From a virus, in IMG/VR virus record IMGVR_UViG_3300015264_000036, positions 1-40,057 of that record: a DNA stretch of 40,057 bases; one strand, written 5' to 3'. Position numbers and translations under genes: made by a program. Positions 1 through 40,057 of this stretch are shown piece by piece (the first letter of the stretch is position 1; every line of letters starts with the position of its first letter). Below the pieces are notes generated by a model, which did not search any database, had not been told where the DNA came from, and was given only the letters and a program-made list of their open reading frames with translations.

Positions 1-484
1 TCAAATACCGGTTGCGTCGTAACATTTCAGATAATTCTTTTGCACGCTTTGGAACATCAATTCTATACCAATCACTATCAAGCATTTCGATAGAAGCTTC
101 TTCCCACCTAGCATTCAAGAGGTGTCTTATGAAAACGTTAAAACCTAGCAGTGAACGTTCTCCCATATTGAAGCACATACTAATCAGAACATCTTTTCGA
201 ATATCGCTTAAAACTTTAAACCATTGATATTTTCGTAAACTCTCTTCTGTTTTTATTAAATCATTTCTAAGTAAATAGAAAGCATTTTCTTTGGATATCC
301 GCAGAGTTTCTGGATTTTCTAGTTGCGATTGTGTAATCGCCAAAGTTGAAAGCTCGGCTCTCGAGAATCCATTGTGCTCTATATTTCTTCCTATCCCGAT
401 TGTCCAAATATCTTTTGAATCTTTATATGCCTGTAAACGCAGTCCTTCATGTCTTTCTAGAAGAGGAATAAGTTTCTCGTACAT
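1..484 (-). CDS. T4-type lysozyme (endolysin), 3' end cut by window edge
   Basis: Reading leftward from ATG at 484, the frame stays open to base 2 and runs off the window, so about 161 residues are visible and the stop is missing. The N-terminus matches the glycoside hydrolase family 24 phage lysozyme signature: a HEGL motif, then YKD, then WTIGIG. The expected catalytic triad is present as Glu13, Asp22 and Thr28, the same spacing as T4 lysozyme. A later FNMGE stretch and the WYRIDVPKRAKEL region also fit the family. It should cleave peptidoglycan between MurNAc and GlcNAc at lysis. No signal peptide is seen, so export would need a holin. An AAGGA ribosome site sits 7 bases before the ATG. 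Confidence 0.93.
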   Translation of the reverse strand, partial: MYEKLIPLLERHEGLRLQAYKDSKDIWTIGIGRNIEHNGFSRAELSTLAITQSQLENPETLRISKENAFYLLRNDLIKTEESLRKYQWFKVLSDIRKDVLISMCFNMGERSLLGFNVFIRHLLNARWEEASIEMLDSDWYRIDVPKRAKELSEMLRRNRYL

Positions 485-556
485 GGATAATCCTTAGAAT
501 TAAATTGGACTAAATATACCATTAAACATTTTATTAATCACATCTTGAGCAATGTT

Positions 557-592
557 AAGGGAAATAAGGGCTATTCCTTATTTCCCTTTTTT
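557..592 (+). terminator. 13-bp perfect hairpin with a T-run on the plus strand
   Basis: AAGGGAAATAAGG (557-569) and CCTTATTTCCCTT (576-588) form a perfect stem with a 6-base loop, followed on the plus strand by a run of T to 592. This looks like an intrinsic terminator for rightward transcription, although both flanking genes read leftward. On the minus strand the stem is followed by AACATTGC, so leftward termination would be weak. It may stop antisense transcription from beyond the left edge, or act as an mRNA-end or processing hairpin between the lysozyme gene and the operon upstream. Confidence 0.65.
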
Positions 593-618
593 AAAGCCAT
601 GTTTCAGCTGACATAATT

Positions 619-804
619 TTAAACACCTCTTCTTTGTTTAAAAAAAATATCGGCAACAACAAATAGTTTTGCAATCATCCACATTATTCCACTTCCAGCC
701 ATATAAAGAATCGCTGATAATAAAGTTCCATGAATCAAATGATAAATTGATGAAAGCAGTAAACCCACTGATACCAACAAAACCAAGAAAGCAATTATTT
801 TCAT
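619..804 (-). CDS. Small two-TM membrane protein, holin candidate
   Basis: A 61-residue protein with two hydrophobic stretches (about residues 3-24 and 28-50) and a basic C-terminus ending KQRRG. Its ATG overlaps the stop of the preceding gene (ATGA at 801-804), so it is translationally coupled. It is the last gene before the lysozyme, and its small size and two membrane segments suit a holin. No family is recognised, so the holin role is inferred from position only. The ribosome site is weak, consistent with coupling. Confidence 0.75.
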   Translation of the reverse strand: MKIIAFLVLLVSVGLLLSSIYHLIHGTLLSAILYMAGSGIMWMIAKLFVVADIFFKQRRGV

Positions 805-1226
805 TTCTTTAGATCTCGTATATGATTAAGTCTATTCGCTTCCAATATTGGAAGATTTGCTTCAGTAGGAACATAAATAACTTGATTCTTTCCATCATTT
901 AAACCATTAATCCAAAGATATCTAAGATAGGCCTCATTGTTTTCAAGACTTTTTCCTATAATTTGATTAGCCTGAGCAACACCTTTCGCTCTTTCTACTT
1001 CAGCAGCGGCTAATGCAATAGCAGCTTCTTGTTTTGCTTGAGCTTCTCGTACAATTATTTGTCTATTCCAATCCGCTTGTTTAAGTTCGGCTTCGCCTGC
1101 TTTTCCAGCTGACCAAACATTGTATTCGGAATAGATAACCGGAATTCCTATAAATAAAAATAGTAATATTACCAATCCAATAATGGAAAGTATGATCTCT
1201 GTTCTACACTTTGCAATTGACTCCAC
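801..1226 (-). CDS. Membrane-anchored protein resembling the stalk of SPFH/Band 7 proteins
   Basis: 141 residues starting at GTG (1226), which shares one base with the stop of the preceding nuclease gene (TAGTG). One strong membrane segment lies at about residues 11-31. It is followed by an Ala/Glu/Gln-rich helix (about 40-95) like the coiled-coil stalk of prohibitin/HflC-type proteins, and a C-terminal segment (VIYVPTEANLPIL) typical of the end of such proteins. The globular SPFH domain itself is absent. Phages carry similar short proteins; their role is not known to me. It may scaffold a membrane complex or act on host membrane proteases. Function is inference. Confidence 0.8.
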   Translation of the reverse strand: MESIAKCRTEIILSIIGLVILLFLFIGIPVIYSEYNVWSAGKAGEAELKQADWNRQIIVREAQAKQEAAIALAAAEVERAKGVAQANQIIGKSLENNEAYLRYLWINGLNDGKNQVIYVPTEANLPILEANRLNHIRDLKK

Positions 1227-1669
1227 TAGTTTCTCCTGTTCTTAATAATGTCTAAGGCTTCATCTAAAGGCATCGTGAAATCTCCTTTAAGATAATCGTT
1301 TAATAGTAAGATTGCTTTATCATAACCAAATGCAACTGATGCACAATATCCAACATTCTTCATAAGAGTTAGCCATTCTCTCTGCTCTTTTGATATAGAT
1401 GTATGACTGCCAGATTTCCTTTTCAATTCTATCCATAATCCAGAGTATCGTGTTCCATCAGATTGCGTTCTTGGATAAGCTAAGAAGAAATCACTAACAC
1501 CTTTCTTTACACCCATCCGTTTTAGTTTCTTAGCTTCTAAGATATGCCTAGAACCTCCATTGGGATAATGGATAAGATACAACTTTAGCACAGCATGTAA
1601 CCTCGCATAGTCCATTATAGCGATATGATCTTGTTCTTCGGTTGGAGATATTCGGTTTTTAGCCGCCAT
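1226..1669 (-). CDS. VRR-NUC domain nuclease
   Basis: 147 residues matching the VRR-NUC family (PD-(D/E)XK fold). Visible landmarks in order are an N-terminal PTEEQ (residues 9-13), YPNGGSRH (36-42), GVKKGVSD with the metal-binding Asp60, the IELK core (80-83) and a following SKEQREW (93-99). Family members are stand-alone phage nucleases or domains of FAN1 and restriction-type enzymes, and usually cut structured or double-stranded DNA. In phages they commonly lie near recombination or packaging genes and may resolve branched DNA. ATG at 1669 lies three bases after the stop of the small gene at 1673-1813, whose end supplies the AAGGA ribosome site. Confidence 0.9.
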   Translation of the reverse strand: MAAKNRISPTEEQDHIAIMDYARLHAVLKLYLIHYPNGGSRHILEAKKLKRMGVKKGVSDFFLAYPRTQSDGTRYSGLWIELKRKSGSHTSISKEQREWLTLMKNVGYCASVAFGYDKAILLLNDYLKGDFTMPLDEALDIIKNRRN

Positions 1670-1672
1670 TGA

Positions 1673-1813
1673 TTACCGATCCTTCTCTTTATCCTTTAGT
1701 TTTTCGGGATCGGGAAACTGTCTTTGTAAATCTTCCTTTTTTTGATTCCTAAAGCCTTCCAATAGTCGCCCAAAGAAAGAAACTATTCCTTCAGGTTTAT
1801 TTTCATTACTCAT
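1673..1813 (-). CDS. Small charged protein, 46 aa
   Basis: A short reading frame whose ATG overlaps the stop of the upstream gene as ATGA (1810-1813) and whose TAA lies three bases before the nuclease start. The protein has a short hydrophobic patch (GIVSFFGRLLEGF) followed by a very polar Lys/Glu/Asp-rich tail containing FPDPEKLKDKEKD. No family is recognised. The tight coupling on both sides and its place in an unbroken operon are the main evidence that it is translated. It could be an accessory partner of the VRR-NUC nuclease, but nothing in the sequence proves it. Confidence 0.65.
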   Translation of the reverse strand: MSNENKPEGIVSFFGRLLEGFRNQKKEDLQRQFPDPEKLKDKEKDR

Positions 1814-2058
1814 AGTAATTCCTTAGTAGGCGGCATTATTTTACATATCCAGTCACTCGTAGTCTTATCGTAAGAAAATTTTTCTTTTCTTCCTCCATTT
1901 GAAATATCAAGAAGTTCTTTCTTAATAAGATCCGGGTAATGATCACAAATATAAAGTAGTCCATGAAATTGATTACATGTTTCACACCATCTTCCATATG
2001 CATCATATTGATTGCATATTTCACATCCTCTTCCATGTACATCGGTAGTTAATTTCAC
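1810..2058 (-). CDS. Cysteine-rich, probable zinc-binding small protein
   Basis: 82 residues from a GTG start at 2058, preceded by a near-perfect Shine-Dalgarno sequence (AAGGAGG, 5 bases upstream). The N-terminal third has two similar units, GRGCEICNQ and GRWCETCNQ, giving a CxxC-x8-CxxC arrangement typical of a small zinc knuckle, followed by His and another Cys in YICDHYP. The rest is charged and unassigned. The GTG overlaps the stop of the upstream membrane-protein gene (GTGA). Likely a nucleic-acid or protein-binding zinc protein, by inference. A different frame at 1836-2042 overlaps it and is a shadow. Confidence 0.78.
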   Translation of the reverse strand: MKLTTDVHGRGCEICNQYDAYGRWCETCNQFHGLLYICDHYPDLIKKELLDISNGGRKEKFSYDKTTSDWICKIMPPTKELL

Positions 2059-2195
2059 TTATCCTCCTTTTTAGGGCAATATAAATATGCCAATATTATA
2101 TAGAATATTAACACTATTCCTATCCACGCACTCGCATCACACAAAAAATGGCAAGCATTTTTACCGATTTCAATCTCCACTATGACAGCCTCCAT
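2055..2195 (-). CDS. Small single-TM protein, 46 aa
   Basis: A short frame from ATG (2195) to TGA (2055-2057), the stop overlapping the GTG of the next gene. It holds one membrane helix (about residues 25-42, WIGIVLIFYIILAYLYC) and a Lys/Glu-rich cytosolic end. An in-frame GTG at 2180 with a GGAGG eight bases before it is an alternative start giving 41 residues. No homologue is recognised. The overlap, the membrane segment and the lack of any other gene in the gap support it as a real gene. Confidence 0.6.
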   Translation of the reverse strand: MEAVIVEIEIGKNACHFLCDASAWIGIVLIFYIILAYLYCPKKEDK

Positions 2196-2210
2196 TTTAA
2201 TATGAGGTAA

Positions 2211-2390
2211 CTATGATGCCCCTATACTTTTCCTAAAAACTTCCCAAAGCCCATGCGCCTCCTCAACCAATCCATTTACTTTATCTAAGGTATCAATGAT
2301 AGGTTTAACGTTAGGATGATTAATACACTCTAAATTACTCTTTATAAAATCCACTTCTTCTTTAATCACCTTAACTTTTTTTGTTATCAT
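2211..2390 (-). CDS. Small helical protein, 59 aa
   Basis: Begins at ATG 2390 with GGAGAG seven bases upstream and ends at TAG 2211-2213. The product is predicted helical and charged: a Lys-rich start, then IKEEVDFIKSNLECI, then a second amphipathic helix around LDKVNGLVEEAHGLWEVF. No family recognised. It fills the whole interval between the Gp157 gene and the small membrane-protein gene and reads in the operon direction, which supports it as a gene. Confidence 0.65.
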   Translation of the reverse strand: MITKKVKVIKEEVDFIKSNLECINHPNVKPIIDTLDKVNGLVEEAHGLWEVFRKSIGAS

Positions 2391-2403
2391 TTATCTCTCC
2401 AGT

Positions 2404-2889
2404 TTATTTAATGGTTATATAAGGCACCTTCTTTAACTCAACTCCTTCTATTTTAACACCCTCTTTAAGCGATCTCAGAATAGATTCTTTCGACAACTCT
2501 TTTTTGGTAACATAAAAGTTGTCTGGTATTTTATCCTCATTAATGACATTAACCGACAGTCGTCCTTCATTAATTTTTATATTAAAACTAGAGTCCTTCG
2601 ATTTAACCGATTCTAAATCTAGTTTCTTCATATTAAATAGAAGATAATATTTTAACCTGTCTTTCCTTGCATTCAATACCCCTCTCTTCTCATGCAGTCT
2701 TTTCTCTACTTTCCGAATTGCGTCTATTTCTAATTCTAGATTAAGGATATATGCGCCTATTTGGATAGATTTTTCATTAAATGTTTCTTTAACATCATCT
2801 AATATCTCTTCATAACACATAATGTTATCTTCATCTTCCAGTTCATGAAAGATAGAAAGATAGTTATCTGCTATTTCGTATAGTTTCAA
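2404..2889 (-). CDS. Gp157-family phage protein
   Basis: 161 residues opening with KLYEIADNYLSI and followed by a long coiled coil (about 45-95), then a small beta-rich C-terminal part with IPDNFYV and a spaced VKIEGVELKKVPYITIK end. This is the architecture of the Siphovirus Gp157 family (named from a Streptococcus thermophilus phage), whose members are found in many phage recombination/replication modules; exact biochemical role unsettled. The start is TTG at 2889, chosen because a strong GGAGGTG lies just before it and the family begins at this residue. It shares the operon with the recombination-like protein at 10053-11027 and the nuclease at 1226-1669. Confidence 0.85.
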   Translation of the reverse strand: MKLYEIADNYLSIFHELEDEDNIMCYEEILDDVKETFNEKSIQIGAYILNLELEIDAIRKVEKRLHEKRGVLNARKDRLKYYLLFNMKKLDLESVKSKDSSFNIKINEGRLSVNVINEDKIPDNFYVTKKELSKESILRSLKEGVKIEGVELKKVPYITIK

Positions 2890-2913
2890 TTTTCACCTCC
2901 AAGAGTATAATTT

Positions 2914-3663
2914 TTAGGCGCTTAAACACGGGGAGCAATGTTGGACCCATACTTTCTCAACGAAAGTCTCCATGGCTTTTCCTCCAAACATACCGATCAA
3001 AGCTAGGAATATAGCTTCTTTATCGGTAAATTCATTGAATAAGTTCAATGCTCCCATCATTAAACCCAATGCTACCGCCGTTAATCCGCCGGAGCCACGA
3101 GAAAGAAGGTTGTAATCTTCCAGGCTCGTTTGTGTTTGTGACAACCAAACATCAGAAACATACTTTATAATTCTGCCGTTTAAATAAGGAAATGCAGTTA
3201 AACTAAAGTTTGCCAGTAAATAATTTTTTTTAATCTCTTCATGAAAAGCTCTGGTCATAACATATCCAATTATTCCACTAATAAAAAATCCAATTACTTG
3301 TTTATGAAATGGTAAGTTATCGGGCTTTACAGAAAATAAAGTACTTTTAGTGTGTCTGCTCGGAATAGATGAAGCGATTGAATGCGTCTCATCTATATCC
3401 ATTTGTTCTATAGTTCTCGCGGAGGAATGTGGGCTCTCAACATTCAATCGAGGATCATTATCTGGTATCAGTTGGTCTTCTGTGGGAAGAGGCGCAGGGT
3501 TTTCTTTTGTATATACAATCACACGAGGGCGGCTAGGGGGAGGTTGACCGGTTAAGGATTGATTATCAACTGAAAGATACGTTGTATGAGTAGTTTGCGT
3601 TATTCGATGCGTTTCTATGTGCTGAACATTACTATTAAAAAATGATTTAAATTTTGAAAACAT
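2914..3663 (-). CDS. Multi-TM protein with disordered N-terminus, paralogue A
   Basis: 249 residues: a Ser/Thr/Pro-rich, probably disordered N-terminal 115 residues, then several hydrophobic segments (near residues 128-145, 155-170, 195-212 and 217-235). The membrane half aligns with the neighbouring gene at 3691-4332: both carry SGIIGY, a PY(L/I).GR(I/V)(I/V) motif, a (E/D)DY segment, a small-residue-rich helix and GGKAME/AGKAME near the end. This marks a tandem duplication. An AAGGAG ribosome site precedes the ATG. No known family; membrane location is clear, function is not. Confidence 0.85.
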   Translation of the reverse strand: MFSKFKSFFNSNVQHIETHRITQTTHTTYLSVDNQSLTGQPPPSRPRVIVYTKENPAPLPTEDQLIPDNDPRLNVESPHSSARTIEQMDIDETHSIASSIPSRHTKSTLFSVKPDNLPFHKQVIGFFISGIIGYVMTRAFHEEIKKNYLLANFSLTAFPYLNGRIIKYVSDVWLSQTQTSLEDYNLLSRGSGGLTAVALGLMMGALNLFNEFTDKEAIFLALIGMFGGKAMETFVEKVWVQHCSPCLSA

Positions 3664-3690
3664 AGCTTTTCTCCTTTTAGAAAAATTAAG

Positions 3691-4332
3691 TTAACCTACT
3701 GTTTTTTTATTACATGTTTTTGCAATCGCATGCTCCGTAAATACCTCCATGGCTTTTCCTGCTGCCAGACCAAAAAATCCAAGCCCCAATGTTTCTGCCA
3801 AATTGAATTTACCAAAAAGTCCTGTTGATCCTACAATACTCCCTAATCCCATGGTAGAAAGTGCTCCTACTATCCTATTTCTTATCATGTAATCGTCAGG
3901 ATTAGTTTTTTCTTTACCTAACCATTTTGACGCAACATGGTTCACTACGCGTCCGGAAATATAAGGTAAGCATGTAAATAGAAAAGATGCTAAAAACTTG
4001 CTTTGTTTGGATGTTTCAAATGAACTTTCTATTCCTATCATCACGAAGTATCCAATTATTCCAGAATATAAGAAGTCGGCCGTTTCTTTGTAGAGAGGGA
4101 GTTTAGAAGGTTTTCCATATATCCATGAAGTCGTTATTCCTGAAAATTCTGATCCCGAATCATCGTGTTGCTTCAATGCACTTTTAGTTTTTCTTGAAAC
4201 AGGAGGTGATGCCAAGAGATCAGGTGTTTCTCTTGCCAATTCATCTATTGTTTCAATCGAATCATAGGTTACCCTTTTACCTGAAAGTAATGTCAACGAC
4301 ATTGTATCGTTTGAATCACTGTTATTCTGCAT
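3691..4332 (-). CDS. Multi-TM protein with disordered N-terminus, paralogue B
   Basis: 213 residues from ATG 4332, preferred over the in-frame ATG at 4389 because AGGAAAG lies five bases before it and the longer form would overlap the upstream gene. The first 80 residues are polar and low in hydrophobics. The remainder has four likely membrane segments with the same motifs as the adjacent paralogue (SGIIGY, LPYISGRVV, PDDY, GKAMEVF). Sequence identity is modest, so the duplication is old or the copies have diverged under selection. Candidate roles are superinfection exclusion or other membrane remodelling, but this is only inference. Confidence 0.82.
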   Translation of the reverse strand: MQNNSDSNDTMSLTLLSGKRVTYDSIETIDELARETPDLLASPPVSRKTKSALKQHDDSGSEFSGITTSWIYGKPSKLPLYKETADFLYSGIIGYFVMIGIESSFETSKQSKFLASFLFTCLPYISGRVVNHVASKWLGKEKTNPDDYMIRNRIVGALSTMGLGSIVGSTGLFGKFNLAETLGLGFFGLAAGKAMEVFTEHAIAKTCNKKTVG

Positions 4333-4361
4333 CGTTCTTTCCTGTAAAATATGTGGAATAG

Positions 4362-4760
4362 TTATATATAGGTTTTTTCTCTTTTGCATTCAATGTACTT
4401 TATTTCGCTGGATCCATAATTTGAATGATCGCTAATATAAAAAGTTTCTACGCGATCTCCATCGTCATATGATTCTTCTACACATATTTTTAGTTCATTT
4501 TTAATTAAAAGTTTATTTAACTCGACCATCACTTGTTTTAATTCTGCAACGTAAGGAGGGTGAAGTTCTCTTTTAATTTCATGAATCACGGCAGATAATC
4601 GACAGGATTGGTTAAAACTGATGTCGTATTGTGCCTCCAAAACAGCAAGTTTCTCTTTTATTTCTTCTTCCTCTATTTCACTTCTAGTTTTTCCTGTAGT
4701 AGAATTATCTGGATTAAACGTAATTTTCATTCCGTCGAAATAGGGGTTTACTTTTTTCAT
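4362..4760 (-). CDS. Unknown protein, paralogue of the gene at 7143-7454
   Basis: 132 residues from ATG 4760, which has AGGAAG six bases upstream. A longer in-frame start at 4910 would pass through the tRNA-like segment and the end of the previous gene and is rejected. After a short N-terminus comes a coiled coil (IEEEEIKEKLAVLEAQY), then a domain with LNKLLIKNELKICVEESYDD, TFYIS and a C-terminal IKYIECKREKTYI. The gene at 7143-7454 has the same order: a coiled coil, INKFLKENELEIFCESDYE, TFYIS and ISYIEYKGQKIYV. Family unknown; the pair marks a duplication inside this operon. Confidence 0.8.
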   Translation of the reverse strand: MKKVNPYFDGMKITFNPDNSTTGKTRSEIEEEEIKEKLAVLEAQYDISFNQSCRLSAVIHEIKRELHPPYVAELKQVMVELNKLLIKNELKICVEESYDDGDRVETFYISDHSNYGSSEIKYIECKREKTYI

Positions 4761-4786
4761 TTCATTCTTCCTAATGTATGAGACAT

Positions 4787-4835
4787 GACCTCTGGCGTGA
4801 CAGGCCAGTCCTCTAACCAACTGAGATACCGTGTT
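4787..4835 (-). pseudogene. Truncated tRNA-Asp (GTC) remnant
   Basis: On the minus strand this segment reads as the 5' two thirds of a tRNA: D-arm with AGTTGGTTA loop, a perfect 5-bp anticodon stem (CTGGC/GCCAG, 4804-4808 with 4792-4796), a 7-base loop CTGTCAC giving anticodon GTC (4799-4801), and a variable region AGGTC. After that, similarity stops: there is no TTCRA T-loop, no T-stem of five pairs and no strand complementary to the 5' acceptor segment AACACGG. It is therefore a fragment, not a working tRNA. The D-arm also encodes the last residues and stop codon of the gene at 4813-6414. Confidence 0.75.
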
Positions 4836-6414
4836 TATAGTATCTCTCATAATAGATATTATAATATCCTTTATCAGGCGTAAAATTTTTAATGTGATCT
4901 TGAGAGTCAAGGTGTTCTATACCAATCTGCTTCCCATCTTCTCTATACCATGCCATCATCATGGGTTCACATTTATCTTTTCCAATCTCCAGAAATAAAA
5001 AAGGTATTTCACTTTTGTCATCGGTAACTAACAAACAAATATTACCTCGTCCGTTTATAGATGGCTTATGCGGATCGAATTTCTTCTCTTCTTTCGGAAG
5101 CTCGGACTCGGGAATGTTTATTATATATCGCTCTTCACAATCAAGATATCTCCTTGGTTTTCCATCGAGAGTATATTCCTTATAAGTGTTTTTCCCATCT
5201 TCTTTGGTGAACAATACAAGGACAGGATATCTTTCCTCTATCATATTTGTGCTGATTACTTTAACTGTTCCTTGTGAGGTATCTTTGGATCGAACCGGCT
5301 TAGTCCAGTCGACTTTAGGATTCTCATCTTTAACTTCAACACCCGATTCTGTAGAGATAAAAACTACTCCTTCAGAATCAATTCCAATTTCGGAGTTATC
5401 GAGCCCAGTTATGGTAATTGTAGTGTCACCAATAACTTTTTTTATAGTCTTTATTGGCTCAATTTTAGTTTTTTCATTTTTATCTTCAGGACAAGGCTCC
5501 TCAGCGCGATAAAGCTTTTTTCCATTAATACTTATATCTAAATTATCAGGAATATCAAAAGTAGGAATTTTAAACTCTGCGCCATCTATAAATTTTGTTT
5601 TTTCAGTAAACCTTGAAATTTTCTTTTTCTTGACGAGCAGTTTAATACTATTGTCTTCATAGAGTTCATAAAATTTATCTCTTCCTAGATACATATAAGA
5701 GTCTCCGAGAATATTACGAGGAGAGGGTTTATCAAGATCAATTGAGAGACCACTCTCTGTTGACCGTAAAGTTCCTTTTAAATTATAAAGAACTCCAGCC
5801 CTCTTTATGACAATCCGATCCTCTCCTTTAAATTCTTTCTTTTTATTGACGAGACGATTAACCTTCTTAAGCTTTTTCAAATAATCCCAGCCTCCTTCAT
5901 CATATCTAATTAATAGGTCGTCTGTGTTAATGTGTTTTATAATCGTACCTCTAAGCCTTCCTTCATCTTTTATTGCTATAGCTCTATCGCCGACCTTGAA
6001 CTCTTTAATCTTCTTTTTTAGTTTCTTTATTTCAGAAACTCTACAAGGTTGATCGTAGGTATCTCCATCAAAGTGCACCGTTCTAATAACATCTCTATAA
6101 CCATAGTCTTTAAGAGTTCCTTTTCGCATCCCGCAAATTACTCTATCTCCCTCTTTAAACTTCGGAGATTTCTTTTCAGGTTCATCTTCGACTTTTTCCA
6201 GATATTTTCTAGGGACCCAAAAAGTTCCAATGCCATGGAAAAATACGAGCGTATTTAGCCATCTACAGCAATCCATCTCGTTAATAACCCCGATTCCATT
6301 TTTAAACTGATCGGAATATATATCATCCCCTAAAGTTTTAAAGAAACACTCTTCATGGTCTTTATCTTTGAACTCTTTAATCCTAACCTTGTCTCCAACT
6401 TTGAATTTAGTCAT
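4813..6414 (-). CDS. Large modular protein with repeated SH3/KOW-like units and two 'TKPVR' domains
   Basis: 533 residues. The N-terminal half has at least four repeats beginning F-K-x-G-D-(K/R)-(V/A) (near residues 4, 84, 139 and 195), the pattern of small SH3-like or KOW-like beta barrels. The C-terminal part has two copies of a phage domain with (T/H)KP near its start, one around DWTKPVR and one around FDPHKPS; a related TKPVR domain occurs in the gene at 16291-16800. The final residues (KHGISVG) are encoded by the tRNA-Asp remnant. A ribosome site AGGA lies ahead of ATG 6414. Function unknown; such modules often bind nucleic acid or protein. Confidence 0.85.
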   Translation of the reverse strand: MTKFKVGDKVRIKEFKDKDHEECFFKTLGDDIYSDQFKNGIGVINEMDCCRWLNTLVFFHGIGTFWVPRKYLEKVEDEPEKKSPKFKEGDRVICGMRKGTLKDYGYRDVIRTVHFDGDTYDQPCRVSEIKKLKKKIKEFKVGDRAIAIKDEGRLRGTIIKHINTDDLLIRYDEGGWDYLKKLKKVNRLVNKKKEFKGEDRIVIKRAGVLYNLKGTLRSTESGLSIDLDKPSPRNILGDSYMYLGRDKFYELYEDNSIKLLVKKKKISRFTEKTKFIDGAEFKIPTFDIPDNLDISINGKKLYRAEEPCPEDKNEKTKIEPIKTIKKVIGDTTITITGLDNSEIGIDSEGVVFISTESGVEVKDENPKVDWTKPVRSKDTSQGTVKVISTNMIEERYPVLVLFTKEDGKNTYKEYTLDGKPRRYLDCEERYIINIPESELPKEEKKFDPHKPSINGRGNICLLVTDDKSEIPFLFLEIGKDKCEPMMMAWYREDGKQIGIEHLDSQDHIKNFTPDKGYYNIYYERYYKHGISVG

Positions 6415-6775
6415 TAAGTATCCTATTAAAATAAATTTTATCGGTTTTATAAAAGCTTATACTTCTATTTCTAAAAAATAGTGGGTGATCATCATCCTTC
6501 TCAAGATGATCTTTTATTAGATGTATCCAATAGACCAGTTTAGTTTCTTCATTTACTAAAAGAAAAGCCTGGTTATTTGTTCCACTTACAGAATATTGCC
6601 TAACTTCCTTCCCTATTTTTGGTATTTTACCGCTGTCGAATAATCCTTTTAGATAAGTAACTGGACTAGGTTCTGTAAATAGAAAAAAATCGCTTATCTT
6701 TAAATTGAAATTAACTAAAATTGTTTCTAAGATGGTCGACCGCTCTTTGATTTTCTCTTCCTCTGCTTCAGTCAT
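6407..6775 (-). CDS. Unknown protein, 122 aa
   Basis: Starts at ATG 6775 with AAGGA eight bases before it, overlaps the upstream gene by 4 bases and the downstream gene by 8. The sequence is a mixed alpha/beta globular protein with an acidic start (MTEAEEEK) and a segment NNQAFLLVNEETKLVYWIHLIKD that could form a small beta-sheet. No membrane segment, motif or family is recognised. It belongs to the same leftward accessory operon. Confidence 0.75.
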   Translation of the reverse strand: MTEAEEEKIKERSTILETILVNFNLKISDFFLFTEPSPVTYLKGLFDSGKIPKIGKEVRQYSVSGTNNQAFLLVNEETKLVYWIHLIKDHLEKDDDHPLFFRNRSISFYKTDKIYFNRILND

Positions 6776-7116
6776 ATATTGTTTCCTTCTTTATAAATAT
6801 TAATTGCTAATTCGGAATAAACTACAATATCATTAGCAATGACAGAAATTATAGGGCAAGATTCATGAGAATAAACTAGAGTCGCCTCTAAAAAGCTCTT
6901 AGACTTTTGAAATAATAGATAGTATAGAGATAAACCAACAATAAATTTATCATCCTCACTACTATCTATCGCAGATAAAATAGAAAGTAATGGTTTTGTG
7001 CTGAATAAAGTTTCTTTCTCTCCATAAATTTCTTCAGAAAATTCTTTAATCATTCCCAGCTGATGTCTGATCGAAGACAAACAATACCTTATTTCCTTAC
7101 TATTATTTTCAGTCAT
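6772..7116 (-). CDS. Unknown helical protein, 114 aa
   Basis: The ATG at 7116 is chosen because AGGAGAAG lies just upstream; an in-frame ATG at 7143 overlaps the previous stop (TAATG) but has no ribosome site, so both are possible. The protein looks all-helical: YCLSSIRHQLGMIKEFSEEIYG, then a stretch with LLSILSAIDSSEDDKFIVGLSLYYLLFQ, then SFLEATLVYSHESCP. It ends with an ATGA overlap into the next gene. No family recognised. Confidence 0.72.
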   Translation of the reverse strand: MTENNSKEIRYCLSSIRHQLGMIKEFSEEIYGEKETLFSTKPLLSILSAIDSSEDDKFIVGLSLYYLLFQKSKSFLEATLVYSHESCPIISVIANDIVVYSELAINIYKEGNNI

Positions 7117-7142
7117 TTCTTCTCCTAAACATGAATTCTTCA

Positions 7143-7454
7143 TTAGACATATATTTTTTGTCCTTTATATTCAATATAAGATATTTTTTCATCCCTTTCT
7201 CCGTACTCGTCAGGACTTGATATATAGAAAGTAATTCCGAGTTCATAGTCGCTCTCACAAAATATCTCTAGCTCATTTTCCTTTAGAAATTTATTTATTT
7301 CCTTTACCATTTCTATTAATCGATTGATGTTGGTTGGTCTTAGTTCTTTTTCAATCCCCTTTATCTGGTTATATAAGAGTTGGCTCTCTTCCCTTATTGC
7401 CGACTGCCTTTCCTTCAAAGTAATAAGTTTGTCTTCTAGATTCTCTTTATTCAT
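7143..7454 (-). CDS. Unknown protein, paralogue of the gene at 4362-4760
   Basis: 103 residues with AAAGGAG six bases before the ATG. Residues 3-45 form a coiled coil; the C-terminal half matches the gene at 4362-4760 in order and spacing (INKFLKENELEIFCES, ITFYISS, ISYIEYKGQKIYV). The two copies sit in one operon about 2.4 kb apart with unrelated genes between them, so they are a dispersed duplication. Function unknown. Confidence 0.8.
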   Translation of the reverse strand: MNKENLEDKLITLKERQSAIREESQLLYNQIKGIEKELRPTNINRLIEMVKEINKFLKENELEIFCESDYELGITFYISSPDEYGERDEKISYIEYKGQKIYV

Positions 7455-7464
7455 TTTTTCTCCT

Positions 7465-7938
7465 TTAATTTTTTCCTGTCTTCGTTCTATGATTTATATC
7501 AAGTCTTAGTAAATCATTTACTTCTAAATCAATTATAAATCTCACATAAACACTACATCCCCATGCCCACAATCTACATTTATTTCTAGATAAAATTAAC
7601 TCTAAATTTTTTATTATGGGAATAAGCTCACCCTCTATTGTTCGAGAGATAAAACTATGTAATAAATATTGTGGTATATTTTTTATTCCAGGATCTTTTA
7701 TTAATATCTCAATCGATTTCTTTATAGAGTTATATTTCTCGAATTTATCTTTATCATCAACATCGTCTAATGCATATGCTGGAGAATGTGGATGATTGTA
7801 GGAAACGTATACATCTTCACCATTCTCAGACCATGTAAGTTCATGTTTACGGAAGTATCTTTCCACCCTCAGAGCCACTCCATTTAATTTCTGTAAGTCT
7901 TTTTTACTTCCCACATTTGCAAGCGTTAAATTTCGCAT
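7465..7938 (-). CDS. Unknown protein, 157 aa
   Basis: A soluble, mixed alpha/beta protein from ATG 7938. It has a possible two-part structure: an N-terminal half with VALRVERYFRKHELTWSENG and VYVSYNHPHSP, and a C-terminal half with LELILSRNKCRLWAWGCSVYVRF that echoes it (a Leu-rich helix, then W, then VYV). This may be an internal duplication, about 95 residues apart. No good ribosome site precedes the ATG, so translation may be coupled to the tiny upstream gene that stops one base before it. Family not recognised. Confidence 0.78.
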   Translation of the reverse strand: MRNLTLANVGSKKDLQKLNGVALRVERYFRKHELTWSENGEDVYVSYNHPHSPAYALDDVDDKDKFEKYNSIKKSIEILIKDPGIKNIPQYLLHSFISRTIEGELIPIIKNLELILSRNKCRLWAWGCSVYVRFIIDLEVNDLLRLDINHRTKTGKN

Positions 7939-7939
7939 A

Positions 7940-8008
7940 TTATTTGAATACGTAAAGAAGGATCATCGTAAAGAGCAGAACGACGAGTAGATAAAGTAGA
8001 AAGCCCAT
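7940..8008 (-). CDS. Very small hydrophobic membrane peptide, 22 aa
   Basis: ATG 8008 to TAA 7940-7942 encodes a peptide that is almost entirely one membrane helix (GFLLYLLVVLLFTMILLYVFK). The stop lies one base before the next ATG, and the tract is otherwise an unexplained gap between two operon genes. Hydrophobic mini-proteins of this kind are common in phages and often tune host membrane proteins. No strong ribosome site is seen, so this remains tentative. Confidence 0.42.
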   Translation of the reverse strand: MGFLLYLLVVLLFTMILLYVFK

Positions 8009-8035
8009 ATTATTTCAATCCAGTAATTTTTTTCG

Positions 8036-8218
8036 TCAAGATTCCGACATGGCTTTATCTATCGCTTTTATAGCTTTACTAAGTCCATATAGAGAACCTC
8101 GTAAAAATCCATATATTTCGTTTCGTGAATTAAACCCATCATAGTAATTCGAAAGCTCTCTTATAATCTCGATACATTCTTTTATTGATACAAGATTATC
8201 TGCATGGTTATTACTCAT
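8036..8218 (-). CDS. Unknown small helical protein, 60 aa
   Basis: The start at ATG 8218 is preferred over the in-frame ATG codons at 8248 and 8227 because AGGAG lies ten bases upstream of it and the longer form would run into the methyltransferase stop. The product has two helices, SIKECIEIIRELSNYYDGF and LYGLSKAIKAIDKAM. Family unknown. It follows the methyltransferase gene directly. Confidence 0.65.
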   Translation of the reverse strand: MSNNHADNLVSIKECIEIIRELSNYYDGFNSRNEIYGFLRGSLYGLSKAIKAIDKAMSES

Positions 8219-8231
8219 TATAATCATTCTC

Positions 8232-9023
8232 CTAAGGTGTAGAAGCAATTAAATTGTATCCTCCAACAGTTCTGTGCCTTTCCATTTCCTCATTTTCAAA
8301 ACCATCTTTTATTCTACTTTCAGCTAATTCTGTATATTCAGGGGATATTTCTATACCAATATAATTTCTTTTCAAAAGTTTTGCTGCTACTGCAGTAGTT
8401 CCGGATCCCATAAATGGATCTAAAATTAATTGTGCTTCAGTCGAAGAAATAATTCTTTCGATTAGCGCCACTGGAAAAGGAGCAGGATGATCATTTTTCA
8501 TTTCTTGTTGGAAATCCCAGACATCTCCAACTGCATTAGCTTTTTGAGAAAGTTTAAAGTTCTTTTTAGCAATTAGATAAATTACTTCATAAGTAGGAAG
8601 AAAATAACCTGGATTAAAATTAATACCTCCTTTTCGTTTCCAGATAATGATTTGTCTGACAGGAAATCCTTGCAAAATATCATTTCTATCTTGCAATAAT
8701 CCTTCCTGTACTCTCCATTTGTGATTATAAAATATAGCGCCATCATCTTTTATTAAGCGCATCATTTGATTCAAACAGTTTCTTTGCCAACGTACATATT
8801 CATCATGCGGCATGCAATCATTGTGATGTGAATATCCATTCACAAGAGCTGCATTTTTCCATTTACCGCCACGGCCATCTTTCATGCCGTTTCCAGAAGA
8901 ATTTTTAAGATTGTATGGAGGAGAGGTGACCACTAGATCAAGGCAGTTATCCGGTATTGTGAGCATTACTTCTATTGCATCACCGCAGATAACTTTATCG
9001 ATAAATTTTTTAGGGCATTTCAT
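8232..9023 (-). CDS. DNA methyltransferase (N6-adenine/N4-cytosine class, beta order)
   Basis: 263 residues with the catalytic motif IV TSPPYN (residues 33-38) ahead of the AdoMet-binding motif I, FMGSGTT (204-210), the order of beta-class amino methyltransferases. The HPAPFP segment (179-184) and the IGIEISPEY strand (222-230) also match. It transfers a methyl group from AdoMet to an exocyclic amine of A or C; SPPY-type motifs are frequent in N4-cytosine enzymes, but the base cannot be decided here. No cognate restriction enzyme lies nearby, so it is an orphan that probably protects phage DNA or alters regulation. AGGTGA precedes ATG 9023. Confidence 0.93.
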   Translation of the reverse strand: MKCPKKFIDKVICGDAIEVMLTIPDNCLDLVVTSPPYNLKNSSGNGMKDGRGGKWKNAALVNGYSHHNDCMPHDEYVRWQRNCLNQMMRLIKDDGAIFYNHKWRVQEGLLQDRNDILQGFPVRQIIIWKRKGGINFNPGYFLPTYEVIYLIAKKNFKLSQKANAVGDVWDFQQEMKNDHPAPFPVALIERIISSTEAQLILDPFMGSGTTAVAAKLLKRNYIGIEISPEYTELAESRIKDGFENEEMERHRTVGGYNLIASTP

Positions 9024-9056
9024 AAAAAATCACCTGGTTGATTCCATTATATTTGT

Positions 9057-9263
9057 TCATATTTCCACCTCTATTGAATTATCTTCTCCCATCATCATTC
9101 TCCTGCTTTTTTCCAAACCATTTTTAATCGCCTTAAATAAAATATCTCCATGTTCCTCATTTTCAAATATGCACACCATATTTCCTGCCTTCCCTCTAAG
9201 CTTTTCTAACTCCCCTAAATCAATTTCCTCTCTTACTATTCTAATGATATGTAACTTTTTCAT
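9057..9263 (-). CDS. Unknown small protein, 68 aa
   Basis: The start ATG 9263 is chosen for its AAGGAG nine bases upstream; the longer in-frame ATG at 9314 lies inside the upstream gene. The first 23 bases overlap the end of that gene in another frame. The protein has an N-terminal beta strand (KKLHIIRIVREE), a helix and a GNMVCIFENEEHGDIL segment, suggesting a compact alpha/beta fold. Family unknown. Confidence 0.7.
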   Translation of the reverse strand: MKKLHIIRIVREEIDLGELEKLRGKAGNMVCIFENEEHGDILFKAIKNGLEKSRRMMMGEDNSIEVEI

Positions 9264-9585
9264 TGCTATCTCCTTTTTCTTCGATGTGTTTTTCAAATTC
9301 TTTCCTACACGCAATGTAAGTTTCTACATTAGAGGCGTAATTTAGGTAATTTAATATCTTAGGAAATATCTCTCCCAATTCCTCAAGAAAAGATGAGAAA
9401 ATTCCAAAAGCATTTCTTATATACGTATATTCTTTTTCGCATATGTTGTTCTCAACAACACTTAGTTCCTTTGTAACCTTCAATCTAACTTCTTGACAAA
9501 AGTTATCAAACAAAGGATGGAGTGCCTTCTCAATCCTCTTAAGTTCATCTAGATTTTTTTGAAAAATTTCTGATATTTCTTTCAT
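9241..9585 (-). CDS. Unknown coiled-coil protein, 114 aa
   Basis: Mostly helical: an N-terminal amphipathic stretch (ISEIFQKNLDELKRIEKAL), a central helix with LKVTKELSVVENNICEKEYTY and a third around FLEELGEIFPKILNYL. It is the first gene downstream of the strong minus-strand promoter at 9615-9642, so it is likely transcribed both from that promoter and by read-through from csrA. No family recognised. Confidence 0.75.
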   Translation of the reverse strand: MKEISEIFQKNLDELKRIEKALHPLFDNFCQEVRLKVTKELSVVENNICEKEYTYIRNAFGIFSSFLEELGEIFPKILNYLNYASNVETYIACRKEFEKHIEEKGDSNEKVTYH

Positions 9586-9606
9586 TTATTTTCCTTTAAT
9601 TTGAGA

Positions 9607-9642
9607 GACAGGATATTATAATAAACTATAACATCCTGTCAA
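9607..9642 (-). promoter_or_regulatory. Near-consensus sigma-70 promoter buried in a dyad (operator candidate)
   Basis: On the minus strand TTGACA (9642-9637), a 16-base spacer and TATAAT (9620-9615) form an essentially perfect sigma-70 promoter reading into the gene at 9241-9585. The region is also an inverted repeat: GACAGGAT (9607-9614) with ATCCTGTC (9633-9640), continuing inward as TTATA...TATAA around a six-base centre. One arm covers the -35 box, the other the start-site side, so a repressor dimer or tetramer bound here would block the promoter. The inner dyad resembles one at the promoter near 14190. Confidence 0.8.
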
Positions 9643-9647
9643 ATTTT

Positions 9648-9848
9648 TTATGCTGATATACTGATAGAGCCATCTAACTTTCTCTGTTCGTATATCTCTT
9701 CTCTATCAATAATCACATTTTTATCTGCTGAAAATCCTAATCTAATTTGCGATTTCGATCGGTTACACACGAGCGCTGTAACCTTAATTTCTTTCCCATC
9801 GACATTAATCATAATAGATTCACCTGATCTTCGGGTAAGCACTAACAT
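9648..9848 (-). CDS. csrA: CsrA/RsmA-type translational regulator
   Basis: 66 residues with the full CsrA signature: MLVLTRR at the start, GE at 9-10, then IRLGFSADKNVIIDREEIY. The RNA-contacting residues Leu4, Arg6, Arg7 and the Arg of DREEIY (Arg49, equivalent to Arg44 in E. coli) are all present. The central loop is a few residues longer than in E. coli (around VCNRSKSQ). CsrA dimers bind GGA in hairpin loops of mRNA leaders and usually block ribosome entry. AAAAGGAG precedes the ATG, and the gene overlaps the end of its upstream neighbour. It may retarget host carbon storage/virulence control or time phage gene translation. Confidence 0.95.
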   Translation of the reverse strand: MLVLTRRSGESIMINVDGKEIKVTALVCNRSKSQIRLGFSADKNVIIDREEIYEQRKLDGSISISA

Positions 9849-10044
9849 GGTTTTCTCCTTTTCTGGTTGGGATATTCTCTAATAGTTGTGTAACCCTATT
9901 TTGAAAATAAATATTTTTAAGTTTCTCAATAGCAGATGAAAGATTCGCCAGCGCATATTTGCTGGCAGGGCATCTCGGATGATGACTGAGATACCATTCC
10001 AAGCTTGCTATAACTGTATTAACTTCTTCTGCAGACATTTCCAT
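9820..10044 (-). CDS. Unknown small helical protein, 74 aa
   Basis: ATG 10044 has AGGAG five bases upstream. The protein starts with an acidic helix (MSAEEVNTVIASLEWYLSHH), has a short Cys/Pro-containing turn and a second helix (YALANLSSAIEKLKNIYF), and a basic tail that overlaps csrA by 29 bases in a different frame. The overlap couples its translation to csrA. No family recognised. Confidence 0.75.
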   Translation of the reverse strand: MEMSAEEVNTVIASLEWYLSHHPRCPASKYALANLSSAIEKLKNIYFQNRVTQLLENIPTRKGENHVSAYPKIR

Positions 10045-10052
10045 TATTTCTC

Positions 10053-11027
10053 CTATGAAAGATCTTCGTTGTCAAAAAATTCTGTATTTTTTGACTCGAT
10101 TATCTTAAGTTCATCGTCAAGAATTTTATTTTTCTTTTTATTTTTTAAGAGGGTGACTTCTTTTAGAAAGTCTCCTTCACGGTGTTCTCGACATATTCTT
10201 TGCGAATCTTCAAATATCACTTTTAGATCTTCTATAGTGATAGCCAATTCAATCGCATCCCTTACTTGCTGTTTTTCTTCTTGAGTCAGTGATTTTTTTT
10301 CTATTGACTGTTTTACTTCGACCACCTCTTTTCTTGCTTTTATTTCTTTGTGCAATTCTGGAAAATTAGAACTCTCTTCCACATCTTGTGTAAAGATACA
10401 AGAAGCTCCAGTTGCATTTATTGTAGCAGCTATGAGAGCACGTTTGCATGCCATTTTAAGAACCGTATTCCAACAATCTGCGATATCTTTATTTTCTGTT
10501 TTACCAACGGGTTGCGATACGAGTCTTTCATCAGTCAATGGAAATTTTGCATTACAACCCCCTTTCTTTGTATTACAGTAAAAGTTCTTATTCCAAGACT
10601 CGTCTCCTTTCCCTTTTGAGATAGAGTCATTCCCACAATCAGGACACACTATTCCACCCGTTCTATATCTATATTTGCTTTCTAAAGTAGAGCAAGACCC
10701 GAGACCTCTAGCAACAAGCTTTCCGGTGATGATGTGGATAAGGTCACATGAAACGAGATAGTTTCGATGATTTGCTTCTAGCTTTTCTTCCTTCCAATCA
10801 TAGACGGGAGAAAATCTAAACATCATATTTAACTTTTGAGCTCCCGGTAATAGTAGAGAAGGCTTTGATGTTCCCGGAAGTTTTCCATAATCTTCATTTA
10901 TCACCATAACCTTGGTCATTACACTTTGAACTTTATGTAGCATTCGTACTAAATCATCGATAGTAAGCTCTTCTTGCACAGACATGGACTTTGTTTCTTG
11001 TATTATCATTTGATTTTCTGATGACAT
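10053..11027 (-). CDS. Phage recombination-module protein with zinc finger (possible ssDNA-annealing type)
   Basis: 324 residues. The core has the pattern DYGKLPG..KPSLLLPGAQKL (46-65), then a beta-rich segment, an inserted four-Cys zinc ribbon (C128, C131, C151, C158), and a helix VLKMACKRALIAATINATGASCIFTQD. I know this pattern from a widespread phage family found with recombination and replication genes, and the KRAL..A...ATGA helix resembles that of Erf/Rad52-like annealing proteins. That link is inference; no biochemistry is known to me. The C-terminal 120 residues are a charged coiled coil. The gene follows the small gene at 11029-11253, whose end carries the AAGGAG ribosome site. Confidence 0.7.
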   Translation of the reverse strand: MSSENQMIIQETKSMSVQEELTIDDLVRMLHKVQSVMTKVMVINEDYGKLPGTSKPSLLLPGAQKLNMMFRFSPVYDWKEEKLEANHRNYLVSCDLIHIITGKLVARGLGSCSTLESKYRYRTGGIVCPDCGNDSISKGKGDESWNKNFYCNTKKGGCNAKFPLTDERLVSQPVGKTENKDIADCWNTVLKMACKRALIAATINATGASCIFTQDVEESSNFPELHKEIKARKEVVEVKQSIEKKSLTQEEKQQVRDAIELAITIEDLKVIFEDSQRICREHREGDFLKEVTLLKNKKKNKILDDELKIIESKNTEFFDNEDLS

Positions 11028-11028
11028 A

Positions 11029-11253
11029 TTACGCTCCTTGTTTTTTAGATGGTTTGAGATTAGACAATATATCGAGGTCAGTTTGTTTTAATAGCCAAAC
11101 CGGAGAAAATTCTAATTCAAGCAGGACTTTTTCTCGTACATAGTCCAGCATTTCTAAAATGAGATTTTTATAAGCAAGATACTTTATAGCGCTATCTTCC
11201 CCTTTGTTTGAAAGTACTTTCTTAATATATGCCACATCTGGAATTTCTTTCAT
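11029..11253 (-). CDS. Unknown small protein, 74 aa
   Basis: Starts at ATG 11253, overlapping the stop of the upstream small gene (ATGA), with AAGGAG upstream. The product is helical (VAYIKKVLSNKG, AIKYLAYKNLILEMLDYVREKVLLEL) with a basic C-terminus. It immediately precedes the recombination-like gene. No family recognised. Confidence 0.72.
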   Translation of the reverse strand: MKEIPDVAYIKKVLSNKGEDSAIKYLAYKNLILEMLDYVREKVLLELEFSPVWLLKQTDLDILSNLKPSKKQGA

Positions 11254-11378
11254 TGTAAAATCTCCTTTTTAAAGTGAAAACCCCGTAGTTTCAATAGGTA
11301 ACGACTGACTATTCCCACTCGCCTTCTTCCCAACATTATTAGAAACAATTTTTCTTCACTACTAAAATAGTCTTTCAT
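11250..11378 (-). CDS. Small basic protein, 42 aa
   Basis: ATG 11378 overlaps the stop of the upstream gene (ATGA) and its TGA overlaps the ATG of the downstream gene (ATGA). Such double coupling is strong evidence for translation even though the frame is short. The product has an acidic start (MKDYFSSEEKLF) and then a basic hydrophobic stretch (IMLGRRRVGIVSRYLLKLRGF). No homologue is recognised. Confidence 0.72.
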   Translation of the reverse strand: MKDYFSSEEKLFLIMLGRRRVGIVSRYLLKLRGFHFKKEILQ

Positions 11379-11773
11379 AAAGACCTCTGTGCATCATAGC
11401 GATTTTCAAGAATTTCCGAATGTCTTTTCACCAGGACTTGAAAATTATCAATCACCTCATCTTTTAACAAAGCACCTATTTCTTTTCGATAATAACTATT
11501 TCCCATATTTTTTATTTCTTCTAATAAATCAAATGCACTATCACTATCTTGATGGATAAGATACTGGGATATACGATACATTAAACTATTCTCGAAATCT
11601 CCATGAGTACCAGCAGCTTCCCTGACAAAATCCATTTGATTATCAATGTTATCATCAGCCAACAATTCACCTGTTAACTGACATTTATCGTCGCTATCTA
11701 AATCATCATAATCATAAATTCCTTTTTCAAACAGGTAATGAATATGATCACCCAATGAAGTATGTACTTTCAT
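11375..11773 (-). CDS. Unknown acidic protein, 132 aa, first gene of the leftward operon
   Basis: The start is ATG 11773, which has CAGGAG seven bases upstream; an in-frame ATG at 11896 would give a 173-residue form but has no ribosome site and covers the leader. The protein is very acidic (DYDDLDSDDK) and helical, with LLEEIKNMGNSYYRKEIGALLKDEVIDNF near the end. It ends in an ATGA overlap. As the first product of the leftward operon it may be a DNA mimic or a regulator, but no family is recognised. Confidence 0.75.
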   Translation of the reverse strand: MKVHTSLGDHIHYLFEKGIYDYDDLDSDDKCQLTGELLADDNIDNQMDFVREAAGTHGDFENSLMYRISQYLIHQDSDSAFDLLEEIKNMGNSYYRKEIGALLKDEVIDNFQVLVKRHSEILENRYDAQRSL

Positions 11774-11817
11774 AATGTTCTCCTGTGATGTATAGTTAGT
11801 TATAACATGTTGTCCGT

Positions 11818-11839
11818 AAAAAATCAGAATCGCTTCTGA
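11818..11839 (-). terminator. Possible attenuator hairpin in the leftward leader
   Basis: On the minus strand ATCAGAA-GCGA-TTCTGAT forms a perfect 7-bp stem with a 4-base loop, followed by a short T-run (five T including the last stem base). It lies in the untranslated leader between the leftward promoter (11920-11947) and the first gene. The stem is AT-rich and the T-run short, so termination would be partial; it could be an attenuator or antitermination target. Confidence 0.4.
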
Positions 11840-11919
11840 TAAATCAAGCATAGTACGGATTACATGTTGTGTCTGTAAGCTATATCTGAAAGTCATGTAA
11901 GCATTTAGCTCGGTTGTTT

Positions 11920-11947
11920 ATTATTTGCACGCTAAGATTATGGTCAA
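11920..11947 (-). promoter_or_regulatory. Leftward promoter of the divergent switch
   Basis: Minus strand TTGACC (11947-11942), 16-base spacer, AATAAT (11925-11920); each box matches the sigma-70 consensus in 5 of 6 positions. It would start transcription near 11913 and feed the left-arm operon through a leader of about 140 bases. Its -35 box is the same DNA as the -35 box of the rightward promoter. Confidence 0.7.
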
Positions 11948-11969
11948 AAATCTACTTTAACTCTATAAA
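11941..11969 (+). promoter_or_regulatory. Rightward promoter of the divergent switch
   Basis: Plus strand TGGTCA (11941-11946), 17-base spacer, TATAAA (11964-11969); 4 of 6 and 5 of 6 consensus matches. A dyad CTATA-AA-TATAG (11962-11973) covers the -10 box and is a candidate operator for the downstream regulator. The transcript would begin near 11976, giving a leader of only about 8 bases before the ATG at 11984. Confidence 0.62.
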
Positions 11970-11983
11970 TATAGGTATATTTC

Positions 11984-12190
11984 ATGAAAAATAACAAAGT
12001 AAAGAATTTACGTCTTCAATTACAACTGACCCAGAGACAGTTTGCAAAAGAGTTAGGTGTGACATTACTCAGTGTGTGTAATTACGAGTCAGGAAAGCAT
12101 ATTCCGCATTCATTAACAATGGAAAAGATCATTCAATTAGCGAAACGTTATCGAATTAAACTCGAATTGTCGGATCTTTTGGAGAAATAA
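11984..12190 (+). CDS. Cro/CI-type helix-turn-helix regulator
   Basis: 68 residues, the size of a Cro-like protein. A helix-turn-helix of the Xre family spans about residues 5-60, with LRLQLQLTQRQFAKELGVT as helices 1-2, LLSVCNYESGKH as the recognition region and MEKIIQLAKRYRIKLEL after it. No dimerisation or protease-sensitive C-terminal domain is present, so it is not a full CI. It sits directly beside the overlapping divergent promoters and is the obvious candidate to bind there. Next gene starts 3 bases after its stop, with GGAG inside its last codons. Confidence 0.88.
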   Translation: MKNNKVKNLRLQLQLTQRQFAKELGVTLLSVCNYESGKHIPHSLTMEKIIQLAKRYRIKLELSDLLEK

Positions 12191-12192
12191 TT

Positions 12193-13122
12193 ATGAATCC
12201 ATGGTTTAAGCATGATATTTACACGGTAAATGACCCAAAGATCATTGTTCTTTTGAACGAATTTGGGGGTATTGCCTATGCCTTTTTCTGGCGCATTATA
12301 GAGATGTTATATGCGTCAGAGAGCGGGGATCTGATTCTTGATCAGACACTTCTCTTAAGCCTTTCTGTTCAGCTAAAGACGCCAACAGAGACTTTAAAGG
12401 ACATCCTGACAAGGTGTTTTGATCTCAATATCTTCACAAAAACTGTCAGCTATGATCCTACAAATAGGGATAAAAACACCCTAAAATTAGATCAAAACTT
12501 TGGATCAAAAACCCCTAAAATGATCCAAAATGATCCAAAAAATGATCCAGATCATTTGGATCAGATTCTGGATCATTTCGTGCAAAATGATCCAACTGTT
12601 TTTACCTCAAAAAGAGTAAAGGAAACTATACATGAGAAGTCAAAGAAATGGCGTCAGTTCAAGGAAAACCAATCCTCCTATGGTAAAAAAGGAGGGCGGC
12701 CAGCTGGTTCAGTAAATCTGGATCAGAAAGGGTACGAAAGCCAAGAAGTAGATTTAGAAAAGAATAATAAAGATCTTAGATCTAAACAACTGAAAAGTAA
12801 TATTATAAAAATAAGATCTAAAACACACTGGTCAAATTTTAATTTTTTTTGGAAATTTTACCCGAAACGCGTTGCCAAACTTGCAGCGTACAAAATTTGG
12901 ACAACTAAAAAATTGGATGAGCACTTACCGCTCATTTTAAAAAATTTGGAAGAACGAAAAAACGATGACGAATGGAAAAGAGGTTTTATTCCCAACCCAT
13001 CGAATTATCTCAACAACGAGCGATGGTTAGACGAAGTCCAGTACAAATCGCCTATCAAAAAAAAATTCACGGACGGTATTTTTGAAAACAACCTAAAAAT
13101 TTTACAAGGAGATCTCGCATGA
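12193..13122 (+). CDS. Phage replication initiator (DUF4373/replisome organiser type)
   Basis: 309 residues. The first 90 residues (WFKHDIYTVNDPKIIVLLNEFGGIAYAFFWRIIEML) match the Lin1244/Lin1753-type DUF4373 winged-helix domain of phage replisome organisers. A low-complexity middle (residues 95-130) is encoded by the iteron cluster. The C-terminal part (FWKFYPKR...AAYKIW...L...W.RGFIPNPSNYLNNERW) is the conserved tail of phage initiator proteins that contacts the helicase loader. Role: bind origin repeats and recruit the replication fork machinery, as lambda O does. It overlaps the next gene by ATGA. Confidence 0.87.
   Translation: MNPWFKHDIYTVNDPKIIVLLNEFGGIAYAFFWRIIEMLYASESGDLILDQTLLLSLSVQLKTPTETLKDILTRCFDLNIFTKTVSYDPTNRDKNTLKLDQNFGSKTPKMIQNDPKNDPDHLDQILDHFVQNDPTVFTSKRVKETIHEKSKKWRQFKENQSSYGKKGGRPAGSVNLDQKGYESQEVDLEKNNKDLRSKQLKSNIIKIRSKTHWSNFNFFWKFYPKRVAKLAAYKIWTTKKLDEHLPLILKNLEERKNDDEWKRGFIPNPSNYLNNERWLDEVQYKSPIKKKFTDGIFENNLKILQGDLA
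12487..12594 (+). repeat. Iteron-like cluster inside the initiator gene (candidate replication origin)
   Basis: Seven copies of the 7-mer TGATCCA occur here: forward at 12521, 12531, 12543 and 12588, reverse (TGGATCA) at 12501, 12557 and 12569. Spacings between neighbours are 10-14 or 19-20 bases, close to one or two helix turns. The tract has nine GATC sites in about 103 bp and sits in AT-rich DNA. Iterons inside the initiator gene are the classic lambdoid arrangement. The encoded peptide is low-complexity (NDP repeats), as expected if DNA rather than protein is under selection. Confidence 0.78.
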
Positions 13123-13886
13123 CTGAACAACAATCAAAAAATATTTCACTGCTTTTCATGAAGTTTCAAGTGCTCTGGCGTGATAAATGGACGCGTGATA
13201 TTTCAAGCATCGAGTTTGAGAATGAGTTAAAAGAGACTTGGATTTCAGCATTAAAAGGGCTTACGGGGCAGCAAATTGAAACAGCACTCGACATGTGTCG
13301 AAAAAGTTTTTCATGGCCTGTTACCCCTCCAGAGTTTCGTTGTTTAGCTATCGGCGCTGTCACACCGTGTGAAGCGTGGCAAGCGGTAAGAGCGAATGAT
13401 TTGACAAATCCGTACGTGTTTCACGCTGCTCAGAAAGTTGGGAGTTGGACGTTGAAACATTCGAGCGAGCAAGAAGCACGGAAACAATTCCTTGCAACTT
13501 ACCTTAATTGTACAAAAAATGAACAACTAAGAGAATCGAGTTTTAAGGCCATCAGAAGCTCTCCTGAAATCAATCCTTTGTCATTGATCATTCGAGGTGA
13601 TTATAACGCAACAGAAGACTCCTCAGGCTCAAACAGAGCCATTCCGGAAGCATATAAAGAACAGCATTCGCATGATAAGTCAGAAATCTCAAAGTTAGAG
13701 GAAGATGCTGTACAAAAAAAGAACAATGAAGAATTGAGGAGAATACGATTACTTTCTATCCCAGTTTACGAACTCAACACGCTTTCGAAAGAAGATCAAA
13801 TTGACTGGCTTATGTATGATTCGCAAAAAAGATGGAATTCTGAAAACAGAGCACAACTAACTACTTTAAAAACAGGATATGCATGA
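13119..13886 (+). CDS. Lambda P-like replication protein / helicase loader candidate
   Basis: 255 residues, translated by ATGA overlap from the initiator gene. The N-terminal 90 residues fit the P-protein pattern: a helix with FENELKETWISALKGLTGQQIETALDMCRKS followed by a Trp-Pro-Pro-type segment (FSWPVTPPEFRCLA), as in lambda P (replication fork hijacking by loading or capturing DnaB). The C-terminal third is polar and less conserved. Position right after the initiator supports the assignment; overall similarity is low, so the loader role is inference. Confidence 0.68.
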   Translation: MTEQQSKNISLLFMKFQVLWRDKWTRDISSIEFENELKETWISALKGLTGQQIETALDMCRKSFSWPVTPPEFRCLAIGAVTPCEAWQAVRANDLTNPYVFHAAQKVGSWTLKHSSEQEARKQFLATYLNCTKNEQLRESSFKAIRSSPEINPLSLIIRGDYNATEDSSGSNRAIPEAYKEQHSHDKSEISKLEEDAVQKKNNEELRRIRLLSIPVYELNTLSKEDQIDWLMYDSQKRWNSENRAQLTTLKTGYA

Positions 13887-14155
13887 AAGAGTCGATTATT
13901 CTAAATAAGCATTGTATTAACAAAGAAGAAGCTAAAAATTTCTATGACATTTTGAAAACACGTTTAACAGATAGATTAGCAACAACTATCTCGTTTGAAT
14001 ATGTAAATGAAATATCAGATGAGTTTTTGAAAACAATGTTCGGAGATTTAATAAATGAATTTTCGATATTCAAAATGAATGCGTATATTTTTTTTGATGC
14101 TATTTCACTTGAACATAGCGAGAGCTTGTTAAGAGTTTTATATCCCGGTATTTAA
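13883..14155 (+). CDS. STAS-like (DUF4325-like) small protein
   Basis: 90 residues, ATGA overlap with the previous gene. The central part TISFEYVNEISDEFLKTMFGDLINEF resembles DUF4325, a STAS-like fold seen in prokaryotic accessory and signalling proteins, with a hydrophobic strand, an ExS/D turn and an FG..L helix. A strand (AYIFFDAIS) and terminal helix follow. The match is from pattern only. It ends the replication cluster; a new promoter follows. Confidence 0.5.
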   Translation: MKESIILNKHCINKEEAKNFYDILKTRLTDRLATTISFEYVNEISDEFLKTMFGDLINEFSIFKMNAYIFFDAISLEHSESLLRVLYPGI

Positions 14156-14183
14156 AGAGAAATTAAAATTAAGAAAAAAATAG

Positions 14184-14212
14184 TTGACAGATTATATAGT
14201 TTACTATATTCT
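14184..14212 (+). promoter_or_regulatory. Sigma-70 promoter with internal dyad
   Basis: TTGACA (14184-14189) is followed by either TATATT (14205-14210, spacer 15) or TATTCT (14207-14212, spacer 17). A perfect dyad ATATAGT-TT-ACTATAT (14194-14209) fills the spacer and -10 region and resembles the inner dyad of the promoter at 9615-9642, also a TTGACA promoter, suggesting one shared repressor. Transcription would start about 14217-14220, at the base of a long hairpin. Confidence 0.72.
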
Positions 14213-14219
14213 CCTTTTC

Positions 14220-14282
14220 GTTATCCGAATTTATCTCCTGCTGACGTGGTTGTGATCAGAAGTTAAAAAAGGTTCGGATAAC
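14220..14282 (+). ncRNA. Long 5'-leader hairpin at the predicted transcript start
   Basis: GTTATCCGAA (14220-14229) and TTCGGATAAC (14273-14282) are perfectly complementary over 10 bases and can add two G-U pairs and one A-U pair inward, with a 37-base apical region that may hold a small CTGA/TCAG stem. The stem begins within a few bases of the predicted transcript start. It could protect the 5' end from RNA decay, act as a regulatory leader, or bind a regulator. The gene at 14308 starts 25 bases after it, with AAAGGAG. Confidence 0.6.
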
Positions 14283-14307
14283 ACTAATTTTTTCAAAAGG
14301 AGAAAAA

Positions 14308-14583
14308 ATGAAGAATATATTTTGCTTAAAGAAAATAAATGATCTTCCACCATCGATTCAAAAATCTATAACAAAAAAAGAAAGATCGCCATCAATGTAC
14401 GATAATATCCTTTCTTTATTCGATAAGAAAAAACAACTTACCGTTAATGAAATTATAGTTGCCTATTATCGTCTTTATAAAAAACATCATCCTCGATCCG
14501 TTTCAACATCCGTTTATTATTTAAAGAAAACTAAAAAGTTAAAACAGATAGGAATAAGTTTATTCGAGAAAAACACTAAATAA
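14308..14583 (+). CDS. Winged-helix-like DNA-binding protein candidate, 91 aa
   Basis: Lys-rich protein with a C-terminal domain patterned like a winged helix: NILSLFDKKKQLTVNEIIVAYYRLY, then HHPRSVSTSVYYLKKTKKLKQIG, where RSVSTSVYYLKK would be the recognition helix and the next basic loop the wing. AAAGGAG lies six bases before the ATG. It is the first gene behind its own promoter and hairpin leader, so it may regulate the accessory block. The fold is inferred from pattern, not alignment. Confidence 0.68.
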   Translation: MKNIFCLKKINDLPPSIQKSITKKERSPSMYDNILSLFDKKKQLTVNEIIVAYYRLYKKHHPRSVSTSVYYLKKTKKLKQIGISLFEKNTK

Positions 14584-14638
14584 TTAAGACATGTACGCGG
14601 AAATGATGAGAACCTATATTTAAAATGGGAGAAAAAAC

Positions 14639-14887
14639 ATGCTAGTAAAACTATTTGATGAGATTGTGGGATATAACGGAAATTATCGAAGCCAGTTATT
14701 TGATAATTTTATTAGATGCATCATTAGCGAGAAGACGCTTGAATACTATGTAAGACAAAAAGCGCGTAAATTCTTATCGCCAATTAAAGAAGTAGATATC
14801 GCTAATACTATAGCGGCCTTAAGAGCCGCTGTTACGTGTCAAACAAATTCTGATGTTAGATCTGTACGGAGCATATTCTATGGATAA
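14639..14887 (+). CDS. Unknown small protein, 82 aa
   Basis: ATG preceded by GGGAG eight bases upstream. The product is helical and basic in the middle (TLEYYVRQKARKFLSPIKEV) with a second helix ANTIAALRAAVTCQ. No family recognised. Its last 8 bases overlap the preferred start of the next gene. Confidence 0.7.
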   Translation: MLVKLFDEIVGYNGNYRSQLFDNFIRCIISEKTLEYYVRQKARKFLSPIKEVDIANTIAALRAAVTCQTNSDVRSVRSIFYG

Positions 14888-15137
14888 TTCTATATTCGAA
14901 GTGGATGTCAGACTTCATATTAATGAAGCAATTGTAAATCTTGAGAAAGTTGTATCTCTTCTGATGCCTTTGAACAATGAGAGTATTGATTTAGTTCTGT
15001 GTAACATTACATCTGCAATAGACAGCTTAGGTCGATCTTTAAATCAAATAGAATTGTTAGAACAAAAAACTATTATTGAAGATACTCTATCTAAGATAGA
15101 TAACATGCTGGATCATACTGATGAGCATAGAAAATAA
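14880..15137 (+). CDS. Unknown small helical protein, 85 aa
   Basis: ATG 14880 is chosen over the in-frame ATG 14853 because GGAG lies eight bases upstream and the overlap with the previous gene is shorter. Four short helices are likely (LHINEAIVNLEKVVSLLMPL, IDLVLCNITSAIDSLGRSL, LLEQKTIIEDTLSKIDNML), giving a helical-bundle look. No family recognised. Confidence 0.68.
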   Translation: MDNSIFEVDVRLHINEAIVNLEKVVSLLMPLNNESIDLVLCNITSAIDSLGRSLNQIELLEQKTIIEDTLSKIDNMLDHTDEHRK

Positions 15138-15175
15138 AAAGTAACTCTCGTGTTTTAAATCTCATAGGAAAAAAA

Positions 15176-15526
15176 ATGATTTATGACTTTATTTTCGTTT
15201 TACAGATATTTATATTATTTCTTGTTCTATTCGTTTATCGACTGATAAAGAAGCAGAGAGAAGAAATTGACTCAGTAAAATTATTATGCAGTAGGGTATT
15301 GAATGGGCGTCTTAGTGAGGTAGAAGAGAATATTAAGGAACTTAAAAAGATAGTCTATTGGTTAGAAAGATTAGTTTCTCCAACTCCTGATCCACGCCAA
15401 TCTGATCCCGAAAATATATTATGTGACCCAGAAATAATGAAAGCCTATATAGAAAAGTTTAAAGATGTTGGGTTCGATATAGAGAGTGGCCGTATGGTAA
15501 GAATATTTGAAAAGGAAGAAAAATGA
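15176..15526 (+). CDS. Single-TM protein with cytosolic or periplasmic coiled coil, 116 aa
   Basis: One N-terminal membrane helix (about residues 3-22, FIFVLQIFILFLVLFVYRL) is followed by a coiled coil (KKQREEIDSVKLL ... SEVEENIKELKKIVYWLERL, about 25-72) and a short polar domain with PTPDPRQSDPENI. The topology is like an inner-membrane spanin, but it lies far from the lysozyme and lacks an outer spanin partner, so another membrane role is at least as likely. GGAAAAAA precedes the ATG; the end overlaps the next gene. Confidence 0.72.
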   Translation: MIYDFIFVLQIFILFLVLFVYRLIKKQREEIDSVKLLCSRVLNGRLSEVEENIKELKKIVYWLERLVSPTPDPRQSDPENILCDPEIMKAYIEKFKDVGFDIESGRMVRIFEKEEK

Positions 15527-15903
15527 GCAATATAGAAGTTAAGATAGAGTCTGAAAATCATGAGGTGATACGAAGTGGGGTAATATTCGCACTTTCTTGT
15601 TCAGGTGGGGAAAGTGTGGATATTATAGTGAGTGGTTTAATAATAAAATTTGAGATTCTCTATGATAAAGAAGTAACTGCGGGGGTAAATTACGAGTTTA
15701 TAAATGAAAGCAATACGATGAGGGTAAAAATTTATAACCTTTACGATGGAAGATCTGTGCACACGTCTGGTGATAAGCATGTAATCTTAGGCAACCTAGG
15801 AAATAGGCCTCTTTGTTTAAGATTTATAGCAACTAGCTTTAATCAAAATCCTCCGATAAAGATAGAATATATGCTTTATCTAGAGAAGGAGAAAAAATCA
15901 TGA
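15523..15903 (+). CDS. DUF6864-like beta-rich accessory protein
   Basis: 126 residues, almost all beta strands: IKFEILYDKEVTAGVNYEFINESNTMRVKIYNLYD followed by a strand ILGNLGNRPLCLRFIA and a final IEYMLYLEK. The order (a leader with SG, then F.F.....V.Y......T..I.L.N, then LG.L..K.L.L.F....) resembles DUF6864, a family of unknown function found in scattered bacteria and phages. ATGA overlap with the preceding gene, and the next gene starts in its last codons. Family link is from memory of the pattern. Confidence 0.55.
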   Translation: MSNIEVKIESENHEVIRSGVIFALSCSGGESVDIIVSGLIIKFEILYDKEVTAGVNYEFINESNTMRVKIYNLYDGRSVHTSGDKHVILGNLGNRPLCLRFIATSFNQNPPIKIEYMLYLEKEKKS

Positions 15904-16301
15904 CAAAAATTATAGAATTCTCACAAATGATTGGGAAAACTATGATAGAGGCATCAGGGGAGGCCTTCTGTGATACTGAAGGCAATAGGTATACTTTTTC
16001 TCATAATCAAGCGTGTTGTGAGTTTGTGGATATTGTAGATATAGAGGGAGAATTTGAAGATCTGATTGGAAATCCGATTCTAGTTGCGGAAGAAATAACT
16101 GATGAATATTTTGAAGGATCCGATAAAGGAAAAGAGATATATCTCGTATATGGTGATTGCGAAAATATGTGGACGTTTTACAAATTCAGCACGATAAAAG
16201 GAACTGTAATTGTAAGATGGTTTGGATCTTCTAACGGATATTATGGAGAAGAGGTTGACTATAGAGTTCATGTAAAAAAGGAGAATGATGATGAATTTTA
16301 G
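15900..16301 (+). CDS. DUF7448-family protein
   Basis: 133 residues with the hallmark of the phage-common DUF7448 family: HNQACCEFVDIVDIEGEF.DLIGNPILVAEE, then MWTFYKFSTIKGTVIVRW and FGSSNGYYGEEVDY. The paired cysteines and the WTFYK..TIKG..(T/V)IRW(Y/F)G.SNGYY core are all present. Family function is unknown to me; members are widespread in phages. Overlap with the previous gene (ATGA) and next gene is tight. Confidence 0.82.
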   Translation: MTKIIEFSQMIGKTMIEASGEAFCDTEGNRYTFSHNQACCEFVDIVDIEGEFEDLIGNPILVAEEITDEYFEGSDKGKEIYLVYGDCENMWTFYKFSTIKGTVIVRWFGSSNGYYGEEVDYRVHVKKENDDEF

Positions 16302-16800
16302 AGAAAGCGATATTTTGATTACCGACGGTGGTTATTTAGTAAGTGCCGCAGACACCCTTATTCGGAGTGATCTATGTGTGTGCACTATCCGAGCGGCAAA
16401 TGGAAGCGATTTCTTTATTGCTATCCAGTATTCTAATGATGGGTGCGCAAAAGATTACTGGGTGCGTTCGCGTAAGCATGGACTACCATTCACATCTGTA
16501 GATATATTAAAAATTACTAATTTTGCGAATGCTTTTAAGAATGGTGATTTAAATAATCCTCACCCACTTAAGAAAGAACCGGAAAAGAAGTTGCTCGATA
16601 TTACGAAGCCGGTCAGGAATAAGAAAGGACAACGATGTGCATATCTTTATACTATTGAATATTATGGAATGATATTTCTGTGTCCTAGTCATGAAGACGA
16701 AGAAAAGTATATTAAAAGGTTGTTTAGGCTGAATGGAGAATATCCGACTGTCCCGAGGGAATTGGATCTAGAAAACTTTGATGAGGACGAAGATGTTTGA
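16291..16800 (+). CDS. Unknown protein with a C-terminal TKPVR domain
   Basis: 169 residues. Three ATG codons in a row (16285, 16288, 16291) lie after AAGGAG; the third has the best spacing (7 bases). The N-terminal part is beta-rich (DILITDGGYLVSAADTLI); the C-terminal part begins LLDITKPVRNKKGQRCAYLY and ends with LFRLNGEYPTVPRELDLEN, the same domain that occurs twice in the protein at 4813-6414. This links the two arms. Family function unknown. Confidence 0.78.
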   Translation: MNFRESDILITDGGYLVSAADTLIRSDLCVCTIRAANGSDFFIAIQYSNDGCAKDYWVRSRKHGLPFTSVDILKITNFANAFKNGDLNNPHPLKKEPEKKLLDITKPVRNKKGQRCAYLYTIEYYGMIFLCPSHEDEEKYIKRLFRLNGEYPTVPRELDLENFDEDEDV

Positions 16801-17017
16801 GAAACGACAAGAAGCGGTGTTGGTATGCAACGAACATACGAAAGAGCAGGATTATTCATTATTCGAAGAAAGAATGCATTCTCGCCGAGAACATTGTGAA
16901 TAAAGGTTCTTCAACACCTAGGTAGCTACCATTATTGGAACTTTATCGAAGATGAATTGAAAATACAAGTTTAAATATAGAGGTAAATACAATAGAAAAC
17001 CTTATGTCGGAGAGTGA
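16793..17017 (+). pseudogene. Short gene broken by two compensating frameshifts
   Basis: From ATG 16793 (AGGA five bases upstream) a frame gives 36 residues to TAA 16901. The -1 frame then encodes IKVLQHLGSYHYWNFIEDELKIQ up to about 16965, and the original frame resumes with KFKYRGKYNRKPYVGE before TGA 17015-17017. Joining them gives a plausible 74-residue protein that would fill the gap and end 6 bases before the next ATG. Either the gene is decayed by one deletion and one insertion, or two single-base sequencing errors occur here. The first 36-residue frame may still be translated. Confidence 0.55.
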
Positions 17018-17023
17018 CGATTA

Positions 17024-17317
17024 ATGAATATAGAGCAAGAAAGGAGAAGGTTTAGAGAGAATTGTCCCGTATCTCTCTGGGCTGAAGAGCTAAATACAAT
17101 TTCTAATGAGCTATGCGAACTCAATAAGGAAGTTCAAAGTAAAATAAATCTTCAAGAAAGTTCCTATTTTAAATATGAAAAGTCTATTTTGTTTTATTTT
17201 CTCGAAAGAGAAAAAGATCTTTATCAGCGATGCATAGAAACTAAAAATATGATCTATAAAAAAGTATGGGAAGAAAGAGCTACTAAATCGTGGGAAGAAA
17301 ATAAAGGAGGACTCTAA
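17024..17317 (+). CDS. Unknown helical protein, 97 aa
   Basis: ATG 17024 with GGAGAG about ten bases upstream. The product is a long amphipathic coiled coil (NTISNELCELNKEVQSKINL, then YFLEREKDLYQRCIETKNMIYKKVW) and a basic start (MNIEQERRRFREN). The stop shares bases with the next start (TAATG). No family recognised. Confidence 0.75.
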   Translation: MNIEQERRRFRENCPVSLWAEELNTISNELCELNKEVQSKINLQESSYFKYEKSILFYFLEREKDLYQRCIETKNMIYKKVWEERATKSWEENKGGL

Positions 17318-17841
17318 TGAAAATATATATCAGTGAACAATTAAGTTATCGAGTTTTTAAGATTATACTAGATGGAAATAATGATATTCGTGTTATATGC
17401 CGGTATGAAGTTCCTAATAAAGATCCATCAAATTGGTTCTTTATTAAAAGGAGTGCAGAGGTTTCACCAGATATGTACCTATTCTTTTCTCAAAAATATG
17501 CTCAGTTAGAAATAGATAATTTGATTGGTGATAATGAGATAGTTGAATTATACGGAATAACAGAAGAACGATTCCTTGATAAAACTTATCTTAAAAACTG
17601 CTTTTCTGGACACTATGAGTTTAGTCCGTTTGAGATGCCAGAAATTTGTATTGCTAAGATAAATCTACCGTTCCCATCATTCGGTATTCTAAAAAGAGTT
17701 CTTGATGTTAACACGGGTAATATGGGGCAATGGAAAAAACAGATTTCATTTCCAAGTGTGAATGAAGCTCAAGCCAATATAAAGATAGAAAGAAATAAGT
17801 ATGTTATTACAACTGAATTAAAGAGAGAATTACTGAAATGA
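17317..17841 (+). CDS. Unknown alpha/beta protein, 174 aa
   Basis: A mixed fold: strands (YRVFKIILDGNNDIRVICRYEV), a segment with NWFFIKRSAEVSPDMYLFF, and a central part with AKINLPFPSFGILKRV. No membrane segment or catalytic motif is visible. It is coupled on both ends (TAATG start, ATGA end). Family not recognised. Confidence 0.78.
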   Translation: MKIYISEQLSYRVFKIILDGNNDIRVICRYEVPNKDPSNWFFIKRSAEVSPDMYLFFSQKYAQLEIDNLIGDNEIVELYGITEERFLDKTYLKNCFSGHYEFSPFEMPEICIAKINLPFPSFGILKRVLDVNTGNMGQWKKQISFPSVNEAQANIKIERNKYVITTELKRELLK

Positions 17842-18236
17842 CACTAACAGTTAAGTTCGATGTTCTTATTCCTTCTCAGAATTACAGAGCACAATCTGTA
17901 GAGATGAATATAGATAGTAAAATGGATATGAACATATTGAGTATGTTTCTTAAAGAGTCTCTCTGGAAAAACATAAGCTATTTCTATGATTCAAATCGGG
18001 AAGAGAGAGAGATATGGTTAGACCTTAATCGCTGTATTAGTGAGAATAGATTTAGAAATCAGACTCGGTTAGAAGAATATGAAAGGAATAAAGATGTTAT
18101 CAGTGCGATTCATTCTTATCACGACTGTTTTATATCCTATCTTCATCGACATGATTTGTTCATGTCTAAAGACTTCTCTGATAATAGAGATAAGTTTCTT
18201 TCCATATACGTAAAGGAAAATGGAGTGAAAAAATGA
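17838..18236 (+). CDS. Unknown protein, 132 aa
   Basis: Beta-rich N-terminus (LTVKFDVLIPSQNYRAQSVEM) then helices rich in Arg, Asp and Tyr (WLDLNRCISENRFRNQTRLEEYERNKDVISAIHSYHDCFISYLHRHDL). Coupled by ATGA to both neighbours. No family recognised. Confidence 0.75.
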   Translation: MTLTVKFDVLIPSQNYRAQSVEMNIDSKMDMNILSMFLKESLWKNISYFYDSNREEREIWLDLNRCISENRFRNQTRLEEYERNKDVISAIHSYHDCFISYLHRHDLFMSKDFSDNRDKFLSIYVKENGVKK

Positions 18237-18373
18237 AAACAATTGACGAGCTCGTCTCAGATATAAAAGAGTATATTCGAATCGAAGATCCTTCTTTTAC
18301 AGACGCGGATATATTTTTGAGAGCTATTCTAAAAGTCCTTATTCCAATCATTAAGGAAAAAAATGAAACATGA
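18233..18373 (+). CDS. Small acidic protein, 46 aa
   Basis: ATG 18233 overlaps the previous stop (ATGA), and the end overlaps the next gene by 11 bases. The product has an acidic first helix (IDELVSDIKEYIRIEDPS), then FTDADIFLRAILKVLIPIIKEK. It reads in the operon direction and fills a gap otherwise without a gene. Function unknown. Confidence 0.7.
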   Translation: MKTIDELVSDIKEYIRIEDPSFTDADIFLRAILKVLIPIIKEKNET

Positions 18374-18542
18374 AGATGTATTAAACGAGCTATTTCATTG
18401 TTTTTATGAGCACCTGCTAGCAAAGAACTTTGATGAATGTGTCTATATAGAAGATAAAAAGCTTATAGTGAAAGATCATGTGATATTCAGATTAGATGAT
18501 ATAGAAGGTTTTTTAGATGAGTTCATGAATGACGGTGAATAA
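18363..18542 (+). CDS. Small acidic protein, 59 aa
   Basis: ATG 18363 (overlapping the previous gene's end) to TAA 18540-18542, one base before the next start. The product is compact and acidic, with HEDVLNELFHCFYEHLLAKNF, then a CVYIEDKKLIVKDHVIF strand pair and a terminal LDDIEGFLDEFMNDGE. It resembles other tiny phage accessory proteins but no family is recognised. Confidence 0.68.
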   Translation: MKHEDVLNELFHCFYEHLLAKNFDECVYIEDKKLIVKDHVIFRLDDIEGFLDEFMNDGE

Positions 18543-18543
18543 A

Positions 18544-18750
18544 ATGACACAAAAAACTATTCAGTTAGACCCTGATTATAGTGTTGGATATGACACTAGG
18601 TCTGAACCAGACATTTTCGATTTTCTTAGATGTGCACTTTGCAATGTAGATATTCCGCCTACTAAGACTGAGAACGGTCACTATAGATGCCCTTCATGCA
18701 ATGCTAGTTATAGAATAACTGGGGATTTAGAATTTATCGAACGAGTATAG
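18544..18750 (+). CDS. Small zinc-ribbon protein, 68 aa
   Basis: ATG 18544 is taken as the start because it follows the previous stop by one base; the longer in-frame ATG at 18529 lies inside the previous gene. A zinc ribbon is formed by CALC and CPSC (17 residues apart) with an aromatic-rich loop (HYRCPSCNASYRI). Such single ribbons often bind nucleic acid or RNA polymerase. Function is inference. Confidence 0.75.
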   Translation: MTQKTIQLDPDYSVGYDTRSEPDIFDFLRCALCNVDIPPTKTENGHYRCPSCNASYRITGDLEFIERV

Positions 18751-18764
18751 AAAGAAGATAATAA

Positions 18765-18965
18765 ATGATTCACTACTTATTTCCATTCATTATTGAGATA
18801 GTGATGTTTGTTCTCATCGCTAGAGTTTACTTTAAAGTCACAAAAATAGAATATAAACTATATAAAATACTTAGTTTAATTGGATGGTGTAGAAGTATCA
18901 CAATCATAGATTCTCTTAAACGGTCTAAACTTATAACTAAAAGTGATGAAATTTCAAAAAAATAA
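18765..18965 (+). CDS. Small membrane protein, 66 aa
   Basis: A single N-terminal membrane helix (LFPFIIEIVMFVLIARVYF) followed by a basic amphipathic segment (KVTKIEYKLYKILSLIGW) and a polar C-terminus. A purine-rich AGAAAGAAG precedes the ATG. Its last codons overlap the next gene in another frame. Function unknown. Confidence 0.68.
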   Translation: MIHYLFPFIIEIVMFVLIARVYFKVTKIEYKLYKILSLIGWCRSITIIDSLKRSKLITKSDEISKK

Positions 18966-19233
18966 GTATTACTTCAAGCACACCGAGATAAAGGAAAAGG
19001 ATTACAAAAATGTCTATTTGACATTTATAGATATAAAAGAAGTGATTTTGGAAGTATATATCGTAACTTACAAATTAAGCATGGACGTGATTTTTAGAAA
19101 AGAAACTATTTGTGAAGAAGTTTCACTTGCTTCTCTGACCGAAACTTTATCAATAATGTTGAAGTCGCGTGACCAAATATCTGAAAAGGAATATGTTGAA
19201 ATAAAGAAACATATTCATAGAAGGAAAAAATAA
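18946..19233 (+). CDS. Unknown alpha/beta protein, 95 aa
   Basis: ATG 18946 (a GTG at 18943 is an equally close alternative) overlaps the previous gene by about 20 bases. The product has a beta-rich central part (VYLTFIDIKEVILEVYIVTYKLSMDVIF) and a charged helical C-terminus ending HIHRRKK. The stop shares bases with the next ATG (TAATG). No family recognised. Confidence 0.65.
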   Translation: MKFQKNKYYFKHTEIKEKDYKNVYLTFIDIKEVILEVYIVTYKLSMDVIFRKETICEEVSLASLTETLSIMLKSRDQISEKEYVEIKKHIHRRKK

Positions 19234-19370
19234 TGAACCCTCTGGAAGAAACTCTTCTTGACGATAGCGAATTTTGGAAATGGTTTAAAACTGGGTTCAT
19301 AAAATATGGAATGGAAAGACCATTGCAAAGTTACATTAATGAATACTTACATCATAAGGAAGAAGAGTGA
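19233..19370 (+). CDS. Small protein, 45 aa
   Basis: ATG 19233 overlaps the previous TAA (TAATG) and its TGA overlaps the GTG of the next gene (GTGA), so it is coupled on both sides. The product has an acidic start, an aromatic core (FWKWFKTGFIKYG) and a His/Glu-rich end (YLHHKEEE). Function unknown. Confidence 0.7.
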   Translation: MNPLEETLLDDSEFWKWFKTGFIKYGMERPLQSYINEYLHHKEEE

Positions 19371-19681
19371 AAGTCTTATTTTGTCATCATTATCTTCCTC
19401 ATGATTCGACCTGTAGAGAGAATCCTTGGATTGAATTCGAATCATTACAGGATATAAAAATATTTGTTAAAGAAAAGAGGGGATGGCCTGATCTGCCTGA
19501 AAAAGATATCTACGTTAGAAATGAAAAATCATTGGTGCAAGTTACAATAAATGGTATTTACTATGAGTATCAAAGATATTTAATGGTTAAAGTTAAAGAG
19601 GGAAAATATGTAGTGGGTTATATTGTTTATAACGCAGATAGTAAATTTATATGGCGTAGAAGTAAGACACCAACAAAATGA
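19367..19681 (+). CDS. Unknown protein, 104 aa, GTG start
   Basis: GTG 19367 overlaps the previous stop; GGAAGAAG lies just upstream. The first residues (KVLFCHHYLPHDSTC) contain two His and two Cys that could bind metal, followed by WIEFESLQDIKIFVKEK and a beta-rich end (YYEYQRYLMVKVKEGKYVVGYIVYNAD). No family recognised. Confidence 0.75.
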   Translation: MKVLFCHHYLPHDSTCRENPWIEFESLQDIKIFVKEKRGWPDLPEKDIYVRNEKSLVQVTINGIYYEYQRYLMVKVKEGKYVVGYIVYNADSKFIWRRSKTPTK

Positions 19682-19726
19682 ATAAGAAATAATAGATAGT
19701 CCGTTAACTAACTTTTGGAGAAAACT

Positions 19727-19990
19727 ATGAGCAGTGAAAATTTGATCGCGAATATGACCTCTGCAATTGGATCTGCACCAAAATGCATTTATTGCCAGAA
19801 TGAAGCGTTTGACGTGAAGGTGTTAGATATGCCGGATCCAGTTCATGGAACCAGTATAGCTAAATTGAGTTGCAGTGCATGTGGATACATTAGTCAATTT
19901 GATCTTCGTATTTTGGGATTAAAAGGTTTAGTAAATCAAGAAGCACAAGCGCTACAAGAAAAATTAAATAAAATAAAGGAGACTTTATGA
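19727..19990 (+). CDS. Zinc-ribbon protein, 87 aa
   Basis: ATG 19727 is chosen because TTTTGGAG lies eight bases before it; a TTG at 19715 is in frame but unlikely. Four Cys form a ribbon: CIYC and CSAC about 30 residues apart, with a GYISQFDLRI strand after them and a C-terminal helix (VNQEAQALQEKLNKIKE). Likely a small zinc-binding accessory protein. It overlaps the next gene by ATGA. Confidence 0.75.
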   Translation: MSSENLIANMTSAIGSAPKCIYCQNEAFDVKVLDMPDPVHGTSIAKLSCSACGYISQFDLRILGLKGLVNQEAQALQEKLNKIKETL

Positions 19991-20277
19991 TCAGACGTTT
20001 ATTTAGTAATGATAGGATGTCTCCGTGGAGTGAACGGCTTCACTTTGGATTAATTGGCATTAATTTATCCGCGCTTTATTACGGATATTTATTAGATCCG
20101 GAAGGAAATTCTCCGTATTCCTGGAAAATAGCTGCAGGACTAATTTGTCTTTCAATTTTTATGTTAATGATATCCGCATGTAAAGAAATATCGAGAAACA
20201 GAACATCTGAAGATTATGAGCGACTTTATTTAGTTGATGAAAACAACTATCAACGTTCCTTAACAATGCATCTTTAA
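19987..20277 (+). CDS. Two-TM membrane protein, 96 aa
   Basis: Two hydrophobic segments, about residues 19-36 (LHFGLIGINLSALYYGYLL) and 47-66 (IAAGLICLSIFMLMISAC), with a basic N-terminus (MIRRLFSNDR) and an acidic, Tyr-rich tail. This hairpin topology is holin-like but also common in other phage membrane proteins. ATGA start overlap. Function unknown. Confidence 0.75.
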   Translation: MIRRLFSNDRMSPWSERLHFGLIGINLSALYYGYLLDPEGNSPYSWKIAAGLICLSIFMLMISACKEISRNRTSEDYERLYLVDENNYQRSLTMHL

Positions 20278-20292
20278 AGGAGAAAATTTAAA

Positions 20293-20577
20293 ATGATCAG
20301 TTTCCTTCCCAGAGCCCCCAGAAACTTTAGATTCTTTAACCAAGATTTTGCACGTTACTTTTCGGGAGCTTCTACAACTTCTATTACATTATCTTTGGTA
20401 AGTGGAGATGACATTAGCGCTCTTCTAAAAAATGTTGGTCTGGGATTTGGAATGTCTGTAATTCTGAGATGTCTTGAATGTATTATAAGAAGTCTTCTCA
20501 ATCCTTCTTTTCATGATCATGAGACACCCGAAGAATCCCATAGAATTTTATCCACACCTTCTCCCTCCCCAAATTGA
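20293..20577 (+). CDS. Small membrane-associated protein, 94 aa
   Basis: AAAGGAG precedes the ATG. The N-terminus is basic and aromatic (RAPRNFRFFNQDFARYF); a weakly hydrophobic central region (STTSITLSLVSGDD and VGLGFGMSVILRCLECIIRSLL) may contact the membrane; the C-terminus is polar and Ser/Pro-rich. Last gene before the terminator, so it closes the early right operon. Function unknown. Confidence 0.72.
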   Translation: MISFLPRAPRNFRFFNQDFARYFSGASTTSITLSLVSGDDISALLKNVGLGFGMSVILRCLECIIRSLLNPSFHDHETPEESHRILSTPSPSPN

Positions 20578-20598
20578 GTTCATTACTTTTTGTATTTC

Positions 20599-20628
20599 AA
20601 AAAAGTCTCCTTAGGGAGCTTTTTTTTT
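20599..20628 (+). terminator. Rho-independent terminator ending the early right operon
   Basis: A-run, then CTCC-TTAG-GGAG with one mismatch and continued A:T pairing outward, followed by nine T (20620-20628). It lies 20 bases after the last early gene and before the late promoter. This is the clearest terminator in the window. Confidence 0.85.
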
Positions 20629-20638
20629 GTACAATTTT

Positions 20639-20647
20639 TGATATGAT
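20639..20647 (+). promoter_or_regulatory. Extended -10 promoter of the late region
   Basis: TGA-TATGAT fits the extended -10 form (TGn then a -10 box, here 5 of 6 consensus bases) and no good -35 box exists 17 bases upstream (CTTTTT). It follows the terminator by about 10 bases, so it is placed to start late transcription near 20654. A weak -35 may mean it needs a phage activator. Confidence 0.55.
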
Positions 20648-20653
20648 ACCTGC

Positions 20654-20764
20654 GCCAAGTTTAGAATCCTTGAGAGGGGCTTAACTTAGGCGGCCGATGC
20701 TTCGGAGGAGGTTCTCCTTTTCCTACCTCTGAAGCTTAGGTTTTCCTTCCATATTGCGTAATAG
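20654..20764 (+). ncRNA. Structured late leader RNA with embedded mini-ORF
   Basis: About 110 bases without a normal gene. It contains a strong hairpin: GCTTCGGAGG (20699-20708) pairs with CCTCTGAAGC (20726-20735), extended inward past an A:A mismatch, with a pyrimidine loop. A second stem, AAGTT (20657-20661 area) with AACTT (20683-20687 area), may precede it. The GGAGGAGG Shine-Dalgarno-like run is buried in the stem. Together with the mini-ORF inside it this looks like a regulatory leader, but no known riboswitch class is recognised. Confidence 0.55.
20697..20732 (+). CDS. Possible 11-residue leader peptide
   Basis: ATG CTT CGG AGG AGG ... TGA encodes MLRRRFSFSYL, with three consecutive Arg codons (CGG AGG AGG) that are rare in many low-GC bacteria, placed inside the hairpin at 20699-20735. 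AGG lies six bases before the ATG. Ribosome stalling here would open the hairpin, as in attenuation systems. It is short enough to occur by chance, so this is tentative. Confidence 0.3.
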   Translation: MLRRRFSFSYL

Positions 20765-21022
20765 TTGAACAAGTTGTATTCTCTCCAAAACCTTTTAACA
20801 CATTTTCTTTCAAAATCTAGTTACATGGACCCAGAAATGGAAGAGCCACCAGAAAAGATTGATGAAATAGTGCTTCCGAAACCATTTCTAAAGAAATTAG
20901 GCTTCGGATTGATAATCGGAATGTTATGTGTTGATTCTTTAGCGCTTATATTTCCTGATTTAAAGAATCTATCCCCTGCACTAGAACGTGCGACAATCAT
21001 CCTTCACCAGTTAATGAAATGA
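20765..21022 (+). CDS. Small single-TM protein, start uncertain
   Basis: The frame is open from TTG 20765 (85 residues) and has an in-frame ATG at 20825 (65 residues, starting MDPEMEEPPEK). Neither has a good ribosome site. The stop overlaps the next ATG (ATGA), which supports the frame. The product has an acidic Pro-rich N-terminus, a membrane segment (LGFGLIIGMLCVDSLALIF) and a helical end. Its family is not recognised. Confidence 0.65.
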   Translation: MNKLYSLQNLLTHFLSKSSYMDPEMEEPPEKIDEIVLPKPFLKKLGFGLIIGMLCVDSLALIFPDLKNLSPALERATIILHQLMK

Positions 21023-21402
21023 CAACTCACTATAATGTATCCCCTACTGTAATAAGAACAGGATTCTTAACCTTGGCTTCTGGAGAACTTCAGTCAGATA
21101 TTTTCGATTGCGGAAACCTAAATCCAATTGCATTGATATTTCCGAGCAATACAGATGCTCAAAACATAGGTTTTCTTGATGCAACAATCCCGGTTACTGG
21201 GATGGTGGATAGTTATTTGAGTGAGCTTGATGATGCGACGGGGACGCCTGTTTCCTTTGCGGCTAAATCAAACCAAAAGATCTCTCTCGATCCCAGCATT
21301 ATGCTAAGCGTTAATCGATTTTGTTTATATACCGGAACAGCCCAAACAACCAATGTGATAGTGACGGTTGTTATGGCGCCGCTGTTACAAGGTAATAATT
21401 AA
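21019..21402 (+). CDS. Virion-associated protein, probably structural
   Basis: 127 residues of beta-strand-rich, Ser/Thr/Gly-rich sequence with a LASGELQSDIFDCGNLNPIALIFPSN start and VIVTVVMAPLL at the end. The composition matches small phage decoration or fibre-associated proteins. It lies in the fibre cluster and is coupled on both sides (ATGA, TAATG). Function inferred from context. Confidence 0.7.
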   Translation: MTTHYNVSPTVIRTGFLTLASGELQSDIFDCGNLNPIALIFPSNTDAQNIGFLDATIPVTGMVDSYLSELDDATGTPVSFAAKSNQKISLDPSIMLSVNRFCLYTGTAQTTNVIVTVVMAPLLQGNN

Positions 21403-21629
21403 TGAAACGTTTTCTTCTTAGCCGAAAATCATATGTGTGGCCACCACCCCCACCGCCTCCCTACGACAAACATGACTATTGGGTAACTAATACGGGGGCG
21501 CAATTGGTGACAAATAATGGAGATAGGCTCGTGTTTAGAACACATGTGCCCGATTTAACCTCTTATTTTACAGATAGCGGTAACAATACAATGGTAGATA
21601 ACGACGGAAATAACTTAATTTTTTCATGA
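21402..21629 (+). CDS. Proline-tract fibre-associated protein, 75 aa
   Basis: A basic start is followed by a run of seven prolines (residues 14-20) and two short similar repeats, NTGAQLVTNNGDRLVF and NTMVDNDGNNLIF. Polyproline followed by beta-turn repeats suits a linker or tail-fibre cap. The ATG overlaps the previous TAA. It ends just before the repeat-fibre gene. Confidence 0.7.
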   Translation: MKRFLLSRKSYVWPPPPPPPYDKHDYWVTNTGAQLVTNNGDRLVFRTHVPDLTSYFTDSGNNTMVDNDGNNLIFS

Positions 21630-21636
21630 GGAAAAA

Positions 21637-22626
21637 ATGGCTAATAAACGCATAAATCAAGAAACAGTTGCTCCAAGCATTACAAATACTATGTGCTTCG
21701 TTGGAGAAGATCCCAATGTTAACACTAATGCGACTTATAAGTTTCCGATTACTCAGATAGTGGATGGAACAACAATAGTCGCAACTGCGGGTAAATATGG
21801 TGTTGGTACGAGCGCAATTGTTGATGCTACTACTATGCAAGTAAATTCTAATGTAGCTTCTGTTAAGGTATCTGGAATACTAGATGGAACGACTTTGGGA
21901 GCGACATCTAATGTGGCACATGTAAATACATCTGCTATTTTGGATGGAACAACTTTATCGGCCACGGCAAACTTGGCCCATGTTGTTACGAGTGGAATTG
22001 TAGACGGCACTACATTAGGTGTAACCGGAAATGCTGCGCACGTAATAACATCCGGAATATTGGATGGTTCAACTTTAAATGTCACAGGAAATTTGGCTCA
22101 TGCGGTTCCTTCGGCATTTGTTGATAATAGATCTGTGAAGGCAACTTCGGGATTACTAGGAGCACGATTTAGTGGTGCAAGCATGAATCATGTTGGCTCA
22201 ACTACGTATGCTGTGACGGGTACCACTACTTCAATTCTTCCGTATGATCAGCCTTTGTATGACACTGACAGTTATTGTGATATCTCTAACAGTAGATTTA
22301 TCGTTCCGTGGACCGGATACTATGGTTTAACCGTAGCATTTGTCGTTAACTATACTACTAATACAGATACTTCGATTCCATTGTGTGTAACTACACTAAA
22401 TGGTGCTGATCTTTATACCGTATTTGTAGCTTTTAACTACAATACATCTGCTCAAACAACTCGTTCGGCTCCTGTTTGTAACTATATTGAAGGAAATTAC
22501 ACAGCCGGAGATCTTCTGGCAGTAAAATTCTATAATCCTTCTAATACAACATTATTCGTAAAGCTAAATGTAGCCGACGTTGGAGTAAACCCTGCGTTCT
22601 TTCAAATCCGCTATCTGGGAACCTAA
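21637..22626 (+). CDS. Repeat-containing fibre protein with C1q-like C-terminal domain
   Basis: 329 residues. Residues 41-180 consist of seven 20-residue repeats with consensus I(L/V)DGTTL..T.N.AHV.TS(A/G), each probably a beta-hairpin of a fibrous shaft. Residues 215-329 form a beta-sandwich resembling a C1q-like head: SYCDISNSRFIVPWTGYYGLTVAF, then strands ending FFQIRYLG. Likely a trimeric receptor-binding or appendage fibre. AGGAAAAAA precedes the ATG. It belongs to a fibre cluster placed before the terminase. Confidence 0.83.
   Translation: MANKRINQETVAPSITNTMCFVGEDPNVNTNATYKFPITQIVDGTTIVATAGKYGVGTSAIVDATTMQVNSNVASVKVSGILDGTTLGATSNVAHVNTSAILDGTTLSATANLAHVVTSGIVDGTTLGVTGNAAHVITSGILDGSTLNVTGNLAHAVPSAFVDNRSVKATSGLLGARFSGASMNHVGSTTYAVTGTTTSILPYDQPLYDTDSYCDISNSRFIVPWTGYYGLTVAFVVNYTTNTDTSIPLCVTTLNGADLYTVFVAFNYNTSAQTTRSAPVCNYIEGNYTAGDLLAVKFYNPSNTTLFVKLNVADVGVNPAFFQIRYLGT
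21757..22176 (+). repeat. Seven tandem 60-bp (20-residue) coding repeats
   Basis: Residues 41-180 of the fibre protein are exactly seven 20-residue units; units 3-6 are closest (ILDGTTLGATSNVAHVNTSA type) and the first and last are diverged. The protein repeats are clear, the DNA repeats are imperfect. The number of units probably sets shaft length and could change by recombination. Confidence 0.9.
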
Positions 22627-23325
22627 ATGGCAAACTTACAAATACATAATTTACCGTTGGCTACCAGTCTATTTTCAGATACAGAAACAGCTATTGAAAG
22701 TAATGGAACCTCGACGGCTTATGAAACACAAAGAGCCCCATCATCTTTGTTTATTGATAACACTACGATTACTCAAAACGGTAGTTTTCAATATCAGGTG
22801 GCAACAGGCGCTCTTATCGATGGTACTACGCTAGCATCCACTTCTAATGTGGCTCACGTGAATACGAGCGCAATTGTTGATGGTACTACATTAGGCGTTA
22901 CTTCTAACGTAGCACATGTAATTCCTTCCGCCATCGGAGCAACATATCTTAATCCAACTATTACATGGACAACGGAGTTAGCAGTAGGACAAACCATCAC
23001 TTATAACTTTAGTCGTTCTACTGCATTTAGAGTTTTTGACATGGCCCAAATAAGCATCTTCTTGGGAATAACCGTTACCGGAACACCAAGCAACATTATT
23101 GAGTTTTCTGCCACAATACCCAGTATTTTCCCAAATAATTTCGTAGTTGGTGATATCAATGGCGTATTAGAGACATATACACAAGCTCCTGGTATAACGC
23201 TTCCATTTCTTAATGCAATAACAACTATCAACGGAACAAATAAAATTGCGTTTCAAACCAACCAACAGCTTGTAGGATCATATCAGTATACAATTCAGGC
23301 CTCTCTTACAGCCTATATTAGGTAA
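22627..23325 (+). CDS. Second fibre protein with the same 20-residue repeats
   Basis: 232 residues. It starts one base after the previous stop. Residues 63-102 are two full copies of the repeat found in its neighbour (LIDGTTLASTSNVAHVNTSA, IVDGTTLGVTSNVAHVIPSA), with a diverged copy before. Residues 110-232 form a different beta-rich C-terminal domain (ITWTTELAVGQTITYNFSRST ... YQYTIQASLTAYIR). The shared shaft and distinct heads suggest two related fibres with different targets or a mix-and-match recombination site. Confidence 0.82.
   Translation: MANLQIHNLPLATSLFSDTETAIESNGTSTAYETQRAPSSLFIDNTTITQNGSFQYQVATGALIDGTTLASTSNVAHVNTSAIVDGTTLGVTSNVAHVIPSAIGATYLNPTITWTTELAVGQTITYNFSRSTAFRVFDMAQISIFLGITVTGTPSNIIEFSATIPSIFPNNFVVGDINGVLETYTQAPGITLPFLNAITTINGTNKIAFQTNQQLVGSYQYTIQASLTAYIR
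22813..22932 (+). repeat. Two coding repeats matching those of the neighbouring fibre
   Basis: Two 20-residue units, nearly identical to units 3 and 5 of the repeat in the upstream fibre gene (AHVNTSA, GTTLGVT). High similarity across two genes suggests recent gene conversion or duplication of shaft units. Confidence 0.8.
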
Positions 23326-23350
23326 TAAAGAGTTCTAATAAATCGATCAT

Positions 23351-23839
23351 ATGACTCCAATCAAGATAAGAAAAACTAAATTCAACAAAAGTGTTGTAAA
23401 GGATGTCTGTAGATTAACCGCAACCACCACGCATAGTTTAAAGAGAATTTGCAAAATACTTAAGGAAAAGTACGGAAAGTTTCCTTCTCTTCCAACCATA
23501 AGAAGATGGTTAACGGATGCGGACAAAAAAGATTTTCTATTGGCTTACATGATGGCTAAACAAGATCAAGCGGATCTGATGGTAGATGAAATGCTTGATA
23601 TTGCAGATGACGTTGAACCCAGAAAAGAGTTTGTTAATAAAGCCCGTCTTAGAATTGATACGCGAAAGTTTATTGCAGCTAAATTAAAACCAAAAGTTTA
23701 CGCGGATAGAGTTTTCAATGGTGTAATGGATAAAGAAGGATCCCCTTGTGATATTCAACCACGTTTAGATTATACGAAGTTAAATGCGGAAGAGTTAGGC
23801 ATTTTAAAGAAGATCATAAAAAAATGTGAAGTTACATGA
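23351..23839 (+). CDS. terS: Terminase small subunit
   Basis: 162 residues: an N-terminal helix-turn-helix (SLKRICKILKEKYGKFPSLPTIRRWL), then the family helix ADKKDFLLAYMMAKQDQADLMVDEMLDIADD and the conserved NKARLRIDTRKFIAAKLKPKVYADR block. This is the proteobacterial phage small-terminase pattern; it binds pac or cos DNA and regulates the large subunit. It overlaps terL by ATGA. Confidence 0.92.
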   Translation: MTPIKIRKTKFNKSVVKDVCRLTATTTHSLKRICKILKEKYGKFPSLPTIRRWLTDADKKDFLLAYMMAKQDQADLMVDEMLDIADDVEPRKEFVNKARLRIDTRKFIAAKLKPKVYADRVFNGVMDKEGSPCDIQPRLDYTKLNAEELGILKKIIKKCEVT

Positions 23840-25254
23840 GAGATATTTCAATTGAAGAAATTGATGCAGAATTAGCTCGACGTTCGTTGCGAGTATTTAT
23901 AAAAGAAGCGTTTGAAGTAATAGAGCCGGAGACTTCTTACTCACACAATTGGCATATTGATGCGATAGCAGATCATCTCGAAGCTGTTAGCCGCGGTGAA
24001 ATAAAGAAACTCATTATTAATGTTCCGCCAGGCCACATGAAATCACTTTGTGTTTGCGTGTTCTGGCCTTCGTGGGAATGGTTACACAATCCCCATTTAC
24101 GATGGATATTCGCCAGTTATGGATCGCACCTCTCTATACGAGATAGTGTGAAAATGCGAAGTCTGATTATGAGTGAGTGGTATCAAAAACATTTTAGGCA
24201 TATTTATCAGATAAAGAAATCTACTGAAAAACTAATTAGTAATGATAAAGGTGGATTTCGTGTCGCTTCTTCCGTCGGTGGTGTCGGAACCGGAGAGCGC
24301 GTGCATAGAGTAGTGAATGATGATTTGGTGAGAGCCAACGACTCTCATTCATCGCTCATGAAAGAACAAGCGATTAAACACATGCAAGCGATGAGTACGC
24401 GTGCAGTAGACTCTACAAATTTCGCACAAGTACTTATCATGCAGCGCTTGACGGAAGATGACCCAACAGGTTGGGCGAAGTCAAAGTGGAAAGCCTGTGA
24501 AGAACTTATTATTCCAGGTGAATTTGATCCTAAGCGAAAATTTTGTACCACGATTGGATGGGAAGATCCGAGAAAAACCGAAGGAGAATTACTCTGGTCT
24601 GAGAAATTCTCCGATTCGGTCATGAATGAGCTAAAAGAAGAGTTGGGGGAATACGGTTATGCCTCACAGATTCAGCAGTTACCTGCGCCTCCTGAAGGCG
24701 GCATTATAAAAAATAACTGGTGGAAGTTTTATACGGAAAAACCAAGGTTTAAATTTATTTTGCAAAGTTGGGATACAGCTTTCAAAGATGGTGCAGAAAA
24801 TGATTTTAGTGTGTGTACAACATGGGGAATAAGTGAAGAAGGTTATTTTCTTATTGATAGATACAAGGATAAACCTCAGTTTCCCGAATTAGTCCGAATG
24901 GTTAAGATGCAAGCAAACGCACATTCTCCCAATCAAATCGTCATAGAAGACAAGGCGAGTGGACAAAGTTTGCTTCAGTCCCTTAAAAAAGAAACATTGT
25001 TGCCTATTAAAGCAGTAAAGGTGGATAGGGATAAAATAGCAAGATGCTATGCGGTTTCACCCAAAATTCAGGCAGGATTTGTTTTCTTACCAGAGAATTC
25101 TGAATGGACAGCTGATTATCTTTACAATATGGGTGTCTTTCCTAACGGGGCACACGATGATGATGTAGATAGTACAACCCAAGCATTAAGCGAATTGATA
25201 TTGTACAAAAAAAGACCTATTCAACAATTCAGTGGTTCTATTATGGGGAGATAA
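23836..25254 (+). CDS. terL: Terminase large subunit
   Basis: 472 residues. The ATPase half has a Walker A-like PPGHMKS (64-70), an adenine-binding/arginine region around FASYGSHLSIRDS and a Walker B-type VVNDD (159-163). The nuclease half (RNase H-like) has SWDTAFKDG with Asp313, VIEDKASG with Glu371 and HDDDVDS (440-446). It packages DNA into the prohead using ATP and cuts concatemers. Length and motif order are normal for the family. The type (headful or cos) cannot be decided from these motifs. Confidence 0.96.
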   Translation: MRDISIEEIDAELARRSLRVFIKEAFEVIEPETSYSHNWHIDAIADHLEAVSRGEIKKLIINVPPGHMKSLCVCVFWPSWEWLHNPHLRWIFASYGSHLSIRDSVKMRSLIMSEWYQKHFRHIYQIKKSTEKLISNDKGGFRVASSVGGVGTGERVHRVVNDDLVRANDSHSSLMKEQAIKHMQAMSTRAVDSTNFAQVLIMQRLTEDDPTGWAKSKWKACEELIIPGEFDPKRKFCTTIGWEDPRKTEGELLWSEKFSDSVMNELKEELGEYGYASQIQQLPAPPEGGIIKNNWWKFYTEKPRFKFILQSWDTAFKDGAENDFSVCTTWGISEEGYFLIDRYKDKPQFPELVRMVKMQANAHSPNQIVIEDKASGQSLLQSLKKETLLPIKAVKVDRDKIARCYAVSPKIQAGFVFLPENSEWTADYLYNMGVFPNGAHDDDVDSTTQALSELILYKKRPIQQFSGSIMGR

Positions 25255-25257
25255 GAA

Positions 25258-25464
25258 ATGGCTAGACTTACTGCAGCGGCTAAAAAAAAGATACCTACTT
25301 CAAAGTTTGGGCTTCCTAAACAAAGGAAATATCCGCTTCCTGATAAGAAGCGTGCGATTAATGCAAAAGCGCGTGCAACTCAAATGGTTAAAAAAGGGAA
25401 ATTGAGCGCATCTTCCGCTTCTAAAATTAAAGCAAAAGCTAATCGTGTATTGGGGAAAAAATAA
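25258..25464 (+). CDS. Small basic head-associated protein, 68 aa
   Basis: Very rich in Lys, Arg and Ala with the family pattern PTSKFGLP...YPLPDKKRAINAKARATQMVKKGKLS...KIKAKANRVLGKK, known to me from small proteins encoded beside portal and terminase genes in many phages. It probably binds DNA or RNA, or helps packaging or head assembly. It starts three bases after the terL stop and its stop overlaps the next ATG (TAATG). Confidence 0.8.
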   Translation: MARLTAAAKKKIPTSKFGLPKQRKYPLPDKKRAINAKARATQMVKKGKLSASSASKIKAKANRVLGKK

Positions 25465-25577
25465 TGAAACAAAAAACTGCTAAAAAAGTTGTAAAAATGC
25501 CATCACCTAATTCGTATAAATCAAACACAGCTAATAATAAATCACCGATGAACTCCTTATTACGAAAAAAGAAATGA
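25464..25577 (+). CDS. Tiny basic protein, 37 aa
   Basis: ATG 25464 overlaps the previous TAA and its TGA overlaps the portal ATG (ATGA at 25574-25577). The product is Lys/Asn/Ser-rich (MKQKTAKKVVKMPSPNSYKS, then a basic end). The double coupling supports it strongly. Similar basic peptides occur between terminase and portal genes in other phages. Function unknown. Confidence 0.72.
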   Translation: MKQKTAKKVVKMPSPNSYKSNTANNKSPMNSLLRKKK

Positions 25578-27061
25578 ATATTGCTCATTACATAAACAGG
25601 TTTCAGTTACAACCTTCTCAAGATCTGGAAGAACGTTCTATTCGCATTGGTATTTATAAAGACTTTTTAAGTGGCGATATTTATGATTTCCTTTCACCTT
25701 TCGATTGTGAGTATCAAGAAAAATTGGGAAGACAAACTTATATTCCACTGAGAAATAGAAAACCATCTGTTATTTATCCTATCCCTAAAATAATTGTTAA
25801 TGATTCAGTTTCCATGCTTTTTGGAGAATCCCACTTTCCAGAAGTGAGGTGTAAGTTAGACAATAAAGACAAAGCCATTGAAATAGAAAATTATGTTAAC
25901 TCTTTAGCAAAACATATTTATTTGAAAGATAAAATGCTGCTTGCTGCAAAAACAGGTTCTGTATCAAGTGTAGGTATTATCGTTAAGATATTAGAAGGAC
26001 AATTTTACTTAGAAATTGTTGATCCACAATTTGCATGTCCCGTCTGGGACAAAAATAATCCACATAAGTTAGTGGGAATAAAAGAAGTCTATAAAGTGAA
26101 GGGAAATGAACTGGCAAGAAATGGGTATTCTATTGAAAATATGGGAGCGGATTACTGGTGGGGAAGAGAGATAACAGATATGGAAGAAGTTATCTATAAT
26201 CCCTGGACGCTTACTCAAAATAATGATGTACAGTTTAAACCCATTAGAGATGAATCTCGAACTTCTCAACACGGCCTGGGATGTGTTCCAGCGGTTTGGA
26301 TAAAGAATATTGATAGTATGGATGAGTATGATGGCGAATGTACTTTTTCTCCTATCTTAGATATGTCTGTCGAGATTAACTATCAATTAAGTCAGCTAGG
26401 AAGATTATTACGATACAATTCTGATCCTACCATAGTAGTTAAGAACCCTGCGGCTCTAGAAGGAAACCAAATCATTAAAGGTTCCGGTATTTTAGAAGTA
26501 GATGAAGACGGTGATGCGAAGTTACTTGAAATGTCCGGTGCATCTACGAAGGCCGTGATAGATTACGTTAAAGTACTAAGAGAATATGCGTTGGAAGGTG
26601 TAAGGGGAAATCGATCTTCCCCCGATAAAGTTAACTTTGCCCAATCGGGTAAAGCACTTCAAATGTTGAATTATCCCTTAGTGTCTTTAGTAGATGAAAT
26701 GAGAATGACGTATGGTAAAGGGCTTATTCAGATATTTAATATTATTATTAAATGTATAAAATCAGGGAAATACCAATTACAGAATGTTGAGAATATGCCG
26801 GACTTTTCTGATATCAATGAAGTGGATTTAGTACTTGATTGGCCGGATTGGTATCCATTGACTGATCAAGATAAGTTAGCAAAAGCACAGACATTAAAAA
26901 CATTTGTGGATTCTCAAAATCTGAGCCATGAGTCGGCCCTCACATCGATTTCTGAAATATATCATGTGACAGATGTTCAAAAAGAAATGCAGACTATTGC
27001 AAATGAACAAGAAGTGTTGTATAAAAATGGAGCAAAAATTACGGAAACCATAACCGGATAA
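25574..27061 (+). CDS. Portal protein
   Basis: 495 residues. The start IAHYINRFQLQPSQDLEERSIRIGIYKDFLSGD, the central strand-rich clip region and the later RGNRSSPDKVNFAQSGKALQML helix are typical of SPP1-family-like phage portals, which form the dodecameric DNA channel at one capsid vertex. Position after terL and before the scaffold confirms it. The C-terminal 60 residues (DQDKLAKAQTLKTFVDSQ) are helical, as in other portals. Confidence 0.9.
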   Translation: MNIAHYINRFQLQPSQDLEERSIRIGIYKDFLSGDIYDFLSPFDCEYQEKLGRQTYIPLRNRKPSVIYPIPKIIVNDSVSMLFGESHFPEVRCKLDNKDKAIEIENYVNSLAKHIYLKDKMLLAAKTGSVSSVGIIVKILEGQFYLEIVDPQFACPVWDKNNPHKLVGIKEVYKVKGNELARNGYSIENMGADYWWGREITDMEEVIYNPWTLTQNNDVQFKPIRDESRTSQHGLGCVPAVWIKNIDSMDEYDGECTFSPILDMSVEINYQLSQLGRLLRYNSDPTIVVKNPAALEGNQIIKGSGILEVDEDGDAKLLEMSGASTKAVIDYVKVLREYALEGVRGNRSSPDKVNFAQSGKALQMLNYPLVSLVDEMRMTYGKGLIQIFNIIIKCIKSGKYQLQNVENMPDFSDINEVDLVLDWPDWYPLTDQDKLAKAQTLKTFVDSQNLSHESALTSISEIYHVTDVQKEMQTIANEQEVLYKNGAKITETITG

Positions 27062-27063
27062 AT

Positions 27064-27648
27064 ATGCAAGAAATAAATGAGAGTGAAGTTGAAGAATCAG
27101 TAGTTGAGCCAACTAAGAAGGCTGTTAAGAAAGATCAAGTATATTCAGCGCAATATATCTCTGATTTGAGAGAAGAGAGTAAAAACGAAAGACTAAAAGC
27201 AAAAGAGAAAGAAGCGCTTTTAGAATCTACTAAACGAGAACTTGAAGAGAAGCTGAGTTCAGAAAGAGTTTCTTATCAAGAAGAATTATCAAAAGCGCGT
27301 CAAGATAAATTGACGGCCAAATTAGAAACCGCAGCGGTTGCTGCTGGAATTAGAGACTTAGATTTAATAAAGCTTGTTGACTCTTCCTTAATTAAGGTAG
27401 GGGAAGATGGCTCTATTAGAGGGATTAATGAAGCTATTGAAGCGTTAAAAGAAACAAAACCCTTTTTATTCGGTGAAGAGAAGAAAAGTAGTTCCACAGC
27501 AAATCCTACTTCTCCCAAGCCGTCTAAGAATGCGGTTCTTGATTTTAGCTCAATGAGCGCACAAGACTTTAAGAACTATCGGAATTCAGCAGTAAGCCGT
27601 CGGGGTGTGACGGCAGAACATTACGAAAAGTATTATAAAGAGAAGTAA
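27064..27648 (+). CDS. Scaffold protein
   Basis: 194 residues: an acidic N-terminus, a long coiled coil (about 25-85, SDLREESKNERLKAKEKEALLESTKRELEEKL), a conserved LETAAVAAGIRDLDLIKLVDSSLIKV segment and a C-terminal basic head-binding region (FKNYRNSAVSRRGVTAEHYEKYYKEK). This order matches phage scaffolds upstream of the capsid gene; no protease domain is seen. It begins two bases after the portal stop. Confidence 0.88.
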   Translation: MQEINESEVEESVVEPTKKAVKKDQVYSAQYISDLREESKNERLKAKEKEALLESTKRELEEKLSSERVSYQEELSKARQDKLTAKLETAAVAAGIRDLDLIKLVDSSLIKVGEDGSIRGINEAIEALKETKPFLFGEEKKSSSTANPTSPKPSKNAVLDFSSMSAQDFKNYRNSAVSRRGVTAEHYEKYYKEK

Positions 27649-27664
27649 TCGCATTATATTTTAT

Positions 27665-27744
27665 ATCATCTATCGGGGATTGACTCCCAGGGATGATAAT
27701 TTTAGATTTTATCTGATTTGCCTATCGGGGACTGACTCCCAGGG
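27665..27744 (+). repeat. Two copies of a hairpin repeat in the capsid leader
   Basis: CTATCGGGGA(T/C)TGACTCCCAGGG occurs at 27670-27692 and 27722-27744, differing at one base. Each can form GGGA-loop-TCCC; copy 1 has an outer 7-bp stem (27664-27670 with 27692-27698), copy 2 a CCT/AGG stem. The two lie in the 135-base gap between scaffold and capsid genes. Copy 1 ends in CAGGGATG (27688-27695), matching the core CARGGAUG of the CsrA consensus. The capsid ribosome site TTGGAG (27773-27778) follows. Confidence 0.85.
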
Positions 27745-27783
27745 GTAATCGACATTTCACTGTCTTTTATCCTTGGAGATTTT

Positions 27784-29193
27784 ATGTCACAGACTTACCC
27801 TTACGGCCCTACTATTACCAGCTTAAATGCTATCCTTCAGCCTGGTTTTCTTCAAAGGCTCTTCGTTGATTCTCTAAAACCACTTCTTGTCTATCGTGAT
27901 ATAGCCGATAAAGAAATTTTCCCAGGACGAATCGGTCAAACCATTACGATGACTCGTATCGGTCTTTTGACGCCTAACGTTAATCGATTGAATCCAGCTA
28001 CCAATAATACACTTGATAACGGTATGTCTGTTCAGAATGCGCAACAGGAACAGTACTTAGCGTCGATTGGTCAGTATCCTCAAAATGCGGGAATGGTGAA
28101 CTTAGCAGATAACGAAGTCTACATCGCTGACTTAATTGCTAAAAACACTGAAAACTTGGCATGGGCTATCGCTACAACTATTAACCGTGTTGCTCAGAAC
28201 AATCTTTTCAGTGCCTACATGGGCGGTAATACACGTATTACAGCGGCTGGAACCACCGTTACTACTATCAGTGTAGACGACGTTCGCGGATTCATGACAG
28301 TCCTTGTAAACGGTGTTGTCACAGCTGTTTCTAGTTCAAATCCTCTTAACATCACTATAAATAATGTAGCCAACACGGTTACAGGATTTACGATTGATGG
28401 TACCAACACCTCTACAGCGATCAATATCGGACGTCCTTACTCTGGTTCTACCTCTGGTGGTGCATTGGTAGGCGATGAAGGTGGAATATCCGGAACATTG
28501 ACCATCGGAACAGCAGCAACTGTTGTTGTTGCGCAAGCAGTTATTGGTTTATATGCGCCTCAGATTGTTCGTCCAAATGCTAAGACAACTACTTTAGCTT
28601 TGGCAACTACTGACCTTCTAAGCTTTGATGCGCTATTAACAGCGAGAGATGTTCTCGTGAATAATGGTATTCCTAAGAAAGATGGATGGTATCACTGCTT
28701 CTTGGGTTCTAGCAGCATGAGCCAACTCTATCGTGATGAAAGATTCGACTTATTAACTCGTGGACGCGGTACTGGTGATAAAGATTGGGAAGATGGCGTA
28801 ATTGATAAAGTTTTGGGAATTAAGTTCCACGAAACGACTGAAGTTTATCAACAATCTATCTCTTCAACCGGTGTAACTGTTCAAAGACCTATTCTTTGTG
28901 GTGGCGGAACACTTATTGAAGAACAGTTTGATCCAGGTCTGGATGCTATCCGTAGCATGGCTGATTTAAATGCTATCGGAACATTAGCCCGTGTAGATAC
29001 AACCCAAGAGGAAGCTGCTGGTGCTTATATGTATCTTCGTAAACCGTTAGATGCTTTGGGTGAAAACATCAACCAAGCCGCTAACTGGATGGGTGGATAT
29101 GCTGTACCAAGCGACTCTACTTCTACTCCTAATACTATTAGAACGGCTAATAATGCTTACTTCAAGCGTTCCGTAATATTGGAAACAGCGTAA
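27784..29193 (+). CDS. Major capsid protein
   Basis: 469 residues, coded right after the scaffold as expected. N-terminal LQPGFLQRLFVDSLKPLLVYRDIADKEIFPGRIGQTITMTRIG and the central ARDVLVNNGIPKKDGWYHCFLGSSSMSQLY region fit a HK97-fold capsid of the class found in large myo- and podoviruses. Residues about 145-245 are Thr/Val/Gly-rich with several beta strands and may form an inserted surface domain. No decoration gene is obvious downstream except the small gene at 29193. Confidence 0.92.
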   Translation: MSQTYPYGPTITSLNAILQPGFLQRLFVDSLKPLLVYRDIADKEIFPGRIGQTITMTRIGLLTPNVNRLNPATNNTLDNGMSVQNAQQEQYLASIGQYPQNAGMVNLADNEVYIADLIAKNTENLAWAIATTINRVAQNNLFSAYMGGNTRITAAGTTVTTISVDDVRGFMTVLVNGVVTAVSSSNPLNITINNVANTVTGFTIDGTNTSTAINIGRPYSGSTSGGALVGDEGGISGTLTIGTAATVVVAQAVIGLYAPQIVRPNAKTTTLALATTDLLSFDALLTARDVLVNNGIPKKDGWYHCFLGSSSMSQLYRDERFDLLTRGRGTGDKDWEDGVIDKVLGIKFHETTEVYQQSISSTGVTVQRPILCGGGTLIEEQFDPGLDAIRSMADLNAIGTLARVDTTQEEAAGAYMYLRKPLDALGENINQAANWMGGYAVPSDSTSTPNTIRTANNAYFKRSVILETA

Positions 29194-29462
29194 TGACAAA
29201 GAAAAGTAAAGAGATCATTGAAGAATCAGTCGAAGAGATTTCTGAGGATGGCTCAGAAGTCTCTGAGTTTGATTTTAAAGAAGGAACTCACATTGCCGTG
29301 ACGCGCCAAAATTTTTGTGAAGGAACGCGTCTCACGGTAGGTAGATCCGCACATATTTATACAGGTTATTCCAAAAACCAAGTTATTTACGATATAGACA
29401 AGATCAAGAAACTTTGGTCTGAGAACTATCCTATCGATATTTATGAAAAAATAAATGACTAA
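29193..29462 (+). CDS. Small capsid-associated protein, 89 aa
   Basis: An acidic N-terminus (EEISEDGSEVSEFDF) is followed by a compact beta part (GTHIAVTRQNFCEGTRLTVG) and a helical end (IDKIKKLWSENYPIDIY). ATG overlaps the capsid stop (TAATG). Likely a minor head protein or a capsid chaperone, by position. Confidence 0.75.
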   Translation: MTKKSKEIIEESVEEISEDGSEVSEFDFKEGTHIAVTRQNFCEGTRLTVGRSAHIYTGYSKNQVIYDIDKIKKLWSENYPIDIYEKIND

Positions 29463-29470
29463 GGTGATAA

Positions 29471-29836
29471 ATGTTCACAGATCAGCAGCTTGTTGACTTA
29501 AGACGATTCTGTGGCGTTCCACTTTATGGTTCAGGACAGTTTACTATTTTTAGTAATCGTTATTACGCAAGAAATTTACTGTTTGAATATCGAATAGCTA
29601 ATTTAACGACCACGGAAGAAAGTACGATTATCAATGTATTTCTAACGAATCTTTATACACTTGAGAATGCTATTCCTGCCTCAAGCGACAATCTAGATAC
29701 GGATACAGCGGCTATTTGGAAACACAACAAATATGAGGTACGTGATCGCGTTCGACTTTTTAATTATTGGCGACGTCGATTGGTGTCGATGATTTTCAAT
29801 GAAGAAGAAATGGTTCCTCTCCATATTACCGTTTGA
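29471..29836 (+). CDS. Head-tail connector candidate, 121 aa
   Basis: AAGGTGA precedes the ATG. The protein is helical (FTDQQLVDLRRFCGVPLYGSGQF, then NRYYARNLLFEYRIANL, then KYEVRDRVRLFNYWRRRLVSMIFNEE), with a compact basic C-terminal helix. Size, helical content and location after the capsid gene fit a connector (adaptor) protein that sits under the portal. No sequence family is recognised with certainty. Confidence 0.68.
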   Translation: MFTDQQLVDLRRFCGVPLYGSGQFTIFSNRYYARNLLFEYRIANLTTTEESTIINVFLTNLYTLENAIPASSDNLDTDTAAIWKHNKYEVRDRVRLFNYWRRRLVSMIFNEEEMVPLHITV

Positions 29837-29844
29837 GGTAATAA

Positions 29845-30507
29845 ATGGATGGCATAAAGATACAAGAGAAAGTTTATAAGGGTTACGCGATAGCGGCAAG
29901 AAAAATTGGGTTGATATATAGCCAGTATCGTTCAGCGACAGCTATTCAACCTATCGTGGTGGGTAATCGTATTAGCACCACATTTTATGCCAGTTTTAAT
30001 GTGAGCTGGGACTATATGAAGTCCAGTAAATATGGAAATGCAGTATTTCAATGCGTCGCGGATGGTCGAGTATTACAAGTAGGAGATTACTTGGTTGGAC
30101 AAGGGAAGACATCTTTCATCATAGGGATGGAAAATTTACTTCCGATTCTCTCGGTTGAGTGCAATGCGATAGCAACGATACAACGCCCAACCCAGCTTAC
30201 CACCAAAGGATCTGTTGGGTATGTTGGGTATGTGGCAGGGAATTCAACAACCCTTCCCACAAATTCAACGGTTATTATGCAGGATGTTCCCATTTCCATT
30301 CTTGAGAATGGAAGGGGAATGGCGAATCCTAATAAATTGCCCATGGATTCTGAATGGGGACGTTGGTTAGTCCTGATGCCGTATCTGGGAAGTGTCCAGA
30401 TAAAAGTTGCTGACGTTATTAAAATTGGAACTGATCTTTATACCGTTGATAGCAATGAATTAACAGATTTTGGATGGCGCATAAGGGCTAAACGGGTAAC
30501 TGTGTAA
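29845..30507 (+). CDS. Neck/head-closure candidate, 220 aa
   Basis: Beta-rich throughout (RISTTFYASFNVSWDYMKSSKY, VLQVGDYLVGQGKTSFIIGM, WLVLMPYLGSVQIKVADVIKIGTDLYTVDSNEL). The position between the connector and the tail-completion gene, and the composition, suit a head-closure or neck protein. No recognised family. The stop and the next start overlap (TAATG). Confidence 0.65.
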   Translation: MDGIKIQEKVYKGYAIAARKIGLIYSQYRSATAIQPIVVGNRISTTFYASFNVSWDYMKSSKYGNAVFQCVADGRVLQVGDYLVGQGKTSFIIGMENLLPILSVECNAIATIQRPTQLTTKGSVGYVGYVAGNSTTLPTNSTVIMQDVPISILENGRGMANPNKLPMDSEWGRWLVLMPYLGSVQIKVADVIKIGTDLYTVDSNELTDFGWRIRAKRVTV

Positions 30508-31310
30508 TGGCAGATCTATCAGATGTAATGGTAGCACTAGATAGCTTGGTTACATCTTATGTTTACCCAAATGGGACGTCCCAACCTTCGGTTGCTGGTG
30601 TTGATATTACGATATTGCAGGGATGGCCAATTCCCGCTGCGCTAGATACGGCATTAGACAATGGAACGGCTGTAATCTCTATTTACCCCACGATGGTTTC
30701 ACGTGAAATGGGAATGTTTTTGAGGGAATGGCAGATATCCTCTGTAGCAGTTCCTACATTAACGGCAGCCGTTGTAAATAATACTATTACGATTGGCGGA
30801 ACAGTTACCCTTCCGCAAGCTGTGATGGCTGTTGTAAACAATATTGGATACTCATATAGAGCGGTATTAGGAGACACGTTAGCCACTATCGCAACGAATT
30901 TAGCAGCATTGATCCCTAATGCTACCGCCGTCGGGACCGTTATTACGATTACGAGCGTTCATACACTAAGAACATCGATCATTGTGGCAGCGGTTAGATC
31001 TATGGAAGTGAATCGGATGGATCAATTCTTCTGGTTGATTATCCATGCGCCGACTAATGATATTAGAAATGCTATTGGTCGCGTTTTAAATGCACAATTT
31101 AGTTACTTAATCAGCTTTCCATTGGCAGACAATACAGTGGCAATGAATTGGGTAGTTAAGGACGATATTACTGATCAGTTAGAAGAAACCAGACTTTATA
31201 AGCGAACATTGCAGTTAAAGATCCAATATCCCATAACGATCACACAGAATACAAATACCCTAGGAGACGTTTACGTCAATTCATTAGAGATACAACATGG
31301 CCCTTCCTAA
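30507..31310 (+). CDS. Tail terminator/neck candidate, 267 aa
   Basis: An N-terminal domain begins LDSLVTSYVYP and contains LDTALDNGTAVISIYPTMVSREM; a central repeat-like beta part is Val/Thr-rich; a C-terminal domain has DDITDQLEETRLYKRTLQLKIQYPITIT. Tail-terminator proteins of myoviruses occupy this slot just before the sheath, and the last segment resembles them. Assignment rests mainly on position. Confidence 0.65.
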   Translation: MADLSDVMVALDSLVTSYVYPNGTSQPSVAGVDITILQGWPIPAALDTALDNGTAVISIYPTMVSREMGMFLREWQISSVAVPTLTAAVVNNTITIGGTVTLPQAVMAVVNNIGYSYRAVLGDTLATIATNLAALIPNATAVGTVITITSVHTLRTSIIVAAVRSMEVNRMDQFFWLIIHAPTNDIRNAIGRVLNAQFSYLISFPLADNTVAMNWVVKDDITDQLEETRLYKRTLQLKIQYPITITQNTNTLGDVYVNSLEIQHGPS

Positions 31311-31467
31311 AAAAGAAAATCTTCCCTCATTTAAACTTGTTGTTAGATCAAATTTTAACCAATACCAACGGGGTGAAGAAATCGTTGATCCCATAGAAAT
31401 AAAAAACATATTGGAAAGTCCAGCAATTCATAGCGTCATAAAAGTTTCTACTTCAACCGAAGAGTAA
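31297..31467 (+). CDS. Small protein between neck and sheath genes, 56 aa
   Basis: ATG 31297 lies inside the last codons of the upstream gene (14-base overlap) with AGAGA before it; TAA 31465-31467 is 5 bases before the sheath ATG. The product is basic at first (MALPKKENLPSFKLVVRSNF), then YQRGEEIVDPIEIKNILES and a Ser/Thr-rich end. It resembles tiny proteins found ahead of sheath genes in Mu-like phages. Function unknown. Confidence 0.72.
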   Translation: MALPKKENLPSFKLVVRSNFNQYQRGEEIVDPIEIKNILESPAIHSVIKVSTSTEE

Positions 31468-31472
31468 AAATC

Positions 31473-33041
31473 ATGCCCATTGTTTACCAAGGTACGACTA
31501 ATCTTAATGTGTCGAGTGTTCCGAATGCGTATATTCAAATCATTCCTCCTGCTTTACCTATTCAAGGTGTTGAAACAGATATCATTGGTATTGTGGGAAC
31601 GGCTATTGGAGGCGTAAGCAATTCTGCTTTTGTTGGTAGTTATTCAGATTGTATTTCCATGTTTGGTACTCCTCAGAATGCAACGTTTGATGCGATGACC
31701 CAGGCCATGTTGTGTAATCTTCAGGGCGCCAATAACTTTCGTATTGTACGTGTAACCGATGGTACAGATGTTGCAGCATCCGCAGCTTTACTGGATACAG
31801 CCGGATCACCTGTTACCGGAGCCACTCTCACGGCTAAATATACCGGAACATTGTCAAATAACTTAAAGGCAGTTATCGGTGTAGGAACCAGTACGACTAC
31901 TGCTGCGCCAACCTATAAGTTAACCGTTTATTACCCAGGCGGTATTACAGAAGTCTTTGATAATATTGCGGGCACAGGCGCAACATTCTGGGCAAATTTA
32001 GTGGCTGCAGTGAATTTAGGAACAGGTATCAGCTCGCCTTCACACTTAGTGGTTGCAACGATAGGAACGAGCACAGCTACACCTGCGCAATCTACGTATA
32101 CATTAAGTGGGGGAACTACCGGAAATTCTGGTGTTACTTCGAGTACCTTAATTGGAACCGATGGACTGACGCGTACAGGTATGTATGCCCTACGAGGTAG
32201 TGGTGCCAGCTTGGCAGTTGTTGCAGATTTAACCGATACCACAAAATGGGCAACCGTTGATGCATTCGCAAGAGACACATTTATTTACTTTGGTGTTCCT
32301 GGTGCTCAAGGCCAACAGAATTCTATCTCAAGTTCAGTAACCACACTACAAGGAATTGGTATTAATGACCCAACCTTTTATGCGATGTTAGGAGACTGGT
32401 TATATTTCTTTGATCCTTATAACAACGTGACACGTTTAGGAAGTCCAGCCGCTTTTATTGTAGGAACTGCCTCAACACTTCCACCCAATCAATCTGTTTT
32501 AAATAAACAGATGTACGGAATAATCGGAAGCCAAAAGTCTCAAGATCATCGATATTATTCTGATGCAGAACTTGCAGCCTTGGTAAGCGGCCGCTTAGAT
32601 GTTATCACTAATCCTATTTGTGCTGGAACCATGTGGGGATCTCGTTTAGGAATTAATACGAGCAGCAATCCTTATTCCAATCATGATAATTATCCTCGCA
32701 TGAACTTCTACTTAGCGCAATCTATGCAGGCGTTTTTAGGAGATTTCATCGGTGAACCTTACAGTGTAACGCTTGTAGACAGAGCAAATGCTCAACTCCA
32801 TTCGTTCTATCAGCAATTGCTCGATAGCCAAATGATTGATAGTTATGTGGTTAAACTCCTTCCTGAAACGGCAGCTAATACCAACAATCCACCTGAAAGA
32901 GTGGCATTAGGATTTTTACAAGCCGATGTCCAAGTGAGATTGTCCGCTATTACGGTCACATTCGTAGTCAATTTAGATGCAAATCAAGGAGTGGTCACTG
33001 TTTCTTTCACTACTTCTCCTCGTGGAAGTCTTAATCAATAA
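31473..33041 (+). CDS. Tail sheath protein
   Basis: 522 residues. N-terminal domain starts PNAYIQIIPPALPIQGVETDIIGIVGTAIGGVSNSAFVGSYSDCISMFG, the usual sheath handle; the C-terminal part (RMNFYLAQSMQAFLGDFIGEPYSVTLVDRANAQLHSFYQQLL ... VTFVVNLDANQGVVTVSF) carries the interlocking strand of contractile sheaths. The middle is a Thr/Ala/Gly-rich variable domain. It contracts to drive the tube through the envelope. Confidence 0.95.
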   Translation: MPIVYQGTTNLNVSSVPNAYIQIIPPALPIQGVETDIIGIVGTAIGGVSNSAFVGSYSDCISMFGTPQNATFDAMTQAMLCNLQGANNFRIVRVTDGTDVAASAALLDTAGSPVTGATLTAKYTGTLSNNLKAVIGVGTSTTTAAPTYKLTVYYPGGITEVFDNIAGTGATFWANLVAAVNLGTGISSPSHLVVATIGTSTATPAQSTYTLSGGTTGNSGVTSSTLIGTDGLTRTGMYALRGSGASLAVVADLTDTTKWATVDAFARDTFIYFGVPGAQGQQNSISSSVTTLQGIGINDPTFYAMLGDWLYFFDPYNNVTRLGSPAAFIVGTASTLPPNQSVLNKQMYGIIGSQKSQDHRYYSDAELAALVSGRLDVITNPICAGTMWGSRLGINTSSNPYSNHDNYPRMNFYLAQSMQAFLGDFIGEPYSVTLVDRANAQLHSFYQQLLDSQMIDSYVVKLLPETAANTNNPPERVALGFLQADVQVRLSAITVTFVVNLDANQGVVTVSFTTSPRGSLNQ

Positions 33042-33053
33042 GAGGAATTATTT

Positions 33054-33488
33054 ATGGCATTAGACGGTTTAATATCAGGCGCATCGACACGACTTGTAAT
33101 TAGCGATCCAGTAGCGGGAATTATACCGATTCTATATCTGAAATCGTTCTCGGCACATGAAGGTTCCAGAATAATTCCTGATATTCTCATGGATGGAACC
33201 GTAAGATTACCTAAACTTTTTGAAACATGGCATGGTGATATTACACTCGCGCGCGGGAATGCTGTCTTTGATAACTATATTGCACAGCAAGCAGCATTGT
33301 ACTATACGGCACAAAACGAAACACTGGCTAATATCTTTCAGACTATTACGGAACAAGATGGTTCTACTACGCAAATACAGTACAACCGTGTACAATTTGT
33401 GATCGAAAATGCAGGCGATTTTTCAGGATCAGAAATCGTTAACTATTCTATTTCATGGATAGCCGCTAACAGAAAGGTTCTCATCTAA
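33054..33488 (+). CDS. Tail tube protein
   Basis: 144 residues with AGAGGAA ahead of the ATG. The beta-rich sequence (GIIPILYLKSFSAHEGSRIIPDILMDGTVRLPKLFETWHGDITLARGNAVFDNYIAQQ) and size fit a myovirus tube subunit that stacks as hexamers inside the sheath. Position directly after the sheath gene is canonical. Confidence 0.92.
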   Translation: MALDGLISGASTRLVISDPVAGIIPILYLKSFSAHEGSRIIPDILMDGTVRLPKLFETWHGDITLARGNAVFDNYIAQQAALYYTAQNETLANIFQTITEQDGSTTQIQYNRVQFVIENAGDFSGSEIVNYSISWIAANRKVLI

Positions 33489-33489
33489 T

Positions 33490-33867
33490 ATGTCCGAATC
33501 AAATGAAGTAAAAAAGAAACCCAACATCTATGATGGAAAAGTCATTACGGATAGTCTTGGAAGAAAACTAAAATTAAGAGATGTTAGTGTATTAGATGCC
33601 ATGGATTTGTTAGAAGCAGTAGGAGAAAAAGTTTCTCACCCTACGAATGAAAGTATGGCTAATGGAAGTTTATACATTTCTGCTGTTGATGATTTCTTGC
33701 TTTCTCAACCTCCCGCTAATTACGCTGAATTTCGAGGCAATATTAAACGTATTGGAGATGAAGGATTCGTAGCTTTTTTTAAGTATAATTTGGAATGTTC
33801 GTCTGATGATAAAGATAAGAAACCAGAAGAACGCGAAAAAGAGGAAATCGAAAAAGTAAAAAAATAG
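33490..33867 (+). CDS. Tail assembly chaperone, short form (G-like)
   Basis: 125 residues ending at TAG 33865. N-terminal half: KPNIYDGKVITDSLGRKLKLRDVSVLDAMDLLEAVGEK; then a helical part SLYISAVDDFLLSQPPANYAEFRGNIKRIGDEGFVAFFKYNLEC and a charged Lys/Glu tail. The tail is coded just before A_AAA_AAA (33858-33864), where a -1 shift yields the long form. It is a chaperone that coats the tape measure during tube polymerisation, as in P2 E, Mu and lambda G proteins. Confidence 0.85.
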   Translation: MSESNEVKKKPNIYDGKVITDSLGRKLKLRDVSVLDAMDLLEAVGEKVSHPTNESMANGSLYISAVDDFLLSQPPANYAEFRGNIKRIGDEGFVAFFKYNLECSSDDKDKKPEEREKEEIEKVKK

Positions 33868-34049
33868 TTCGCCATGAACCTTTAAGGCACGTTCTTAGGT
33901 TGGTAAAACATGGCATTCCCTACCACGAAGCCTTATCTTTGAAGCCCTCTCGAAGAATGGCTTATAACATAATTTTTTCCGAGATAGAAAGCGATAAAGA
34001 GCTTGATTTCTCTACTTGGAAATGGAACGAAAGAAAGGAGGAGAAATGA
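33490..34049 (+). CDS. Tail assembly chaperone, frameshifted long form (GT-like)
   Basis: The same start read with a -1 slip at 33858-33864 continues as ATA GTT CGC CAT ... to TGA 34047-34049, adding 61 residues (IVRHEPLRHVLRLVKHGIPY, then a helical EALSLKPSRRMAYNIIFSE and a WKWNE end). The extension looks like the T-domain of G-T chaperones and fully fills the gap up to the next gene, whose ATG overlaps the new stop (ATGA). The product would be about 186 residues. No other gene explains this tract. Confidence 0.85.
33858..33864 (+). other. Programmed -1 ribosomal frameshift site A_AAA_AAA
   Basis: Seven A in the reading phase A_AAA_AAA, directly followed by the zero-frame TAG. This is an efficient slippery heptamer in Gram-negative phages. 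A stop codon immediately after the slip site slows decoding and raises shift frequency; an obvious 3' pseudoknot is not seen. The -1 frame extends for 61 more codons. Confidence 0.85.
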
Positions 34050-34540
34050 AAAAATTTACCCTCGATACTTTCGTCACACACCTCGAAGAGGTAATTGCCT
34101 CTTATCCTGCTCGTGAAAAACTCTTACTCGAAGAAATAGGACATTTGGTTAAAGATAAGGCCAAGAAGAAGATTGGTCATCTACAACCAGGATGGGATCC
34201 TCTTTCTCCTTCAACAATCCTTGATAAGGAACGAAAAGGTTTTGACTTTAATGGCGATCATAACCCCCTTTATCGAAATGGTAAGTTGCTTCATTCGATA
34301 GAATCTGGTGTGGTTGGGAAGACGGCGGTAGTAGGATCAACGGAAGATACGGCTGTGTGGCAAGAACTCGGAACCGTAGGACAACATCCTATTCCTCCAA
34401 GGCCATTTTTAAGTACTGCCATGTTTGAATCGGTTTCAAAAATACTATCTGGTATCAAGGAATGGTTTGGGAATACTATTCAAAAGAAAAAGATTTCAAC
34501 GAATAAGTTGAGAACGCATGTTGAGACCTACCAACCATGA
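34046..34540 (+). CDS. Phage virion morphogenesis (gpS-like) protein, 164 aa
   Basis: ATG 34046 is chosen because AAAGGAGGAG precedes it and the previous frameshift product ends here (ATGA); the in-frame ATG at 34016 is unlikely. Motifs: LYRNGKLLHSIESGVV (tRL..SI type), TEDTAVWQELGTVG and IPPRPFLSTAMF, the hallmark of phage virion-morphogenesis/tail-completion proteins of the gpS family. Its usual role is tail or head completion. The placement between chaperone and tape measure is uncommon. Confidence 0.82.
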   Translation: MKKFTLDTFVTHLEEVIASYPAREKLLLEEIGHLVKDKAKKKIGHLQPGWDPLSPSTILDKERKGFDFNGDHNPLYRNGKLLHSIESGVVGKTAVVGSTEDTAVWQELGTVGQHPIPPRPFLSTAMFESVSKILSGIKEWFGNTIQKKKISTNKLRTHVETYQP

Positions 34541-36300
34541 TTGAAGCATTTAAACTAGCGGCTATTCTAAATCTCGAAGGAAATTCTTTTACTAAGTTAA
34601 AAGAATTGATGACGTTATTGAAGAAGACCCAGCGTGAATTTTCCAAGCTAAATACTCTCACAAAAGCGTTTAATACCAACCTGTCGAAGTCACGTGCTAA
34701 CGATCCTTTCAGGCGTCTTAATCAAAGCTTAGCCGTAACTCAGCGAAGAATGGCATCGGTAGTCGCCCAATCCCGTGCACTTAATCGTTCTTTAGAAGGT
34801 GGAGCTGCCGCTGGAGCGGTTGAAGAAGGTGCCCTGGCTGCTGCTTCTCGCAGTGGTCGACGCGGTGGTGGACTAAGTCGAAAACGTGGTGCGTTTCACC
34901 AGCACGCACGAAGTCATTTTGATTTAGGTGGGGTTGGCATTACTAACAATATGCCATTGGGAGCGGCTATGGGTGCGGGGTTAGTCGCAGCTGGCGCATA
35001 CGAAGCTTATCAAGCCGGTAGTGAATGGAGTCGACAAGTCGCTCGTGTTCGAATGCAGGGATTTACTTCGGGAGAAGTTAATCAAGCAAAAGCGTATGCC
35101 ATGAATACCAGAATACCAGGTATCTCACATATAGCGATGATGGAAGCGGTGAGAGATTCTGCCATGGCAACCAAAAGTATGCCAATGGCGTTGAAGCTCG
35201 CAAAACCAATGGCAGAGATTCAATATGCCAATTCTATTATCTATCATAAACAATATACGGGTGCCCAAAGTTCTTCTTTGATTAAGTATGCCGAAGCCCG
35301 GGGTGGTGGCAATTTAAACAAAACCGTGGGTGCCTTGAATGAAGCACAAAAATTGATCTCCTTATCCGGTGGAAACTTCGATCCTATTCAGTTGAGAGCC
35401 ATGATGAGGCATGGAGCATTAGCATTACAACATGTTTCAAGTATTGGAATGGCTGGTTTAGAGCCAGTTGCGCAAGAAGTCCAAGGAAATACAGTTGGAA
35501 GTGGGCTTCAGACATTAAGTTATGAATTAATCGGTGGACATATCTATAAGAAATCAGCGGCAAACTTAGTAAGAACTGGATTCGGCAAATGGGGTAAAAA
35601 TGGATTTGAGTTAAAAAAGAAATGGAAGAATCTTCTGATGACAAATCCAGCAGCATTTGCCTTTGGAGTGCATGATACGCTTCAATCGCGTGGTTATTCA
35701 GAGAAACAAATATCTGAGTTTGAAACAAGAAATTTTGTAAGAAGGGGCGGAATGCTAGTTGCGTTACTTAACAAGAATCGTTCAAAAATTATGCGAACAT
35801 GGGAACTTTACCCCGAAGCCTTTGGTATAAACAGATCCGTATCAGAAGCGCATGGAATGCCTGGTGGACAAATGAAAAACCTAAGCGCCGCATTTCAAGA
35901 TTTCTCGACGGCTTTATGGAAATTGTCTAAACCTGGGATTATAGATGGCATAAAAGCATTAACTCTTTTGTTAAACAAACTAACGGATGCCCTGACTTTC
36001 TTGAAAAAGCACAATATTCTTCCAACCGTTGGACAAGCCTTGGGAACGGCAGCCAGTAGTGCTGTAGGAGGTATTGGTGGTGGCATGTTAGAAGATTATA
36101 TCTACAAAAATTATGTTCTTCATAACAATGGGGTAAAACCAACAGAACCACTGCAAATGTATCTTGATCCACATGAGTTTCAACATGCGATAGGTTCGGG
36201 TCTTAATACGATTGCGACCAAACAACCTACGACTATTACGGGTATTAATTCTTTTGAAACGCGATTTACAGCGCCGTTTAACGGAAATGTGGGGCTCTGA
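34537..36300 (+). CDS. Tape measure protein
   Basis: 587 residues. N-terminal coiled coil (LKELMTLLKKTQREFSKLNTLTKAFNTNLSKSR, then AVTQRRMASVVAQSRALNRSLEGG), Ala/Gly-rich membrane-like segments near residues 140-165 and 500-520, and long helical repeats between. It overlaps the previous gene by ATGA. It sets tail length; at about 0.15 nm per residue it predicts a tail of roughly 90 nm. The C-terminal 90 residues (LYKNYVLHNNGVKPTEPLQ region) are polar and beta-like. Confidence 0.88.
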   Translation: MIEAFKLAAILNLEGNSFTKLKELMTLLKKTQREFSKLNTLTKAFNTNLSKSRANDPFRRLNQSLAVTQRRMASVVAQSRALNRSLEGGAAAGAVEEGALAAASRSGRRGGGLSRKRGAFHQHARSHFDLGGVGITNNMPLGAAMGAGLVAAGAYEAYQAGSEWSRQVARVRMQGFTSGEVNQAKAYAMNTRIPGISHIAMMEAVRDSAMATKSMPMALKLAKPMAEIQYANSIIYHKQYTGAQSSSLIKYAEARGGGNLNKTVGALNEAQKLISLSGGNFDPIQLRAMMRHGALALQHVSSIGMAGLEPVAQEVQGNTVGSGLQTLSYELIGGHIYKKSAANLVRTGFGKWGKNGFELKKKWKNLLMTNPAAFAFGVHDTLQSRGYSEKQISEFETRNFVRRGGMLVALLNKNRSKIMRTWELYPEAFGINRSVSEAHGMPGGQMKNLSAAFQDFSTALWKLSKPGIIDGIKALTLLLNKLTDALTFLKKHNILPTVGQALGTAASSAVGGIGGGMLEDYIYKNYVLHNNGVKPTEPLQMYLDPHEFQHAIGSGLNTIATKQPTTITGINSFETRFTAPFNGNVGL

Positions 36301-36911
36301 TGCCAGCTATTCTCATACTTGGTGATATAGAATTTCTTGATACGGAAATTCCATCTCGTATTAACTTTGCCGGCCATCAGATGCTCGGGGTCCATACGAT
36401 GATTGGTGGCCAACGACAAGTTGATGCGATGGGTGTTAACCCCGATGATCAAACGTGGCACGGTATGTTTTTTGGAGAGAATGCAAAGTTCAGGGCACAG
36501 TTTTTGGAACAAATGGCTCAATCGGGTTTGGCATATGGATTAACATATGAAGGGTTTTCTTATTCGGTAGTTATTCGCTATTTCAAACCGTTATACGAAG
36601 CACCCTTTAAAATTCCTTATACGATTTCTGTTGTTGTTGTAGAAAATTTAACCAATCCTATTAATGTTTTACCATTAGCGAGTTATGATCAGGAAATTCA
36701 AACAGCTCTTTTTGAAGCTTATAACATTGCACTTCTACTGAAGAATGATCCGATTGACGGCGCAATCGCAGCTGTGAATGTGGCAACAGAAAATGTGAAT
36801 TTTAATGATGCTTCATTAATTGAGTTAAACAATATTGGCGTTGTTATCCAAAGTGCGAGAAATGTTGTTGGGACTCAGATCCAACAATTAACGAAGGAGA
36901 TATTCGGATGA
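36300..36911 (+). CDS. gpU-like tail/baseplate protein
   Basis: 203 residues. N-terminal ILGDIEFLDTEIPSRINFAGHQMLGVHTMIGGQRQVDAMGVNPDDQTWHGMFFGE matches the start of P2 U-like and related baseplate proteins (an SH3-like module at the tube end); the second half is helical. The start overlaps the tape-measure stop (TGATG). It probably forms the hub-tube junction. Function by pattern and order. Confidence 0.72.
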   Translation: MPAILILGDIEFLDTEIPSRINFAGHQMLGVHTMIGGQRQVDAMGVNPDDQTWHGMFFGENAKFRAQFLEQMAQSGLAYGLTYEGFSYSVVIRYFKPLYEAPFKIPYTISVVVVENLTNPINVLPLASYDQEIQTALFEAYNIALLLKNDPIDGAIAAVNVATENVNFNDASLIELNNIGVVIQSARNVVGTQIQQLTKEIFG

Positions 36912-37216
36912 GTACACCAGCCGATATCCTCGCTGATCAATTATTGCAGCTTAATCAGATGTATCAACTGAAGTATTTGTTAGATAAGAATATCAAGAAT
37001 ATTGATTTGATCATTAATGGCGGCAATGGAACCTTATTGACCATTTTAAATGCTGACTTATTTCAGCTAGCGGCTTTCTATTATAAAGATTATAAAAAAT
37101 GGACCGTAATTGCCGATGCGAACAACTTAGTTTCGCCATTAATAAACAGTTCCACACCCTTGCAAATCGTTATTCCGAAAAGTGGACAAGATACCGGAGG
37201 ATTGAGAATTGACTAA
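36908..37216 (+). CDS. LysM-like gpX-type tail protein, 102 aa
   Basis: The C-terminal half carries a LysM-like module (LFQLAAFYYKDYKKWTVIADANNL.SPLINSSTPLQIVIP), the usual gpX/gp53-type element that docks the hub to peptidoglycan or to the tube. The N-terminal half is helical (LADQLLQLNQMYQLKYLLDKNIKNID). ATG overlaps the previous stop (ATGA); the end overlaps the next gene. Confidence 0.8.
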   Translation: MSTPADILADQLLQLNQMYQLKYLLDKNIKNIDLIINGGNGTLLTILNADLFQLAAFYYKDYKKWTVIADANNLVSPLINSSTPLQIVIPKSGQDTGGLRID

Positions 37217-38333
37217 TGCGATTTCCTTTGTCCCTTCTGTAAAACCACCACGGTGTATTATTCAAGTGAATGATACGGCTGTGAAATATTTAGATGTTCA
37301 GATTGAGACAAGTGATTTTACATCAGCAGATGAATTTACTGTAAATGTTCCATTGAACGGACAACAAAAACCATTTAGTTTTGGTTATTGGGCAAATGCA
37401 GCACAATTTTTAGTCAAGTTGTATGTTGGGTTTCCCTCAAACCCGCAACAGTTTACACAAGATGATCTTGAATTAGTGTTTGTGGGGAAAGCTGATAACT
37501 GTTACGTGGATCCGGTTAAGGGAATAGTACGTTTAATAGGACGCGATTTAACAGCTCGATTGATTGATAAAAAAACCACGAGGAAGTTTTCGAGTTTAAC
37601 GGCGTCACAACTGGCTATCCAATTTGCGAATGAAAATGGTTTAACACCTATTGTAACACCGACTCATACCACCTTAGGGAGTTTTTACTTTCTCGATCAA
37701 ACGTTCTTAAGTCGAACAGAGACCGAATGGGATTTGTTGGTAGCAGCAGCAACACAAGAGAACTTTGTTGTGTATGTGGAAGCAGACAAGCTTATCTTTA
37801 AACCAAAGCCCACAACGCAATCAAATCCGTATGTGATTTATTATCACCAACCAACAAATACATTTGCGTCCCCCATTTCAAATGTAGAAAGAATAACATT
37901 CGAAAGGGATATGACGCTTGCGCAAGATGTGATTGTAAAGGTGAAATGTCCTTATAGTAGTGCAACCGGGAATGATTTTACGGTAAAGGCAACGGCTCAT
38001 AATACATCACGTTCTCAGTTAAAAGGGTTGCCAGTTCCCTCGGACCATAAACAGGTTTATACGTTCATTAAACCCGGTTTAACAAAAGAACAGGCACTGC
38101 AATACGCCCGAAGTGTTCTGAGCAATATTGCGCAGCACGGCATAAAAATGTACGCCACTTTACCTGGTGATCCGAAATTTAAAAAAGATACGGTGATTCA
38201 AGTCCAAGGTACCGAAAGTGATTACGATACCTATTATTACATGTCGAATATATTGAGAACGATTAGACCGAATGGATTTAAGATGACTATATCCACTAAA
38301 AATAGTCCAACTAATAGCGAGATAGTGGTATGA
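37209..38333 (+). CDS. Baseplate hub protein (gpD-like / Mu gp44-like)
   Basis: 374 residues of beta-rich sequence: start PRCIIQVNDTAVKYLDVQIETSDFTSADEFTVNVPL, central VRLIGRDLTARLIDKKTTRKFSSLTASQLAIQFANENGLT, and a C-terminal segment with KPGLTKEQALQYARSVLSNIAQHGIKMYATLPGDPKFK. This is the late control D / hub family whose trimer holds the spike. Gene order with the X-like and V-like genes supports it. Confidence 0.9.
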   Translation: MTNAISFVPSVKPPRCIIQVNDTAVKYLDVQIETSDFTSADEFTVNVPLNGQQKPFSFGYWANAAQFLVKLYVGFPSNPQQFTQDDLELVFVGKADNCYVDPVKGIVRLIGRDLTARLIDKKTTRKFSSLTASQLAIQFANENGLTPIVTPTHTTLGSFYFLDQTFLSRTETEWDLLVAAATQENFVVYVEADKLIFKPKPTTQSNPYVIYYHQPTNTFASPISNVERITFERDMTLAQDVIVKVKCPYSSATGNDFTVKATAHNTSRSQLKGLPVPSDHKQVYTFIKPGLTKEQALQYARSVLSNIAQHGIKMYATLPGDPKFKKDTVIQVQGTESDYDTYYYMSNILRTIRPNGFKMTISTKNSPTNSEIVV

Positions 38334-38944
38334 GCAGTGTCATGAACGCGTTGCGTATGAATGCAGCGGTCACGCAAAATACTAAGTATTTTACGCAATT
38401 AGGAATCATTGCTGCCTATGATACAAGTCGCCATATGGCGCAAGTTATTTTACAAACATCTTTTGAAGATGATCCGCAATTACAAACGGGATGGTTGAGA
38501 ATCTCAACTCAAATGATAAGTAATTCTTGGAGTATTTATAGTTCGCCAAGCTACGGAACCATGTGTGAGGTTACTTTTCAAGAAGGTAATATAAATACAG
38601 GCATTATCACTTCCTTCTTGAATACACCGTCACAGCTTCCGGCCAATGTTCCGCAAGGTGAACACTGGTTAGTACATTCATCGGGAGCTTCTATTAAGTT
38701 ACAAAAAGATGGAAATGCTACGGTTAATATTCCAGTTATTACCGTGAATTGTACCGATGCCCAAATAAATGCCAGTGGGAAAATTGATATCGAATCTCAA
38801 AGTGATATGAAAATAAAAAGTCAAACAAAAATAGATATTGATGCGCCAATGGTAAATATTGGAGATACCCATACCATTCCAACCACATTATTGCCATTAG
38901 TCAAACAAGGCGGCGCACCCGCTGTTAATGTGAAGGGAAGCTAA
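38330..38944 (+). CDS. Baseplate spike protein (gpV-like / Mu gp45-like)
   Basis: 204 residues. An N-terminal OB-like part (RHMAQVILQTSFEDDPQLQTGWLRISTQM ... PSYGTMCEVTFQEGNINTGIITSFLN) and a C-terminal beta-helix with repeating strands (ASIKLQKDGNATVNIPVITVNCTDAQINASGKIDIESQSDMKIKSQTKIDIDAP) match the central spike of contractile tails. ATGA overlap with the hub gene. The tip ends in VKQGGAPAVNVKGS with no His-rich metal motif visible. Confidence 0.9.
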   Translation: MSSVMNALRMNAAVTQNTKYFTQLGIIAAYDTSRHMAQVILQTSFEDDPQLQTGWLRISTQMISNSWSIYSSPSYGTMCEVTFQEGNINTGIITSFLNTPSQLPANVPQGEHWLVHSSGASIKLQKDGNATVNIPVITVNCTDAQINASGKIDIESQSDMKIKSQTKIDIDAPMVNIGDTHTIPTTLLPLVKQGGAPAVNVKGS

Positions 38945-39321
38945 TGTTATCTGATATCTATCAAATATTTGGAAATGATGTCGAAGTATCATCTTCGGGA
39001 GATTTGCAAACTGTTTCGGGAAAAGAATTTGGTAAACAGCGCATAATGCGTCGCTTGTTGACGCCTATACGGGCATATATTTTTCATACAAGTTATGGTG
39101 CCGGTATTCCGCAACAAATTGGATTGGCATTAACACAGGAATTATTTGAAAAAATAAAAACATTGATTTATTCCAATATCTATCAGGAAAGTAGAGTTTC
39201 TAAAACTCCTACACCCCAGATAGTATTGCAAGAAGTATTTAACGGTTTGGCGTGTCAAATAACTTATACCGATACTGCTACTAACCAACTCGAAATTATT
39301 TCATTTACTGTGACGAACTAA
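38944..39321 (+). CDS. Baseplate wedge protein (gp25/gpW-like)
   Basis: 125 residues with the family pattern DLQTVSGKEFGKQRIMRRLLTPIRAYIFHTSYGAGIPQQIG near the N-terminus, as in T4 gp25, P2 W and Mu gp46 proteins. The C-terminal part (IVLQEVFNGLACQITYTDTATNQLEIISFTV) forms a beta sheet. It links the wedge to the sheath. Its ATG shares bases with the stop before it (TAATG). Confidence 0.9.
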   Translation: MLSDIYQIFGNDVEVSSSGDLQTVSGKEFGKQRIMRRLLTPIRAYIFHTSYGAGIPQQIGLALTQELFEKIKTLIYSNIYQESRVSKTPTPQIVLQEVFNGLACQITYTDTATNQLEIISFTVTN

Positions 39322-39322
39322 A

Positions 39323-40057
39323 ATGCCTTTACCTTTAAAAGACGCGGATAGTTTTATACGGGATCAAATATTAGCCATTCAAGCTGGGTCCGCGGCTTTG
39401 ATAGACTTTACGCCAGGCTCTATTCTCCTTTCTTTAGTAGAAAGCAATACGACCGCTTCGGGTTTATTTCTGCAGTCTCTTATTGAATATGTTTATGCGA
39501 AAACACGTCTTACTACCTCAACGGGTGCAGATGTAGATAGCTTTGTAAATCCATTTGGTTTTTATCGAAAGGCTCCTGTTCCCGCCAGTGGATTACAAGA
39601 ATTTTCACGCGCTTCCTCAACCATACAAGCGGTTATACCTTTAACAACACAGGTAAGTTCACCAACTGCAAATCAAAGCTATACGGTTCAATTAGATTTA
39701 ACGAACCCTAATTGGAACCCTACTCTTAATGCATATGTTATTTTGATAGGAACAGATAGTATTACCATACCGGTACAAGCTAATATTGCCGGCACTATTG
39801 GAAATACGAGCGCTAATTTAGTTACGGTTCTGAACTCCGGAATTATAGGTGTAGATTCCGTTACTAATCCGGATCCTTTCCTAAACGGGGAACCGCAAGA
39901 AACAGATGCGCAAGTTTTTGTAAGATTTCCTATTTATCTTGCTGGATTATCAAAAGGATCAAAAGCAGCTTTAGCTTCAGCGCTGTTGAGCATTCCTAAC
40001 TTGGAACGATATAACTTAGAAGAGAATAAGACGTTTCCAGGTGGGCTGACACAACTG
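39323..40057 (+). CDS. Baseplate J-like protein, 5' part, cut by window edge
   Basis: 245 residues are visible and the frame is open at the window end. N-terminal ADSFIRDQILAIQAGSAALIDFTPGSILLSLVESNT and the central NGEPQETDAQVFVRFPIYLAGLSKGSKAALASALLSIPNLERYNL are the baseplate J (P2 gpJ / Mu gp47) signature, with ETDAQVFVRF...SKGSKAAL as the key motif. The missing C-terminal part should follow outside the window. It forms the wedge ring around the hub. Confidence 0.95.
   Translation, partial: MPLPLKDADSFIRDQILAIQAGSAALIDFTPGSILLSLVESNTTASGLFLQSLIEYVYAKTRLTTSTGADVDSFVNPFGFYRKAPVPASGLQEFSRASSTIQAVIPLTTQVSSPTANQSYTVQLDLTNPNWNPTLNAYVILIGTDSITIPVQANIAGTIGNTSANLVTVLNSGIIGVDSVTNPDPFLNGEPQETDAQVFVRFPIYLAGLSKGSKAALASALLSIPNLERYNLEENKTFPGGLTQL

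Follow-up and report, generated by a model that had tools for sequence, protein, structure and literature searches.

The 210-bp gap at 11774–11983 is probably an ordinary divergent early control region, in which a rightward promoter serves xre, a replication initiator and a loader, a leftward leader carries a control hairpin, and Xre regulates its own expression. The gap lies in a 40,057-base IMG/VR virus record (IMGVR_UViG_3300015264_000036), analyzed over its whole length and called the window here. An initial annotation had described back-to-back promoters sharing one −35 palindrome beside a Cro-like gene, and had proposed that the shared element builds mutual exclusion into the DNA and makes the site a master switch. 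The described sequences are present and the control region is likely real, whereas their reading as built-in exclusion and as a master switch is not supported.

Divergent arms and a related phage

The window encodes a tail sheath, a terminase, a portal and a major head protein. Lists of open reading frames by arm place plausible genes leftward to the left of 11773 and rightward to the right of 11984, so that both arms diverge from one place, the gap. The first leftward gene (11375–11773, minus strand) encodes a 132-aa protein for which profile searches found no family and whose structure model (pLDDT 53) is too poor for use. On the plus strand, the right arm encodes, in order, a 68-aa Xre protein of the Cro/C1 helix–turn–helix (HTH) type (11984–12190; PF01381, E = 1.8e-8; model pLDDT 89.5 with an HTH fold and PDB neighbors), a replication initiator (12193–13122; matches to phrog_9327, phrog_9474 and Lin1244_N), and a probable P-like helicase loader (13119–13886; a weak match to phrog_109 and a stronger one to phrog_1524, of unknown function). 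Within the initiator gene, the iteron array AAATGATCC(A) occurs in several forward and inverted copies at 12516–12595 and is likely a replication origin resembling that in lambda O.

A search with the tail sheath identified one relative, IMGVR_UViG_3300010401_000017 (G010; 43.3 kb, sheath 73% identical), which is probably complete since it carries a 123-bp direct terminal repeat. The window itself is probably incomplete, as it lacks approximately 2.9 kb of G010 (35590–38505) that would join its two ends. G010 has the same divergent arms, with leftward genes ending and rightward genes beginning in the same layout and with orthologous flanking genes (Xre 51% identical, replication initiator 65%, first leftward protein 62%), and it carries a similar iteron array (L044 7320–7386). 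The control regions are 72% identical with zero indels over 11774–11975 and share four perfect blocks of 24, 24, 16 and 15 bp; when the pattern of matches was permuted 20,000 times, no permutation gave two 24-bp perfect runs. All statements on conservation here compare two sequences, the window and G010. Among 50,697 phage records, neither a nucleotide search with the control region nor a search with Xre gave a match. Queries with Xre, the replication initiator, a 324-aa protein, the terminase, the 132-aa leftward protein, a baseplate-region protein and an 18-mer from one of the blocks (block C, below) showed no relative with the early region besides G010. L002 had a partial Xre match alone (45% over 42 residues), and L046, one of two further records that matched the 18-mer, had none of the other blocks in the sequence read around the match.

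Several other genes also have counterparts in the two genomes. Both phages encode CsrA (window 9648–9848, minus strand, PF02599, E = 1.2e-15; G010 L044 4486–4689, minus strand; 43% identical). The 324-aa protein used as a query (phrog_10048; 10053–11027, minus strand) has as its positional counterpart in G010 a 249-aa protein (L044 4888–5637), and their likeness is limited to the C-terminal ~66 residues (54% identical), as if one tail had been joined to two different N-terminal domains. At 2914–4389 on the minus strand, two neighboring and apparently paralogous membrane-type proteins lack a PHROG match, and a membrane-type protein resembling them is encoded near the right end of G010 (L053 14665–15255).

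Overlapping promoters and the xre start region

The letters and coordinates given for both promoters proved correct. The rightward promoter (11941–11969, plus strand) consists of TGGTCA at 11941–11946 and TATAAA at 11964–11969 with a 17-bp spacer, and was missed by the standard scan because of an A at position 6. Its leftward promoter-like partner (11920–11947, minus strand) consists of TTGACC at 11947–11942 and AATAAT at 11925–11920 with a 16-bp spacer. Scored against a sigma70-type consensus, which may not be that of the host, the two reach 9/12 and 10/12, respectively, the latter being the best minus-strand site in the gap. Predicted starts lie ~63 bp apart, at ~11976 (plus) and ~11913 (minus). 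The shared heptamer TGGTCAA is not the palindrome it was taken for, as its reverse complement is TTGACCA, and only GGTCA, 5 bp, is common to both −35 hexamers. The dyad CTATA-AA-TATAG, also reported initially, is present at 11963–11974 over the rightward −10 box and beside the xre gene; with its 5-bp arms it is one among several of that size in the control region.

Such overlaps are expected by chance. Counting as a pair any divergent promoters with −35 hexamers overlapping by at least 5 bp and at least 9/12 on each side, we found four in the whole 40-kb window, where dinucleotide shuffles average 4.0, and four in G010 against 4.8 expected. For the 210-bp intergenic region alone, 4.75% of dinucleotide shuffles contain such a pair, and 1.75% do so at the observed total score. 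A second pair at 14184–14190 (TTGACA-17-TATTCT / CTGTCA-17-TTTAAT) was used as a control for chance; it reaches the equal total score of 19/24 within the rightward arm, where it separates two genes that both run rightward. Because pairs occur at chance level, the geometry is no evidence by itself; the control-region pair is credible solely for its position, where the arms diverge.

The initial annotation had also proposed comparing the region in related phages, and here the two promoters part ways. The rightward promoter is kept: G010 has TTAACA-17-TATAAA in the same place (10/12), and the promoter is supported by a −35 element 17 bp from TATAAA in each phage. Its −10 box lies in block A, ACTCTATAAATATAGG (11960–11975, plus strand), which also holds the dyad and an AGG upstream of xre, is identical at 16/16 positions in G010 and occurs once per genome. 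The leftward core promoter and the −35 overlap are not kept. Conservation within the gap is lowest at 11924–11943, the leftward core promoter, with AATAAT aligned to AGAAAT and TTGACC to TTGTTA; G010 has no leftward site of at least 9/12 in its control region, and no overlapping pair at that site. With the leftward core lost by consensus in G010 and the pair at chance frequency, the idea that mutual exclusion is built into the DNA is not supported.

Nor is a role for the dyad as an Xre operator supported. The recognition helix of Xre, whose position we take by analogy with 434 repressor, reads TLLSVCN in the window and CKISVSY in G010; the dyad is unchanged while these residues differ, which disfavors it as an Xre operator. 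Its conservation would be better explained by constraint on the promoter (−10 box) or on a ribosome site. For repeated operators that two antagonistic repressors might share, the only candidates were ATAACATGTTGT at 11802 and ATTACATGTTGT at 11859, which are not conserved in G010. ACATGTT repeats were rejected as an established Xre operator, being unconserved in G010 and at background frequency. A weak lead is that a single element (CTATAT..T...AGT) occurs in opposite orientations in blocks A and C.

The conserved leftward leader

A leftward transcript starting near 11913 would carry a leader of ~140 nt (11774–11913, minus strand), followed by AGGAG and the ATG at 11773. Differences between the window and G010 fall 7/13/13 by codon position in this leader as against 42/23/63 in the first leftward gene, and the leader is therefore probably non-coding. 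A start at 11896, as in the listed open reading frame 11375–11896 with 41 additional upstream codons, was rejected on the same non-coding substitution pattern; the gene starts at 11773 after AGGAG.

Three conserved blocks lie in or next to this leader, all on the minus strand. Block B, AATAAACAACCGAGC (11908–11922), is near the presumed leftward start and is conserved in G010; its GAGC can pair with the GCTT of the TGTAAGC at 11896–11902 across a variable 5-nt loop. Block C (11870–11893; 24 bp, identical in G010) includes the TGTAAGC copy at 11874, which is repeated at 11896. This direct repeat (11874–11902) has its copies 22 bp apart with the same spacing in G010, is nearly absent elsewhere in both genomes, and could be a regulator binding site. 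Block F (11817–11840; 24 bp, identical in G010) resembles a terminator when read on the minus strand, with the hairpin ATCAGAA-GCGA-TTCTGAT and T6 behind it, and is the sole element of such form in either genome. Like an attenuator, it places a terminator-like hairpin and U-tract in a conserved, probably non-coding leader, with a weak stem (−6.1 kcal/mol), and it is possibly one. As a candidate alternative structure, block C can form a 9-bp pairing with block F (−10.4 kcal/mol, equaled by 2% of shuffles), and both arms are invariant between window and G010. For the window the folding model favors the terminator and for G010 the pairing of C with F, the overall fold of the G010 leader is not significant (z −0.69), and the leader matched no Rfam family up to E = 1.

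These observations bear on several other ways of reading the region. It is possible, but on balance doubtful, that the rightward promoter alone is used as drawn and that the leftward start depends on another element, either block B's AATAAA, whose −35 is poor, or a site conserved in both phages that needs an activator. Block B is conserved, its AATAAA is equidistant from TTGACC and TTGTTA in the two phages (TTGACC-19-AATAAA, a weak alternative present in both), and G010 does without a leftward site of 9/12; against this, TTGACC-16-AATAAT is by score the strongest minus-strand site available in the window. Another reading, about equally doubtful, that blocks B, C and F are DNA-binding sites for a regulator and not RNA elements, would account for a TGTAAGC repeat that is equally spaced in both phages and found almost nowhere else. 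It sits poorly with the exact coincidence of block F with a hairpin and T-run in the leftward direction, and with a recognition helix that differs between phages while the blocks do not. We consider it unlikely that the leader goes so far as to be a new cis-acting RNA element, switching between a terminator (F) and an antiterminator (C with F), such that left-arm expression is set after initiation and the promoter overlap does no more than shift the balance between leftward and rightward transcription. On the other side of the gap, block A is quite improbably a ribosome-binding and start region in place of a −10 box, with the rightward promoter further upstream. The AGG precedes the xre ATG by 8 nt in the window and 6 nt in G010, and a start at ~11976 would leave an xre leader of ~8 nt from which the AGG is lost; neither phage has a better plus-strand site further upstream.

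Early regulation compared with known switches

The region resembles lambda immR (PR/PRM; cro, cII, O, P) in its divergent promoters and, along the right arm, in the succession of a small Cro/C1-fold gene, an initiator with internal iterons and a P-like loader. It differs in lacking, in the searches made, a CI-type repressor divergent from xre and an integrase, and in having a long leftward leader. The −35 elements overlap in the window, unlike in lambda, where those of the divergent promoters are separated. The nearly leaderless xre mRNA predicted here recalls lambda cI, whose mRNA from PRM is leaderless.

The evidence on lysogeny is less favorable to a switch. Searches for tyrosine integrase (PF00589), serine integrase (PF00239) and S24 (PF00717) gave no match in the window or G010, while in a positive control the integrase, S24 and HTH_3 searches gave matches in most control genomes. 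Each of the two phages has one HTH_3 gene, and the first leftward gene, which has no family, is not recognizable as a repressor. Any lysis–lysogeny switch would thus be without its usual parts, and the master-switch proposal is unsupported. At the level of sequence, the window does share with lambdoid switches the divergent promoters between two early operons and a small Cro-like HTH gene in first rightward position; in the searches made, neither it nor G010 showed a divergent CI-type repressor or integration machinery. What survives of the lambdoid comparison is a divergent control region beside a Cro/C1-fold gene, with a rightward promoter kept in G010, and what falls away is the lysogeny genes. 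The phage is probably a non-integrating myovirus. Temperance of a plasmid or transposition type may still apply: the window has a gene for a Mu Gam-like protein at 2404–2889, although no transposase was found among its open reading frames scanned, and it lacks the 2.9 kb present in G010.

We regard as very improbable the proposal that the shared −35 makes the promoters mutually exclusive and that polymerase competition sets a lysis–lysogeny outcome. The geometry does exist in the window, and there is a precedent in pLS20, where overlapping divergent promoters (Pc/Pr, with Rco) by a regulator gene form part of a proven switch (PMC4207663). In pLS20, one promoter's −10 box seems to fall on the −35 box of its partner, DNA looping is involved and function rests on experiment (PMC4207663); the window likewise has overlapping divergent promoters by a regulator gene, with an overlap of 5 bp between −35 boxes whose role is hypothetical. 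Weighing against the proposal are the chance frequency of such pairs, the leftward core that G010 does not conserve, the absence of integrase and repressor genes among those searched for in either phage, and the behavior of tested E. coli bidirectional promoters, whose basal transcription was too weak for polymerases to compete and which showed competition only upon activation of one direction (PMC12825309). Those promoters share a −10 element, with starts often 10, 18 or 23 bp apart (PMC12825309); two polymerases are excluded at once in both cases, with predicted starts ~63 bp apart in the window. Taken together, the two studies make the exclusion idea physically reasonable, and the second warns against inferring function from overlap alone. 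Polymerase competition is thus plausible physically and unsupported as the controlling mechanism. With HK022 put RNA (PMC9378689), and with attenuator leaders, the window has in common an early phage leader that contains a conserved structured element; the window's element differs in being a single-copy candidate without an Rfam match, for which no put-type sequence is shown.

In the ordinary control region that we favor, a sigma70-type rightward promoter overlapping block A would transcribe xre along with the initiator and loader genes, from a start that leaves the xre mRNA almost without a leader. Transcription of the left operon would come from a promoter near 11913–11947 and pass through the non-coding leader, in which the conserved terminator-like hairpin is a probable point of control after initiation. 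Xre, judging from its fold and position, most likely controls its own expression and modulates one or both promoters through sites in the control region. The 5-bp −35 overlap is a feature of the window isolate and would hinder two polymerases from binding together.

Promoter geometry that looks designed, yet occurs at chance frequency and is lost in the nearest relative, should not be read as a built-in switch. The conserved leftward leader is a more interesting lead than the shared −35, next to which the region's best-conserved parts are found. The conserved parts of the region, the rightward −10 region and the non-coding leftward leader with its terminator-like hairpin, offer a starting point for early gene control in a little-known phage group.
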